Origin: a virus | IMG/VR virus record: IMGVR_UViG_3300032296_000199 | Span: 1 to 53,902 of that record | Length of the DNA: 53,902 nucleotides | Strand: one strand, 5' to 3' | Part shown: positions 1 through 53,902 of the stretch, one piece after another | Position numbering within the stretch: the stretch's first letter is position 1 | How the letters are laid out: every line of letters starts with the position of its first letter | Position numbers and translations under genes: made by a program | Notes under the pieces: generated by a model | Seen by the model: only the letters and a program-made list of their open reading frames with translations | What the model was told of the DNA's origin: nothing | The model's database searches: none

Positions 1-1634
1 ATACCTACACTATTGTATCTACTACTGCGGCTACTTCTACTGTAGCGGCTGGTGGCGGTTCAACTGTTAATGCAATCTATCAAATCAACGTAGGCGATCC
101 ATACGAGATTCCACTAGCCGGTTGGGGTGCTGGTACATGGGGTGCAGGAACTTGGGGCTTTGGCGGCACATCTACCTCGGCCCTACGTCTATGGAGCCAG
201 AACAACTTTGGTGAAGACTTAGTGTATGGTTTCCGTGGCGGCCCGATCTATTACTGGGATGCTGGCTATGGCGTAAACCCTGCTTTGGCTTCAATTACCA
301 TAGCTTCTCCTGCGGTAGTTACGGCTGCTTATAGTTTGCCCAATGGCTCTCCAGTCATCTTTACAAATAGTGGGTATCCCGCTGCCCTGCCGACTGGCTT
401 GTCTCCCGGAACCATTTACTACGTCATTAACGCTAGCGGCAATACCTTTAACTTAGCTTTGACTGTCGGCGGCGCGGCTATTACCACGACAGGAACGCAG
501 TCTGGTGACCACTACATCATGCCAAATGGTGTAAATATTGTTAGTCTGGCAGGTGCATCAGACTGCCCAATCATTCAAAACTTTGTTTTTGTATCTGATG
601 TAAGTCGCTTTGTGTTTGCGTTTGGCTGTAATGATTACGCTTCTACAGTACAAAACCCCATGTTAATTCGCTGGTCGGATCAGGAATCTGTGGTTAACTG
701 GACACCCTCCGCAACCAATCAAGCTGGTAGTGTCACTTTGTCGCACGGCTCTAGCATCGTAACTGCTGTTCAAACCCGGCAAGAGATTTTGGTGTGGACT
801 GATTCTGCCATCTATTCTTTACAGTACATTGGCCCACCTGTAGTTTGGTCTAGCCAGTTGATGGGTGACAACATCTCCATCCTTGGTCAGAACGCAGCAA
901 CTCAAGCTTCTGGTGTGGTGTACTGGATGGGCGTGGATAAGTTTTATCTATACGATGGTCGTTTACAGACTTTACCTTGCGATCTTCGCCGGTACGTTTA
1001 CCAAGACATTAACCTCCAACAAAACCAACAAGTGTTTGCCAGTACCAACGAGGGCTTTAATGAGGTCTGGTGGTTCTATTGCGCGGCTGGTAGCTTGGTG
1101 GCTAATCGTTATGTAGTGTACAACTACCTTGAAAAAATCTGGTACTACGGCACTATGGAGCGAACAGCTTGGCTTGATTCTGGCCTGCGCGACTTCCCGA
1201 TTGCCGCTACGTACAACTACAACTTGGTTGATCAAGAGTACGGCTTAGACAACAACGAAACGGGTACGCCCGCAGGCATTGAGGCTTACATCTCATCCAC
1301 AGAATTTGACATTGATGATGGCGACAGATTTGGTTTTGTTTGGAGAATGTTGCCTGACTTGACTTTCTCAGGGTCAGATGCTTCGCCAACTCCGCAAGTT
1401 ACGTACACTTTGTATCCCATGCAGAACTCAGGCTCTGGCACGGGCACTGCGGTAAACAAGGATGTGGACAAGTTAACCGGTGCTCAGTACACAGTGACTG
1501 AAGGCTTTACAGGGCAGATCAATACCCGCGTGCGGGGCAGGCAGTTAATCTTGAAGGTTAGCTCGGACAACCTTGGAACAACATGGCAGTTGGGTGCTAC
1601 CCGTATTGACATCAGACCGGACGGCAGACGATGA
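1..1634 (+). CDS. Tail hub / DNA stabilisation protein, P22 gp10-like (5' end missing)
   Basis: The reading frame is open from the first complete codon at position 3, so this is the 3' part of a longer gene; a GTG at 222 is internal, not the start. About 543 residues are visible. The protein is rich in Gly, Tyr, Trp and Asn with many short beta-strand-like segments, and has the pattern VFASTNEGFNEVWWFY, which I associate with gp10-type tail hub (packaged-DNA stabilisation) proteins of podoviruses. The likely role is closing the tail channel after packaging. Its ATGA junction with the next gene indicates coupled translation. The family is inferred from pattern memory; a general virion structural protein is the safe fallback. 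Confidence 0.6.
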   Translation, partial: TYTIVSTTAATSTVAAGGGSTVNAIYQINVGDPYEIPLAGWGAGTWGAGTWGFGGTSTSALRLWSQNNFGEDLVYGFRGGPIYYWDAGYGVNPALASITIASPAVVTAAYSLPNGSPVIFTNSGYPAALPTGLSPGTIYYVINASGNTFNLALTVGGAAITTTGTQSGDHYIMPNGVNIVSLAGASDCPIIQNFVFVSDVSRFVFAFGCNDYASTVQNPMLIRWSDQESVVNWTPSATNQAGSVTLSHGSSIVTAVQTRQEILVWTDSAIYSLQYIGPPVVWSSQLMGDNISILGQNAATQASGVVYWMGVDKFYLYDGRLQTLPCDLRRYVYQDINLQQNQQVFASTNEGFNEVWWFYCAAGSLVANRYVVYNYLEKIWYYGTMERTAWLDSGLRDFPIAATYNYNLVDQEYGLDNNETGTPAGIEAYISSTEFDIDDGDRFGFVWRMLPDLTFSGSDASPTPQVTYTLYPMQNSGSGTGTAVNKDVDKLTGAQYTVTEGFTGQINTRVRGRQLILKVSSDNLGTTWQLGATRIDIRPDGRR

Positions 1635-1978
1635 GCTTTATCGTTACTACTGATTTTGATTTAAACAAGGTAGCCGCACCTAACCTGCCGTTACCTCCGA
1701 ACGAGTACGACCGTATATATTTTGACCAGATGCTCAACATCTTGCGTTTGTACTTCAACAGGATTGATGCGTTAACTACGCAGTTGACGGCTTCTGGCGC
1801 AGTACCTCCTTTGACTAACTACACTGTAGCTACACTACCTAGCGCAGTTACTTCAGGCAAGGGCGCAAGAGCTTTTGTAACAGATGCATTAGGCCCAACA
1901 TTTGGGGCAACCGTTGTGACTGGCGGGGCAGTAGCTGTGCCTGTGTATTCTGACGGAACAAATTGGAAAGTCGGATAA
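1631..1978 (+). CDS. Small tail-associated structural protein
   Basis: This 115-residue protein starts at an ATG overlapping the stop of the tail-hub gene (ATGA). The N-terminal half has a helical stretch (YDRIYFDQMLNILRLYFNRID); the C-terminal half is Gly/Thr/Val-rich and ends in VPVYSDGTNWKVG, an ending often seen on small phage tail and fibre-adjacent proteins. Its stop overlaps the ATG of the next gene (TAATG). It is probably a minor tail or fibre-linking component. The exact role is unknown. Confidence 0.6.
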   Translation: MSFIVTTDFDLNKVAAPNLPLPPNEYDRIYFDQMLNILRLYFNRIDALTTQLTASGAVPPLTNYTVATLPSAVTSGKGARAFVTDALGPTFGATVVTGGAVAVPVYSDGTNWKVG

Positions 1979-4900
1979 TGGCAATTTCAGATCAAGACAT
2001 ATTTAACTGGTTTGTGCAGAATGAAGGCGCAGACGACGCTACTATTGCTGCCACAATGGATCAGTTTAAAGTGTCACCCGCTGACGTTGCGCGGGCCACA
2101 GGGACTGATTTAACAAATATTGAATCTAGGTATCAAGCAGCCGCCCCCGCACCAACAACTGATTATTTTGCGCAACAGTTTGGGCCAGATACTTCGGGGA
2201 TTGCTTCTCTCCCTGCTGCAACATCTGCTCCTTTTGTTACTACAGCTACTGTCACAGCGGCTCCGGTAGTCACGTCTGCCCCTGTAGTCACATCGGCTTT
2301 TGATTACGAAAGTATTTATGATGTTTTTGGCGGAAAAGGTGCTACTAATGACCTAATCACGCAATTTAGGGCTATGGGGCTGTCCGAAGATGCGATTGCT
2401 TCTGTCTTTGCTCCATATCAAAAAAACCCAACAACTACATTAGCTCCTGTAACTACGGCTGCTCCAGTCACAACTTTAGCTCCTGTAACAACGTTAGCGC
2501 CAATTGCAACGTCTAGTGTAATAACTACGGCTGCTCCAGTTACAACTTTAACTCCTGTAACCACCACCGCCACTACAGTAAATACTGGCTCAAATTACGA
2601 CCAAATGGTTCGTGATGCGTATGCGACTATTGGGCGCTCTGGCATTGGTGGGGCAACAAATCAAATTGACCAAGAAGGCTATAACAATTTTTTAAATGCA
2701 TTGCAGTCTGGCGCAATTAAACCAGCAGACTTCGCATCTACGTTTCAAAGTTCTGTTAAAGACTACATTGCCAAAAATCCCAATGACCGTTACTCACAGT
2801 ATGTTTTAGGTTATTTAGGTGTTAACACTGTCACAACTACTCCAGCACCTACAACCACGGCTGTTGGCATAGCCACACTTACAACTACTCCAGCACCCAC
2901 AACTACAGCGGCTCCTGTAACAACGTTAGCGCCAATTAATCTAAATAATGGTACATATTTAACTGCTACAGGCACAATCGTTGATACGTCAGGTAATGTG
3001 CTTGCGGATACTGGACATGCCGCCACTGCTACATTGACCCAACAAATTCTTGGGCAAAACTTGACGGATAGATGGCAAGGTCAGGGATGGGGGACGCCAC
3101 AAGCTAATGCTTCTGACATGGCAAGGATTTTGGCCAGTATTGGCATTACAGACATTAAACAGTTTGGTGAGGTTCCTCTTTTAGCGCCCGTTGAAGAAAT
3201 TGGTAAAACGTATAACGGAAACCAAGTTGTCAAAATTGACCTTGGCGATGGCGAAATTAGAAATGCGGTATATCAAAGCACTGGTCAATTTGACAGTGAT
3301 GGCAACGCAATCGGTCAATACGTGCCAATACCTAAAGACGCAAAAATTGAAACGCTTTACGGGGTATCTAATGGTGAAAGCTACAATGCCGTTGATCCAT
3401 CAAAAGTAAAAATAATAGATGGCAAACCTGTAGTTGACACAGGGCAAAAAACTTTTGGCAATAAAGTAACAGGCCAAGCCGTTCCTAATACATACAGTGA
3501 ACGTCAAACAGGAAATGCTTTTGGCGGCACGTTTGCTGGCGATGGTAATACTGGTTATCGTGTGCAATTTGCTCCTGATGGAACGCCAATCTTTTATACA
3601 ACGTACGCATCGTCTAACGATCTTGCAAATCTTTTATCAGACCTTGGCCCAATCGGTCAAATTGGTTTGGCTGTTGCCACGGGTGGTTTGTCTATACCTC
3701 AACAAATTGCGGCTCAGTTTGCAATAAGCGTATTGAGCGGCGCTGATATAGAAAACGCTATACAAGGAGCAGCAGCATCGTTTATTGGCTCTCAAATACC
3801 CGGTTTAGATGCAATGAAGGACGCTACTGCGTACCTAAATGGAATTGACCCAACTGGAGTTCTTGCCAGATCATTTACAGGCGCGGCAGTGGGGGCGACC
3901 ACTGGAATTATTACTGGGCAAGATTTATTGACATCAGCCGCAGCGGGCGCTGCAAGTGGTGGTTACTCTGGCGCTGCTGATGCAATCATGGGTAATTTTG
4001 ATTTGACTGGCTTGACCGCTTCTCAAAAATCTGCTTTAAAAAATACAGTTACAGGTGTAATTTCTGGCAAGCCACTTGACCAGACTTTGATGAATTCTAT
4101 TATTGGGCTTGTAAATTCAGAAATTAAAAATATTACAACAAGCCCTACTACAACTCTTTCACCATCTGTAACAGTTGCTGCTGACGACGACATTAATAAT
4201 CCTGTAGTTGGCCTTGATGCAGAAGGTAATTCCGTACGTTTAAATGATATCAATACATTGTTTGCGGGCAATACTGACTACGCCGCACAAGCATCAAATA
4301 TTCTTAATAGTTACGATGTTGCTGGCTTGGCGGCTGTGGCTGCTCCTGCGGCTGGCGCAACTGCGGCAACTAATTCTCCACTGCTCCGGCTTGTGCAAGC
4401 TGCGGCTAATGATCCAAACTATTCTACAAAACTTACCGCATTAGAAAGAGTGCTAACCGCTGCTGGTAGCTCTATCGCTAAAGTGTTGGGCACTGCTGTT
4501 TCGTTAGGTACTTATTCGCCCAATCTAAATGCAGATGAGGACGCAACATTAAAGCGTTTGCGTGAATCTGGGCTAGTCACAATAGATGATTTAAAGACTT
4601 CTCCTGCTACAACTCTTGCGCCCGTTACAACCCTTGCTCCAACTAGTACGCTTGCGCCTGTAACAACACAATATGTTGCGCAACCCGAAGATTACACAGA
4701 TACAACTGAAGAAGTCCAGAATTGGCAAAGTACGCTGGATGAAGTCTATTACACTGACGAAGTTGGGAATCCTGTTACTTTAAGAGACTATTACAGAATT
4801 ATAGGGTTTGAGCCTCCCGGACTACCACCCGGCGTTTTACCAACAAAGCCTACAACAACACAGGCTCCAGCGACTACCGCGCCTCCAGAAACTACTGCGC

Positions 4901-6525
4901 CCCCAGTTACGACAGCGGCTCCAGCTACTACGGCGGCTCCAGCTACTACGGCAGCTCCTGTAACAACAGCTAAACCTTTTACTATTGATGATCCAACTAC
5001 TTGGCCTGATCCAATAGATGATCCTGCGTTTGACCCATTAAAGCCGTCTACTTATCCCGCAACTACTGCGGCTCCAGCTACAACACAGGCTCCTGCTACA
5101 ACTTTAGCGCCGTCTGTAACAACCAAGCCTTTTACTATTGATGATCCAACCACTTGGCCTGATCCAATAGATGATCCTAATTTTGACCCGTTAAAGCCTG
5201 ATACGTATCCGGCTACTACGCTTGCGCCTAAGACAACGCTTGCACCTGCAACAACGCAGTCTCCAGCCACTACTCTTGCGCCTAAAACAACGCTTAGACC
5301 TGTTACTACTCTTGCCCCTGCAACAACTTTGGCTCCTGAGACCACGTTAGCGCCCAAGACGACGCTTGCTCCCGAGACGACGCTTGCTCCTGAAACAACG
5401 CTTGAGCCAGCTACTACTCTTGCACCTGCAACAACTCAGGCTCCCGGCACAACGCTTAAACCTGTAACAACCCTTGAGCCTGTAACAACGCTCGAGCCAG
5501 CTACTACACTTGCTCCCAAGACAACGCTTTCTCCTGAGACAACCCTTGAGCCAGCTACAACATTGGCTCCTAAGACGACCCTTGAGCCAGCTACAACATT
5601 GGCTCCTAAGACGACCCTTAAACCTGAGACTACGTTGGCTCCCAAGACTACGCTTGCCCCTGAGACAACGCTTAAACCTGAGACTACGCTTGCTCCTAAA
5701 ACAACTTTGGCTCCTGAGACTACTCTTAAGCCTGAGACTACACTGGCTCCCAAGACGACGCTTGCTCCTGAGACTACTCTCAAGCCTGAAACTACGTTAG
5801 CACCCAAGACAACGCTTGCTCCTGAGACTACTCTTAAGCCTGAGACAACGTTAGCTCCCAAGACAACTTTGGCTCCTGAGACTACGCTTAAGCCTGAGAC
5901 TACATTGGCTCCCAAAACCACGTTGGCTCCTGAGACTACTCTTGCGCCACCTACAACAACAGTTAAACCTACAACAACCGTACCGCCTACAACAGTTAAA
6001 CCTACAACAACCGTACCGCCTACAACCGTACCGCCTACAACTGCACCACCCACAACCGTACCGCCTACAACTGCGCCACCCACAACGATACCGCCTACAA
6101 CAATACCGCCTACAACAACGGTTGGCCCGACGACAACAATACCGCCTACAACTACCCCCGTGCCTACTACGACTAAAGTAGTTGTAACAACCACTGCTAC
6201 GCCTGCAACAACCAAGGCAAGTGGACAAAACTTAGGCTTAAACTTCCCGCAGGTGCAACAGGCACTTGCCGCTGCTGGCATCCCACAACTTGCCAATGTG
6301 TTCTATTACGGCAAGGACTTTACTTCTAAAAAGCAAAAAATTACCAAAGAAGGTGACTTGGTTGAAGAAGAGTACAAACCACTGAGTGTCGTTAAACCCG
6401 GCGCAGAGATAGAACAGCTTGCCGAAGAAGCAAAAAGCAAGCAAAATACAGCCCTAGATGTTGCCGATAAGCTCATGGGCGAAAATACGTCTTTTGAAGA
6501 CTTAATTAAAATTTTGAGGGGTTAA
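1978..6525 (+). CDS. Giant Thr/Pro-repeat virion protein (1515 residues)
   Basis: The start is the ATG at 1978 overlapping the previous stop; a TTG at 1963 is in frame but inside the upstream gene. Residues 1-50 form a small domain (MAISDQDIFNWFVQN). Globular segments alternate with TTxAPV linkers at about 150-204, 285-320 and 875-905. Residues 550-665 are Gly/Ala-rich and hydrophobic. A 32-residue unit containing FTIDDPTTWPDPIDDP occurs twice (999-1030 and 1050-1081). From about 1079 to 1320 there is a TTLxPx hexapeptide array, then a TTTVPP tract to about 1414, and a charged C-terminal domain (1415-1515). Extended Thr/Pro stalks suit a fibre-like or flexible virion protein. The position among tail genes supports a virion location; the function is unknown. 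Confidence 0.7.
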   Translation: MAISDQDIFNWFVQNEGADDATIAATMDQFKVSPADVARATGTDLTNIESRYQAAAPAPTTDYFAQQFGPDTSGIASLPAATSAPFVTTATVTAAPVVTSAPVVTSAFDYESIYDVFGGKGATNDLITQFRAMGLSEDAIASVFAPYQKNPTTTLAPVTTAAPVTTLAPVTTLAPIATSSVITTAAPVTTLTPVTTTATTVNTGSNYDQMVRDAYATIGRSGIGGATNQIDQEGYNNFLNALQSGAIKPADFASTFQSSVKDYIAKNPNDRYSQYVLGYLGVNTVTTTPAPTTTAVGIATLTTTPAPTTTAAPVTTLAPINLNNGTYLTATGTIVDTSGNVLADTGHAATATLTQQILGQNLTDRWQGQGWGTPQANASDMARILASIGITDIKQFGEVPLLAPVEEIGKTYNGNQVVKIDLGDGEIRNAVYQSTGQFDSDGNAIGQYVPIPKDAKIETLYGVSNGESYNAVDPSKVKIIDGKPVVDTGQKTFGNKVTGQAVPNTYSERQTGNAFGGTFAGDGNTGYRVQFAPDGTPIFYTTYASSNDLANLLSDLGPIGQIGLAVATGGLSIPQQIAAQFAISVLSGADIENAIQGAAASFIGSQIPGLDAMKDATAYLNGIDPTGVLARSFTGAAVGATTGIITGQDLLTSAAAGAASGGYSGAADAIMGNFDLTGLTASQKSALKNTVTGVISGKPLDQTLMNSIIGLVNSEIKNITTSPTTTLSPSVTVAADDDINNPVVGLDAEGNSVRLNDINTLFAGNTDYAAQASNILNSYDVAGLAAVAAPAAGATAATNSPLLRLVQAAANDPNYSTKLTALERVLTAAGSSIAKVLGTAVSLGTYSPNLNADEDATLKRLRESGLVTIDDLKTSPATTLAPVTTLAPTSTLAPVTTQYVAQPEDYTDTTEEVQNWQSTLDEVYYTDEVGNPVTLRDYYRIIGFEPPGLPPGVLPTKPTTTQAPATTAPPETTAPPVTTAAPATTAAPATTAAPVTTAKPFTIDDPTTWPDPIDDPAFDPLKPSTYPATTAAPATTQAPATTLAPSVTTKPFTIDDPTTWPDPIDDPNFDPLKPDTYPATTLAPKTTLAPATTQSPATTLAPKTTLRPVTTLAPATTLAPETTLAPKTTLAPETTLAPETTLEPATTLAPATTQAPGTTLKPVTTLEPVTTLEPATTLAPKTTLSPETTLEPATTLAPKTTLEPATTLAPKTTLKPETTLAPKTTLAPETTLKPETTLAPKTTLAPETTLKPETTLAPKTTLAPETTLKPETTLAPKTTLAPETTLKPETTLAPKTTLAPETTLKPETTLAPKTTLAPETTLAPPTTTVKPTTTVPPTTVKPTTTVPPTTVPPTTAPPTTVPPTTAPPTTIPPTTIPPTTTVGPTTTIPPTTTPVPTTTKVVVTTTATPATTKASGQNLGLNFPQVQQALAAAGIPQLANVFYYGKDFTSKKQKITKEGDLVEEEYKPLSVVKPGAEIEQLAEEAKSKQNTALDVADKLMGENTSFEDLIKILRG
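4972..5220 (+). repeat. Duplicated 96-bp (32-codon) unit
   Basis: Two in-frame copies lie at 4972-5067 and 5125-5220, starting 153 bp apart. Each encodes KPFTIDDPTTWPDPIDDP, then xFDPLKPxTYP and a Thr pair. Only a few residues differ (Ala/Asn and Ser/Asp), so the duplication is fairly recent or under selection. Unlike the surrounding linker it is Asp/Trp-rich, so each copy may be a small folded or ligand-binding module. Confidence 0.85.
5611..5934 (+). repeat. Six tandem copies of a 54-bp repeat (18-residue Thr/Pro unit)
   Basis: The unit encodes TTLKPETTLAPKTTLAPE, itself three TTLxPx hexapeptides. Six copies fit exactly in 324 bp with no protein-level change, while third codon positions vary between copies. 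Degenerate hexapeptides extend the array upstream to about 5212. Synonymous divergence with constant protein sequence suggests selection on the peptide rather than only recent slippage. Because the period is a multiple of three, several other frames stay open through this stretch. Confidence 0.9.
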
Positions 6526-6526
6526 C

Positions 6527-7399
6527 ATGGATGATTATTTTACTGGTGACAGTGATTGGTATAGCAATTTTTTAACAAACATTGGTGTTAATCCCGGTTC
6601 TGTTACTTCAGACTTTGGTAATAACTACCTTAGTAATGATGATTTATACAAACAAATTACAGGCGCTGATACTGGCTCTTCAAATCCAATAGCTTTAATT
6701 ACCAAACTACTATCTGGCACAGGCGAACAAGGCAAAGCAGGGCAGCTTGCTGGTGTTGCTGGTTTATACAGTTTGATAAACGCACTTGGTGGCGGGCTTG
6801 GCCAAACTGGTCAAGGTGTGTACAAAGGTTATCAAGGCGGTATCCCAAATTACACTGCTACCCGCACAATGAATCCCATCCCACAAACTGTAAATGTGCC
6901 AGCTAGGGAAGCCGTTCCTGCTACGGCAACTACTCCTGCTGTTTCTGCGGCTCCGGCTGGTACTGCGCCACGTCGTCCCGGTTCCGGTGGGATTACGTAT
7001 TTTACGGATATGAAATATACGCCTGTGGCAACAGCGGCTCCAGCTACAACTCCTGCTGTAACTGCTGCGCCTACAGTCACTGCGGCGGCTGGTGGCATGA
7101 TGGCCTCCGGTGGTGTTTCTACTTTGGGTGGTTATTCAGATGGTGGGCGTTTACTCAAAGGCCCCGGTGATGGTGTTTCCGACTCTATTCCTGCTACTAT
7201 TGGTGGCAAGCAGCCAGCACGTTTGGCTGACGGAGAGTTTGTGATTCCTGCACGTATAGTGTCTGAGATTGGCAATGGTTCTACAGAAGCTGGAGCCAAA
7301 AAGTTATATGCCATGATGGATCGTATCCAAGGGGCCCGTAAGAAATCAATTAAAAATGTCGCTGCCAACACTAAGGCAGACAAATATCTTCCTAAGTAA
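6527..7399 (+). CDS. Putative internal virion / tail protein with GPGDGxSDSIPA motif
   Basis: This 290-residue protein has a good ribosome binding site (GAGGGG) before the ATG. The N-terminal ~110 residues are Gly/Ser/Asn-rich with a hydrophobic helix (LAGVAGLYSLINALGGG). The middle is an Ala/Thr/Pro linker. The C-terminal part from about residue 211 has GPGDGVSDSIPATIGG followed by LADGEFVIPARIVSEIGNG, a signature I know from many phage virion proteins next to ejection or tail genes. It ends in a Lys-rich tail. A minor virion component is likely; its function is unproven. Confidence 0.6.
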   Translation: MDDYFTGDSDWYSNFLTNIGVNPGSVTSDFGNNYLSNDDLYKQITGADTGSSNPIALITKLLSGTGEQGKAGQLAGVAGLYSLINALGGGLGQTGQGVYKGYQGGIPNYTATRTMNPIPQTVNVPAREAVPATATTPAVSAAPAGTAPRRPGSGGITYFTDMKYTPVATAAPATTPAVTAAPTVTAAAGGMMASGGVSTLGGYSDGGRLLKGPGDGVSDSIPATIGGKQPARLADGEFVIPARIVSEIGNGSTEAGAKKLYAMMDRIQGARKKSIKNVAANTKADKYLPK

Positions 7400-7408
7400 G
7401 GGGTACGT

Positions 7409-8353
7409 ATGACAACAACATCAACAACGGCAACACCGGGTTCTTCTGGCTCTCCGATGGCGGGGTCTGCCAATATGTCTACGCTGTCCGACTGGGCAGG
7501 TGGGTATGTAACGGACATGATGGGTAAAGCTCAAGCGCTTTCTAATACCCCATATCAAACTTATCAAGGCCCGATGACAGCTGGTGAGTCTGGCCTACAG
7601 AACAAAATGTTCCAAGGACTTGGTGGATTAAATTTTCCCGGTCAGTTAGGACAATCATTTAGTTCTTCTAGCGCGTATCAACCACCCGGAATGGCTCCTA
7701 ATACATTTGCCAACCAACCTATTGGCATGGGCGCTGGTGCTCCTCCGATGGGTATGACAAACGCTTCTGGCACTGGCGCAACAGGTACGGGCGGAGGTCA
7801 ATCTACTACTGCTCCATTAGGTGTAGCTTCTCAGTACATGAATCCGTATTTGCAGTCTGTTCTCCAACCTCAGTTGGAAGAGTTGCGTCGCCAATCACAA
7901 TTAAATTTGCAACCCGGAATGGCTAAGATGACTCAAGCTGGTGGTTATGGTGGTGGTCGCCAAGCGATTATGGAGTCGGAAGCTAATCGCAATTTGTTGC
8001 AACAACAGAACCAAGCTATTGGTACGGGCTACGCTAATGCTTTTGATAAAGCTATGCAACAGTTCAACACTGAGCAAGGCCAAGCTAAGACTCTGGCTGA
8101 CCTGATGGGTACGGCTGGCGCACAGCAACGTGGTATTGAGCAAGAAGGTATTACTGCTGATTACAACGAGTTCTTGGCGCAACGTGATGACCCAATGAAG
8201 AAAGTACAGTTCTTGCAGTCAATGCTTCAAGGTTTGCCAATTTCTACTGTGTCCAATGTTCCGCAATCTCAGACTGGCGCACAACAAGCAGTGGGTGGTA
8301 TGTCAACTGTTTATCAGATGCTGCAAAATCTTGGCGTTATTCCTAAAGGTTAA
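7409..8353 (+). CDS. Putative internal virion protein, Gly/Gln/Met-rich
   Basis: A 314-residue protein preceded by AAGGGG. The N-terminus is Ser/Thr-rich. From about residue 48 a motif YQTYQGPMTAGESGLQ appears, then a Gly/Met/Pro low-complexity segment, then an alpha-helical Gln-rich region (QPQLEELRRQSQLNLQPG). The composition and place between the Thr/Pro protein and the coiled-coil protein resemble the internal or ejection proteins of podoviruses. No catalytic motif was found. Confidence 0.55.
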   Translation: MTTTSTTATPGSSGSPMAGSANMSTLSDWAGGYVTDMMGKAQALSNTPYQTYQGPMTAGESGLQNKMFQGLGGLNFPGQLGQSFSSSSAYQPPGMAPNTFANQPIGMGAGAPPMGMTNASGTGATGTGGGQSTTAPLGVASQYMNPYLQSVLQPQLEELRRQSQLNLQPGMAKMTQAGGYGGGRQAIMESEANRNLLQQQNQAIGTGYANAFDKAMQQFNTEQGQAKTLADLMGTAGAQQRGIEQEGITADYNEFLAQRDDPMKKVQFLQSMLQGLPISTVSNVPQSQTGAQQAVGGMSTVYQMLQNLGVIPKG

Positions 8354-8362
8354 GGACAGATC

Positions 8363-10279
8363 ATGATTCAACCCGGTCAAATTGACTACCAAAAGCAATT
8401 AGATTCTTTAAAAGATTTGCCAGTCAATGCGCAGTCTATTGAGTATCTGACTGGCCTTTCGCGTAACCCCGGTTCTCCGTTTGTTCGCTTTCTAGTTGAA
8501 AGCCGCTTGGAGCAACTGACTAAAGCTTTGCAAAATCAAGCTGGTTCACAAGCGCAACAAGCACAAGAAAATTCGCCTCAAGGCACGATCTCGGACAAGA
8601 TTCAACAGGCCGCAGGGATTGCTGCATTACAGTCTGCCCAGCAACGCCAAGCTGCGGAGCAAATGCAACAGCAAGCAAGCCAATCGCGTATACCAGTTCC
8701 TGAAGGCATTACGCAACCTCAAGCGCAAGCTGAACCAGACTACGGTATAGCGAGTGCGCCTATGGACTCTGAGATGTTTAACTTTGCCCCCGGTGGCATT
8801 GTTACTTTTGCCAATCCAGAAAAAGAAAAGAAACAGTTGGTCAAAGATGAGGAAGAAGCAAAGGCAAGACAAAGAGAAGCTGATCGCAGAGCGTTGTTAG
8901 AGCCGCTTGCTGCTGTAGGAGATATTGTTCAGTTACCTGTAGCTGCTGGCTATAATTTACTAGCTGATGCGGCTGGTGGCACGGAAGGTTTTTTAAACCG
9001 TATAGGCAGTGCTTTAACAGGAGAAAACGTCAATACACAGACTGATGGTCAAGTTGGCGGTAAGTTCCGTTTTAGCCCGACTCCTTTTACAGATATGTTG
9101 CGCCAGCCAACCAGCAGAGAAGCGGCACAACAACAAGCGCAGCAAGCGGTTATTGCTGCTGACCCAGAAAGTCAAAAGCTTGCGCGTTTAGCGGCTAACC
9201 CTCCAGCAGTGCAGAATATGAATCCTGCTTTGCAGCCTAATAGAAATGTTGCGCCACCACCTGCTGTAAATACAGGTATTGCTACGGGTAAACCTAAACC
9301 TCCCCCTGCCCCTGCTGCCCCCAGTGGCCCGCCTACAGGTATTGCCGCTACGCTTGCCGCAATGCAAAACATGCCACAACAGGCCGCGTTTAATTCCGCA
9401 ATTGCAGATGTGCGTAAAGCCTCAGAAGGCACAACACGCGAACAAAAAATTAAAGACGAACTTGATTTGCAAAAGACTCTTGGCATCGGCACGTTTGAAA
9501 AACAACAACAGCAGATGTATGAAGACAACAAAGCGCGTCAGGCCAAGATTGAAGCTGGTCGTGGACAACGCGACTTTATGGCGCAACTTGCTACCTATTC
9601 ACGTCCCGGCGCAAACTGGAGTCAAGTGATGGAGCGTGACATTGCTAGTAAAGCAGCCGCTTTGTTAGAAGATGAACGATTTGCAAATTCGCAAAACAAA
9701 TTATTGACAGACATTCAAAGCACTGCTGAAGCGCGTCGTGTGGGTACAGCCAATAGTATTCGCACGGCAGAGGCAGCAGAGAAGAAGACTAAACAAGAAA
9801 TGCTTACTTTCATTATGAAAGAAATGGGCGTTAACTTGCAGGTTGCCCAGAAGATACTTGGCGATACATTAAATGCGCAAGTACAGATGCGTGGTCAAGA
9901 TGTGCAACGTGAAGTTGGTATGGCAAACGTCGATGCCAAGCTTGAAATTGCCAGCGTAAAAGCAGATATGGCGGCTCAAAAACTTGCGTCAACTCTTGCA
10001 AGCATGGATACTGCAAACAAAATAAAGTTGAGCAATTCTGATCCATACAAAAAATTAGAAGCGCGTATTGCTGGACTTGATCAAGCTATTAAATACAATA
10101 CAAATCCAGATGGGACACCAAAGGACGCGGAAAAAGTTGGTAAACTAAAAAGTGATCTAGCTGATTTAAAAACCCAACAAGCAACTTTGGCTACAAACAT
10201 TCTTGGGGGCGGTGGAATCAGTACATTGCCAGCTAGTGCGCCACCACCCGGAGCCGTTAGAGAAGTGAAGAAGCCATAA
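8363..10279 (+). CDS. Putative coiled-coil internal virion protein
   Basis: A 638-residue protein starting at ATG after AAGGACAG. Residues about 60-120 are Gln/Ala-rich, a Pro-rich linker lies near 290-340, and residues about 342-600 are strongly helical with heptad-like charged repeats, including many Lys/Glu/Gln/Ala segments. The C-terminal end is again Pro-rich. It sits directly before the 2248-residue protein with only one base between them. This arrangement of a long helical protein before a giant one recalls podovirus ejection-protein operons. The function is inferred from context. Confidence 0.55.
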   Translation: MIQPGQIDYQKQLDSLKDLPVNAQSIEYLTGLSRNPGSPFVRFLVESRLEQLTKALQNQAGSQAQQAQENSPQGTISDKIQQAAGIAALQSAQQRQAAEQMQQQASQSRIPVPEGITQPQAQAEPDYGIASAPMDSEMFNFAPGGIVTFANPEKEKKQLVKDEEEAKARQREADRRALLEPLAAVGDIVQLPVAAGYNLLADAAGGTEGFLNRIGSALTGENVNTQTDGQVGGKFRFSPTPFTDMLRQPTSREAAQQQAQQAVIAADPESQKLARLAANPPAVQNMNPALQPNRNVAPPPAVNTGIATGKPKPPPAPAAPSGPPTGIAATLAAMQNMPQQAAFNSAIADVRKASEGTTREQKIKDELDLQKTLGIGTFEKQQQQMYEDNKARQAKIEAGRGQRDFMAQLATYSRPGANWSQVMERDIASKAAALLEDERFANSQNKLLTDIQSTAEARRVGTANSIRTAEAAEKKTKQEMLTFIMKEMGVNLQVAQKILGDTLNAQVQMRGQDVQREVGMANVDAKLEIASVKADMAAQKLASTLASMDTANKIKLSNSDPYKKLEARIAGLDQAIKYNTNPDGTPKDAEKVGKLKSDLADLKTQQATLATNILGGGGISTLPASAPPPGAVREVKKP

Positions 10280-10280
10280 C

Positions 10281-13200
10281 ATGCCTACATATCAAGTTGA
10301 TGTTGGAAACAAAACCTATGAAGTAGATGCGCCGGATTCCAACACTGCTTGGCAGTGGGCTAACTTTACCCATTCAAAAGCACCTAAAGAACCTGTTGCA
10401 TCTAAAGAACGTACTTTTGGTGAAGCCTTTACTGACATAGGTGCGGCAGGTCTTGGCGGTATTGGCTCTCTTGTTCAGTTGCCCGGTCAACTGTATGGCC
10501 TAGCCACTGGAGACTTTTCTAAGACAGGTGCTTTGGGCGCTGGGCAAGAACTTGAAGAATATGCTAAAGGACTCAAGTCCAAAGGCTTGCTTGCCCGTGA
10601 AGCCGCACGCGATGTGGCTATGCAGAACGCTGAAAAACAAGGTCAGTTTCAAGCGTTTAAGACTGCTATTGGTCAGACTGTTTCTGATCCTGCTTTGTTG
10701 TCTACATTCCTTGCAGAACAATTACCACAGATAATCCCTGCCGCTTTAACAGGCGGTGCTACTGCCGCAGCTACATCCGGCAACGTATTGGCAAAAGCAG
10801 CTACTAGACAAATCTCTAAAGAAGCCGCAGAGAAAGTGGCACAGCGCGAGGCTATTCGTGCAGGTACTACTGCCGCAGTTGGTACAGGCGCAGTGCAACA
10901 AGGCGCAGACATTGGCGCTGGCACTTACGATGAAGTGGTCAAAGAACTTGTAAGCAAGGGTGCAACTCCTGAACAAGCCGGACAAGCCGCTATCAATCTG
11001 GCAAGGGCTTCTGGCGTATCGGGCGCGGCTCTGTCTCTTATTGCCAATAGGTATTTACCCGGGGGTCAAGCCTTGGAGCGAGTGTTGGCCGGTGGGACAA
11101 CAGGCAAAGGCATCATCACGGGTGCGGCTACGGGTGCGGTCAAAGAACTGCCAAGCGAGATACTGGAAGAAACAGGCGGCAGATTTACACAGAACCTTGC
11201 CTTGCGCGAAGTCAAACCAGAGCAAAGCCTTACACAAGGACTGGGCGCAACTGCTGGTCAAGCGGCACTTGGTGCAGTGGGTCTGGGCGGTGTAGCTGGA
11301 GCTATTGGTGGACGTGGTGGTGCTACGCCTGAAGTACCTGTTGATCAACAACAAGAACCTGTTGTAACACCTGCGCCCACTGCGGCTCCTGAAGAAGAAA
11401 AAGAACGCACGCTCGAGGAGTTACTTGCCACTGGCAAACGTCCACCTCCTGAATACAAAGCGCCAGAGGGTGTGACTATTACTGCGCCCAAAGGCTCACT
11501 AGATGAGCTTGAGCAGATTATTGCTGCACAGCAGCAAAAGTACGATAACCGTCAAAAAGAAATTGAAGGTAAACAGGCGTTAAATCAAAACCCCAAAAAT
11601 CAAATCAAAGCCAATGAACAACTTGCTGCTGAACTTACATCAATGCGGGAAGCGCTTGCCAAAAGGATTGAGGCTGGAGAAACGTATGTTGCAAAATCTG
11701 ACCAAGGAACAGGTGGAGATGGCTCTGGAGTATCTGTACCACCAAGTAATAATGTACCCCCCGCCGAAGGAGTTGGAGCACCTGAACGAGGCGGAGTGGA
11801 TAGTACTGGACAAGATGCTGGAGGGCTTGATACGGGAGCAGCAGGACAGCAGACTGCAATAACACCACCAGCAGAAACACAAGTTGTAAAACCCACAGGA
11901 GCAGACGTTGGCACTCAAACCACTCAAACCAAGCAAGCAGAAGCGCAAGGACAAAAACCACCCGCAGCCCCCGTTGTAAAGACTGCTGCACAGCAAGACG
12001 AAGACTTGCTTAATAATCTCTTTGGAGATGATGGTCTTCCGTCAACTGGTTCTGCGCGTCGTACCCAAGCACAGATTGCAAAAGATAATCAGATTGAGGC
12101 GCTTGGTAAAAAATACGGATTAGCGCAACGCGATGGTGAGTCACAACAAGAATTTGGTAAACGCTTGCGCAGTGCTGTTGCGTTTGAAAAAGAACGTGAA
12201 GGCAAGCCGCTTGGCGCTATGAGTACGCAGGCAATTGCAGGGCAGGATATTAAAGAAGCGCAAGGGTACTTTCCACCTCAAGAGCAACGTGACTTGTACG
12301 AAGAAACGCGCCAAGAATACAACCAACGTGTTGATGAACAGATCAAAGCAGGTGAGGCAACTGAAGATGACAAACTCCCTGCCTATAAAGAACTGAGTGA
12401 TGATGATCGTCGCGTTTATTTCCGTGACAACATTCAGCAGAACAACCAAGTAGAACACGACAAAGCAGTCAAAGTATTGGCTGAGCATTTGTCTGATAAA
12501 CGTTCCGAAAGCCGTGCCGCGCCAGAGTATCAACGAACTGAAGCAACGGATCAAATTCGTGCGCAGAAAAGTTACGAGCGTGAACGTGGTGGTTTTGGGT
12601 CTAAGACAGGTATGGCGTATACATTCCCCGGATGGAATAGTTTGTCAGACGAAAGCCGTAGACTCTTTGCAAGTCTTAACCAAACCGATACTGTCCTTGA
12701 ACAAGACGTGGCGTTTCGTGCCGTAAAGAAACAAGTTCAAAAAGAAAAGTTAGAAGAACAGTCTCGTGAAAGATTGCAAGAAGCAGAAAGCCGCGCAAAA
12801 CAAGAGATGCTTGCGGCTGCGGAAAGAGCTCGCGCTAGTCAGCCATCAGGCAAAGGAGCCGTACTTCCTAAAAATATTGTAGAAGCCTTATTTAATGGTG
12901 ACATCAAAACTGTACTTAACTATTTATCTTCTGATGAGTCTAAAGGCATAAAGAGTCCAAGCAAAGAACGCAATATATTTACCCGTCAAATTTTTCGGTT
13001 GTTGGCTAGTTCTCTTAATAGCATTGAAAACTTCCGTGTAAATGTTGTGTTTGATGAAAACATGACTTTGGCTAATATTGCCAAGTACGATGCCAACACC
13101 AATACGTTGTATGTAGGCCCCAAAGGACTTGATGAAGCCACAATTCTTCACGAGCTTACTCACGCTGCAACAGTCAAACTTGTCCATCAATTCTTTACGG

Positions 13201-16200
13201 ACAAAACTAAACTGCCTCCAAACGTTGTAAAGGCAATTGAAAACATTCAAACAATTGCATCTGCTGCACAAAAATTATTGGGTAAAAAATACCCCAATGC
13301 GTTTGATAATCTGTATGAGTTTATAGCCTACGCTATGACCGACTTGGATTTCCAAAATGATTTAGCAAGTAAACAAATACCAAGACTTGCTACTGTTACA
13401 GAAAAAAGCGCAGAGCAAGCGCAAGCGGTGCAAGATGAACGCGCATTTAACATAAAGGGATATGACTTTATGTTTGACAACCTGTGGAAATATTTCACAG
13501 GAAACTTGGCATTCATGTATCAATTGTTTACGCCAAAGCCTAAATCTCAAAGGCTTTTAGTTCCTGTTGATTACTACGATGAAGCAAGCAAACGCACTGT
13601 TCGCACTGGTACGTACACCAAAGCGCCTAAAAATGCGCCAGTCAGATTTACTCGACAACGTAGCGTAGGACTTGAAGGTTTATCAGAAGAAGAACGCAAA
13701 GATGCCGTACTAACCCCACTCGTTAGTGAGCTGGTTATGGAGCGCGGTGTCTCCAATTTGAAGAGTCTTATTTTGACGCAGCCCGGCTATAAAGGCAATT
13801 TGCTGCTTGAGGCGGCAGATGCGATTAGCCAGATATTTGAAGCGCCTACAGGTGGTATTGAAAAACTTGCTGGTAAAGAAGCTATTGGTTCAGAGTTATA
13901 TGCTGGGGCAAAAGGTGCGGCTGGTAAACCTATTACGCAAAAAGCGCCAAAGAAAACTACGCAACGTTCGCCTGACGAAATCATTGCAGAGCAAAAACTG
14001 CCTGATGAAAAAGGCACAAGCAAAGTTCGTGACTTTATGACCAGCACTGCTGGTGTGCGTAGACTTGCCACCATCTTTGCAAATAGCCGTTACCCCATTA
14101 AAGTATGGGAAGATGCATTGCAACGCGCAAAGAAAACAATTGATGCTGGCCCTGATCTAAACAACATCTATACACAGATCACATTGTCTGCGGCGCGTGC
14201 TAAAGATTTGTATCTGACGATGGTCAATACACCAGCTACTGAATTGCAGCAAGCTATTGGTGAATACGCAAAAGCCGCCAAGGTTGATTCTAATTTGGCG
14301 CTAAAGCAGTTGCATACATACTTCATGGCGCTGCATGAGCCAGAGCGTCGCGCAATTAAATTCTTGCGCAATGTGCCTTTGAAAAACTCAGATGTGCAAT
14401 TTAACGGGCAAACAATAAATCCTGCTGACTTCCGTCAAGATGTGCTTAATGCAGTTGAGTCTGGTAAGTTGACCAAGAAAGAAGTCAAACGTTTGCGTCA
14501 AGAGTTAGATGCAGTTGTGGCGCAATATAAAGAAGCTTCAGGTTTTAGCCCCGCTGGTTATAAAACTACTGACATGAATGGCTCAGACTACAACGTGATT
14601 GGTAATCTGTATCCTGATGAAGCAAAAGCTATTCGTGACAAGTTTGATGGCAACAAAAAGGCTGAGGCAGTAATTACTGCAATGAAAGCCATGAACGATG
14701 TGACAGCCGAGCTAAACAAGAAGGCTAACTATTGGTCTAAGCCTGTGCAAAGCGTCGTAGATTTCTACGGCTGGGATCATTACATCCCATTCAAGGGTAA
14801 AGAAATATCAGGTAGTCAAGACGGAATGCTTGACTTTGATATTCTTAAAACTGACAAGCGCTTTGCAGAAAAACTGCAAGACTTCCAAAGTGAGTTTGAA
14901 GGCCGTGAATCATGGTCAGACAATTCATTAACGCAGATCATGAGCGATGCTACACGCGCTGCAATGCGTGCTGGGCGCAAAGACTTGACGCTGGCAATTA
15001 AAAATGCAATTGACCAGAAGTTGTTGATGGGTTCAGTCAATGAAGTTAAAGGTTTAAATGGCAAGCCGATTGAGTTTGCTGACCGCAACAAAATTGATTT
15101 GGGTGAGTTGGCTGGTAAAACAACCATCTTCCATTACAACGAGAACGGCAGCATTGATGTGTTGCAGGTGTATAGCGAAGCTGAGCGCAATGCCATCCGT
15201 CGCGCATACCAGCAAACCAATCCTTTGATTGACATGCTCAACACTGTTACTAGCACTGTGGGTCAATTCCATACACGCTATAACGTGGCGTTTGCGCCAA
15301 TGAACTACTTCCGTGATATGTTGACCAATGCATTTACGATTGGTACAGACATGAATGCATCAACTGCTGCGCAATACATTGGCGCTGTTACATCGCAAGT
15401 TGTGAACGGTGGTATGTATAAGACATGGAAGATTGCTAGTCTGTATAACTCTGGCAAGATGGCTGAACTTAATGCGTTTGTTGCTAAAGATAAATCAGGC
15501 TTCTCCCAAGATGTAATGGAGTACATTAAAGAAGGCGGCATGGTGTCCTATCTGCAAGGCTTGTCTGCTAAAGGCACGTTCCAGAATTTGCAAAAAGATC
15601 TAAATTCAAGTAAGCCTAAAAAGGCATTGGCTGCTATGAATGGTTTCTTTGATGTGTATGCCGACATGTTTGAATTGTCTAGCCGTACTGCTGCTTACCG
15701 CATTACCCGCAACAAACTACTACGTGAAGACAAGCTGTCTGATGAAGCCGCTAGAACTCGTGCGGCTGCGTATGTAAAAAACCTTGCAAACTTTGAGCAA
15801 GTTGGTGAGTGGGGACGGGGCGCTGGCGCAATGTTTATGTTCTTTAGACCCGCCGCTACAGGTGCAGTACGCGCTATTGAAACATTAGGGCCAATGATTC
15901 GCAGTACCGACGAAGCAGTCATGGACTTGCCGCCTGAAGTACGCAAGGATGCAAAGGCAGTTGCTGAATTCCGTAAGAATCATGAGAAGCAACGCAAAGC
16001 CGCGCAAGCTATGACATTAAGTCTAGCTGGTTTTGGTGTTGGCATGTACTTGCTGTCTATGGCACTGTCAGACGATGATGATATGGGTCGCAACCGCACT
16101 AAGACTGACGACATTAACCGTTGGGCGCGTTATGCGCGATTCCATATTCCCGGCTTAGAAACTCCAATTCAAATTCCTTGGGGCTTTGGTTTGGGCGCAT

Positions 16201-17027
16201 TTGCGGCTAGTGGCGCACAGATTGCTGCTATGGCTACTGGACAAGCATCTATTAAAGAAGGCTTTAGCAATACATTGTCTGTGATGATGGATTCATTCTT
16301 GCCGTTGCCAGTCTCGCGTATCAACATGTTTGATAACTTCCCCGCATGGTTGATGGACTCTGCGCTGCCATCTGCGGCTCGTCCTCTGTTTGAATGGCAG
16401 ATGAACATCGATGCTTTGGGTCGTGAGATTTACAACAACCGCCAGACGCGCGTGGGTGATGCGTACACAGGTGGCGATAACATTCCTGAGTTGTATAAGT
16501 CAGCCGCCCGTACTCTTGCAGATGTTACAAATGGTGCTATAGACTGGAGTCCTAATACGTTGTACTTCTTTGCCAATAACTATGCTGACGGGCCGATGCG
16601 ACTTGCGCAGACAGGCATGAATCTATCATTGCTTGCGGCTGGAGAAAAAGCGTTTAATCCAAAGACAGATACAATTTTGTTTGATAGTTTCTTTGGGTCT
16701 GCTTCAAACTACGACGCTAAACAATTTTCCGCTATTGAAAAGCAAATCAAAGATATGGAACGTAAACTCAAAATGTTTGAGTCCAATCCAGAACAATATC
16801 AAAAGTATGTTGAAGCTAACCCAATGGACGAGTATCTTGTCAAGATGTACAACGAAGGTGTCAACGGTCGCTTGAAAGAGTATCGGGAAGAAGCCAACGC
16901 TATCCGTAAGATGCCTGATCTTTCTCCCAAAGACCGTAACGATGCGCTAAAGAACATTGTGCAGATGCAGAACTTTGAGAAGCGTCACATGATCGATGCG
17001 TTTGAGATGTTTGACATCAAGCCCTAA
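10281..17027 (+). CDS. Giant polyvalent protein with HExxH metallopeptidase and LPD38-like region; candidate ejection protein
   Basis: 2248 residues. The N-terminus (YQVDVGNKTYEVDAPD) resembles short N-terminal modules of other large phage proteins. Residues about 50-370 carry Gly/Ala-rich helices. A central charged region follows. ILHELTHAAT places H957, E958 and H961, with a plausible third zinc ligand E1013 in NLYEFIAYAM, giving a gluzincin-type site. The region from about 1690 to 2110, including a hydrophobic helix near 1911 and PLPVSRINMFDNFPAWLMD, resembles large polyvalent protein-associated domain 38. Such proteins are thought to be injected with phage or plasmid DNA. Peptidase activity and injection are inferences. 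It is the last + strand gene of the late operon; its stop overlaps the convergent gene by 4 bases. Confidence 0.65.
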   Translation: MPTYQVDVGNKTYEVDAPDSNTAWQWANFTHSKAPKEPVASKERTFGEAFTDIGAAGLGGIGSLVQLPGQLYGLATGDFSKTGALGAGQELEEYAKGLKSKGLLAREAARDVAMQNAEKQGQFQAFKTAIGQTVSDPALLSTFLAEQLPQIIPAALTGGATAAATSGNVLAKAATRQISKEAAEKVAQREAIRAGTTAAVGTGAVQQGADIGAGTYDEVVKELVSKGATPEQAGQAAINLARASGVSGAALSLIANRYLPGGQALERVLAGGTTGKGIITGAATGAVKELPSEILEETGGRFTQNLALREVKPEQSLTQGLGATAGQAALGAVGLGGVAGAIGGRGGATPEVPVDQQQEPVVTPAPTAAPEEEKERTLEELLATGKRPPPEYKAPEGVTITAPKGSLDELEQIIAAQQQKYDNRQKEIEGKQALNQNPKNQIKANEQLAAELTSMREALAKRIEAGETYVAKSDQGTGGDGSGVSVPPSNNVPPAEGVGAPERGGVDSTGQDAGGLDTGAAGQQTAITPPAETQVVKPTGADVGTQTTQTKQAEAQGQKPPAAPVVKTAAQQDEDLLNNLFGDDGLPSTGSARRTQAQIAKDNQIEALGKKYGLAQRDGESQQEFGKRLRSAVAFEKEREGKPLGAMSTQAIAGQDIKEAQGYFPPQEQRDLYEETRQEYNQRVDEQIKAGEATEDDKLPAYKELSDDDRRVYFRDNIQQNNQVEHDKAVKVLAEHLSDKRSESRAAPEYQRTEATDQIRAQKSYERERGGFGSKTGMAYTFPGWNSLSDESRRLFASLNQTDTVLEQDVAFRAVKKQVQKEKLEEQSRERLQEAESRAKQEMLAAAERARASQPSGKGAVLPKNIVEALFNGDIKTVLNYLSSDESKGIKSPSKERNIFTRQIFRLLASSLNSIENFRVNVVFDENMTLANIAKYDANTNTLYVGPKGLDEATILHELTHAATVKLVHQFFTDKTKLPPNVVKAIENIQTIASAAQKLLGKKYPNAFDNLYEFIAYAMTDLDFQNDLASKQIPRLATVTEKSAEQAQAVQDERAFNIKGYDFMFDNLWKYFTGNLAFMYQLFTPKPKSQRLLVPVDYYDEASKRTVRTGTYTKAPKNAPVRFTRQRSVGLEGLSEEERKDAVLTPLVSELVMERGVSNLKSLILTQPGYKGNLLLEAADAISQIFEAPTGGIEKLAGKEAIGSELYAGAKGAAGKPITQKAPKKTTQRSPDEIIAEQKLPDEKGTSKVRDFMTSTAGVRRLATIFANSRYPIKVWEDALQRAKKTIDAGPDLNNIYTQITLSAARAKDLYLTMVNTPATELQQAIGEYAKAAKVDSNLALKQLHTYFMALHEPERRAIKFLRNVPLKNSDVQFNGQTINPADFRQDVLNAVESGKLTKKEVKRLRQELDAVVAQYKEASGFSPAGYKTTDMNGSDYNVIGNLYPDEAKAIRDKFDGNKKAEAVITAMKAMNDVTAELNKKANYWSKPVQSVVDFYGWDHYIPFKGKEISGSQDGMLDFDILKTDKRFAEKLQDFQSEFEGRESWSDNSLTQIMSDATRAAMRAGRKDLTLAIKNAIDQKLLMGSVNEVKGLNGKPIEFADRNKIDLGELAGKTTIFHYNENGSIDVLQVYSEAERNAIRRAYQQTNPLIDMLNTVTSTVGQFHTRYNVAFAPMNYFRDMLTNAFTIGTDMNASTAAQYIGAVTSQVVNGGMYKTWKIASLYNSGKMAELNAFVAKDKSGFSQDVMEYIKEGGMVSYLQGLSAKGTFQNLQKDLNSSKPKKALAAMNGFFDVYADMFELSSRTAAYRITRNKLLREDKLSDEAARTRAAAYVKNLANFEQVGEWGRGAGAMFMFFRPAATGAVRAIETLGPMIRSTDEAVMDLPPEVRKDAKAVAEFRKNHEKQRKAAQAMTLSLAGFGVGMYLLSMALSDDDDMGRNRTKTDDINRWARYARFHIPGLETPIQIPWGFGLGAFAASGAQIAAMATGQASIKEGFSNTLSVMMDSFLPLPVSRINMFDNFPAWLMDSALPSAARPLFEWQMNIDALGREIYNNRQTRVGDAYTGGDNIPELYKSAARTLADVTNGAIDWSPNTLYFFANNYADGPMRLAQTGMNLSLLAAGEKAFNPKTDTILFDSFFGSASNYDAKQFSAIEKQIKDMERKLKMFESNPEQYQKYVEANPMDEYLVKMYNEGVNGRLKEYREEANAIRKMPDLSPKDRNDALKNIVQMQNFEKRHMIDAFEMFDIKP

Positions 17028-17245
17028 CGCATGCGCCATGCCCGTACACCAAGGACACCGTCCTTGGTTGTTACAAATGTTTTCACTCTAACACCCGCCT
17101 TTTTGGAGGTAGTGTCTATTATGAAAAGCATGTACGCAGGGCGCATCGTAGGCACAAAGAAGCTATCCCCCACTCGCAAGGAGTGAAAGGGGAATAACCA
17201 TTCAGGCTCATTCGGTGGTTGTGGTGGCGGTGGTGTCTTCGTCAT
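17024..17245 (-). CDS. Small conserved-looking phage protein (73 residues)
   Basis: The start ATG at 17245 lies inside the end of the primase gene (38-base overlap), implying coupling. After a Pro-rich N-terminus the sequence reads FPFHSLRVGDSFFVP, a pattern seen in many small phage proteins of unknown function, then beta-rich segments and a basic end. It is the last gene of the - strand replication operon, and its stop overlaps the convergent giant gene by 4 bases. Confidence 0.6.
   Translation of the reverse strand: MTKTPPPPQPPNEPEWLFPFHSLRVGDSFFVPTMRPAYMLFIIDTTSKKAGVRVKTFVTTKDGVLGVRAWRMR
17048..17068 (+). terminator. Hairpin just past the end of the late operon
   Basis: A perfect 9-bp stem (ACCAAGGAC / GTCCTTGGT) with a 3-base loop begins 21 bases after the giant gene's stop. 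It is followed by TGTT rather than a long T run, so termination is only plausible. The hairpin lies inside the coding sequence of the convergent 73-residue gene because there is no spacer between the operons. Confidence 0.4.
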
Positions 17246-20075
17246 CTTTGAATATCTGACTGATGTCCATTACAACTTTGTAGGCTTGCACGTTGGTAGA
17301 ACCAAATGCCGCTTTCCATCCTGCCGCCATCTGCTTGCGTGATTTCTCTTTCAAGATGCCTCTACGCTCAAGCTCACCTTCAAACCAAGTTGGGCTAAGT
17401 TTATTCTGACGTAGATATTCTTTGACTGCGCTGGTAGACAACCAAATCACACCCTCATCCACATCGGCAGTAATGCTCAGCGCATTGCGAGGCTCCATGA
17501 CATGCTTACCGTTACGGAATACCAATGCATTCTGAATGTTTTTGTTGATGAAGTCACCGAGTACGCTCTCTGCTTTGGACTCATCGTCCTCTGCCCTGCC
17601 ATCGATCAACCGGATGAAGCCTTCGCCTACAACTGTAAAGATGCGGTCAAGGTCAAACTCAGTCAGACCCATATTGTTGGTGATCTTCCCTGCAATGCGT
17701 GTTGTACTAATTAGATTAGATAGGAAACGATACTCTGCGTTCTTTGAATACTGCTCACCAACAGACAGGTATTCTGTCTTGAGGCGTTTACGCAGTTCAG
17801 GTACACCTATCTTAAACAACTCTGGTATGTACAGCGGCCCGGCGTGACCGTGATGGGTTTTTAATGATTCAAACATTAACAAGCCACGTTCATCCGTTAG
17901 CTCATACCCGGGAACCATAGGTTTGTGAATGGTTGGCTCAAGGATACGCATCTCTTCTGCATTCGTATCACCCTTGAATGTAGACATCAACTCACGAAGC
18001 TTTGTATTGGTTGTGATAATTGCAATCAGTTTGGTTACATAGGTTGCTTCGCGCTCTTGGTTGGCTGATGACATCATCCGCAGTTTGGGTTGTCCTGATG
18101 AAATGTTATAGGCAACATGAGATACCACTTTGCCATCTGTGTTTGACTGCTCATCTAGTCCATACAGAATGTTCTTGCAAGTCACCATACGATTGATCAA
18201 CGCATTCTGAGTAGCATCAAAGATTGACAGGTTTTCAGGGTGTCCCCAAATGCTCAGCGCACCGTATAGCGCACCTGTTTTACCGTAGCCTGATTTTCCA
18301 TACAGGGAAAATATTACGCCATTGATGTTGGTAAACTCAATCAGTGGACTAGCAAATCCACAGAGAACCGCGAACGCATGCCACTCATAGCCGGGATCAT
18401 TGAAGAGTTTCATAGAAGCTTTCCACCCCTCAAGCGTCCCACCTTCCTTGATATTGCGTACGACATTCTTTGAGATTGGCGACGGTGGGCAGTAACGAAT
18501 CTCTCCATCGTTCATGTACTCATTTGTGCCAAGCACAAACGATTCATGTGTCTCGGATGTCCACCCTTGTTGCACTCTCATTATGTCTGCCCTTTTTGTA
18601 TTAGTTAGAAACGTTGACCACTTCATCAAGTAGCTTGCAATGCGCGGTGCTTGCGCGGGTTCAAAAGTTACACTGTTGTTTGCTAATGCCTCTTTGAGTT
18701 TGTCAGTGGCAGCCACAGAGCGCAGTGGTAGTAGGAATTCGTTTGAGCCATCATGCGGTAGCTCAACTCGTATAAGCAAACATTCGCCATCATGGGGGCT
18801 CTTAAGGCGCTGGACTGGGTACATCGTGAAATGCAGTAGCAACTCATCAGGGTCTTGCACCATGCCTTTCTTAGTAGAACGTGGAGGAGGCGTGAAGTAC
18901 ACACCACCATTAGCTCCGCGAGAGTATGGGTACAGGAAGTCAGGGAACGCTACATATTTTTGGGTATTCGTTTCGAGCCGTATTGGTTGCGCTTCATCTT
19001 CGGCTTGTCCGGCAACTGCTGGTTCTTCAACAACGGCCTCAACGGATTTGAGGACTCGACCAAGCTCAATAGGCCCCCGCTTACCGAGGACTGATCTATG
19101 AGGACATCCATCACACCCCCCTCTGTTTTCTCTTTCAAAGGCATCGCAACTGTGCGCCCACTTTGCGCTTGAGATAGATTGGGCGCGTTTGTTCTCGACG
19201 TTCTGCCAGTCGTACCTGTCATCATGGTTGGACATGTCATGGATTGCTGAATCAGCATCTCTACACCGAGAGGCGACAGATATTCCAGCGTACCACAACG
19301 GCTCTGGACAACCATTCGTGGTGAGGATTTGTTTGAGTTGAGCACAGCCAGTCCCTTCTATTACGCTCTTGTACGCAATGATTCCAAAGTCATATTCAAA
19401 GTTGCCATTCAATTTGTCGTAGATTGCTTGGGTGTCTTCATCAAGTCCCTTGGCAACTTTTGATAGATCAAACTTCTCCTCAACTTCTCCAAGTAATTCA
19501 GTAAACAATTCAAATGGATTTGCATCTGCGTCTTGTATAACTTCACAAGGTAATGGTTCTCCTTTTAGATTCCTACTCCCAGGGGCCCGCAGTATGCGTG
19601 CGGCATCAGCTGTAACTGCCTCATCTATTGGAAAGCCACTATCTATACATAGTTGTTTGAATTTCTCCGCATAGGGCTTCCAAATATCCGTTGGTACTTC
19701 ATCAGTGAAAGGCCAGTAAGCGTGTACGCCACGTCCGGAATTTACAATTACAGGGGGTGGTAATCGCTTTTCTTCTACAAACTGATGCAGTCTGATCAGT
19801 GCGCCTTCCCACGTTGGGAATGGTTTGTTTTCACCACAGTCAAGGTCAACAAAGAATGCTCGCATGAAGATACATGCATTGGCCTTGCGTTGATACCCTT
19901 CAAATGTACCGACTCCAAAAAATGTATTGAAGTCATCGGCATCAAACTGTTGTATATATTCTAGGGCTTCATCTAGGTCTTCAGTAAACTTGGGACGGAC
20001 TACTCCGTCTTTCATTCCCACCACACAGATGTTGCCCTGCGTTGGCAATACTTTCTCGTAAAATTGTTTGTTCAT
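17208..20075 (-). CDS. Replicative primase-helicase (AEP/PrimPol-type primase plus DUF927-like ATPase)
   Basis: About 955 residues from the ATG at 20075. An in-frame TTG at 20120 would put an 8-bp terminator-like hairpin inside the coding region, so I prefer the ATG although neither start has a clear Shine-Dalgarno. The N-terminal part has FFVDLDCG near residue 77 (the DxD of archaeo-eukaryotic primases) followed by VNSGRGVHAYWPF. A linker region has GYSVASRC-type helices and a Cys cluster (CDGCPH). The C-terminal half has Walker A GKSGYGKTGAL near 592 and downstream GLDEQSN, as in DUF927-type helicases. It probably primes and unwinds DNA at the phage fork together with the polymerase and helicase in the same operon. 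Confidence 0.8.
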   Translation of the reverse strand: MNKQFYEKVLPTQGNICVVGMKDGVVRPKFTEDLDEALEYIQQFDADDFNTFFGVGTFEGYQRKANACIFMRAFFVDLDCGENKPFPTWEGALIRLHQFVEEKRLPPPVIVNSGRGVHAYWPFTDEVPTDIWKPYAEKFKQLCIDSGFPIDEAVTADAARILRAPGSRNLKGEPLPCEVIQDADANPFELFTELLGEVEEKFDLSKVAKGLDEDTQAIYDKLNGNFEYDFGIIAYKSVIEGTGCAQLKQILTTNGCPEPLWYAGISVASRCRDADSAIHDMSNHDDRYDWQNVENKRAQSISSAKWAHSCDAFERENRGGCDGCPHRSVLGKRGPIELGRVLKSVEAVVEEPAVAGQAEDEAQPIRLETNTQKYVAFPDFLYPYSRGANGGVYFTPPPRSTKKGMVQDPDELLLHFTMYPVQRLKSPHDGECLLIRVELPHDGSNEFLLPLRSVAATDKLKEALANNSVTFEPAQAPRIASYLMKWSTFLTNTKRADIMRVQQGWTSETHESFVLGTNEYMNDGEIRYCPPSPISKNVVRNIKEGGTLEGWKASMKLFNDPGYEWHAFAVLCGFASPLIEFTNINGVIFSLYGKSGYGKTGALYGALSIWGHPENLSIFDATQNALINRMVTCKNILYGLDEQSNTDGKVVSHVAYNISSGQPKLRMMSSANQEREATYVTKLIAIITTNTKLRELMSTFKGDTNAEEMRILEPTIHKPMVPGYELTDERGLLMFESLKTHHGHAGPLYIPELFKIGVPELRKRLKTEYLSVGEQYSKNAEYRFLSNLISTTRIAGKITNNMGLTEFDLDRIFTVVGEGFIRLIDGRAEDDESKAESVLGDFINKNIQNALVFRNGKHVMEPRNALSITADVDEGVIWLSTSAVKEYLRQNKLSPTWFEGELERRGILKEKSRKQMAAGWKAAFGSTNVQAYKVVMDISQIFKDDEDTTATTTTE

Positions 20076-20086
20076 GATCGCAGAGA

Positions 20087-20113
20087 CAAAAAGGGCGGAG
20101 TCCGGCTCCGCCC
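20087..20113 (-). terminator. Intrinsic terminator / attenuator between the HTH gene and the primase gene
   Basis: On the - strand an 8-bp perfect GC stem (GGGCGGAG / CTCCGCCC) with a 5-base loop is followed by TTTTTG. It lies 17 bases after the stop of the helix-turn-helix gene and 12 bases before the primase ATG. It could reduce read-through into the primase gene. Confidence 0.65.
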
Positions 20114-20129
20114 GTAACAATAAGGACAG

Positions 20130-20471
20130 TTAGTCCGACTCTTTAAGCGAACTGCTTTTCAAAGGACGACCTAGAATGTCCTCTGCATAAGCCTTCGCTT
20201 GCGCAAGACTGTTGACAGGCAACAATCCGCGTCTTGTATCCTCCTCTAAGATGTCAATAAAGACTTCAATTTTGGTACGAGTGTTAGGCCGTATAGCCCC
20301 GCCCCTGAACCACGCATGTACAGTCATGCGTGAAGTCTCAAGTACTTCTGCAACATAAGATGCATTCAACCCTGCCGCGATGCAATGCTTCGCCAAATCG
20401 ATGCCAAGGTTGTACTTGCCGTTGTCTTCGTTTACAAGATCAACAAGTTTGGGGCTATACGTTCTGACCAT
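20130..20471 (-). CDS. Helix-turn-helix DNA-binding protein
   Basis: 113 residues. The central segment YVAEVLETSRMTVHAWFRGG has the spacing of a Cro/CI-type or XRE helix-turn-helix, with VAEVLETS as first helix and MTVHAWFRG as recognition helix. A helical C-terminus (RTKIEVFIDILEED) could allow dimerisation. The gene lies between the candidate ssDNA-binding gene and the primase, so a role as replication-operon regulator is more likely than lysogeny control; no integrase is present. Its operator was not identified. Confidence 0.7.
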   Translation of the reverse strand: MVRTYSPKLVDLVNEDNGKYNLGIDLAKHCIAAGLNASYVAEVLETSRMTVHAWFRGGAIRPNTRTKIEVFIDILEEDTRRGLLPVNSLAQAKAYAEDILGRPLKSSSLKESD

Positions 20472-21317
20472 TTACTTCTTCGCCCACTTTTTAACAATGT
20501 CACTCACATCTTCGGCAGTCTCAGGAGATGCTTTGCGAGTTGTTTCGCGCTTGACTGGCTCTGCTATTTCAGCTTGGGCAGGTGCTTCAGCTTCACTACC
20601 ACCATCAGTCTTGTAGACTGTCAAGCGGATAGCGTTCTCTGCCGCAGGGGTCTTGCCTTGACGTGCAATCACATCACGTACGTCTTCCGGTACGGCACTC
20701 ACTGGAGCAAACAACAGACGAGGCACAGGTGAGTTGATGTCAAACTGCATTTTGGTCACGATGCGACCTGCCGATACATTGTTGTTAGCCAACATTTGAA
20801 TGTATGGTCTGAAAGGCCATTTACCGCCTTCTTCTTTACCAAATGCGCTAGTTGCCGGTAGCACCAACTGATACACATCGCCTGATGGATCATTAGGCAA
20901 TACCACAGCAATGCGCCATGACAAACGGCAAGCGGAACCTGTACCGCCTTGACCTGAACCCTTGACTGACTGAGGACACTCAGCGCAAGTTGCCGCGCAT
21001 GGAGATGTAACCTCTGCGTCAGGAACTTTGGAGTCGTTAGACCAGCAAGCAGGGGACAACTTAACGCCCTTCTTGTAGGATTGGTTGTAGTATGTGCGCG
21101 ATGCCTCATGCGCCATCTTTACGATCACTACATTCATAGAGTTGTCTGTATTGACACTCTGCTCTTTACCGCCAACGATCTTGCGGAATACACGTCCCTC
21201 AATAGAGATACGCTTATTGCCTTTGGTTGCACCACCTGCTACTGCAAGTGTGTCTTCGTCAAGGCCGAGGCCAACTAAATCAGATGTGCCGAGAATGGTT
21301 GCGAGTTCGTTACTCAT
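20472..21317 (-). CDS. Candidate ssDNA-binding protein with Cys cluster
   Basis: 281 residues, starting at an ATG with AAGGAAA upstream. The middle contains five closely spaced cysteines (SPACW, SPCAATCAECP, SACRLSW) that could bind zinc, embedded in beta-rich sequence (RIAVVLPN, VYQLVLPATS). The C-terminus is Ala/Glu/Lys-rich and probably disordered, ending VKKWAKK. A Zn-containing beta fold plus a charged tail beside helicase and primase genes fits a phage single-strand binding protein. I do not recognise a named family with certainty. Confidence 0.45.
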   Translation of the reverse strand: MSNELATILGTSDLVGLGLDEDTLAVAGGATKGNKRISIEGRVFRKIVGGKEQSVNTDNSMNVVIVKMAHEASRTYYNQSYKKGVKLSPACWSNDSKVPDAEVTSPCAATCAECPQSVKGSGQGGTGSACRLSWRIAVVLPNDPSGDVYQLVLPATSAFGKEEGGKWPFRPYIQMLANNNVSAGRIVTKMQFDINSPVPRLLFAPVSAVPEDVRDVIARQGKTPAAENAIRLTVYKTDGGSEAEAPAQAEIAEPVKRETTRKASPETAEDVSDIVKKWAKK

Positions 21318-21328
21318 TTTGAATTTCC

Positions 21329-21742
21329 TTAAACTAATGTTTCACTGGTTGATGAAGCTTTGCGTACAACAATATCGTATTCACGCAATGCATTTACTCC
21401 GGGGGGTAGGCCATCGCCCACTCTCTCAGACATAAATTCTTTGAAGTTGCGCTGATGGATGCGACGTTCAAGCAGATCAATCGAGCCTTCCAACTCAATG
21501 AACTTTTTAAAGTTGTCCCAATCAGTGCAAAAGAAACGGTCTTTGACTTGGCGTGTAACTGTGCCACTGTGTGTCTTGAATCCGTTTTGGTTGTTCTCAT
21601 TGCAAATTGCCAAAAGTGCTTCTTTAATTGATTCCATAGCATCTTTCAGTTCTTCATCTTGAGACTCGTAGGTCGCCTTTAATGACTCGCGTAGTCTGCG
21701 AATCTCAAGGTAATCTGATACTAGCTCTTCGGTGTCATTCAC
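21329..21742 (-). CDS. Small coiled-coil protein of the replication operon
   Basis: About 137 residues from the GTG at 21742, chosen because GGAG lies six bases upstream and the GTGA overlaps the helicase stop; another in-frame GTG at 21766 lacks this signal. The N-terminal ~65 residues are a charged helix (YLEIRRLRESLKATYESQDEELK). The C-terminal part ends LPPGVNALREYDIVVRK, a pattern shared with phage proteins of unknown function often found near recombination and ssDNA-binding genes (Gp157-like ending). No catalytic motif seen. Confidence 0.55.
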   Translation of the reverse strand: MNDTEELVSDYLEIRRLRESLKATYESQDEELKDAMESIKEALLAICNENNQNGFKTHSGTVTRQVKDRFFCTDWDNFKKFIELEGSIDLLERRIHQRNFKEFMSERVGDGLPPGVNALREYDIVVRKASSTSETLV

Positions 21743-23306
21743 TTTTCTCTCCTTTGATTTCTTCACGATACAGGTCTACCAATTTTTCGTGCATGTCCAC
21801 TTTGCCCTGAAGCATCTTGTACATACGCCTTTCCACCTCAGACCCTTGGAGGTGTATTACTGTCATCTTGTTCTTTTGACCCACGCGATCAATCCGCGCA
21901 ATGCACTGTAGGTAAGTCTCAACGGACATTACAGGCGACCAAAAAACTACGATACTCGCGGCAGTGAGTGTGACACCGTGAGATGCAGATTGTGGCTGAA
22001 TTAACAGCACTTGTGGATCATTTGTTGTTTGGAAACGATTAAATATTGCCGACCGTTCGTTGGCTGAGACATCGCCTGAAATAATCTCTGTGGACACACC
22101 TTCCTTGGTCAGTGAGTCTTGCACTAACTTGATGGTGTGCTTGTAAGGAATGAATACGATGACCTTGTGCAGGGCTTCATCCATCACCTCTTTGAGAACC
22201 TGCAATCGCGGAGATACATCGAACTCGATAATGTTGTGGTCGTCTGTATATACTGCGCCACCTGATAACTGAAGCAGTTTGGTCAATGATGCCGCAGCAT
22301 TTACTGTGCTGATTGTCTCGCCAGCCGCCTGAATCTGCATCTCTTTAACGAGTTCCTTATAGTATGCTGACGCTTGTCCCGTCAAAGGTACTTCGCGTGT
22401 CTGATACATCACATCAGGCAAGTCTAGGCATTGGTCTTTCTCATAGCGGATTGCGGGTTGCAACGCCTTGAATACTGTATCGCGAGCAGTTGGCTTGGGA
22501 TGCCACTTAAACCTAGATGCCTGAACCATCACCATGTCTTTCCAAGCAGTCTTGTACTTGGGAACATTGGATGGGTTGACTAACTTGGCTAAGCCAAATG
22601 CGTCCTCGGGAGATTGAGATGCGGGTGTGCCTGTCATCATCCACAGATAGGTAGAGGGCTTGATGATCTTGGCAAGAGTTTTCCAACGCACAGTGCTTGG
22701 GTTCTTGTAAGCATTCGCCTCGTCAATGATGATCAGGTCAAAGTCCTCGTTCTCGATTGCTTCGCGCTCAGCATTGACACCATCGTAGTTGATGATTACA
22801 AAGTCGTAATCTGCTTGAATGACTCTCCTACGCTTTGAGCCGTGGGCTATCGCGCATGTGCGGTGCATTGCTGTCTTAAAGAGATCGGCTTGCCATGCGC
22901 TTTGCATAATAGAAAGCGGGCAGACGACCAAGACTCTCTTAATTAAACCTTGGTTCATGAGATAGTCAGCCGCCCAGATTGCCGCAGAAGTTTTGCCTGT
23001 ACCTGCCTCGTTGAAGCAGAACGCCCGTCTATGAAGTGTGAGAAACCTAGAAGTATCTCTTTGGTGGTCAAACGGTTGGAACATCCCGGGCCAACCGTAG
23101 TGTTTCTCGATGGGGGATGGAATCTTATGGGATACATCTAGCAAGCGTGTGAGTGTTTGAACCTCTTGGATTCCCCAATAAACAAGCACCTGTACATGGT
23201 TGCCTGTCGTACTTACTATCTCGCTCTTGTCAATGTACTTGGTGATCTGATCAGCCATGTCATGTGAGCAATACAAACGCAATGCAATGTCGTCAACTAT
23301 ATCCAT
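21735..23306 (-). CDS. SNF2/DEAD-type superfamily 2 helicase
   Basis: About 523 residues from the ATG at 23306; a TTG four codons upstream is the alternative. Motif I is NEAGTGKTSA near residue 98, motif II IIDEANAYKN near 195, motif III MTGTPASQSP, and motif VI CIARIDRVGQKN near 473. RVGQK and the overall order are typical of SNF2-like ATPases such as those in many phage replication operons. It probably translocates on DNA during replication, recombination or host takeover. The gene is preceded by a long structured leader and a sigma70-like promoter. Confidence 0.85.
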   Translation of the reverse strand: MDIVDDIALRLYCSHDMADQITKYIDKSEIVSTTGNHVQVLVYWGIQEVQTLTRLLDVSHKIPSPIEKHYGWPGMFQPFDHQRDTSRFLTLHRRAFCFNEAGTGKTSAAIWAADYLMNQGLIKRVLVVCPLSIMQSAWQADLFKTAMHRTCAIAHGSKRRRVIQADYDFVIINYDGVNAEREAIENEDFDLIIIDEANAYKNPSTVRWKTLAKIIKPSTYLWMMTGTPASQSPEDAFGLAKLVNPSNVPKYKTAWKDMVMVQASRFKWHPKPTARDTVFKALQPAIRYEKDQCLDLPDVMYQTREVPLTGQASAYYKELVKEMQIQAAGETISTVNAAASLTKLLQLSGGAVYTDDHNIIEFDVSPRLQVLKEVMDEALHKVIVFIPYKHTIKLVQDSLTKEGVSTEIISGDVSANERSAIFNRFQTTNDPQVLLIQPQSASHGVTLTAASIVVFWSPVMSVETYLQCIARIDRVGQKNKMTVIHLQGSEVERRMYKMLQGKVDMHEKLVDLYREEIKGEKSE

Positions 23307-23502
23307 ACTATCTTTCAACTTGTTAGGTGCAGGGATTCCACCTGCCCCACCTCTCTTTAACGTCTGCGTGTCCTAGACGATTAGTCCTGTCGTGGGTGAA
23401 AGTGTTAACTCTAGGAGAGAAAGCCCCACCGACTAATTGACGCGGTTACGAGGCCAGCAATCTGCAAAGCACGCCTCTGTGTCCACTCACGCCTTACGAC
23501 AC
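23307..23502 (-). ncRNA. Structured 5' leader with a possible pseudoknot upstream of the helicase gene
   Basis: This ~195-base stretch lacks a convincing ORF. Two nested helices can form (23380-23386 with 23431-23437, ATTAGTC/GACTAAT; 23392-23396 with 23425-23429, GTGGG/CCCAC). A third 7-bp helix (23371-23377 with 23410-23416, TCCTAGA/TCTAGGA) crosses them. A separate hairpin near 23330-23352 has a GCAGG/CCTGC stem extended by AGGT/ACCT around a three-base bulge. It could be a cis-regulatory RNA or merely a long leader. No known riboswitch class was recognised. Confidence 0.4.
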
Positions 23503-23508
23503 ATCTCT

Positions 23509-23536
23509 ATTATGGAGTCTTAATCTTAATTGTCAA
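23509..23536 (-). promoter_or_regulatory. Sigma70-like promoter for the helicase-primase operon
   Basis: On the - strand TTGACA (consensus -35) is followed after 16 bases by CATAAT (one mismatch to TATAAT). It lies in the AT-rich gap before the helicase gene, about 200 bases from its start. It suggests early expression by host RNA polymerase. Confidence 0.65.
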
Positions 23537-23566
23537 GTTACTTTTTAAAAAATATCGTAGGTGTTT

Positions 23567-23878
23567 TCACTTACGCTTCTCACGTTTACTAACTTCGGAG
23601 ACTAAGTTTCCTTGAGAGTCACGCTTGAATGAACGATTCTTTGCCGCGCTTTGGATGCGCAAACCATTCTTGTTTGAGCCGCCCTTGTCTAAGGCGCGAA
23701 CGTGGGCTACATCCTTGCCTTCTCTGCGATCTGCCTTACCGTTTCCATTAGTATCTTCGCCTGTCTTGTCGATTGAACGACGACCGCGCTGACGCTCCAT
23801 CCTACGCTCATGTTCACCTCTAGCTTTCTGCTGTTGGTATTCTTTGGCATAGGGTCTAGGTTTATTAACGTAGGGCAT
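23567..23878 (-). CDS. HNH-like small nuclease or DNA-binding protein
   Basis: 103 residues starting at the ATG at 23878, which has AAGGAAGG upstream; the longer frame to 23986 has no such signal and overlaps the nuclease gene. The N-terminus is highly basic (Arg/Lys/Gln). The C-terminal half has DVAHVRALDKGGSNKNG and then AAKNRSF, the layout of the HNH beta-beta-alpha fold (D-x-x-H, GG, N, N-R-S). Only one His is clearly in catalytic position, so it may be degenerate. It sits between the promoter and the RecB-like nuclease. Confidence 0.6.
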   Translation of the reverse strand: MPYVNKPRPYAKEYQQQKARGEHERRMERQRGRRSIDKTGEDTNGNGKADRREGKDVAHVRALDKGGSNKNGLRIQSAAKNRSFKRDSQGNLVSEVSKREKRK

Positions 23879-23879
23879 G

Positions 23880-24545
23880 TTACCTTCCTTTGTGGTACTC
23901 GCATGTATTAACTGGACACCATCCACACAGGGGTGTGGGGTTGGCTTGCCATGTATCTGTCTCAAACGAATTATGCAACCGTTCAAGATTCCAAGTAAAG
24001 TCTTCCCAATAACTATCTATCTTAGGGCGCTCATAGTCGGAGGTCACAAAGTGTTCGTGGGCTACAAACAATAGACCTGCCTTAATATGCTCCAACTGAG
24101 GGAAATGGGCAAACGCCATGAGTGCCATCAACTGTAACTGTTTTGGGTCAGGGTACTTGTTGCTTCCGGTCTTGTAGTCCACGATGAAACCTTGATCATC
24201 ATTGACAACTAGCAAGTCAGCGATACCACGAACCCAATAATCCTTTGCGCCAAATGTGCAAGGTACTTTGTCATAAGTAAGCGCCATGCGATGCTCGGGG
24301 TACTTGTCCCCTTCCATATCACGCAATGGGTCTAACTGTTTACTAAAGTGCGCGTAATTCTTGACAAGCGGAGTACCATCCTTAACATAGTCTTCCAGTG
24401 CAGAGTGAACCTCTGTACCGTACCGCATCTCTTTGGTAGGAAACTTTGTAAACCTTTTTAGTACTTTAACTTCTTGGTACTGTTTGGGGCAATTCGCGTA
24501 ATCCTTGAGACCGGAGTACGACCATTTAATTTCAGATGGGTGCAT
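23880..24545 (-). CDS. PD-(D/E)XK exonuclease with a probable Fe-S cluster (Cas4/RecB/AddB-like)
   Basis: 221 residues. GIADLLVV near 108 and VDYKTGS near 123 give the core D and DxK of the PD-(D/E)XK fold, followed by a Gln motif (PKQLQLMALM). C19 (DYANCPKQY) together with C207, C210 and C215 near the C-terminus matches the one-plus-three cysteine layout of iron-sulphur nucleases such as Cas4 and AddB. No CRISPR array or other cas gene is present, so a phage recombination or DNA-processing exonuclease is likelier than adaptation. Its start overlaps the preceding gene. Confidence 0.8.
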   Translation of the reverse strand: MHPSEIKWSYSGLKDYANCPKQYQEVKVLKRFTKFPTKEMRYGTEVHSALEDYVKDGTPLVKNYAHFSKQLDPLRDMEGDKYPEHRMALTYDKVPCTFGAKDYWVRGIADLLVVNDDQGFIVDYKTGSNKYPDPKQLQLMALMAFAHFPQLEHIKAGLLFVAHEHFVTSDYERPKIDSYWEDFTWNLERLHNSFETDTWQANPTPLCGWCPVNTCEYHKGR

Positions 24546-25557
24546 GATACTGACTTTGACTAGGAGTTTTTGAAGCCCTCATCGTACCATTTCTTTTATC
24601 TTCGTCATAGTGTCCGATAACGTAGTCTTTGACGATCTTGCCATTCTTCTCGTCGCCAACAAGCATGGGCTCGACCCATGAACGTATTCCAGATTTATAT
24701 GTTCTCCAGTGACCTCTTCTCCAGTGCTGCCGTGGAGAGGCGTGTGTCCCTTGAGGTATGCTTGGTAGATCTCTTTTCTGTGCGGTGACTGAGATCAAGC
24801 GGAATTCAATTAAGGGTTTCTTGCCCTTGCGCATCTTCTTTTCGTTGACTTCTATATCTCTTGGGGTAGGTATAGACATATAGACTTCGCCTGTGTGGTA
24901 AGTCATCATATAGATAGCTCTTAGCACGTTGTATATTATGCTTCCAAGTTTTGGAATCCACTTTGTTTGAGTGATATGGGTTTGACTTGCTACTGAAAGT
25001 ACTTGTGTCTCTCCATCTAAATAAATTTCCACGCCAGTCGTGGCTATATGCAGGGGCTTATCAATAGCTTCAGCTAAAAGTGTATGTACTGTTATTGCGT
25101 TTTCTTGTTGCGTAACAACGAAAAAAGCAAGTCTATTTATGATGCTACCGTATTCATCCATGTACGAATAAACACGCTCTTCGGTTTCGTACTGCCCTGT
25201 AATAACAACAATCTTGGGAAACGGTAATTTGATCTTGCCTTCTTCAATAAATACATTTTCAAAATCAGGTGGGGTTTCATAGTCTCGTTCAATTGCTATC
25301 TTGGGATACTTAAGAATAGCATTGACCACTTCTTCTCCCGCGCCTTCCAAACCAACCCACTCCTTTTCCTTCACAAAATCGCATACTTCACCCATTATGA
25401 GTCTGAGGCCCTCTTTTATTCTTGGGTCTTCTAAACCTTTTCTCAGGGATTCGTACTTTGTATTAGCCGCAATACGCCCAAACGAAATAATTTTTAAATT
25501 TTCAGGGTTCTGTGTACTTTTAGTTTTAGTCACAGCAAGTTTATCGAATTTAGTCAT
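24532..25557 (-). CDS. Unknown protein with C-terminal HWRRGHWR motif
   Basis: 341 residues; the ATG at 25557 overlaps the polymerase stop (TGATG), so translation is coupled. The body is mixed alpha/beta with hydrophobic strands (KIVVITGQYE, RLAFFVVTQQ) and a helix (LGSIIYNVLRAIYMMTYH). The C-terminal ~70 residues have SPRQHWRRGHWRTYKSG, then WVEPMLVGD, a His/Arg-rich motif I have seen in other phage and bacterial proteins of unknown function. Its place between polymerase and exonuclease suggests a replication or host-takeover role. The function is not recognised. Confidence 0.6.
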   Translation of the reverse strand: MTKFDKLAVTKTKSTQNPENLKIISFGRIAANTKYESLRKGLEDPRIKEGLRLIMGEVCDFVKEKEWVGLEGAGEEVVNAILKYPKIAIERDYETPPDFENVFIEEGKIKLPFPKIVVITGQYETEERVYSYMDEYGSIINRLAFFVVTQQENAITVHTLLAEAIDKPLHIATTGVEIYLDGETQVLSVASQTHITQTKWIPKLGSIIYNVLRAIYMMTYHTGEVYMSIPTPRDIEVNEKKMRKGKKPLIEFRLISVTAQKRDLPSIPQGTHASPRQHWRRGHWRTYKSGIRSWVEPMLVGDEKNGKIVKDYVIGHYDEDKRNGTMRASKTPSQSQYHAPI

Positions 25558-27428
25558 CAGCAATCTCCATAAGTTGCTCCCGCTTTTGCTTCACATGCGA
25601 CAGGTAGCCCACTCGCCCATGTTGGCGGTTTGAACATGAGACCAGTTATGACCTCTAGGGCTATGTCAACCTTGTCTTCTTCTACAACCACGACTGCGGC
25701 ATCATGCACAGTCAATGCCACGCGATACTTATCATTGATCTCAACCATCTGAGTACCCACGATTATTCGCGCCAACGCTTGAACAATGTTCTCTACAACT
25801 CCACCACCCCAAATGGATATCTCGCCTCTGCGTGAGTCATAGACGATCTGCGACTTACCATCCTTCTCTGCTCTTCGTAGATTTGGGTATCGGATGCGCA
25901 AGTTATTAGGCAATATGATGCCTTCCGCGTCGTAGAACACACAACCATGTTGACCGAACGATAGTGGCTTATCAAACTTGTTGTTCATCATGTCCTCAAG
26001 CAGTTGATCAGCTTCATGCCATAGGTCAATGATCTTGTCATTCTTCTCTCGGTACACACCCACGATACGTTTACACTCATCCTCATCAAGCTTAACGCTG
26101 ACTGGCTGCGAGGTAGATAGCGTGTGTTGTAACTTCAACGCTCCAGTGCCGTAGCCCAATCCCAATATGCAAGTCTTACCCACAAACCTTTCAGTTGGAT
26201 CTTTCTTAGATATGGGGCGCTCGTAGATACTGGATGCAAACACAGAGTACACATCTTCACCATCTGCGAATTGTTTAACCACGTCATCTTGTCCCGCAAG
26301 CCACGCAAGCACGCGAGCCTCGATCTGCGATGAGTCAGAGTTAATTACTAGATAGCCCTCGGGCGGGATGATTCCCTTCTTCAAGGCTTTCTTTTTTACA
26401 TCACGGCTTGGCAAGTTCTGAAAGTTAATCTTGTCTGACCCCGACCATCTGCCAGTATGTGCGCCATAGTATTTCAGGGGGACAGGAATCATTCCTCTGT
26501 TGCGCTTGCCTATGTCGATGAAGCGTTGGATACGCTTTTCTTCTAGGGTTGACTTCGTGCCGAGACGTACTGCGCACAGGTGTTGGATAAAAGTATCTTC
26601 ATTCTCAGTTAACGCAATGAAGCCTTCATCCTTCTTGGCTAGTGCGGGTACTTCTTTGCCAGTCGTAGGACTATTCTTGAGTGGCACAGTCACACCGAAT
26701 CCTTCTAGCACCTTGGCAAACTTCTGATTGCTAGAGAGTTGCTTACGCACCTCCTCCTCAGTCGTGCATTCAAGCTTCTCCATCAGCGATGAGAGTAATT
26801 CGCTCTGCTCTTTGCGTAGATCGTCAAGGCGTTGCTGAAGTGTTTCTTCATCCACATAAAGCATGGGGTGAGTGAACATGCGCAAGGTCATGTCTATTAG
26901 TTTGAGTTCCTCCATCGGGAAACCTTTAGACATATTATTGAACAGTTGGTAAGTCAACGTGACATCGTTACGGCAATACTCTCCGTATTGCGCTAAGTCC
27001 TCGGGAGTAAAGTCCGAACGTGTCTTGTCGATAGCGGCAGTGACCTCTGTACCTTTCTCACCTATTCCATATCGGAGTGCGAGCTTGGCCAGAGAACCAC
27101 CGACCTCCACACCATGTATAGCTCTCGCCATACATAGCGTGTCTAAGTAAACCATTGGAGTGATACCAAAGTGCCACTTCAAGATCGCGCCATCAAACAA
27201 CGTGTTGTGGGCAAGCATCATGCTATTCTTCCAGTCGAATTGCTTCAGCCACTTGCGTGTTGCTTCGCGGTCTCCCGAGAACCATACTGGCTCACCAGCG
27301 TCAACCTGTACTGCAACCCCAATAACTTCAAACCGCGAGTCTCTGATGTACTCCTCCGTGGTCTGAGTTCTGAAGCCTAGGTCTTTGCTAGTGTAGTAAG
27401 TCTCAAAGTCAATGGTGATAAGGCTCAT
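25557..27428 (-). CDS. DNA polymerase, family A, with 3'-5' exonuclease domain
   Basis: 623 residues. The N-terminal exonuclease has DFETYY (Exo I) and MLAHNTLFDGAI (Exo II region). The polymerase domain has motif A DSSQIEARVLAWLAG near 363, motif B region KTCILGLGYGTGALK, and motif C as TVHDAAVVV near 574. Family A motif C usually reads HDE; here the acidic residue after HD is Ala, although the catalytic Asp is present. It is the phage replicative polymerase and sits in one operon with nuclease, helicase and primase genes. Confidence 0.9.
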   Translation of the reverse strand: MSLITIDFETYYTSKDLGFRTQTTEEYIRDSRFEVIGVAVQVDAGEPVWFSGDREATRKWLKQFDWKNSMMLAHNTLFDGAILKWHFGITPMVYLDTLCMARAIHGVEVGGSLAKLALRYGIGEKGTEVTAAIDKTRSDFTPEDLAQYGEYCRNDVTLTYQLFNNMSKGFPMEELKLIDMTLRMFTHPMLYVDEETLQQRLDDLRKEQSELLSSLMEKLECTTEEEVRKQLSSNQKFAKVLEGFGVTVPLKNSPTTGKEVPALAKKDEGFIALTENEDTFIQHLCAVRLGTKSTLEEKRIQRFIDIGKRNRGMIPVPLKYYGAHTGRWSGSDKINFQNLPSRDVKKKALKKGIIPPEGYLVINSDSSQIEARVLAWLAGQDDVVKQFADGEDVYSVFASSIYERPISKKDPTERFVGKTCILGLGYGTGALKLQHTLSTSQPVSVKLDEDECKRIVGVYREKNDKIIDLWHEADQLLEDMMNNKFDKPLSFGQHGCVFYDAEGIILPNNLRIRYPNLRRAEKDGKSQIVYDSRRGEISIWGGGVVENIVQALARIIVGTQMVEINDKYRVALTVHDAAVVVVEEDKVDIALEVITGLMFKPPTWASGLPVACEAKAGATYGDC

Positions 27429-27431
27429 TGA

Positions 27432-27917
27432 TTACTTAGTTGAGTTGATTTCGCGTGTCAGATACCATTGTGCTTTGCGTAAGTCTTCTAGCTTGTTACC
27501 TTTGTAGTCGGCTCTCGTAAGATACTTAATCACATTGCCAAGGTTGTAGTTCAGCTTCTTCGCTTCAATGAAGTCGATGGTCTCGATGCCACCTGTCGTG
27601 TAGTGCGTGGGATGATTTACAGAGTCAGGGGTAGCTGAAACTGTCATACGCTCGGGGGCTTCCATGCGAATCTTATCGGTAGGTTTAATGCGAACCTCTT
27701 CCAACAATGCCTTAAAACTTTTATCCGTGGTGAAGGTAGTTAAGGGAACCGCCGGGGTAGTTGGTAAGCGCCCAGTTGCCTTAAGCTTGTTCTTGATCAC
27801 GTACAAGTGTTTGATATCAATGCCTGTTGCAGAGGCGACCTCGGCATGTTTAGCGTCAGGGAACTTCTCATAGTAACGACGTGCTTTTTCGGTGAGAGTA
27901 AGTTTGCGTTTTGTCAT
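27432..27917 (-). CDS. HTH plus DUF3310 protein (T7 gp1.7-like nucleotide kinase family)
   Basis: 161 residues. The N-terminal ~50 residues (TEKARRYYEKFPDAKHAEVASATGI) look like a small helix-turn-helix. The C-terminal ~65 residues have VNHPTHYTTGGIETIDFIEA and GNVIKYLTRADYKGN followed by EDLRKAQWYL, the DUF3310 signature. In T7 a member of this family acts on thymidine nucleotides. A fusion of HTH and DUF3310 suggests a regulatory twist. The gene lies directly upstream of the polymerase. Confidence 0.75.
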   Translation of the reverse strand: MTKRKLTLTEKARRYYEKFPDAKHAEVASATGIDIKHLYVIKNKLKATGRLPTTPAVPLTTFTTDKSFKALLEEVRIKPTDKIRMEAPERMTVSATPDSVNHPTHYTTGGIETIDFIEAKKLNYNLGNVIKYLTRADYKGNKLEDLRKAQWYLTREINSTK

Positions 27918-27946
27918 ATAGACTTTCTTAATTAAGGTTAGGGATT

Positions 27947-27977
27947 GGTATAGTAAGGCTTAGTTTTTATTTGTCAA
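27947..27977 (-). promoter_or_regulatory. Candidate sigma70-like promoter upstream of the polymerase genes
   Basis: On the - strand TTGACA is followed after a longish 19-base spacer by TATACC. It overlaps the end of the 64-residue gene and lies 30 bases before the DUF3310 gene. The -35 and following AT-rich bases resemble those of the promoter at 23509-23536. Confidence 0.4.
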
Positions 27978-28154
27978 GTGGTTTTCTGAAATATTTTTTA
28001 TCCTTTCATAATATTGTTTAGGGAATGGGTCTTTCTTATCTAATAACTTTCTTAACCATTCAGCACCTCCAAGATGATTAAGAACAATCCATTGTCTATC
28101 TGACATTCGTACTTGCCTGCCGATTAGTGGCTCGGGCGGTTTAGGTCTTGGCAT
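27960..28154 (-). CDS. Small basic protein (64 residues), unknown
   Basis: The start ATG lies within the end of the Zn-finger-like gene (14-base overlap). The sequence MPRPKPPEPLIGRQVRMSDR is basic and Pro-rich, followed by WIVLNHLGGAEWLRKLLDKK, a compact helical region. It looks like a small DNA-binding or adaptor protein. No family recognised. Confidence 0.55.
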   Translation of the reverse strand: MPRPKPPEPLIGRQVRMSDRQWIVLNHLGGAEWLRKLLDKKDPFPKQYYERIKNISENHLTNKN

Positions 28155-28332
28155 GTTTCAGGTTCCTTGATGTTGTTCGGTTAGTCCAACACATAGCACA
28201 CACCCACTTGGATGGCGACATGTGTATGCCACCTTCAGGGGGCTTTGCTACTTCACACTTGCCACATAACTTGTAGCCGTGTAATGGTTGCTTACTACCT
28301 ATATCTAGTTGTTGTTTAACAAATCCGTTCAT
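28141..28332 (-). CDS. Small zinc-finger-like protein (63 residues)
   Basis: Starts at an ATG with AAGGAAA upstream. Two CxxC pairs (LCGKCE and VCAMCW) about 20 residues apart could hold one zinc ion, as in small phage zinc ribbons. It overlaps both neighbours by a few bases, so translation is coupled. The role is unknown. Confidence 0.6.
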   Translation of the reverse strand: MNGFVKQQLDIGSKQPLHGYKLCGKCEVAKPPEGGIHMSPSKWVCAMCWTNRTTSRNLKHAKT

Positions 28333-29273
28333 GGATTTCCTTTTCTTCTTGCGTGGGGCGCGATTGTTTTACTGCGGTAGTCAATGCCTGAGAAGTTTGC
28401 ATACTCAGCCAATGTCCTCGCCTTGCCTAGACCATAGATGCCAAGGTCAGCGTTGTGCTGTAGGAGTGCGGTCATCCTCGCCTTAGACTTGTTGTCTAGT
28501 TCCCACCATCGTTGGTTTCTTTCCTTGTCGGAGTTGGGAGACCAATGAACCTCTCGGTGTGTTGTAGCTACATCTCCTGTGCTATACAAGTGATAGATAG
28601 GCACATCCGTGGTGTGATAAATATCCCATCCATGTGTCCACGCACGCACCGAGAGAGTCTGCTCCTCGCCCTCAAAGTACAAGTGCGGGTCGTAAGGCAC
28701 TTCGTATACAAACCGCCCATGAGTGAAGATAAAACCTGCCGCCATGTGAAAGCCTTTCAGGGGTACATCACTTGTGCGAGATGAAGCGGTAAAAAGAATG
28801 ATCGTGTTCTCTTCTTTAAACTCAAAGTCATCGTTGACATAGTTATACAGAATCCCATCGGTAGTTCTCTCAGGTACAGGAACATCGTCAACCATCTTGA
28901 ATGGGTGTGGGTAATTGGATATAACAAACTTAGGCGACATCTGTGAGCAACGTGCTGCCGCTATGAGTAGTGTGTCATCCCACCCCTGATCAAATACCAT
29001 GTGAGAGTCGATCTGCATAAACCACGCCTCACCTGAGTAGAGTGACATGGCAAGGGAACGCGCCCAACAAGCACCTCTCGTATCGCGTACATCTATCCCA
29101 ACATACCTTACTTGGGATTTGATATCGTCAAACTTGAGTCGCCTTTCCGCAAAGTTTTGTTCTACTATTCCAAACCTCAACTCACTTGGGCGGCTAGCCT
29201 TTGCAAGCATGTCTCGTATGGTTTGTTCAAGTAGTCTGTCACAGTAGGATGCAACGCTAACAAAAATGGTCAT
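28329..29273 (-). CDS. GT-A glycosyltransferase, GlcNAc-transferase-like
   Basis: 314 residues from the ATG at 29273, preceded by AAGGGGA; a longer frame to 29315 overlaps the upstream gene and lacks this. MTIFVSVASYCDRLLEQTIRD is the usual N-terminus of the GlcNAc-type (PF11397-like) GT-A fold. FMQIDSHMVFDQGWDD near 87 supplies the metal-binding D-x-H, and FEGEEQTLSVRAWTHGWD a later conserved acidic segment. Substrate unknown: host surface sugar, phage DNA or virion protein are all possible. Starts in an ATGA overlap with the upstream small gene. Confidence 0.8.
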   Translation of the reverse strand: MTIFVSVASYCDRLLEQTIRDMLAKASRPSELRFGIVEQNFAERRLKFDDIKSQVRYVGIDVRDTRGACWARSLAMSLYSGEAWFMQIDSHMVFDQGWDDTLLIAAARCSQMSPKFVISNYPHPFKMVDDVPVPERTTDGILYNYVNDDFEFKEENTIILFTASSRTSDVPLKGFHMAAGFIFTHGRFVYEVPYDPHLYFEGEEQTLSVRAWTHGWDIYHTTDVPIYHLYSTGDVATTHREVHWSPNSDKERNQRWWELDNKSKARMTALLQHNADLGIYGLGKARTLAEYANFSGIDYRSKTIAPHARRKGNP

Positions 29274-29515
29274 GCTTGTCCCCTTGCTCGGATGGCTTTG
29301 GCAATATCTTGCCAATTTGCATATTGAGGGATGCGATGCGGTGTTGGTTCAGTCCCGCAAGCCACAACCACTTCATATTCTCCAATAGGCGTTTCAGCAA
29401 CTTTTGCACACGCCTCACGCTCTGCTGCTTCAACAAGGGCGGCAAAATGCTCGATGTCTCCATGCAAGGTCAGCCCATTGCCTTCAATCAGTTTAATAAT
29501 TTCATCTCTGTTCAT
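29270..29515 (-). CDS. Small phage protein ending AIRARGQA (81 residues)
   Basis: Contains AAEREACAKVAE and ends AIRARGQA, a helix pair very common in small phage accessory proteins. Its last 30 bases are identical to those of the 76-residue gene at 29820-30050, and both overlap the next start codon by ATGA. Function unknown. Confidence 0.6.
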   Translation of the reverse strand: MNRDEIIKLIEGNGLTLHGDIEHFAALVEAAEREACAKVAETPIGEYEVVVACGTEPTPHRIPQYANWQDIAKAIRARGQA

Positions 29516-29799
29516 TTAAAACTTCCGGTAGCTTTGTGTATTGCTGCCTTTGCAGCCAGATACCCAGTTGTGTAGTCTCCGGGCAGGCTTGGCTCTGGCA
29601 CTTGCCGCATCAGCCATTGCAGTGATTCAAGTAACTCAGGTGCAGCAGCAGCTAACTTTGCGTTCGCCTCACGGTTATCAGGCAGTCGCTTGTCATGGTG
29701 CGCTGCGAGTATTGGGGCGTAGCCACCTGTGTAGCCTTTTGCGCTTTCGGGGCGTATTGCCCCGCCTACTGCCCTCCACGGGCCGGGTGTTGGTTTCAT
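29512..29799 (-). CDS. Small phage protein with TPGPWR and AAPELLE motifs (95 residues)
   Basis: The ATG at 29799 has an excellent GAAGGAG seven bases upstream; an in-frame ATG at 29823 overlapping the upstream stop would add eight residues. MKPTPGPWRAVGG and NAKLAAAAPELLESLQWL are hallmarks of a very common phage accessory protein family with no firm function. Confidence 0.65.
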   Translation of the reverse strand: MKPTPGPWRAVGGAIRPESAKGYTGGYAPILAAHHDKRLPDNREANAKLAAAAPELLESLQWLMRQVPEPSLPGDYTTGYLAAKAAIHKATGSFK

Positions 29800-29819
29800 A
29801 CTTTCTCCTTCGGCTTTAG

Positions 29820-30050
29820 TCATGCTTGTCCCCTTGCTCGGATGGCTTCAACGCAACGATATGCGTAACCACCCTCCCACCCATCCTCTGTCGCAATCTC
29901 ATCACACACCTTTGCACACGCCTCACGCTCTTGCTCAATGGCTAAGTTGACCAATGCCACCAAGTGCGGAGTTGATACAGTCCACGTTGTGTAGTGCTTG
30001 TTCTCTTGGATTACCTTGTACAGTGCATCTAGGATTTCATCTTGTGTCAT
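29820..30050 (-). CDS. Small phage protein ending AIRARGQA (76 residues)
   Basis: A paralogue in layout of the 81-residue gene downstream: EQEREACAKVCDEIA in the middle and AIRARGQA at the end. It starts in an ATGA overlap with the 49-residue gene. Function unknown. Confidence 0.6.
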   Translation of the reverse strand: MTQDEILDALYKVIQENKHYTTWTVSTPHLVALVNLAIEQEREACAKVCDEIATEDGWEGGYAYRCVEAIRARGQA

Positions 30051-30196
30051 TTCTTCATCCCCCTAACAAAAGCGGCAAAGCTCGCGGCAGTATCGCCAAG
30101 AGACTTCATCGCATCAAACTCTCGCGCTACCTCTTCTAAGACTTTATTACGCTCTTCTGTTGGGTTGATGTAGTCTTGAATATCATCGTCATCCAT
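30047..30196 (-). CDS. Acidic small protein (49 residues)
   Basis: Starts at an ATG with AAAGGAG upstream; begins MDDDDIQDYINPTEERNKVL and continues as one amphipathic helix ending FVRGMKK. Its stop overlaps the start of the 76-residue gene by ATGA. Tightly packed between neighbours, it fits the coupled small-gene pattern. Unknown function. Confidence 0.6.
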   Translation of the reverse strand: MDDDDIQDYINPTEERNKVLEEVAREFDAMKSLGDTAASFAAFVRGMKK

Positions 30197-30350
30197 TATT
30201 TTTCTCCTTTCGGTATTTCAATACTTCTTCTAGTAGTTTTTCCATTTGGTCAGCCGCCATTAAATGAAATGGACTGATTGGCTTGTGACTTGCCATTGAA
30301 CGCATCATGCCTATAGTTGTTCTTGCAGTTGTTTCACTCAGTTTTGCCAT
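30189..30350 (-). CDS. Small helical protein (53 residues)
   Basis: ATG at 30350 follows AAGGAG with 7 bases spacing (an ATG one codon earlier is possible). Reads MAKLSETTARTTIGMMRSMA, then FHLMAADQMEKLLEEVLKY, and ends RKEKNNG. It overlaps both neighbours by 8 to 17 bases. Unknown function. Confidence 0.6.
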   Translation of the reverse strand: MAKLSETTARTTIGMMRSMASHKPISPFHLMAADQMEKLLEEVLKYRKEKNNG

Positions 30351-30594
30351 CATCCTTCTCCTTAAGTTGCAACTTTAGCCTTAGTATTCGGTTCTCATGA
30401 AGTGCGGTTTGCACCATCTCTAAGTGCTCTTTATGGCGAGACTCCATTACTTTGACAAGCTTCTGAAAATCGTTATCCCATGCGCTCATCTTGTCTGACA
30501 AAAGCTTGGCGTGATACCAAACGTATTCATCAGTGATACCTTCCACAGTAACGCTATCTTTGATTTCAAATGGTTTAGATTCTTCATTAGTCAT
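30334..30594 (-). CDS. Small coiled-coil protein (86 residues)
   Basis: Starts in an ATGA overlap with the gene upstream. The C-terminal half is a predicted coiled coil (KLVKVMESRHKEHLEMVQTA followed by a Leu-rich helix) ending in a charged tail. No enzyme motif. Its end overlaps the next gene by 17 bases. Confidence 0.6.
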   Translation of the reverse strand: MTNEESKPFEIKDSVTVEGITDEYVWYHAKLLSDKMSAWDNDFQKLVKVMESRHKEHLEMVQTALHENRILRLKLQLKEKDDGKTE

Positions 30595-30770
30595 ACAGGT
30601 GCATCCTCATAGTTTTCGGGGTTGAAAGGTAATTTGTATAGGGGTTCATGGTCGGGCGGTTGGTTGGGGAAAGGCCAAACTACTCCAGTACATCCAACAC
30701 CACTTTCTTGATCTTCATGTAGGCTTCCGCTTTCGTGTACGGCATGGCTAGTATGTTGTCTATTTCGCAT
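30591..30770 (-). CDS. Overlapping small ORF (59 residues)
   Basis: This frame starts at an ATG inside the 58-residue gene (91-base overlap in another frame) and ends in an ATGA junction with the coiled-coil gene. The unique half has VVWPFPNQPPDHEPLYKLPF, which reads like a real conserved phage motif rather than a chance frame. The overlapping half is His/Ser-rich and may have been overprinted. If translation begins later, only the unique part is made. Confidence 0.45.
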   Translation of the reverse strand: MRNRQHTSHAVHESGSLHEDQESGVGCTGVVWPFPNQPPDHEPLYKLPFNPENYEDAPV

Positions 30771-30856
30771 AGTGCCTCGTAGTATTCTGTTGCATGCATT
30801 GCATGTTGAAGTTTATTTTCATCTTCGGGGTATTCAAATTCAAGTACGGCTTTCAT
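30680..30856 (-). CDS. Small helical protein (58 residues)
   Basis: Starts at an ATG overlapping the stop of the 55-residue gene. MKAVLEFEYPEDENKLQHAM followed by EYYEALCEIDNILAMPYTKA resembles small phage proteins of unknown function that pair with nearby nucleases. Ends VVLDVLE. Confidence 0.65.
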   Translation of the reverse strand: MKAVLEFEYPEDENKLQHAMHATEYYEALCEIDNILAMPYTKAEAYMKIKKVVLDVLE

Positions 30857-31020
30857 TGACGTTTCTCACTTGGGGGTGTCCACCCAAACTTACGCCATGT
30901 ATCTTGTACATTGGTTAGATTGGCGGGAACGTAAATAAATCTTGGGTCTAGCAAGCTTGGGCGCACAGGCTTTTGTAGTTTCTGCGCGGGTATAGAGACC
31001 AGTTTCTTGTTGGTGTTCAT
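30853..31020 (-). CDS. Small phage protein with RFIYVPA and FGWTPPSE motifs (55 residues)
   Basis: The start overlaps the VRR-NUC stop (ATGA). DPRFIYVPANLTNVQDTWRK then FGWTPPSEKR is a pattern I recall from many phages of proteobacteria, always small and uncharacterised. The tight coupling with VRR-NUC is notable. Confidence 0.65.
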   Translation of the reverse strand: MNTNKKLVSIPAQKLQKPVRPSLLDPRFIYVPANLTNVQDTWRKFGWTPPSEKRQ

Positions 31021-31313
31021 TTGATAAATCCATCCATTAAAAGTTGTAAATGATGTACGTTGTTTTCATCGATGATCAATGCTAAGCCTCCCGCGATCTC
31101 GATAGAATTTAAATTATGAAGTTGCAAAGCCGTTGGCTTACCACCATTGGCTTTGCATTCGATGCCTACAAAGTGTCCCTTGTAACAACATAGAATGTCA
31201 GGGATGCCTGAATGACCAAACCCCGAGGCGACAGGCATAGCGTGGTATGCGCCCATCTTCTTGAGCGTTTCAATTACCTTCTTCTTTACCTTCTTCTCGG
31301 GCGTATCAGCCAT
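31017..31313 (-). CDS. VRR-NUC domain nuclease
   Basis: 98 residues, the usual size of stand-alone phage VRR-NUC proteins. SGIPDILCCYKGHFVGIECK supplies the PD...ExK catalytic core, followed by a Gln-containing helix (PTALQLHNLNSI). It probably cuts branched or flapped DNA in replication or recombination. Lies next to small accessory genes downstream of the MoxR/VWA module. Confidence 0.85.
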   Translation of the reverse strand: MADTPEKKVKKKVIETLKKMGAYHAMPVASGFGHSGIPDILCCYKGHFVGIECKANGGKPTALQLHNLNSIEIAGGLALIIDENNVHHLQLLMDGFIK

Positions 31314-31318
31314 ATCAG

Positions 31319-31669
31319 TTACTCCTTATGTCCATATAGACTCTTGACAAATTGATTGTCCAAGACAAGTATGTATAGGTTCTTGGTTACTTGCCAACCT
31401 ATATCATCTAGTCTTAGGTCTTGATGATTGATATACACAGTCGTATTATCAGACTCCCACTCCTCCAGTATATTAGGAGGGAATGCGTGAATCATTGATA
31501 TTAAAGCTTTGATCTGATCAGGCAAGGTATCCTCATCGAATATTCTTACATGGTTCTTCGCTACCACAACTGCGTATTCATTGTCTCTGACCCACATAGC
31601 TACCCTACTGCTTCCGCTAAGAGTTCTATGAGCGACAGGTGTTAGTTCACTATTGATATCATGGAGCAT
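31319..31669 (-). CDS. Unknown protein (116 residues)
   Basis: Overlaps the 309-residue gene by 11 bases. Sequence is mixed alpha/beta (SSRVAMWVRDNEYAVVVAKN, VRIFDEDTLPDQIKALISMI) without recognised motif. Its position after the 309- and 320-residue genes suggests it belongs with that block. Confidence 0.5.
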   Translation of the reverse strand: MLHDINSELTPVAHRTLSGSSRVAMWVRDNEYAVVVAKNHVRIFDEDTLPDQIKALISMIHAFPPNILEEWESDNTTVYINHQDLRLDDIGWQVTKNLYILVLDNQFVKSLYGHKE

Positions 31670-32588
31670 GCTTGGGCAACAGTACTACAAGTTTGTTGTT
31701 TGAATGCCCTACTGCAAAGTCCATGTCGTCAAAGTAATGGTCTGTGTATTTAACACCAATCTCATTGTCTTTATCGAAATATCTATTCTGACTTTCCATG
31801 TATGAGCGAATCATTGCGACAGTCGGTGCATGCTCAGTTTCTTTCAGACTAGCATACCGTGTCAGGGGTGACTGAAACTGATACCCAAGCTTGCCAGTAT
31901 TTGAATCCATTCCGGTCACAAAGTCTGCCACATAGTACCCCCTTACAGAGTCGCTTTTGTATCTATCGTTTTCTATGAATATCATAGTACATCCAAGCTT
32001 GAAACGATCTGCCGTTGCTTGACTGCCTTTGACAGATTCAGAAGCTTTCATGTAGTTATCATATATCTTCTGATAGTCAGGGATGTGCTGATGTACAGAC
32101 ATGTCATCAATACCCAATATAGCCTTGAGTGCATCCAATGCCTGAGTCCCACTAATACCAATGTTCGGTGCTCTCTCGTTTGTTATCTCAGCTATTGCAT
32201 GATAGATAGCACTATTGAACATCTCCATTGCCTTGGCTTCTGTGGGTTGTTCTTTGTTCTTCTTGATAGTGCGAATCAGATTGGGTAGCTTTTCAGAATC
32301 CCTTGCGCCATTACCTGACCATTTGCTAGACCTATCTTTGCTGATGATGCTTGGCATGTCGGCAACATAGACAGGCTTGCCATTACTTGTATTCACACTC
32401 AGTTCGCCAATCCTCATGCCGTTGGGCATCTCAAGCGTGATACCTCTGTTGTGAAAGTTATCTCCATCGAAACTAACTCGCGTGTTGAATTCATGGCAGA
32501 ACTCCCGCGCAAATTTCTCCAAGTGTAAGTTGTTAGACAGAAGTCTATGGGCTTTCCACGCATCGCCATATACAGATACTATTTCCAT
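31659..32588 (-). CDS. Unknown protein of the MoxR/VWA neighbourhood (309 residues)
   Basis: Begins after AGGAGAAAG. Mixed alpha/beta with no recognised catalytic motif. Segments such as GITLEMPNGMRIGELSVN and YYVADFVTGMDSNTGKLGYQ suggest beta strands, and the C-terminus has VKYTDHYFDDMDFAVGHSN. It is co-oriented with, and immediately downstream of, the 320-residue and VWA genes. Could be an associated substrate or virion or host-takeover factor; this is only inference. Confidence 0.55.
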   Translation of the reverse strand: MEIVSVYGDAWKAHRLLSNNLHLEKFAREFCHEFNTRVSFDGDNFHNRGITLEMPNGMRIGELSVNTSNGKPVYVADMPSIISKDRSSKWSGNGARDSEKLPNLIRTIKKNKEQPTEAKAMEMFNSAIYHAIAEITNERAPNIGISGTQALDALKAILGIDDMSVHQHIPDYQKIYDNYMKASESVKGSQATADRFKLGCTMIFIENDRYKSDSVRGYYVADFVTGMDSNTGKLGYQFQSPLTRYASLKETEHAPTVAMIRSYMESQNRYFDKDNEIGVKYTDHYFDDMDFAVGHSNNKLVVLLPKHAP

Positions 32589-32604
32589 GATTACTTTCTC
32601 CTAG

Positions 32605-33561
32605 TTAAATACGAATGAATCGGTTGTCACATTGATCGATGATGATGTAGCCCCATTTGGATGTTGGAAACTTCTCACCAATAGGTAACTCTTTTAGGAT
32701 TGCGGCATTGTCACAACCCACTAATACAATATCTCTCATATCCTCCTTGATTCTTCTGTCGAGTGTTAATTTATAGTGTCCATCGAACGACCTTATGATC
32801 TGTCGCATTGCATTCTCGGTGTCGTCAGATTTAAATATGGTATTCAATAAATGACGATGACTGTGATAGTGATGACCCTCACCCGCGATAGAGAATACGA
32901 TTGCCGCATCAACAAACTTTTTCTCTCGCACCAATTTAACAAACAGTCCTTCATCAAGTGCGTCAAGACAACCCTCTTGCTCATACAAGTCTTTAAACAC
33001 CTCCAGTATGCCCATCGGGGTCATTGGCTCAATGAACTTCATCGCCATCGTTTGAAACTCTGCAAACTCTTTGAGTGTCTCGTTGGCTTTCTTCTTGTCA
33101 ATGTCTCTCTTAAAAAACTTATATGGCGTAACTGCCTCTCCTGTTTTCATGTCGATACGCAATCCCTTGAATACTGGATGCATCTTTGTATTGGTGTAAT
33201 ACACCACACCACCACGCCCACCATCCTGATGGATGTACCCACGAATCGCTTGTGACATGAACATACAGTCACCCTGTCCTGAAAAGTTAACTACCTCGAA
33301 TGAGTTGTCAGGATGTATCGTCAGCAAGTGTCGCTTGTAATTCCATGTATCCAAAGATGTGTCCTTCTCTACAATCTTCTTGGACATATCAGGATGGGTA
33401 TAGTAAATGTCAATGCGATCACCCCTGAGTCTGAAGTGCCTGTCAGAGTATCGCCTTGCGCCTAAGTTGTATGCGCCATTTGAATCCCTGTATGGCTTTG
33501 CCGTCTTTGCGTACTCAATGAGTGCGTTGTAACTAACATTTTGTATATCGTAGAATGCCAT
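32605..33561 (-). CDS. Unknown protein of the MoxR/VWA neighbourhood (318 residues)
   Basis: ATG at 33561 follows GGAG; upstream TTG at 33567 is in frame but would precede this signal. Contains FSGQGDCMFMSQAIRGY, HPVFKGLRIDMKTGEAV and GEGHHYHSHRHLLNTIF. The His cluster in the last might bind metal. No named family recognised. Starts four bases from the VWA gene's stop, so the two are very likely translated together. Confidence 0.55.
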   Translation of the reverse strand: MAFYDIQNVSYNALIEYAKTAKPYRDSNGAYNLGARRYSDRHFRLRGDRIDIYYTHPDMSKKIVEKDTSLDTWNYKRHLLTIHPDNSFEVVNFSGQGDCMFMSQAIRGYIHQDGGRGGVVYYTNTKMHPVFKGLRIDMKTGEAVTPYKFFKRDIDKKKANETLKEFAEFQTMAMKFIEPMTPMGILEVFKDLYEQEGCLDALDEGLFVKLVREKKFVDAAIVFSIAGEGHHYHSHRHLLNTIFKSDDTENAMRQIIRSFDGHYKLTLDRRIKEDMRDIVLVGCDNAAILKELPIGEKFPTSKWGYIIIDQCDNRFIRI

Positions 33562-33563
33562 TA

Positions 33564-34766
33564 TCAATTCTCCATAAATACTTTTTTACCTGATGGAGGA
33601 GTCCAATTCTTGTTCTCCGTTACCATCCACAAAGTTGGTGATGAGATATTCCACACCACATCGCTCTCAAGATAACCATCGGTGAACACCAATACGCATT
33701 CAGCATTGATCTTCTTCTTATTTATGTATTCAGCCACAGATGAAACTCTAGTTCCCCCGCCACCCAAAGGCTTCAACATCGAACCGATTTGGTCATAGTT
33801 ATCCGTAAAGAGTTGTTCACCATGTACCTTGGTGTCCCACCACAAAATGCGCACCGCATCAGGCGAGACTGCCTCACAGATAGAGACCAGTTCTGAGGCG
33901 AACTCATCAAGTTGTTGTTGTCCAATAGAACCTGAAGTGTCGATTGCCACCACGACCTCACCAATAGTTTCATTCTCTACTGTTGGTAGATAGATATCGT
34001 TGGAGATGAGTCGCCTATTGAACTTGCGCCATGTGTACTCATCCTTGCCTTTGCATGATGAAGTTACAAAGTCAGCCAACTCTTTCTTCCAATCAATGAC
34101 AGGGTTAAGTAAGTCGCTGATAGATCGGGGCAAGTCAATACCCAAGCGACCCGCTAAGAGTGCGCCTTCTCGTATTGCTCTGTCGATCTTGCCATCCATC
34201 TCCTTGGCTTCCTCCTGAGTCATTTGCTTGCCAAAGTCATGCTTGTCGAATTCGTATTCACCACCCCCTGAACCACTACCCTTCTCGCCTTCCTTGTCAG
34301 GCTTACCACCACCTCCGCCACCACCCTTCTTGCTCTTGAGTAATTTGTACACCTCACGCATGCTCATGTTGTGATACTGCGGGTCATACAGTCCACCCTT
34401 GGGTAGTTGAACTAACTCGGGATACTTCTTGCTGATCTCCGTGATCATGTCATTGACCACATAGTCAGCCGCCTTGTTAGCCTTCTCACCATCCTCCTTG
34501 AACATGTCTGCTCCGTGCAGATGGTGTCGCAATCCAATGTGCAAGTTCTCATGCAAGATAAGCCCATTCACCTCGGGTTGTGTTGGACAGATAGTCTGTA
34601 AGAATGTTCTGCCATACTTCTTGTTGATGCCATCCGTATAGGCGGTGATCGCCTCATCCACCACCTCAGTCGAACCCATCATCATCACGCCACCCCACAA
34701 TGCAGTCTCGGGGTGTTTCATCAGGGCGATATGCCCCTTCTTGATTCGTTGCTCTTCAGTAATCAT
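33564..34766 (-). CDS. VWA-domain protein with N-terminal HExxH metallopeptidase-like region
   Basis: 400 residues. LILHENLHIGLRHH near residue 72 is an HExxH zinc motif; residues about 145-170 are a Gly/Lys linker; EVVVAIDTSGSIG near 272 is the MIDAS motif of a von Willebrand factor A domain, completed by GGGGTRVSS and FTDGYLES. The layout matches the VWA-like/metallopeptidase-like pairs (DUF2201 style) that work with MoxR AAA+ ATPases. Coupled to the upstream microprotein by an overlapping TAATG. Likely acts with the MoxR gene product as a chaperone or remodeller. Confidence 0.8.
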   Translation of the reverse strand: MITEEQRIKKGHIALMKHPETALWGGVMMMGSTEVVDEAITAYTDGINKKYGRTFLQTICPTQPEVNGLILHENLHIGLRHHLHGADMFKEDGEKANKAADYVVNDMITEISKKYPELVQLPKGGLYDPQYHNMSMREVYKLLKSKKGGGGGGGKPDKEGEKGSGSGGGEYEFDKHDFGKQMTQEEAKEMDGKIDRAIREGALLAGRLGIDLPRSISDLLNPVIDWKKELADFVTSSCKGKDEYTWRKFNRRLISNDIYLPTVENETIGEVVVAIDTSGSIGQQQLDEFASELVSICEAVSPDAVRILWWDTKVHGEQLFTDNYDQIGSMLKPLGGGGTRVSSVAEYINKKKINAECVLVFTDGYLESDVVWNISSPTLWMVTENKNWTPPSGKKVFMEN

Positions 34767-34855
34767 TATGGTCTCCAGTAATAAACGTCTAACAGTAAAA
34801 CGATGAATGCCAACAGCAGTAGCACTCGCTCAAACTTCTCGCCTCTTGTAAGCAT
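34766..34855 (-). CDS. Tiny single-span membrane protein (29 residues)
   Basis: A short ORF with GAGGT five bases upstream of the ATG, fitting exactly between the MoxR and VWA genes. MLTRGEKFERVLLLLAFIVL then a Leu/Asp turn and YYWRP: one predicted transmembrane helix flanked by charged residues. Its stop overlaps the VWA start. The LLxAF...YWR pattern recurs in the 59-residue microprotein upstream of MoxR. Confidence 0.6.
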   Translation of the reverse strand: MLTRGEKFERVLLLLAFIVLLLDVYYWRP

Positions 34856-34863
34856 GTGCTACC

Positions 34864-35934
34864 TCACAGGAGTTGGTGATTGTCAGTCGCCCACTTGTTG
34901 ATCTCTTGGTTGTATCGCGCCAACTTGGGCTTGGCTCGCATCATCATGGTGAAAAAGATCGATTGGATTTCTTCTTGGGGAATACGATTCACAAAGTCCA
35001 TGTACTTGTTCAGGGTATCCTGAGTATCTAACTTGTCGATTGCCTCGAACAACATCATGACCAATGCGCTTACATTGTCAGGAACGCTGATAGTCTTGGG
35101 ACTCTTGATGATGTCCTCATACTTAGTCAGGCGACCCTCAAGTGAGATGAATGCCGCGATAGACTTAGCGAACGCCTCACCCGCAGTACCCGCCAACGCA
35201 ACAGTCAATGTATTCTCTGAGTATTCGCTACGCTTCTCGACGATTGGAGAACACTTAGCCAATGAGCGAGGAGACACAAAGGACTTGCTCGTTGATGATG
35301 GTTTAAAGATATATGGGTTGTCTTGCTGATCGGGATCCAAGTAAGACTTGAACGCCTTGGTATTCATAGCCGCCCATGCCCGAATGGGTCGCGCAATGCC
35401 GTTCGCACTCGCCCATGTATTCCACTCATCATGGTTAGGCTTACGCATACTGACCAAGCACACACGATTCCCAACGTGTGCCAACATGCCATCACCCACA
35501 CCATCGCTTGCATTGTTACTTGTTGCAAACACAATGCTCCCTGCGGGCAGTTGCTCATCACCCACACTACGCTCTAGCATAAGTCTTGTATAGATGATCT
35601 GCATCAGCTTGGGTGACTTCATGAACTCATCGAGCATGATCACCTTCTTCTTGCCATTGCCCATCTTGAACAACGATGAGACATAGTACTCAAGTGTCTT
35701 GCTCGTATGGTTCGGGATAGATGCCGCAACATCCATCATATCTTTCACAGGGCAATCCACATAGATGTAGTCGTACTCATCCTCACCCATCTCTGCTTTA
35801 AGCATTGTTAAGATGGTTGATTTGCCAACCCCAGGCTCAGAGACAACAACGACTGTGTTTGTTGCACCGATAGACTTGATGAGTTGTTTGGTCTCATCGA
35901 TAGATGTGGTCAATGAAAAGTTTACTTTCGACAT
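34864..35934 (-). CDS. MoxR-like AAA+ ATPase
   Basis: 356 residues from ATG at 35934 (GGAG upstream). VVVSEPGVGKSTILTMLKAE near 32-45 is Walker A, KKVIMLDEFMKSP near 98 Walker B, VFATSNNASDG a sensor-1 Asn segment. Order and length fit the MoxR/CobS group of AAA+ ATPases that pair with VWA proteins. Probably remodels protein complexes together with the downstream VWA partner. Confidence 0.85.
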   Translation of the reverse strand: MSKVNFSLTTSIDETKQLIKSIGATNTVVVVSEPGVGKSTILTMLKAEMGEDEYDYIYVDCPVKDMMDVAASIPNHTSKTLEYYVSSLFKMGNGKKKVIMLDEFMKSPKLMQIIYTRLMLERSVGDEQLPAGSIVFATSNNASDGVGDGMLAHVGNRVCLVSMRKPNHDEWNTWASANGIARPIRAWAAMNTKAFKSYLDPDQQDNPYIFKPSSTSKSFVSPRSLAKCSPIVEKRSEYSENTLTVALAGTAGEAFAKSIAAFISLEGRLTKYEDIIKSPKTISVPDNVSALVMMLFEAIDKLDTQDTLNKYMDFVNRIPQEEIQSIFFTMMMRAKPKLARYNQEINKWATDNHQLL

Positions 35935-35961
35935 GGCTTTCTCCAATTAATGTTTCAGGGA

Positions 35962-36141
35962 TTACTGACTTACTTTTTTGATCTCAAAGGTTTTTGATTC
36001 CTCATCGACCTCGATGTAGGCTTCTTTCAAACCTACGGCTACCAATGCACAAGAGATGTAGATGCGCTTGCGCTCTGATCTCCAGTACATGACTGTCATG
36101 ATTGCAAAAGCAATCAACAATACAATTTCTAAATCTGTCAT
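35962..36141 (-). CDS. Small single-span membrane protein (59 residues)
   Basis: Starts in an ATGA overlap with the DUF3150-like gene. MTDLEIVLLIAFAIMTVMYW gives one N-terminal transmembrane helix followed by basic RSERKR, then a soluble tail (KEAYIEVDEESKTFEIKKV). Sits directly upstream of MoxR. The helix pattern resembles the 29-residue microprotein on the other side of MoxR. Confidence 0.6.
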   Translation of the reverse strand: MTDLEIVLLIAFAIMTVMYWRSERKRIYISCALVAVGLKEAYIEVDEESKTFEIKKVSQ

Positions 36142-37046
36142 AAGAATGCTTTCAATGGTTTAAAGTTGGACAACAAGTCATCCACGCTCTCTTTCACTTG
36201 GCTTCGTGCATACGAACTCTCACGCAACTCCTCGCATGTCACGCCATCCAATGCGTTCTCTAGTCGAGCTCTAGCATCCTCCAATGCGGTGTTATTTGTT
36301 AAGTTAAAGGACTTCAGGGTCTCACACAACTCCTTGGCTTGTGTGATGGTTGTGTCGTAAATCTTCTTGCGTTTGACCTTGCCATCCTCGTTGGCGGTAT
36401 TCTCTGTGCATGCATTGCTGATGCGCTCAGCGAACAGGACAAGTCTCTCGCTCGCATCTTGCATGACTGTATCGATGATCTCTCCCACTTGCTTCTCGTA
36501 TCCGCGCATCAAGTCTTCAGCGATAGCCTCGCTGATGTTAGACCTGAAGTCATTCGCAGGGACTTTTGTCACGAACAACTTGATCTTGAATCGGCTTCGC
36601 AAATCTTGTGGTTCAGGGTACTCTGAACGATTAAACATGTCGCCTTGCTTGAATGCCGCATCGCTGACCATCGTGGGGTATGCCGCAATGAACTTATCAA
36701 ACAAGTCATCAAAGGCTTTCTCATGCCCCTCGTATTCTTTCTTGAACTTCTCAAGGTTGATCATGGGCAACAAACGCATTGACCCCGCCCAATCGTATGT
36801 GCAACGCTGAAGCCAGTTATAGACGGTTTGCCGATAGTTAAGGAGGGCTTTGTGGTCGGGCGAGTTAGCGAGCAAGTTCTTGGTGAACTTGCCTGCCTCA
36901 GAGGATGCATTCTTAGCAGATGTAACCTCGTCAGAGATAGCGCGATCTTGCTTGGTCGCAGTCCACACGTTCACGTCTACTGAGACAATAAGTGCAGATG
37001 TTGCAAGTGAGATCACTTGGTTCGGTTGTTGTAATTCAAAGTTCAT
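36138..37046 (-). CDS. DUF3150-like protein of the MoxR/VWA module
   Basis: 302 residues, ATG preceded by GGGAG. Mostly helical (KFKKEYEGHEKAFDDLFDKF, GYEKQVGEIIDTVMQDASER) with an N-terminal VSVDVNVWTATKQD segment. DUF3150-type proteins accompany CobS/CobT-like AAA+ and VWA genes in phages and plasmids; the assignment rests on this gene order and general composition, not on a firm motif. Confidence 0.45.
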   Translation of the reverse strand: MNFELQQPNQVISLATSALIVSVDVNVWTATKQDRAISDEVTSAKNASSEAGKFTKNLLANSPDHKALLNYRQTVYNWLQRCTYDWAGSMRLLPMINLEKFKKEYEGHEKAFDDLFDKFIAAYPTMVSDAAFKQGDMFNRSEYPEPQDLRSRFKIKLFVTKVPANDFRSNISEAIAEDLMRGYEKQVGEIIDTVMQDASERLVLFAERISNACTENTANEDGKVKRKKIYDTTITQAKELCETLKSFNLTNNTALEDARARLENALDGVTCEELRESSYARSQVKESVDDLLSNFKPLKAFL

Positions 37047-37047
37047 T

Positions 37048-37251
37048 TCAACGACTCCCTTTATGAGATGAGTTAAGGTTAAGTAACAAGGAACGATCAG
37101 TCACAACTATGTAGTTGGACTTGGGCATCGGCACGATTGTGTGTTTCACAGAACGCGCGTGTAACTCGCCACATGGCATACACAATGTATAACCATGTAG
37201 TTGGCGAGCAATAGAAAATGGTTCACCACAGACTGAACAACTAGGTGTCAC
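37048..37251 (-). CDS. Small zinc-ribbon protein (67 residues)
   Basis: SCSVCGEPFSIARQ and LCMPCGELHAR give two CxxC pairs about 18 residues apart, a typical zinc ribbon. It overlaps the gene upstream by four bases and ends one base before the DUF3150-like gene. May be a small DNA- or RNA-binding adaptor. Confidence 0.6.
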   Translation of the reverse strand: MTPSCSVCGEPFSIARQLHGYTLCMPCGELHARSVKHTIVPMPKSNYIVVTDRSLLLNLNSSHKGSR

Positions 37252-37523
37252 AGCGTTGAGGTGTTGAGTTGTCGTGTGAGCAATGTCCAGTCATGTGCTA
37301 GACCTTCCTCTTTGTCCTCCAGTTGACAGATGTGCAAGTCATACTCTGCCATTGCCTTGTCGGTGAACACGTCTGTCACCACGCCATCGCACAGGAGAAG
37401 ATAGACTTCCACGATAGGCTGAGACTGTATTGTGTTGCGCATTGCTTCGCGCACAGAGGGATGCACATTGGCATCGTTGGCAATCTCTTGCAAGATCGCA
37501 TGGATTTGTTTGAACTGTCCCAT
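37248..37523 (-). CDS. Small acidic helical protein (91 residues)
   Basis: Start chosen at the ATG at 37523 because TAAGGAA lies seven bases upstream; a GTG or ATG further up is less supported. MGQFKQIHAILQEIANDANV then VEVYLLLCDGVVTDVF and an acidic C-terminus. First gene behind the extended -10 promoter, so probably an immediate-early product. Function unknown. Confidence 0.6.
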   Translation of the reverse strand: MGQFKQIHAILQEIANDANVHPSVREAMRNTIQSQPIVEVYLLLCDGVVTDVFTDKAMAEYDLHICQLEDKEEGLAHDWTLLTRQLNTSTL

Positions 37524-37608
37524 AACTGATTCCTTACTGTAAATTTCACCCATCGGTGAATCACTAACTTAGACTATTGAGCAGGGAACTTCCCCACTCA
37601 AATTACAT

Positions 37609-37617
37609 TATACCATA
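37609..37617 (-). promoter_or_regulatory. Extended -10 promoter for the DUF3150/MoxR/VWA operon
   Basis: On the - strand TGGTATAAT is a perfect extended -10 (TGn plus TATAAT) with no good -35. It lies about 85 bases before the 91-residue gene and is followed by an AT-rich leader. Confidence 0.65.
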
Positions 37618-37659
37618 ACTTTACAAATAAACATAGGGATATACCCCAACTTTGTTGAG

Positions 37660-37986
37660 TCATAGGTCTAGTGTTAAAGGCTCTTGTGGCATCACACGAA
37701 TCCCATACCCGAGCTTCTGAATACGCCTGAGATTTGGCTCAGTCAAAGTCTTGGTATCCGCAATATCTGCAAACACCTTTGCCTTGTCGCACACGGGATA
37801 GACCACTCGTTTCCCATATACATCCATTACGCGGACTGTGATAACAAGATCATTGCCAAGCGCCATGACAACAACTCTGTCTGCTTCTGATCTTGTCTCC
37901 CACAGGTTGTCGCCATGCTCATCGTGGAGATAGTCTCCATTGGCAAGTTCAATCATGTAACCCTCGGTTGTTCTGATAACTTTCAT
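37660..37986 (-). CDS. Unknown early protein (108 residues)
   Basis: ATG at 37986 has GGAG six bases upstream. Beta-rich: MKVIRTTEGYMIELANGDYL, VVVMALGNDLVITVRVMD. No recognised family. Its stop is 42 bases before the extended -10 promoter. Confidence 0.55.
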   Translation of the reverse strand: MKVIRTTEGYMIELANGDYLHDEHGDNLWETRSEADRVVVMALGNDLVITVRVMDVYGKRVVYPVCDKAKVFADIADTKTLTEPNLRRIQKLGYGIRVMPQEPLTLDL

Positions 37987-38008
37987 CATTCTCTCCATTG
38001 TTAATTGT

Positions 38009-38329
38009 TTACAGGATGTTGTAGCCTTTGAGCCAGCGTCTTGTGTCTTTGCCCATGCTGACTATGGTTAAACCCTCGTACTCGTTGTCGATGTCTTTGA
38101 ACTCATCAAAGTCGAATGCGGGGTCAGTTGTGTTTGTGCAGAGATAGTCTCTGTCATTCAGCGGGTCGTGAATCGCTAACCAATCGCTCACCACCTTGTC
38201 AGCGTCTAGTTGCGTGGCAGACTGTCGCACAGTCCGAGGGGTTGTAACGCGCAATGCTTTACGCATCTTGCGGGGTAGGTATTGGTGTTGCTCCCGATTT
38301 GTGGGATTGACCAAAAAGTGAACTTTCAT
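38009..38329 (-). CDS. Unknown early protein (106 residues)
   Basis: ATG after AGGAGAAAGC. MKVHFLVNPTNREQHQYLPR is basic; the C-terminal half is acidic (DFDEFKDIDNEYEG) and ends WLKGYNIL. First gene after the origin-like block, downstream of the extended -10 promoter at 38410. Possibly an early host-takeover protein. Not recognised. Confidence 0.55.
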   Translation of the reverse strand: MKVHFLVNPTNREQHQYLPRKMRKALRVTTPRTVRQSATQLDADKVVSDWLAIHDPLNDRDYLCTNTTDPAFDFDEFKDIDNEYEGLTIVSMGKDTRRWLKGYNIL

Positions 38330-38409
38330 TGCTTTCTCCTAGAATTTTTTCACTACCCCCTGAATGACTAAACAGGGGTTCGATGAGTCTAATCACCCAC
38401 CGAACTTCC

Positions 38410-38431
38410 ATTATAACATGTATACCTGATT
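38410..38431 (-). promoter_or_regulatory. Extended -10 promoter with shared ATCAGGTATA motif (site A)
   Basis: On the - strand TGTTATAAT gives a perfect extended -10 and is preceded by ATCAGGTATACA. The same ATCAG(G/C)TATA element occurs at 39817-39837 and 40452-40470. Likely drives the 106- and 108-residue genes. Confidence 0.6.
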
Positions 38432-39007
38432 ACAAGAAGTGTTGAGGTCAACTATTTTGATGTGAGGTTTTTGGAATTTAAATGGGCTTTTGTAAAGTGG
38501 CGTTGGAATTTGGAAAATGGTTGGAATTTATTTGGGATAGGTTTCACAGGGCTAACTATACTTATATAGTATATATATAGATATAATAGTATTCTTTTTT
38601 AAAAAAGAGTGCTGATGTAAAAAGTGCAAATTCCAAAATTCCAAAATTCCAAGGCGATGTGGAAAGAACGAGGAGGTTTGATTTTGCAAGAAAAATGATT
38701 TAGTTAAGTTAAAACAAGCGTTGCCTTGCACTAGCTGGCAAAGAGAAGCGAACGTGAATAACTCTAAGGTGTTGGCTCTCCTCCGCAGAAACTGGAATTT
38801 TGGAATATCCACAAGATATCCACAGGTTATACACGAAATTCTCTTTATAAAACAACAACTTAGCAAAGTTCCAATTTCGATTCCAATTTTGGAACGACTT
38901 TACAAATAAGTGGAATTTCTAGGTAGTAACCCTAGTTTCAGATTTGGAATTCCAATGTTCCAGCTCAGTTCCAGTTGTGTTGGAATTACATTGGAACATT
39001 GGAATAA
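38432..39007. other. Candidate replication origin: iterons, DnaA-like boxes and AT-rich tract
   Basis: No supported gene lies here. At least 14 copies of TTGGAAT or its complement ATTCCAA are scattered in both orientations, including 38471, 38503, 38521, three at 38630-38652, and a perfect palindrome TTGGAATTCCAA at 38944-38955. Two TATCCACA direct repeats (38806, 38817) are 11 bp apart, one helical turn, followed by TTATACAC at 38827; all are near the DnaA box TTATNCACA. An AT-only-like stretch (38557-38600) could unwind. It lies between divergent early and late operons. Origin function is inferred, not shown. Confidence 0.55.
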
Positions 39008-39104
39008 TTTCACTAACCCCTGAACGACTAAGTTAGAGCCTTGCCCACGCACACGCTCGCTCACACACGCGACGACAAGTAACTGGTCTCGTAGGGTCGA
39101 GACG

Positions 39105-39140
39105 AAAAAAAACCCGCCAGACCTTTCGATCTGGCGGGTT
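39105..39140 (-). terminator. Strong intrinsic terminator after the 201-residue gene
   Basis: An 11-bp perfect stem (AACCCGCCAGA / TCTGGCGGGTT) with an 8-base loop followed on the - strand by eight T. It lies 12 bases past the gene's stop and isolates the origin-like block from its transcription. Confidence 0.9.
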
Positions 39141-39151
39141 GGCTTGCTAAG

Positions 39152-39757
39152 TTACTTGCTTAGCGCAGTCTTGAAGGCATCGATTGCCATTCGCAGTTTC
39201 ACTTCGGTTGGTGCAGTGGCGTCATTGCGCGCCAGTGCAGTCTTGCATCGGGCTTTCATTGTGTCGAAAGTATCTTTCTCGAAGTCTGTCCAAACCTTCG
39301 CTTGGATGCGCTCTCTGACCTTTCCCTTGTCCAACTCTTTACGCACTGCGCGTTTCAAGTCTGACATTCGGTTGCTGACATACTTGCTGAAATCGTCGCG
39401 TATGCCCTTGATCACGCCATGCTTGACTGGGTTATCAGTCTTGATCTGACCGAAGGCTTGCTGACTGTAGGACAAGCAATATGCCAGACTGACACTATGC
39501 ATGCCCTTGTCATTCGGCACCCATTCGTCAGAGTAAGTTACAGCAGGGTGCAACTCTTGCCAACGAAGCGCCCATCCTGATTTCAATTCTGCACCAACTT
39601 CGTCAGAATACGAATTCAGAAAATCAGGGCATTTGCTGATCACGAATGACGCCACATTTGTCATGCGCTCACCCGAAAGGGCAGACTGATAACCCGCATC
39701 CTTGAAAGTATTGATGACAATTTCAGCGGATTCAACTACAGATTTTGCTTTTGACAT
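39152..39757 (-). CDS. Unknown early protein (201 residues)
   Basis: ATG preceded by AGGAGAC. Largely helical (SDLKRAVRKELDKGKVRERI, FEKDTFDTMKARCKTALARN) and basic toward the C-terminus, which suggests nucleic acid binding. It has its own promoter motif (site B) and its own terminator. Next to the origin-like block, so an initiator or iteron-binding protein is one speculation; no motif proves it. Confidence 0.6.
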   Translation of the reverse strand: MSKAKSVVESAEIVINTFKDAGYQSALSGERMTNVASFVISKCPDFLNSYSDEVGAELKSGWALRWQELHPAVTYSDEWVPNDKGMHSVSLAYCLSYSQQAFGQIKTDNPVKHGVIKGIRDDFSKYVSNRMSDLKRAVRKELDKGKVRERIQAKVWTDFEKDTFDTMKARCKTALARNDATAPTEVKLRMAIDAFKTALSK

Positions 39758-39816
39758 TTAAGTCTCCTATAAAAAAGCAATTTACAAAATATCAGGCAAA
39801 CCGAATTGTCTGTCTG

Positions 39817-39837
39817 ATGTATAAGTTATACCTGATG
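39817..39837 (-). promoter_or_regulatory. Shared promoter/operator motif (site B)
   Basis: On the - strand CATCAGGTATAACTTATACAT contains the perfect inverted repeat GTATAA-C-TTATAC and the ATCAGGTATA element of site A. It lies 60 bases before the 201-residue gene. The -10 may be TATACA; no clear -35. Confidence 0.45.
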
Positions 39838-39946
39838 CACCCTTGATAAAGCAAATTTTCACGGCATGGTGAATTTATAACCTAGAGGTCAGGCACGCAC
39901 ACGCCTTCGCGCGGCGACAAATAACTGGTATCAATTCTCGGGGCAC

Positions 39947-39975
39947 AAAAAAAAGAGGAGGCCGAAGCCTCCTCT
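39947..39975 (-). terminator. Intrinsic terminator with UUCG loop
   Basis: On the - strand AGAGGAGGC-TTCG-GCCTCCTCT is followed by a run of T. It begins two bases after the 68-residue gene's stop codon. UUCG tetraloop makes it very stable. Confidence 0.9.
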
Positions 39976-39976
39976 G

Positions 39977-40183
39977 TCACCGCTTGAAGTAGTCGCTAGG
40001 CAACTTGCTAAACGGTATGTCATCAAACTTGGCGCAAAAGATTGCACGCATCACTTGATTGTTGACCATCATCCTGAACATCCGATGGTTCTGAAGCAGA
40101 CTGAATGGGCGCTTCTCCTTTGCGGCTTCGTATGTTGCATGACGAACCCACACTCTCCAGACATTGTCTTGTCCTACTGTCAT
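39977..40183 (-). CDS. Unknown small basic protein (68 residues)
   Basis: ATG preceded by AGGAGAACG. MTVGQDNVWRVWVRHATYEA is followed by an Arg/Met-rich helical segment (NHRMFRMMVNNQVMRAIF). It is tightly followed by a UUCG terminator. Basic, hydrophobic and small: perhaps a host-takeover inhibitor; not recognised. Confidence 0.6.
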   Translation of the reverse strand: MTVGQDNVWRVWVRHATYEAAKEKRPFSLLQNHRMFRMMVNNQVMRAIFCAKFDDIPFSKLPSDYFKR

Positions 40184-40202
40184 ATCGTTCTCCTATAAAG
40201 AA

Positions 40203-40220
40203 GAGGGGCCGAAGCCCCTC
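40203..40220 (-). terminator. Hairpin with UUCG loop after the 62-residue gene
   Basis: On the - strand GAGGGGC-TTCG-GCCCCTC, then TTCTTTA. The weak T run suggests partial termination and read-through into the 68-residue gene, which lacks its own promoter. Confidence 0.6.
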
Positions 40221-40223
40221 GTG

Positions 40224-40412
40224 TTACCACTCGCCGCGAGCCGCGACCAGTCTGCCTCTGATGCCAATCAGCACCGTCGTGTTAGCGAGCCGATACTGCT
40301 TAGCCCACGTCAGCGCCTCATTCATCGTGTATGCATAATGAACGAAGAGCTTATCTTCCCACTGCACTACAACCTTGTAGTGCGACAACCAAACCCACAA
40401 TGACTTGATCAT
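40224..40412 (-). CDS. Unknown small protein (62 residues)
   Basis: ATG preceded by TTAGGAG. MIKSLWVWLSHYKVVVQWED, FVHYAYTMNEALTWAKQYRL, then TTVLIGIRGRLV: beta-strand and helix segments, no family recognised. First gene of the leftmost early cassette, next to motif site C. Confidence 0.6.
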   Translation of the reverse strand: MIKSLWVWLSHYKVVVQWEDKLFVHYAYTMNEALTWAKQYRLANTTVLIGIRGRLVAARGEW

Positions 40413-40451
40413 TCGATTCTCCTAATCTGCATTGCACTATTGCTCTGCATT

Positions 40452-40470
40452 GATATAGTTATAGCTGATG
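40452..40470 (-). promoter_or_regulatory. Shared promoter/operator motif (site C)
   Basis: On the - strand CATCAGCTATAACTATATC matches sites A and B in the ATCAG(G/C)TATA core. It lies 40 bases before the 62-residue gene. Confidence 0.4.
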
Positions 40471-40697
40471 GGGTACGGCATTTGCAAATCCTGACGGCTT
40501 GACCCCACCTATACCGGCCCCCCCAATCTTGCGAGCTGGTTCCATCGCCCCCTATACACTAAGACTTGCACAAATCACCACACATTTTCCCAGTCTTTCA
40601 GACACCCCCCACCCCTTCCTTTTCTCCGCACTGTTGCTTGTCAAGTTTTTACAGGAAACACCCCCCTATAGGATTCCTACCACCCTTTACAAATATG

Positions 40698-40706
40698 TGG
40701 TATATT
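40698..40706 (+). promoter_or_regulatory. Candidate late promoter (extended -10)
   Basis: TGGTATATT is an extended -10 with one mismatch in the hexamer; no convincing -35. It is the best match upstream of the terminase genes, about 90 bases before the chosen start. Confidence 0.4.
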
Positions 40707-40797
40707 TATTCCCGTTGGGGTAACTGTGCAAAGGCTTTTTAAGCTTGCGGACGAGCAGCCAACCCAACACCATTTAACGGAGTGCCACTTTCCTCCT

Positions 40798-41355
40798 ATG
40801 CTAGAAAACATACCAGACGTTGAAGAGAACGTACCATTGCCAGCCTCGGCTACTGAGGCTATGCCCGAGCTTTCCCCAAAGGAAGAGTTAGACATGATGG
40901 CTAGAACAGCCAAGATGTTGTCGGACATAACAGGGCAACCCCTTGCCCCAACACAAGAACACCGTGGTCAGGCTATGCAATTAGCCGAACAGGTCATTGC
41001 GAACAAGACAGACATGAATCTGGCGCAGTATCCCAATGAGACGATTGCCTATTTAGCAGGCATGGTGGCTCAGTATGACTATATGGTTGTACGGGAACTT
41101 GCAGATTTGAAAAAGTACGTCGTAAACAAACTCTTACAAGACACTGACAACCCAGATCCCAAGTACAGGATTGCTGCGGTGAAGGCTTTAGGAGAAGTAG
41201 ATGGCGTTGATGCGTTTAAAAAGCGCTCAGAAGTCACAATTAAGCACCAATCCATTGAAGAAGTGGAAAACGAACTGCTTGCGACTTTACAAAGACTGGA
41301 AAAACGCACAATTGACGTTCAGGCCAAGGTTGTAACCAATGAAAATAACGCCTGA
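40798..41355 (+). CDS. Small terminase subunit (candidate)
   Basis: 185 residues from ATG at 40798; GTG at 40726 is an alternative. An acidic N-terminus is followed by KEELDMMARTAKMLSDITGQ, QYPNETIAYLAGMVAQ and helical LADLKKYVVNKLLQ, then GEVDGVDAFKKRSEV. This pattern appears upstream of large terminases in related environmental phages. The position directly before TerL, overlapping it by 17 bases, supports DNA recognition in packaging. No clear HTH could be seen. Confidence 0.6.
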   Translation: MLENIPDVEENVPLPASATEAMPELSPKEELDMMARTAKMLSDITGQPLAPTQEHRGQAMQLAEQVIANKTDMNLAQYPNETIAYLAGMVAQYDYMVVRELADLKKYVVNKLLQDTDNPDPKYRIAAVKALGEVDGVDAFKKRSEVTIKHQSIEEVENELLATLQRLEKRTIDVQAKVVTNENNA

Positions 41356-42844
41356 ACAGATAAAACTCATCCGAGATGCCCTGCCATTCATGGCGGAAGA
41401 GGATAAACGTCGTAATTTGGAGCTTTTAAAGATTTACGACAGTGAATCTGTACAAGATGTGGGTAAAAATGACTTCCTTACCTTCATTGACCACGTATAT
41501 CCGGGCTATAAAGTAGGCCCACACCATAGAAGACTGGCCAAAATCTTTGAAGACATCGCAAATGGCAAGAAAAGGCGTGTAATTGTCAATATTGCCCCCC
41601 GTCATGGTAAGTCTGAGATGATTTCTTACCTTGCTCCGGCATGGTTTCTAGGTAAATACCCTCATAAAAAGGTCATTATGGCCTCTCACACAGCGGATTT
41701 GGCGGTCAATTTTGGCCGTAGAGTGCGTAATTTGGTGGGTTCTGATCCCTATAAAGACATCTTTCCGCAAGTCGAATTGCAGTCAGATTCCAAGTCAGCC
41801 TCGCGTTGGGGCACTAATTTCCAAGGAGAATACTTTGCTATTGGTGTCGGAGGTGCTCTTGCTGGTCGTGGCGCTGATTTATTTATTATTGACGACCCTC
41901 ATTCGGAACAAGATGCTAAGACTGGGAGACCGGACGTTTTCCTTCCTGCTTGGGAGTGGTTTCAGTCTGGCCCTCTCCAGCGTCTTATGCCGGGTGGCTC
42001 TATCATTATCGTGATGACTCGCTGGAGTAAGCTTGACTTGACAGGGATGATTGTCAACCAGATGGGCAAAGAGGAAGATGTAGATCAATGGGAGATTGTC
42101 GAGTTCCCTGCCATCCTCAATGAGAAGCCGCTATGGGGGGACTTCTGGTCGCTCGAAGAACTACTGGGTAAAAAAGCAGGTATGGATCCCCGCTACTGGC
42201 AAGCCCAGTACATGCAGAATCCTGTCTCGGAAGAGGGCGCTTTACTAAAGAGAGAATGGTGGCAGATATGGGAGAAGGATGATCCGCCCAACTGCGAGTT
42301 CACCATCATGAGTCTTGATGCGGCGCAGGAGACCAACAACAGGGCTGACTACAACGCACTGACGACGTGGGGTGTGTTCTTCAACGAAGAGACAAACAAC
42401 TACAACATCATCTTACTTAATGCAATCAAGAAGAGGATGGAGTTCCCTGATTTGAAGAAGCTTGTGCTTGAAGAATTTAAGGAATGGGAGCCTGATGCGT
42501 TTGTTGTGGAGAAGAAATCCAACGGAGCAGCGCTTTATCAGGAGCTTCGTCGCATGGGTGTTCCCGTGGGGGAGTTTACTCCGGGCAAAGGACAGGACAA
42601 AATATCGCGTGTGAATGCTGTGTCAGATCTACTAGCGTCTGGCATAGTATGGGCACCTGACCGAAGATGGGCAAAAGAAGTTATTGAGGAATGCAATGAC
42701 TTTCCATCTGGCACTAATGATGACTTGGTTGACTCAACAACTCAGGCGTTAATGCGGTTTAGACAAGGCGGGTTCATACGGTTGCCGACTGATGAGCCTG
42801 AAGAAATTAAATACTTTCGCCGTAGAACAGCGGCGTACTACTGA
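41339..42844 (+). CDS. terL: Large terminase subunit
   Basis: 501 residues. NIAPRHGKSEMISYLAPAWF near 87 is the Walker A-like motif, GADLFIIDDPHS near 183 Walker B with catalytic acidic residues, and MTRWSKLDLTG a coupling motif. The nuclease domain begins at SLDAAQETNNRADYNALTTW near 325. It powers packaging into the prohead through the portal and cuts concatemers. Followed by the portal gene after eight bases. Confidence 0.95.
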   Translation: MKITPEQIKLIRDALPFMAEEDKRRNLELLKIYDSESVQDVGKNDFLTFIDHVYPGYKVGPHHRRLAKIFEDIANGKKRRVIVNIAPRHGKSEMISYLAPAWFLGKYPHKKVIMASHTADLAVNFGRRVRNLVGSDPYKDIFPQVELQSDSKSASRWGTNFQGEYFAIGVGGALAGRGADLFIIDDPHSEQDAKTGRPDVFLPAWEWFQSGPLQRLMPGGSIIIVMTRWSKLDLTGMIVNQMGKEEDVDQWEIVEFPAILNEKPLWGDFWSLEELLGKKAGMDPRYWQAQYMQNPVSEEGALLKREWWQIWEKDDPPNCEFTIMSLDAAQETNNRADYNALTTWGVFFNEETNNYNIILLNAIKKRMEFPDLKKLVLEEFKEWEPDAFVVEKKSNGAALYQELRRMGVPVGEFTPGKGQDKISRVNAVSDLLASGIVWAPDRRWAKEVIEECNDFPSGTNDDLVDSTTQALMRFRQGGFIRLPTDEPEEIKYFRRRTAAYY

Positions 42845-42852
42845 GGACAGAT

Positions 42853-45267
42853 ATGGCTACCAGCAACATTGACAAAGCTCTTTACCCCGCTGACGGCGGA
42901 CTCCCAGAATTACTGGGTATGGAGGAGCCTGCACTTGAGATTGAGATTGAGAACCCTGACTCGGTAACTTTGGCTGATGGCTCTATGGAGATTACGCTTG
43001 AGCCGGGCAAAGAAGTCAGTGATGACTTTAGTAAGAACTTGGCTGAAGACATGGACGACAGTGAGTTGGGTGCTCTTGCGTCTGAACTGATGGAGTATGT
43101 TGATGCCGACATTAACTCTCGTAAAGATTGGACTGAGACCTATGTCAAAGGTCTTGAAGTATTAGGGATGAAGTATGAGGAAAGAACGGAACCTTGGAAT
43201 GGGGCTTGTGGAGTATTTTCAACCGTTCTTACTGAGGCCGCAATCCGCTTCCAGAGCGAAACTATCACTGAAACGTTTCCTGCTCAAGGCCCAGTCAAAA
43301 CGGAAATTATCGGCGCAATTGATCGCCTTAAAGAAGAGGCGGCAAACCGGGTTCGGGAGGATATGAACTATCGCCTCACCGAGCAGATGCCCGAGTACAG
43401 ACCAGAGCATGAACGCATGCTGTTTAACTTGGGACTTGCTGGTTCAGCCTTTAAGAAAGTGTACTACGACCCGGGTCTGAGAAGGCAGGTGTCTTTGTTT
43501 GTTCCTGCTGAAGATGTGATCATCCCCTATGGCTCAAGCGGAGCAAGAACTGCTGAGCGTGTGACGCACTTGATGCGTAAGACAAAGAATGATGTAAAAA
43601 AGCTACAGGTCAATGGTTTTTATCGTGATGTTGATTTGGGCGAGCCTGTTCAGATTCATACTGATGTCGAGAAGAAAAAGGCTGAAGAGCAGGGCTATTC
43701 AGTCAATGAGGATGACCGCTATCAGATCGCTGAGATTCAAGTCGATTGGAACTTGAAAGGTTATGAGCAGGAAGATGACATTGCCCTGCCTTACATCATT
43801 GCGATTGATCGTGGCACAAATAAAGTTTTAGCTATCTACCGTAACTGGGAAGAGGATGATGAGACTTATGCGAAACGTCAGCACTTGGTTCAGTACGATT
43901 ACGTACCGGGCTTTGGAGCTTATGGCATGGGTCTCATCCATATTATTGGTGGTTACGCTCGCGCTGGCACTTCTCTTATCAGGCAACTTATTGATGCAGG
44001 TACTCTTAGTAATTTACCGGGGGGCATGAAGTCTCGCGGTCTGCGTGTTAAGGGTGACGATACACCGATTGCACCGGGCGAGTTTAGAGATGTAGACGTA
44101 CCAAGCGGCTCGATCAAAGACAACATCATGATGCTCCCGTACAAGGAGCCGTCACAGGTGTTGGCAGCACTGCTGAACCAGATCACAGAAGAAGGTCGTC
44201 GCCTTGGCTCTATTGCTGACATGAAGGTCAGTGACATGAGTGCGCAGGCTCCTGTGGGTACAACGCTTGCTCTCTTGGAGCGGCAGCTTAAGATCATGGG
44301 TGCGGTGCAAGCCCGTGTTCACAACTCGATGAAAGAGGAGTTCAAGCTCCTTAAGAACATTATTAGAGATCACGCGCCCGCGAGCTACGACTACGACCCA
44401 GTAGCGGGTGATCCTGCCGCGATGCAGGCTGATTACGACATGGTTGAAGTTATACCTGTCAGTGATCCCAATAGCTCTACGATGGCTCAACGCATCATGC
44501 AGTATCAGGCTGTAATGCAGTTGGCGGCTCAAGCACCTCAGATTTACGACCTTCCAATTTTGCATAGGCAAATGATTGAAGTGCTGGGTGTGAAGAATGC
44601 TGAGAAGCTTGTGCCGATTGATGACGACATGACACCGCGTGATCCGATCAGTGAGAACATGGCGTTCTTGCGAGGAGAACCTACGAAAGCGTTTATCTAT
44701 CAGGATCATGACGCACACATCGCGGCTCATACAACGTTCATGCAGGATCCAATGATCATGCAGACGATGGGGCAGAACCCTGCGGCTCAGCAGATGATGG
44801 GGGCAATCATGGCTCACATTGCTGAACACTTGGCGTTTGCGTATCGCCGTAAGATTGAAGAGCAGTTGGGCGTACCCCTCCCACCACCCAACGAGAAACT
44901 TCCTGAAGAAGTTGAGGTTCAGTTGTCTCAGCTTGTGGCGCAGGCATCAGTACAGTTGCTCCAGCAGAACATGGCTCAGATGCAAGAGAAGAAGAACCAG
45001 CAGATGCAGCAAGATCCCCTCATCCAGATGCAGCAGGCTGAACTCCAGATCAAGGCACAAGAAGCACAGACCCGTGCGCAGAAGACTCAGGCTGACATCC
45101 AGTTGGCTCAAGAGAAACTCAAGCTTGAGGCTCAACGCATCATGATGGACATGCAGAAAGAGCAGCAACGTGTGACCTCACAAGAGCGTCAGACTACTCA
45201 GAAGCTTAAGGCTGACATGGTTAAGAACATCGTTAAACCACAACCGAAACCGGGAGGTGTTAGATGA
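42853..45267 (+). CDS. Portal protein, P22-like
   Basis: 804 residues, long like podovirus portals. Acidic N-terminus; the core has EERTEPWNGACGVFSTVLTE, FLxPxED-like segment VSLFVPAEDVIIPYGS, and RLGSIADMKVSDMSAQAPVG. C-terminal ~150 residues are Gln/Lys/Ala-rich helix (MQQDPLIQMQQAELQIKAQE), like the barrel domain of P22 gp1. It forms the dodecameric channel at one vertex. Overlaps the next gene by ATGA. Confidence 0.9.
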   Translation: MATSNIDKALYPADGGLPELLGMEEPALEIEIENPDSVTLADGSMEITLEPGKEVSDDFSKNLAEDMDDSELGALASELMEYVDADINSRKDWTETYVKGLEVLGMKYEERTEPWNGACGVFSTVLTEAAIRFQSETITETFPAQGPVKTEIIGAIDRLKEEAANRVREDMNYRLTEQMPEYRPEHERMLFNLGLAGSAFKKVYYDPGLRRQVSLFVPAEDVIIPYGSSGARTAERVTHLMRKTKNDVKKLQVNGFYRDVDLGEPVQIHTDVEKKKAEEQGYSVNEDDRYQIAEIQVDWNLKGYEQEDDIALPYIIAIDRGTNKVLAIYRNWEEDDETYAKRQHLVQYDYVPGFGAYGMGLIHIIGGYARAGTSLIRQLIDAGTLSNLPGGMKSRGLRVKGDDTPIAPGEFRDVDVPSGSIKDNIMMLPYKEPSQVLAALLNQITEEGRRLGSIADMKVSDMSAQAPVGTTLALLERQLKIMGAVQARVHNSMKEEFKLLKNIIRDHAPASYDYDPVAGDPAAMQADYDMVEVIPVSDPNSSTMAQRIMQYQAVMQLAAQAPQIYDLPILHRQMIEVLGVKNAEKLVPIDDDMTPRDPISENMAFLRGEPTKAFIYQDHDAHIAAHTTFMQDPMIMQTMGQNPAAQQMMGAIMAHIAEHLAFAYRRKIEEQLGVPLPPPNEKLPEEVEVQLSQLVAQASVQLLQQNMAQMQEKKNQQMQQDPLIQMQQAELQIKAQEAQTRAQKTQADIQLAQEKLKLEAQRIMMDMQKEQQRVTSQERQTTQKLKADMVKNIVKPQPKPGGVR

Positions 45268-45455
45268 ACGAGATAGAACTGCTTAAGAAGCAGAATGACG
45301 AATTTCGCCAACAGGCGATAGACAAACTTGCTACTGGCGGAGTCAAAGACTACGCAGAGTATCGAGAATTGGTAGGGGTTATTAGAGGTCTTGACCATGC
45401 CAATTACAACCTTCAAGACCTCAAACAACGTATAGAAAGACTAAACGATGAGTGA
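45264..45455 (+). CDS. Small helical protein between portal and GroES-like gene (63 residues)
   Basis: MNEIELLKKQNDEFRQQAID and DHANYNLQDLKQRIERLN form two amphipathic helices. Overlaps both neighbours by 4 and 8 bases, so translation is coupled. Possibly a head assembly cofactor; unknown. Confidence 0.65.
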   Translation: MNEIELLKKQNDEFRQQAIDKLATGGVKDYAEYRELVGVIRGLDHANYNLQDLKQRIERLNDE

Positions 45456-45852
45456 AATACTCGTAAGCCAAGACGGTGCCACAGCCACTGTACTTCCCGC
45501 GACGGCTGAAGAGAAAGCTAAGCAGGTTCCTGATCCTGCTACTTTTCATATTCTTTGCATGCTTCCCAAAGCAGAAGAAGAATTTAGTGAATCCGGCATC
45601 CTTAAATCCGCTACTGCCATGTACCACGAGGAGCTTCTTTCCCCCGTGTTATTCGTAGCCAAAATAGGGCCAGATGCATTTAAAGATGAAAAGAGGTTTC
45701 CTTCCGGGCCTGCGTGCCAAGTTGGAGATTTCATTATCACCCGCCCCAATACTGGCACCCGTATGAAAATACATGGTACAGAGTGGCGTTTGATCAATGA
45801 TGACTCTATCCAAGCAGTTGTTCAAGACCCTCGCGGTATTCAACGCCCATAA
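45448..45852 (+). CDS. GroES-like co-chaperonin
   Basis: 134 residues. LLSPVLFVAKIGPDAFKDEK matches the mobile-loop flanking region (V-x-G-P), and ACQVGDFIITRPNTGTRMKI then GTEWRLINDDSIQAVV follow the Cpn10 pattern (V-GD, G-E-Y-like, D-I-A). T4 gp31 is a known phage Cpn10 that helps fold the capsid protein. Placed between portal and scaffold/capsid, it probably works with host GroEL in capsid folding. Divergent enough that structure prediction is advisable. Confidence 0.65.
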   Translation: MSEILVSQDGATATVLPATAEEKAKQVPDPATFHILCMLPKAEEEFSESGILKSATAMYHEELLSPVLFVAKIGPDAFKDEKRFPSGPACQVGDFIITRPNTGTRMKIHGTEWRLINDDSIQAVVQDPRGIQRP

Positions 45853-45861
45853 GGAGAAATC

Positions 45862-46827
45862 ATGGCTAATTTTGAAAAAACAGAATATCACTTCCCAGAT
45901 GAGATAGAAGAAGCCGAGAAAAAGGCTAATCGTTCTCTAAAGTCTAAAGATGACGAGTTTGACATTGAGATTGTTGACGATACGCCACCCGCAGACAGAA
46001 ACCGTGGTGAACCACTAGATACACCACCTGAAGAAGTCACCGATGAGGAACTTGACAAATATACTGATGTCAAACTCAAGGAGCGACTATCTAAATTAGG
46101 TCGCGGGTATCACGACGAAAGACGAGCCAAAGAAGCAGCTTATCGTGAAAAAGAAGAAGCTTTGCGTCTGGCGCAGTCTGTTGTTGAAGAGAATAAGAAG
46201 CTTAAAGGTACGCTCAGTACTAGCCAAGAAGCCTTATTGGAGCAGGCCAAACGGACTGTTTCAGCAGAGGTAGAAGAGGCTAAACGAGACTACAAGAATG
46301 CTTATGAGGCTGGGGACTCAGATGCTTTGGTTGCAGCGCAGGACAAACTAACCTCCGCCAAGATCAAATCGGAGCGAGTAAATAATTTTAAACCCGCCCC
46401 TTTACAAGATAATAAATCTGATGTACAAACTCAACAAATCGCGCAAGCAAACGCGGTTGATCCTAAAGCAGCCGACTGGCAAGCCCGGAATGGCTGGTTT
46501 GGGAAAGACCGTGAAATGACCGGCTATGCGCTTGCGTTGCATGAGAAGCTGGTCGTAGAGGATGGTGTTGATCCTAAGTCGGATGAGTATTACCGGAAGC
46601 TCAACGGCAGGATTCGCCAAGTGTTCCCAGAGAGGTTTGCCTCTGAGGACTACGCTGATGCACAAACATCTCAGCGCTCGCCAAAAGCAAATGTTGTTGC
46701 ACCAGCAACGCGCAGCACTGCACCTAAGAAAATCGTGCTGAATGCAACGCAGGTACAACTAGCCAAACGGCTTGGCATCTCCTTGGAGAGCTATGCTCGT
46801 GAGGTAGCGAAAGAAATGAGGAAATAA
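45862..46827 (+). CDS. Scaffolding protein
   Basis: 321 residues after AAGGAGAAATC. Residues 1-75 are very acidic; about 80-170 is a charged coiled coil (ERRAKEAAYREKEEALRLAQ); middle is Gln/Asn-rich, and the end KRLGISLESYAREVAKEMRK is a basic helix as in scaffolds that bind capsid subunits. Position before the capsid gene fits. Confidence 0.75.
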   Translation: MANFEKTEYHFPDEIEEAEKKANRSLKSKDDEFDIEIVDDTPPADRNRGEPLDTPPEEVTDEELDKYTDVKLKERLSKLGRGYHDERRAKEAAYREKEEALRLAQSVVEENKKLKGTLSTSQEALLEQAKRTVSAEVEEAKRDYKNAYEAGDSDALVAAQDKLTSAKIKSERVNNFKPAPLQDNKSDVQTQQIAQANAVDPKAADWQARNGWFGKDREMTGYALALHEKLVVEDGVDPKSDEYYRKLNGRIRQVFPERFASEDYADAQTSQRSPKANVVAPATRSTAPKKIVLNATQVQLAKRLGISLESYAREVAKEMRK

Positions 46828-46829
46828 AA

Positions 46830-47297
46830 ATGGCTGAACAAAATCGATTGAAACGTGAACTTGAGACTCGTGAAAAAGAGAGCAGACCTGCTGCAAAGTG
46901 GACTCCGCCTCAACTTCTTCCAGAAGTGGATGAGGAACCTGGTTACGCTATGAGATGGATTCGCACCAGCATGGGTGGTGTGGGTGACGCTAGAAATGTT
47001 TCCGCAAAACTTCGCGAAGGATGGGAGCCCGTAAAGGCTTCTGATCACCCTGAAGCGCATACATTTGCCGATCCAAATTCTCGGTTTAAAGATGCGATTG
47101 AAGTCGGTGGACTTATCCTTTGTAAAACACCTGTTGAATTTATTGAACAACGCGATGCACACTATCGGAAACTCTCCGATGCGCAAATGCAGTCAGTAGA
47201 TAACAGCTTCATGCGCGAAAGCGACGCTCGTATGCCCCTGTTTAGCGATAAACGCACGACAGTGACTAAGGGTTCAGTTTTCGGTTCTGGGTCTTAA
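46830..47297 (+). CDS. Head-associated protein (155 residues), unknown
   Basis: Starts after GAGGAAAT. MAEQNRLKRELETREKESRP is charged; YAMRWIRTSMGGVGDARNVS and LREGWEPVKASDHPE follow, then GGLILCKTPVEFIEQRDAHY. The pattern is one I associate with small proteins between scaffold and capsid in related phages. A head completion or assembly factor is likely. Confidence 0.6.
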   Translation: MAEQNRLKRELETREKESRPAAKWTPPQLLPEVDEEPGYAMRWIRTSMGGVGDARNVSAKLREGWEPVKASDHPEAHTFADPNSRFKDAIEVGGLILCKTPVEFIEQRDAHYRKLSDAQMQSVDNSFMRESDARMPLFSDKRTTVTKGSVFGSGS

Positions 47298-47312
47298 TTT
47301 TGGAGTCTAACG

Positions 47313-47927
47313 ATGGCATATCCTACCATTGACAAGACGTATGGTTTCAAGCCAGTCAATCGACTGGATGGTCTACCCTACGCCGGAGCGATCCGTCAAA
47401 TCCCAATCGCCCCTTCCTACGCAACAGCGATCCTGAACGGTGACACCGTCAAGGTGGACACTAACGGCTACATTGTGGCTGCTAGTACTACCGACTCAGG
47501 TAGCATCATTGGTGTGTTGGTTGGATGTTCTTACATCAATTCGTTGAGTCAACCTACGTTTTCGCAAGCTTACCCAGCTTCTACGTCAACTTCAACAAAC
47601 ATGGCTTTTGCCTTTGTTGTGGATGATCCTAGTGCTGTGTTCCGTGTTTGCGCTACTGTCGTTGGTTCCACCACTCCCCCAGCTTATAGCCGTGCGATTG
47701 TTGGTTCTAACGTAGCTTTGGTCGCCAACGTTGGTTCTACCACCACTGGTGATTCGTATTACGGTATTGACGGTTCTTCCGCCAACACTACTAATACACT
47801 CCCCGTTCGTGTTGTTGACGTTGTGCCCGATACTGCGACTGGTTCTGCCAGCGTAGCCGCCACGACCTATTACGAGTTCCTCGTTAAGTTCAACACCGCG
47901 CAGTACAACAGTACAACCGGTATTTAA
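47313..47927 (+). CDS. Capsid-associated (decoration-type) protein
   Basis: 204 residues following GGAG. Gly/Ser/Thr/Val-rich, beta throughout: MAYPTIDKTYGFKPVNRLDG, VKVDTNGYIVAASTTDSGSI, FAFVVDDPSAVFRVCATVVG. Position immediately before the capsid gene and composition suggest a head decoration protein; unproven. Confidence 0.55.
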   Translation: MAYPTIDKTYGFKPVNRLDGLPYAGAIRQIPIAPSYATAILNGDTVKVDTNGYIVAASTTDSGSIIGVLVGCSYINSLSQPTFSQAYPASTSTSTNMAFAFVVDDPSAVFRVCATVVGSTTPPAYSRAIVGSNVALVANVGSTTTGDSYYGIDGSSANTTNTLPVRVVDVVPDTATGSASVAATTYYEFLVKFNTAQYNSTTGI

Positions 47928-47940
47928 GGAGTAACTTAAA

Positions 47941-48852
47941 ATGGCTATTTCACGCGCACAACTACTTAAAGAGTTGCTCCCCGGTCTGAACGCATTGTTC
48001 GGTCTGGAATACGCTAAATACGGCGAAGAGCACAAAGAGATCTACGAAACTGAGACATCAGAGCGTAGCTTCGAAGAAGAGACAAAGCTTTCTGGCTTCT
48101 CTGCTGCACCTGTCAAGAATGAAGGCTCCGCCATTCAGTACGACAATGCGCAAGAGGCATGGACTGCACGTTACACCCACGAAACCATTGCGATGGGCTT
48201 TTCCATCACAGAGGAAGCTGTGGAAGATAACTTGTACGACAGCTTGTCTTCACGCTACACCAAGGCTTTGGCCCGTGGTATGGCTTACACCAAGCAAGTT
48301 AAAGCTGCTTATGTGTTGAACAACGCCTTCACTGGCGGCCCAACATACGGCGACGGCGTGGTTCTGTGTTCTACAGCCCACCCACTTGTCTCTGGTGGCA
48401 CTAACAGCAACCGTCCTACAACAGGCGCTGACTTGAATGAAACATCGTTGGAAAACGCTGTTATTCAGATCGCTGCTTGGACAGACGAGCGCGGTTTGTT
48501 GATCGCTGCTAAGCCTCGCAAGCTTATCATCCCCCCAGCACTGCAATTCGTTGCAACTCGTTTGTTGGAAACCGAACTCCGCGTCGGTACAACTGACAAC
48601 GATATCAATGCATTGAAGAACAACGGTTCGATCTCTGAAGGTTACACTGTTAACCACTATTTGACCGACACCAATGCTTGGTTCTTGACAACAGACGTAC
48701 CTAACGGCCTGAAGCACTTTGTTCGTTCACCCTTGTCTAACAGCATGGATGGCGACTTTGACACAGGTAACGTGCGTTACAAAGCCCGTGAGCGTTACAG
48801 CTTCGGCGTGTCAGACCCACTGGGTATCTTTGGTTCACCCGGTTCGTCCTGA
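47941..48852 (+). CDS. Major capsid protein, Mu gpT-like HK97 fold
   Basis: 303 residues after AAGGAGTAAC. MAISRAQLLKELLPGLNALF, then KLSGFSAAPVKNEG, ITEEAVEDNLYDSL and STAHPLVSGGTNSNRP, with DPLGIFGSPG near the end. This follows Mu-type major head (gpT) proteins. Strong RBS and a terminator just downstream agree with high expression. Confidence 0.85.
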   Translation: MAISRAQLLKELLPGLNALFGLEYAKYGEEHKEIYETETSERSFEEETKLSGFSAAPVKNEGSAIQYDNAQEAWTARYTHETIAMGFSITEEAVEDNLYDSLSSRYTKALARGMAYTKQVKAAYVLNNAFTGGPTYGDGVVLCSTAHPLVSGGTNSNRPTTGADLNETSLENAVIQIAAWTDERGLLIAAKPRKLIIPPALQFVATRLLETELRVGTTDNDINALKNNGSISEGYTVNHYLTDTNAWFLTTDVPNGLKHFVRSPLSNSMDGDFDTGNVRYKARERYSFGVSDPLGIFGSPGSS

Positions 48853-48860
48853 TGAAATTG

Positions 48861-48890
48861 AAAAAGGGGCCTTGTGCCCCTTTTTCTTTT
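48861..48890 (+). terminator. Intrinsic terminator after the capsid gene
   Basis: AAAAAGGGGC-CTTGT-GCCCCTTTTT followed by CTTTT. A strong 10-bp stem nine bases past the capsid stop. It likely reduces expression of the following genes relative to capsid. Confidence 0.9.
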
Positions 48891-48920
48891 AGTGTATATT
48901 GTTCTTAATCCGGGCTTTCC

Positions 48921-48966
48921 GGTGTATCAAACTGTCCCGGCAGACATCATGCAAGATTGATACACC
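48921..48966 (+). promoter_or_regulatory. Long-loop inverted repeat in the leader of the next structural gene
   Basis: Perfect 9-bp arms GGTGTATCA (48921-48929) and TGATACACC (48958-48966) enclose 28 bases, within which TGTC and GACA could form a second hairpin around CCGGCA. It lies 23 bases before a structural gene start. It could stabilise processed mRNA or be an operator. Confidence 0.55.
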
Positions 48967-48989
48967 TTTAACTGCATGAAGGAAATATC

Positions 48990-49514
48990 ATGGGATTCGC
49001 AACTCACCTTGGCCCTTGGCTCTTGGGCACTGTCCGTAACACAACTGGCACTACTGTCGGTACTATTGAGAACTGCGGTGCAACCGTTGTTACTCAAACA
49101 TTTAAAAAGAACTACACAGGCCAAGCCGCTTCTGCGACTACTGACACCATCTGCGTGTTGCCTGCTGGCGCTCAAATCGTTGACATTTTCATTGACACCA
49201 CCGTTGCGTTTACAGGCTCTACAGCCGCAAACGTGAGCATTGGTGATGGCACAACAGCCGCCTTGTACTGGGCCGCTACAGACGTTACCGCTCTTGGCCG
49301 CGCCGCTATCAGCAATGCCTCTGCTAAATTGGGTGCATGGTGCGGAGCGGCTTCTACAGCTTCTCCTAATGGTATTGGCGTTGGCCCAACAGACGTGAAG
49401 ATTGTTGCCACAATGACTCCAACTGTTGCGGCAGTAACTGCTGGTACTGTGCAGTACACAATCATGTACGTGGTTGCTGACTCTAACGGCTCACAATTCC
49501 CAGCATCTGCTTAA
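48990..49514 (+). CDS. Structural protein (174 residues), unknown
   Basis: ATG preceded by AAGGAAA. Ala/Thr/Val/Gly-rich beta protein (GAQIVDIFIDTTVAFTGSTA, TAGTVQYTIMYVVAD). Between capsid and adaptor, so probably a head or neck component such as a decoration protein. No enzymatic motif. Confidence 0.6.
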   Translation: MGFATHLGPWLLGTVRNTTGTTVGTIENCGATVVTQTFKKNYTGQAASATTDTICVLPAGAQIVDIFIDTTVAFTGSTAANVSIGDGTTAALYWAATDVTALGRAAISNASAKLGAWCGAASTASPNGIGVGPTDVKIVATMTPTVAAVTAGTVQYTIMYVVADSNGSQFPASA

Positions 49515-49522
49515 TTGATCTA

Positions 49523-49545
49523 GGGGGCTTCGGCCCCCGTTTACA
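49523..49545 (+). terminator. UUCG hairpin between two structural genes
   Basis: GGGGGC-TTCG-GCCCCC then GTTTA. Six GC pairs and a stable tetraloop but a weak T run: partial terminator or processing/protection hairpin. Confidence 0.6.
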
Positions 49546-49557
49546 AGGAGATTAATT

Positions 49558-49854
49558 ATGTCAATGCAAACTGATGTTAAATCAACGCACCGCAGTACTG
49601 CTGGGTCGTTTTACGCAGGTCGTACACGGCTAAAAGGTTTTATTGTTACACCCGCTATAAGTACCGCCTGCACATTTGAAATTCGTGACGGTAGCGCCTC
49701 GGGCGCAGTTTTGTTCACAATGGACATTACAAGTCAAACCGTAGCTAACTCTACGTATATTCTTGTTCCCGGCGAAGGTATTTTGGCTTCTACGGGACTG
49801 TATTTGACGTTGAGCGTTGGCTCGTTAACCAGCCTCTCGGTGTTCTATGGCTGA
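49558..49854 (+). CDS. Small structural protein (98 residues)
   Basis: ATG after AAGGAG. Beta-rich with GRTRLKGFIVTPAISTACTF and SLSVFYG at the end. Overlaps the glycosyltransferase gene by eight bases, so the two are co-translated. Possibly a virion surface protein that the transferase modifies; speculative. Confidence 0.6.
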   Translation: MSMQTDVKSTHRSTAGSFYAGRTRLKGFIVTPAISTACTFEIRDGSASGAVLFTMDITSQTVANSTYILVPGEGILASTGLYLTLSVGSLTSLSVFYG

Positions 49855-50587
49855 AACAAAACAGGCAACACTGACAGGGCGCAAGCTGTTCATAGGCATC
49901 CCAGCTTATGACGGCAAGCTGAACATCAAGACCGCATTTGCACTAGCGCAGTTAATGCCCAAGGCAATGAGTCTTGGTGTGTCCGTCACGTTGTCTGATT
50001 TGTCCAACTGCTCAATCATTACTATGGCTCGCAACGCCCTAGTACACGAATTCTTAAAGACAGATTGCACAGAGCTTCTGTTTATTGATGCTGATGTAAT
50101 CGTCTCTCCAGACGACATCCTGCGTTTAATGGCTCAAAGTGGCGGCATGGATATAACCGCTGGCGCGTACCCACGTAGAGCCAAAGATGCTAAATTCTTT
50201 GCTGACGTGTACTACGACGAAAAGGGCGACCTAGAGTTTAAAGGCTCTTTGATGCGTTTAAAACGTGCGCCTACAGGGTTTATGCTGATTCAGCGTCATG
50301 TCATTGAGCAAATGATTTTTAATCATCCAGAATGGACTTATGAGAAGTCCCCAACAGAAAAGATGTCAGCGGTGTTTGACTTTGCTATCCGTGATGGCAA
50401 GTATGTTGGCGAAGATTATTTGTTCTGTGATCGTGCAACTGAGATGGGATTTACAGTCTACCTAGACGTAGACATTAGTCTTCCCCATGTAGGTCAAGAA
50501 ATATTTGAGCGCAACTTCCGTGAAGAAGTTGTAATGCCTTTACTTGAAAACATTTATCACCATAAACTGAAAGTCGTAAATGGCTAA
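49847..50587 (+). CDS. GT-A glycosyltransferase in the head operon
   Basis: 246 residues. RKLFIGIPAYDGKLNIKTAF is the nucleotide-sugar binding start of a GT-A fold; LLFIDADVIVSPDDILRLM supplies the DxD motif (D81 and D83); FMLIQRHVIEQMIFNHPEW and VGEDYLFCDRATEMGF give late conserved acidic segments. Location inside the late operon suggests modification of a virion protein rather than of host surface, unlike the early transferase at 28329. Substrate unknown. Confidence 0.8.
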   Translation: MAETKQATLTGRKLFIGIPAYDGKLNIKTAFALAQLMPKAMSLGVSVTLSDLSNCSIITMARNALVHEFLKTDCTELLFIDADVIVSPDDILRLMAQSGGMDITAGAYPRRAKDAKFFADVYYDEKGDLEFKGSLMRLKRAPTGFMLIQRHVIEQMIFNHPEWTYEKSPTEKMSAVFDFAIRDGKYVGEDYLFCDRATEMGFTVYLDVDISLPHVGQEIFERNFREEVVMPLLENIYHHKLKVVNG

Positions 50588-50825
50588 ATCACCAGCATGG
50601 CAGAGAAAAGAAGGCAAGAATCCAAAGGGTGGCTTGAATGCGAAGGGTCGCGCCTCCGCGAAAAAGCAAGGCATGAATTTGAAACCGCCCCAGCCCGAAG
50701 GCGGCTCCCGGCGAGACTCTTTCTGTGCGAGGATGGAAGGGATGAAGAAAAAATTAACATCCGCCAAAACCGCCAAAGATCCAGACTCACGCATCAACAA
50801 ATCTCTTAGAGCTTGGAAATGTTAG
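50580..50825 (+). CDS. Basic DUF6321-like protein (81 residues)
   Basis: MAKSPAWQRKEGKNPKGGLN, then RDSFCARMEGMKKKL and DPDSRINKSLRAWKC closely follow a family found in many phages and large viruses (DUF6321-like), with invariant Trp, Cys and Arg positions. Very basic, so probably packaged or DNA-binding. Overlaps neighbours by a few bases. Confidence 0.75.
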   Translation: MAKSPAWQRKEGKNPKGGLNAKGRASAKKQGMNLKPPQPEGGSRRDSFCARMEGMKKKLTSAKTAKDPDSRINKSLRAWKC

Positions 50826-51061
50826 ATTTAAACACCGCTTGGTCAGCAATCCTATCTTTAGTGATTGGATTGCTAGGCTACATGATGAACGAAAAGTTCA
50901 GGGAGCTTGCTCGTATAAGCATTCTCTTAAACAAAACACGCGAGGAGGTTGCCCGTGATAACGTTACTCAAGCAGAAGTGGATCGCATTACGAACCACAT
51001 TGACCAACGCTTTAACAAACTTGAAGCAAAGATTGACCAGCTTATTCAAGCGGGGCGATAA
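50819..51061 (+). CDS. Small membrane-anchored coiled-coil protein (80 residues)
   Basis: ATG at 50819 overlaps the previous stop; the TTG at 50813 is less likely. MLDLNTAWSAILSLVIGLLG is one N-terminal transmembrane helix; then a charged coiled coil (VDRITNHIDQRFNKLEAKID). It could be a lysis protein (spanin- or holin-like) or a virion membrane anchor. This is the only plausible lysis candidate seen in the late genes. Confidence 0.6.
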   Translation: MLDLNTAWSAILSLVIGLLGYMMNEKFRELARISILLNKTREEVARDNVTQAEVDRITNHIDQRFNKLEAKIDQLIQAGR

Positions 51062-51393
51062 TGCCAAGCAAGAGTAAAGCTCAACACAATTTCATGGCTG
51101 CGATTGCACATTCGCCATCGTTTGCTAAGAAAGCGGGAGTCCCACAATCCGTGGGCAAAGAGTTCAACAATGCCGATAAAGGCAAAACTTTTAAACAAGG
51201 TGGCGATATGAAAAAGATGGCAATGGGTGGTTCCGTTAAACCTACAGCGATGGGCAGTGTAAAGACAGCGGCTCCTAGCCGTGATGGTGTTGCTTCTAAA
51301 GGCAAAACCAAAGGTACACAAGTCAAAATGGCTGGTTCTGGCGTACCCAACGGCATTGGTGTAAAAACCATGAAGCGTGGCGGTAAGTGCTAA
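51061..51393 (+). CDS. Small basic virion-type protein with KGKTKGT module (110 residues)
   Basis: MPSKSKAQHNFMAAIAHSPS and VPQSVGKEFNNADKG match a widespread phage head-associated family. C-terminal half is Gly/Lys-rich and contains SRDGVASKGKTKGTQVKM, a cassette that recurs in the following protein. Probably a basic virion component. Confidence 0.7.
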   Translation: MPSKSKAQHNFMAAIAHSPSFAKKAGVPQSVGKEFNNADKGKTFKQGGDMKKMAMGGSVKPTAMGSVKTAAPSRDGVASKGKTKGTQVKMAGSGVPNGIGVKTMKRGGKC

Positions 51394-51408
51394 TTTAAGG
51401 AGGCTATT

Positions 51409-51666
51409 ATGCCAATGACCCCTGAAGCAGCAAAGATGTATAAACCTCGCCGTACACCCGGCTCTTTGGAAGATGTTGTTTATCCAGAGACTCGGGCAAA
51501 AATGGAAGAGGCTAAAACTGATGTTAAGGACGAGAAAGATCGTCAAAAGATCAAAGGTATGGGCTACGCTAAAGGCGGCTCAGCTTCTTCTCGTGCTGAT
51601 GGTATTGCTAAACGTGGCAAGACCAAAGGTACTATGGTCAAGATGAGTTACGGCGGAGCCTGTTAA
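51409..51666 (+). CDS. Small virion-type protein with KGKTKGT-like module (85 residues)
   Basis: ATG after AAGGAGG. Acidic-basic helical N-terminus, then SRADGIAKRGKTKGTMVKM near the end, matching the cassette in the upstream protein. Function unknown. Confidence 0.65.
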   Translation: MPMTPEAAKMYKPRRTPGSLEDVVYPETRAKMEEAKTDVKDEKDRQKIKGMGYAKGGSASSRADGIAKRGKTKGTMVKMSYGGAC

Positions 51667-51669
51667 ATC

Positions 51670-51945
51670 ATGATGGCCAGTCGCGGCATGGGTGACATTA
51701 TGCCTTCCAAGATGCCCAAAGGCGTGAAAAAAGCTCGCCGGGATGATACTAACTTTACGCAGTATGCTGAAGGCGGTAAAGTCAATGCCGCTGGTAACTA
51801 CACAAAGCCAGATTTGCGTAAGCGAATTGTGTCTCAAGTAAAAGCCGCAGCAACGCATGGTACTGGCGCAGGTCAGTGGTCTGCCCGTAAAGCTCAACTT
51901 GTTGCCAAGAAGTACAAAGAAGCCGGTGGGGGTTACAGAGATTGA
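51670..51945 (+). CDS. Small basic virion-type protein with AGQWSARKAQ motif (91 residues)
   Basis: AAGNYTKPDLRKRIVSQVKA and GAGQWSARKAQLVAKKYKEA then GGGYRD match a family widespread in phages and large viruses. Very basic; probably virion-associated. Confidence 0.7.
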   Translation: MMASRGMGDIMPSKMPKGVKKARRDDTNFTQYAEGGKVNAAGNYTKPDLRKRIVSQVKAAATHGTGAGQWSARKAQLVAKKYKEAGGGYRD

Positions 51946-52175
51946 AAGCTCCTCAGAAATCTCTTAAAGACTGGGGCGATCAGAAATGGCGCACTAAGTC
52001 TGGTAAACCGTCTAGCAAGACGGGTGAGAGATATTTACCTGAGAAAGCAATTAAGTCCTTGTCCCCAGCAGAATACGCAGCTACGACCAAAGCCAAACGA
52101 GCGGGTAAAGCTGCTGGCAAACAGTTTGTAGCTCAACCAAAAAATATTGCAAAGAAAACGGCAGGCTTTAGATGA
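51942..52175 (+). CDS. Small basic DUF5872-like protein (77 residues)
   Basis: TTG start overlapping the previous stop. LKDWGDQKWRTKSGKPSSKT, GERYLPEKAIKSL and GKQFVAQPKNIAKKTAGFR follow the DUF5872-like pattern of phages and giant viruses. Stop overlaps the adaptor start (ATGA). Confidence 0.7.
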   Translation: MKAPQKSLKDWGDQKWRTKSGKPSSKTGERYLPEKAIKSLSPAEYAATTKAKRAGKAAGKQFVAQPKNIAKKTAGFR

Positions 52176-53107
52176 CCACTACCGGAACCACACTCTTTAA
52201 CATGGACTTCACGGAGATTGCCGAGGAAGCGTGGGAGCGTGCGGGTCGGGAGATGCGTTCTGGCTACGACTTGCGTACAGCACGTCGTTCCATGAACCTA
52301 ATGACTATTGAGTGGCAAAACAAAGGTATCAACATGTGGACAATGGAGCAGGGTGTTATTACTCTGACTCCCGGCTTAGCAACGTATGCTTTGCCAACAG
52401 ACACTATTGATTTGCTTGAACAGGTTATTCGTACAGGTCAAAACACTGCGTCTACCCAAGCTGATTTGACCATTACACGTATCAGTGTTTCTACTTATGC
52501 TACGATTCCCAATAAGCTCCAACAAGCCCGTCCCATCCAAGTCTGGGTTCAAAGGCTTTCTGGAGAAGTTAATCCAACGGATTCGGTTCTTAGCGGAGCC
52601 CTCACCTCCACGGACACCACGATCACGCTTGACACGGTGGTTGGACTAGCTGGTTCAGGATTTATCCGTCTTGGCTCAGAAGATATTTACTACACTTATG
52701 TATCAGGAAATACCCTAGGTGGTGTATTCCGTGGACAGAATAATACAACAGCCGCCGCGCAAGCTGATGGCACTGCGGTGTTTGTTCCTCAACTACCAGC
52801 TGTGACCGTGTGGCCCACACCTGATAACTCCACTACATATCAGTTTGTGTATTGGAGACTGCGTAGAGTGCAAGATGCTGGGGCGGGTTCAGCTACAGCA
52901 GATATGAACTTCCGCTTCCTACCTGCTCTTACAGCAGGTTTGGCGTACCACATTGCTGTCAAAGTCCCTGAGTTGATGCCACGTATTCAGATGCTTAAGC
53001 AAATTTATGATGAGACGTTTGACATAGCCGCAGGTGAAGACCGAGAAAAAGCGGCTATCAGGTTTGTTCCTCGTCAGATGTTTATTGGTAGCGGTGGGGG
53101 TTACTAA
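52172..53107 (+). CDS. Head-to-tail adaptor, P22 gp4-like
   Basis: 311 residues. FTEIAEEAWERAGREMRSGY, LRTARRSMNLMTIEWQNKGI are the N-terminal helices of gp4-type connectors; middle is beta-rich with Thr/Gly; C-terminus has FLPALTAGLAYHIAVKVPEL. It binds below the portal and closes the head. Gene order with portal, capsid and tail hub is as in podoviruses. Confidence 0.75.
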   Translation: MTTTGTTLFNMDFTEIAEEAWERAGREMRSGYDLRTARRSMNLMTIEWQNKGINMWTMEQGVITLTPGLATYALPTDTIDLLEQVIRTGQNTASTQADLTITRISVSTYATIPNKLQQARPIQVWVQRLSGEVNPTDSVLSGALTSTDTTITLDTVVGLAGSGFIRLGSEDIYYTYVSGNTLGGVFRGQNNTTAAAQADGTAVFVPQLPAVTVWPTPDNSTTYQFVYWRLRRVQDAGAGSATADMNFRFLPALTAGLAYHIAVKVPELMPRIQMLKQIYDETFDIAAGEDREKAAIRFVPRQMFIGSGGGY

Positions 53108-53490
53108 TGGGTAATCGGTTCGCATCCGGCAAGATAGCGATTGCTGAATGTGATCGCTGTGGACAGCAGTACAAGTTAAAAACGCTTAAGACAGAAATTA
53201 TTAAGCAGCGTCAGTATCAGTTGTTGGTTTGTCCTGAGTGCTGGGATCCTGATCAGCCTCAGTTGATGCTGGGAACATTTCCAGTAGATGATCCACAAGC
53301 TTTACGCAATCCGCGTAGAGATACAACGTATGTCACTTCTGGTGTCAACGTGAATGGTAATTTGTCTGGTGGTTCACGAGACATACAGTGGGGCTGGTAT
53401 CCGGTTGGCGGGGCTAGTAATTTTGATGCGGACTTGACACCAAACTACTTGGTGGCAACGACATTTGTTGGTACAGTAACGGTATCTTAA
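53107..53490 (+). CDS. Zn-ribbon virion-type protein (127 residues)
   Basis: Starts with a TAATG overlap. IAIAECDRCGQQYKLKTLKT and LLVCPECWDPDQPQLM give two CxxC pairs (about 26 residues apart) for one zinc ion. The C-terminal half is beta- and Gly-rich. It follows the gp4-like adaptor in related phages, so probably a neck or tail component. A zinc ribbon in a virion protein is uncommon. Confidence 0.65.
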   Translation: MGNRFASGKIAIAECDRCGQQYKLKTLKTEIIKQRQYQLLVCPECWDPDQPQLMLGTFPVDDPQALRNPRRDTTYVTSGVNVNGNLSGGSRDIQWGWYPVGGASNFDADLTPNYLVATTFVGTVTVS

Positions 53491-53500
53491 GGAGCTTAAA

Positions 53501-53686
53501 ATGGATAAAGCGGATTTAAAACAAGACAAGAAGATGATGGCTGGAGCCGTGCACAAGCACGAAAAAGCTATGCATCCCGGCAAGCCTATGACCAAGCTTA
53601 AAAAAGGCGGCCCTACCAGTATGGATCGCAAGATGATGGGTCGTAATCTATCTCGTGCAAATAACCAGAAATCTGGGAGCAAGTAA
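53501..53686 (+). CDS. Small basic protein (61 residues)
   Basis: ATG after AAGGAG. KHEKAMHPGKPMTKLKKGGP and MMGRNLSRANNQKSG: Lys/Met/Gly-rich, resembling other small virion proteins here. Stop overlaps next start (TAATG). Confidence 0.65.
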   Translation: MDKADLKQDKKMMAGAVHKHEKAMHPGKPMTKLKKGGPTSMDRKMMGRNLSRANNQKSGSK

Positions 53687-53902
53687 TGGCCACATTTAGC
53701 AAGAAGATGATGGGTAAAGAAGTTGGCGATGCCAAAGTCTATGCCAAGCCACACACTATGTCTGGCAAGGAAGTCAAGGCTTCTACTAACCCCGGCAAAG
53801 AACCTAACCGCAGTAAGCTTGATACTTACGATGTGAGCATTGGCGCTATCAGCAAATCTGCTGGTAACGAACCAACAAAAACAACTGGTATCAAAGTTCG
53901 CG
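53686..53902 (+). CDS. Small virion-type protein, cut by the window end
   Basis: Starts at ATG 53686; 72 residues are visible. AKPHTMSGKEVKASTNPGKE, NRSKLDTYDVSIGAIS and SAGNEPTKTTGIKVR match a family common next to the basic small virion genes of phages. The true length is unknown; related proteins usually continue for a further short stretch. Confidence 0.65.
   Translation, partial: MATFSKKMMGKEVGDAKVYAKPHTMSGKEVKASTNPGKEPNRSKLDTYDVSIGAISKSAGNEPTKTTGIKVR

What the first reader, a model, noticed from the sequence alone, without database searches (positions are those of the whole stretch)
33561..37046. MoxR AAA+ / VWA-metallopeptidase module with a DUF3150-like gene and two microproteins
Seen: a MoxR-type AAA+ ATPase, a VWA protein carrying both an HExxH and a MIDAS motif, a helical 302-residue gene and two tiny membrane proteins in one tightly coupled - strand block. 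Known: MoxR-VWA pairs assemble or remodel protein complexes and CobS/CobT-like pairs occur in phages. Inferred: this phage carries its own remodelling system, perhaps with the 318- and 309-residue unknown proteins as partners or substrates. Its target is unknown.
Basis: partly seen in the sequence, partly recalled or inferred. Interest (0 to 1): 0.75.

Follow-up and report, generated by a model that had tools for sequence, protein, structure and literature searches.

The report
Phage MoxR–VWA–DUF3150 protein-remodelling operon
An uncultured phage carries a conserved operon for an ATP-driven protein-remodelling and protein-cutting machine (a MoxR-like AAA+ motor, a VWA/metallopeptidase and a DUF3150-like helical protein, with tiny membrane proteins); the pair was known from phages, but the three-gene set also sits on conjugative plasmids and appears undescribed as a unit.

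Summary
VWA (33564-34766, minus strand) matches PF13203 and PF09967 above cut-off and has intact HExxH and MIDAS motifs. The AAA+ protein (34864-35934) is homologous to N4 gp24 (phrog_1297). The 302-aa protein is a distant DUF3150 relative: 13 of 30 family members touch PF11348 below its cut-off, Foldseek's best viral hit is a DUF3150 protein, and hhalign against plasmid/cyanophage relatives gives 99.9%. Both microproteins look real: 47 of 54 MoxR-VWA gaps in relatives carry a single-TM ORF, against 8 of 53 on the opposite strand.

Gene order is conserved (MoxR follows g302 in 66/66 IMG/VR loci, VWA in 56/56). The 318- and 309-aa genes follow in most loci (at least 46/57 and 53/53) but are faster evolving and group-specific.

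A MoxR-metallopeptidase/VWA pair is already known from phages (N4 core genes gp24/gp25; Iyer et al. 2021 proposed virion assembly). What I add is the third component: MoxR-DUF3150-VWA recurs on about 40 proteobacterial plasmids (six read at locus level, three of them beside type IV secretion genes) and in a Synechococcus/Planktothrix phage. Likely function: ATP-dependent remodelling with proteolysis of an unknown target. Verdict: new variant of a known kind.

The parts
36138..37046 (-). g302: helical DUF3150-related protein, proposed adaptor/third component
   Evidence: 13/30 family members hit PF11348 (best 1.1e-4, below cut-off); Foldseek BFVD best hit DUF3150 protein 6e-14; hhalign to plasmid/cyanophage relatives 99.9%, 4e-37
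35962..36141 (-). g59: single-TM microprotein
   Evidence: hydropathy 2.18 over 17 residues, overlaps g302 by 4 nt; homologues in 22 relatives, in L059 placed between MoxR and VWA instead
34864..35934 (-). MoxR-like AAA+ ATPase (phrog_1297, N4 gp24 family); ATG at 35934, alternative TTG at 35946
   Evidence: 2e-50; Walker B DE, sensor-1 N and SPRSL sensor 2 in 66/66; variant Walker A SEPGxGK[ST]; hhalign 99.3% to pSYSA 'MoxR family ATPase'
34766..34855 (-). g29: 29-aa single-TM microprotein
   Evidence: TM ORF in 47/54 MoxR-VWA gaps of relatives against 8/53 on the reverse strand
33564..34766 (-). metallopeptidase-VWA protein (DUF2201_N + DUF2201; phrog_1314; N4 gp25 family)
   Evidence: PF13203 8e-24, PF09967 5e-19; HExxH and MIDAS 60/60; third zinc-ligand candidate D101 invariant
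32605..33561 (-). g318: group-specific protein of unknown fold, co-conserved
   Evidence: AlphaFold pLDDT 90, pTM 0.80; no PDB match at E<=0.001; BFVD matches only to uncharacterised phage proteins; in at least 46/57 loci
31659..32588 (-). g309: group-specific protein, co-conserved
   Evidence: 53/53 loci by iterated HMM; dN/dS 0.16-0.22
31319..31669 (-). g116: conserved downstream gene, unknown
   Evidence: 53 of 80 loci in the same order
31017..31313 (-). g98: small nuclease-like protein (part of phrog_93 endonuclease profile), end of the conserved run
   Evidence: phrog_93 1.9e-16; 53 of 80 loci
37048..37251 (-). g67: small protein with two CxxC pairs, directly upstream in most relatives
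   Evidence: 70 of 80 loci

Best explanation
The operon encodes an ATP-driven protein-remodelling and processing machine. A MoxR-like AAA+ motor (expected to be a hexamer) is engaged by the MIDAS site of the VWA protein, whose N-terminal zinc metallopeptidase domain cuts the remodelled target. The helical DUF3150-like protein is the third core subunit, most likely the adaptor that brings the substrate, and the single-TM microproteins hold or regulate the machine at the inner membrane. It lies with the replication (early/middle) genes, so the target is more likely a host or phage complex altered during takeover or replication than a late virion part. Shown: domains, motifs, conserved operon, recurrence of the triad. 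Inferred: hexamer, binding, adaptor role, membrane anchoring, proteolysis, timing, target.
For: Domains and motifs. Order in 66/66 and 56/56 relatives. The triad recurs in a different order and with very divergent sequence on plasmids and in cyanophage MinM2, which argues for functional coupling of the three genes. Strong purifying selection (dN/dS 0.02-0.12). Membrane microprotein in most gaps; similar small TM ORFs beside the pair in N4-like SABI, Thermus phage phiFa and Bacillus phage G. The operon lies in the minus-strand block with primase, helicase, exonuclease and DNA polymerase, not in the plus-strand structural block; N4 gp24/gp25 are middle genes (PMC4193335).
Against: No interaction, ATPase or protease assay exists here. 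Two plasmid VWA proteins (L101, L103) have lost HExxH but keep MIDAS and context, so proteolysis is not essential everywhere. The MoxR-like protein has no Pfam hit above cut-off and a variant Walker A. Schitoviridae, S-TIM5 and pSYSA have the pair without a recognisable DUF3150, so the third gene is not obligatory. TM microproteins were not found in the plasmid versions.
Confidence: 0.6

Rival explanations
1. Virion-assembly chaperone: the MoxR/VWA-metallopeptidase pair matures or processes structural proteins, as proposed for jumbo-phage group 2.2.
For: Iyer et al. 2021 propose this for the same pair in jumbo phages, by analogy with the archaeal two-tailed virus (PMC7824862). In S-TIM5 and Erwinia phage SNUABM_47 the pair lies among structural genes. 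In roseophages a second structural module lies near gp24/gp25 (PMC4193335).
Against: Here and in N4-like phages it lies in the replication/middle block; the same triad on plasmids has no virion to build.
Confidence: 0.2
2. Assembly or regulation of a DNA-transfer or entry machine at the membrane: the shared role in phages and conjugative plasmids is remodelling an envelope complex during or just after DNA entry.
For: Followed by VirB11/VirB2/VirB3/VirB4-type genes on Burkholderia, Robbsia and two Paraburkholderia plasmids; TM microproteins in the phages.
Against: On Cupriavidus, Variovorax and Rhodovastum plasmids no transfer gene is adjacent; plasmid versions lack the microproteins.
Confidence: 0.12
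3. Counter-defence or rival-exclusion module: the machine disables host antiphage systems, with fast-evolving g318 and g309 as adaptable recognition parts.
For: g318/g309 are mostly 18-37% identical where the core keeps about 44-79% within the group; the triad is carried by both phages and plasmids.
Against: No PADLOC model fits (only weak AAA hits); g318/g309 dN/dS 0.11-0.22 shows constraint, not positive selection; present throughout the phage group, unlike typical accessory anti-defence genes.
Confidence: 0.08

Closest known systems
N4 gp24/gp25 pair of Schitoviridae (phrog_1297 / phrog_1314)
   Same: Same two protein families, both core genes, middle-gene block; VWA tree groups the window clade with Schitoviridae (96/98).
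   Different: No DUF3150-like gene recognised in SABI or LUZ7; no g318/g309.
MoxR-metallopeptidase/vWA pair of group 2.2 jumbo phages (Iyer et al. 2021, PMC7824862)
   Same: Same domain architecture: MoxR AAA+ plus vWA fused to an N-terminal metallopeptidase.
   Different: Described as a two-gene virion-assembly chaperone; the passages read name no third component.
MoxR-DUF3150-VWA triad on Burkholderiaceae/Comamonadaceae/Acetobacteraceae plasmids (found here)
   Same: All three genes, adjacent and co-directional; DUF3150-like homology 99.9% by hhalign.
   Different: Order MoxR-DUF3150-VWA rather than DUF3150-MoxR-VWA; no TM microproteins; often beside type IV secretion genes; HExxH lost in two of the six plasmid VWA proteins compared.
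vWA-MoxR ternary conflict systems (Kaur et al. 2020, PMC7159879)
   Same: Three-component logic: MoxR + vWA + a third dedicated protein.
   Different: Third component there is VMAP, FtsH-linked or similar; DUF2201, DUF3150 and CobT are not mentioned in that paper.
RavA-ViaA, CbbQ-CbbO, CoxD-CoxE
   Same: Work-alike: MoxR AAA+ with a VWA cofactor remodels a protein complex (established knowledge).
   Different: No metallopeptidase domain and no DUF3150 (own knowledge); cellular targets known there.

Membership tests
DUF2201 metallopeptidase-VWA (N4 gp25, phrog_1314) | PF13203 and PF09967 above gathering cut-off in one protein | tested here: met
   85.1 and 69 bits against 23.2 and 26.4; phrog_1314 2.9e-80
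DUF2201 metallopeptidase-VWA (N4 gp25, phrog_1314) | HExxH zinc site and MIDAS (DxSxS, T, D) | tested here: met
   60/60 in the phage group
MoxR AAA+ (N4 gp24, phrog_1297) | Homology over full length to known MoxR-type phage ATPases | tested here: met
   phrog_1297 residues 11-360; hhalign 99.3% and 99.0% to annotated MoxR ATPases
MoxR AAA+ (N4 gp24, phrog_1297) | Pfam AAA model above cut-off and canonical Walker A | tested here: inconclusive
   AAA_5 E 0.05, AAA 0.0028, both below cut-off; Walker A is SEPGxGK[ST], first Gly replaced
MoxR AAA+ (N4 gp24, phrog_1297) | Hexamer, ATPase activity, binding to VWA MIDAS | not testable with these tools
   needs biochemistry or co-folding
DUF3150 (PF11348) | Pfam gathering score | tested here: not met
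   13/30 members hit, best 1.1e-4; no match over cut-off in the searches that report it; so called DUF3150-related, not a member
DUF3150 (PF11348) | Common ancestry by profile-profile and fold | tested here: met
   MinM2 and Cupriavidus proteins in that comparison are annotated DUF3150
CobS/CobT cobaltochelatase | CobT/CobS models | tested here: not met
   no CobT or CobS model at E<=1
vWA-MoxR ternary conflict systems (VMAP etc.) | VMAP or other described third component | tested here: not met
   no such domain in any operon protein
Known antiphage defence systems (PADLOC) | System-specific core gene | tested here: not met
   only weak hits, E>=7.6e-5, to the AAA+ protein and 0.0018 to g98

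The most novel reading that the evidence does not exclude
DUF3150 is the dedicated substrate adaptor of a mobile-element-specific, membrane-held MoxR/VWA metalloprotease machine that phages and conjugative plasmids use for the same purpose on entering a new cell, namely remodelling or cutting one shared host target.
Probability: 0.15. Interest if true: 0.8.

Novelty: new variant of a known kind. Interest (0 to 1): 0.5.

Why it matters
N4 gp24/gp25 have been core genes without a demonstrated function in a large phage family for over a decade. Finding the same pair with a fixed third partner on plasmids as well as phages narrows the role: it is unlikely to be only virion assembly, and a plasmid-borne version offers a system on which the mechanism and target can be tested. 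It also gives a genomic context to DUF3150, a family for which the open-access library held no paper.

Tried and rejected
CobS/CobT assignment (no model hit). DUF3150 in the window by hmmsearch alone: no hit, so homology had to come from the family, fold and profile comparisons. PDB sequence search: A1 and A2 nothing, A3 only weak Midasin/Hsp104. g318 against PDB folds: nothing. MinM2 genes downstream of VWA as g318/g309 equivalents: rejected. g318 and g309 as duplicates of each other: rejected. Positive selection on g318/g309: rejected, dN/dS 0.11-0.22. Single origin of the triad: not resolved; the VWA tree needs two changes, the MoxR tree one with weak support 79/66, with long branches. PADLOC defence: none. 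PF11348 search of 18 phage and IMG/VR records: only 2 records, below cut-off. One genome-contig scan gave a single contig in an actinobacterial MAG, possibly a mis-binned phage. Promoter-like sites in the region were no more numerous than in shuffles.

Full report
Setting. The window is a 53.9-kb uncultured virus record from IMG/VR. Replication genes (primase/helicase, helicase, exonuclease, DNA polymerase) fill a minus-strand block; terminase, portal and head genes are on the plus strand. The finding lies in the minus-strand block. A strong terminator-like hairpin with a T run at 39140-39111 follows the 201-aa gene, so the run from about 38.3 kb down to 31.0 kb is probably transcribed from a promoter of its own (inference).

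Observation. The five genes are there. VWA is PF13203+PF09967 above cut-off, with HExxH and MIDAS invariant in 60 complete relatives and an invariant aspartate that could be the third zinc ligand. The AAA+ protein belongs to phrog_1297 and aligns over most of its length to annotated MoxR ATPases, but has diverged: no Pfam model passes its cut-off, Walker A is SEPGxGK[ST] in the clade, and its branch in the tree is very long.

The 302-aa protein. No convincing direct Pfam or PHROG hit. As a family, 13 of 30 members touch DUF3150 (best 1.1e-4), more than any other model. The AlphaFold model (pLDDT 78, pTM 0.52; two helices of over 40 residues) finds a DUF3150 protein first in BFVD at 6e-14; the TM-scores are only about 0.4, so the match rests on combined fold and sequence signal rather than on a clean superposition. 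Profile comparison with plasmid and cyanophage relatives, two of which carry a DUF3150 annotation, gives 99.9%, E 4e-37 over 281 columns. I therefore call it DUF3150-related; it does not pass the Pfam cut-off.

Conservation. Eighty IMG/VR loci from one scan (162 found) keep the order g302 - AAA+ - VWA: 66/66 and 56/56 where the contig is long enough. An iterated HMM search finds g318 downstream in at least 46/57 and g309 in 53/53. Between AAA+ and VWA, 47/54 gaps of at least 60 nt hold a single-TM micro-ORF, against 8/53 on the opposite strand; the g59 type sits before AAA+ in the window and after it in L059. Small TM ORFs also flank the pair in N4-like SABI, Thermus phage phiFa and phage G, though not in LUZ7 or on plasmids.

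The triad elsewhere. tblastn with the plasmid DUF3150-like protein gives 41 plasmid records (Burkholderia, Paraburkholderia, Cupriavidus, Caballeronia, Variovorax, Rhodovastum and others). Six of these were read at locus level and carry MoxR, DUF3150-like and VWA in a row: Robbsia, Cupriavidus, two Paraburkholderia, Variovorax, Rhodovastum. Three of those six (Robbsia and both Paraburkholderia) lie beside VirB-type genes; the B. cenocepacia plasmid pBcp895-1 does too, but an IS21 element sits where the DUF3150 gene would be. In the other records the adjacency of the DUF3150-like and VWA genes shows in the coordinates of the two searches. Synechococcus phage MinM2 has MoxR - small - DUF3150 - three small - VWA. 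Schitoviridae, cyanophage S-TIM5 and plasmid pSYSA have the pair without it. Trees cannot decide whether the triad formed once. Two plasmid VWA proteins lost HExxH but kept MIDAS, so the remodelling role may be separable from proteolysis.

g318 and g309. Outside the closest relatives they are only 18-37% identical to the window's copies, where the core genes keep about 44-79%, yet dN/dS is 0.11-0.22. g318 has a confident model without a PDB counterpart. They are absent from the triads outside this phage group, so they are not core parts; group-specific partners, substrates, or neighbours by habit all remain possible.

Mechanism. By analogy with RavA-ViaA and other MoxR-VWA pairs (established knowledge; PMC7159879 reviews them), the VWA MIDAS should dock on the AAA+ ring, which remodels a client; the fused metallopeptidase may then cut it. 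A dedicated helical third protein that travels with both is most simply an adaptor. Membrane microproteins suggest an inner-membrane location. All of this paragraph is inference.

Known and new. Known: the pair as core genes of N4-like phages (PMC4193335) and as a proposed virion-assembly chaperone with peptidase in jumbo phages (PMC7824862). Not found in the literature searched: DUF3150 as third component (no paper in the library contains the word DUF3150; that library lacks most subscription journals), the plasmid version, or the microproteins. Hence a new variant of a known kind.

Noticed in passing
33564-34766 and phage records of phrog_1314: PHROG 1314 is labelled 'HNH endonuclease', but the members examined are metallopeptidase-VWA proteins (PF13203+PF09967); the label appears on many phage records (e.g. 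NC_048654, NC_055784).
   Followed up: partly
L082:5818-6777 (Tunturiibacter phage Tunturi_3 gp96): A DUF3150-related protein (hhalign 96.5%) annotated 'HNH endonuclease', seven genes downstream of a different AAA ATPase; no VWA neighbour annotated in the stretch shown.
   Followed up: partly
L096 (B. cenocepacia plasmid pBcp895-1): An IS21 element lies between MoxR and VWA where the DUF3150-like gene would be.
   Followed up: no
L099 / OQ594354, OL906435, PP438419: Three phage records under different host names (Synechococcus, Planktothrix, Planktothricoides) have identical length (65014) and identical tblastn match: apparently one genome.
   Followed up: no
10281-17027: 2248-aa plus-strand ORF with an LPD38 polyvalent-protein domain (PF18857, 5e-19), possibly an injected virion protein.
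   Followed up: no
37048-37251: 67-aa protein with two CxxC pairs (zinc-ribbon-like) directly upstream of g302, kept in 70 of 80 relatives.
   Followed up: partly
28329-29315: Glycosyltransferase-like gene (phrog_24687, 6e-42) inside the replication block.
   Followed up: no
34864-35934: The clade of MoxR-like proteins has Walker A SEPGxGK[ST], Ser replacing the first Gly.
   Followed up: partly
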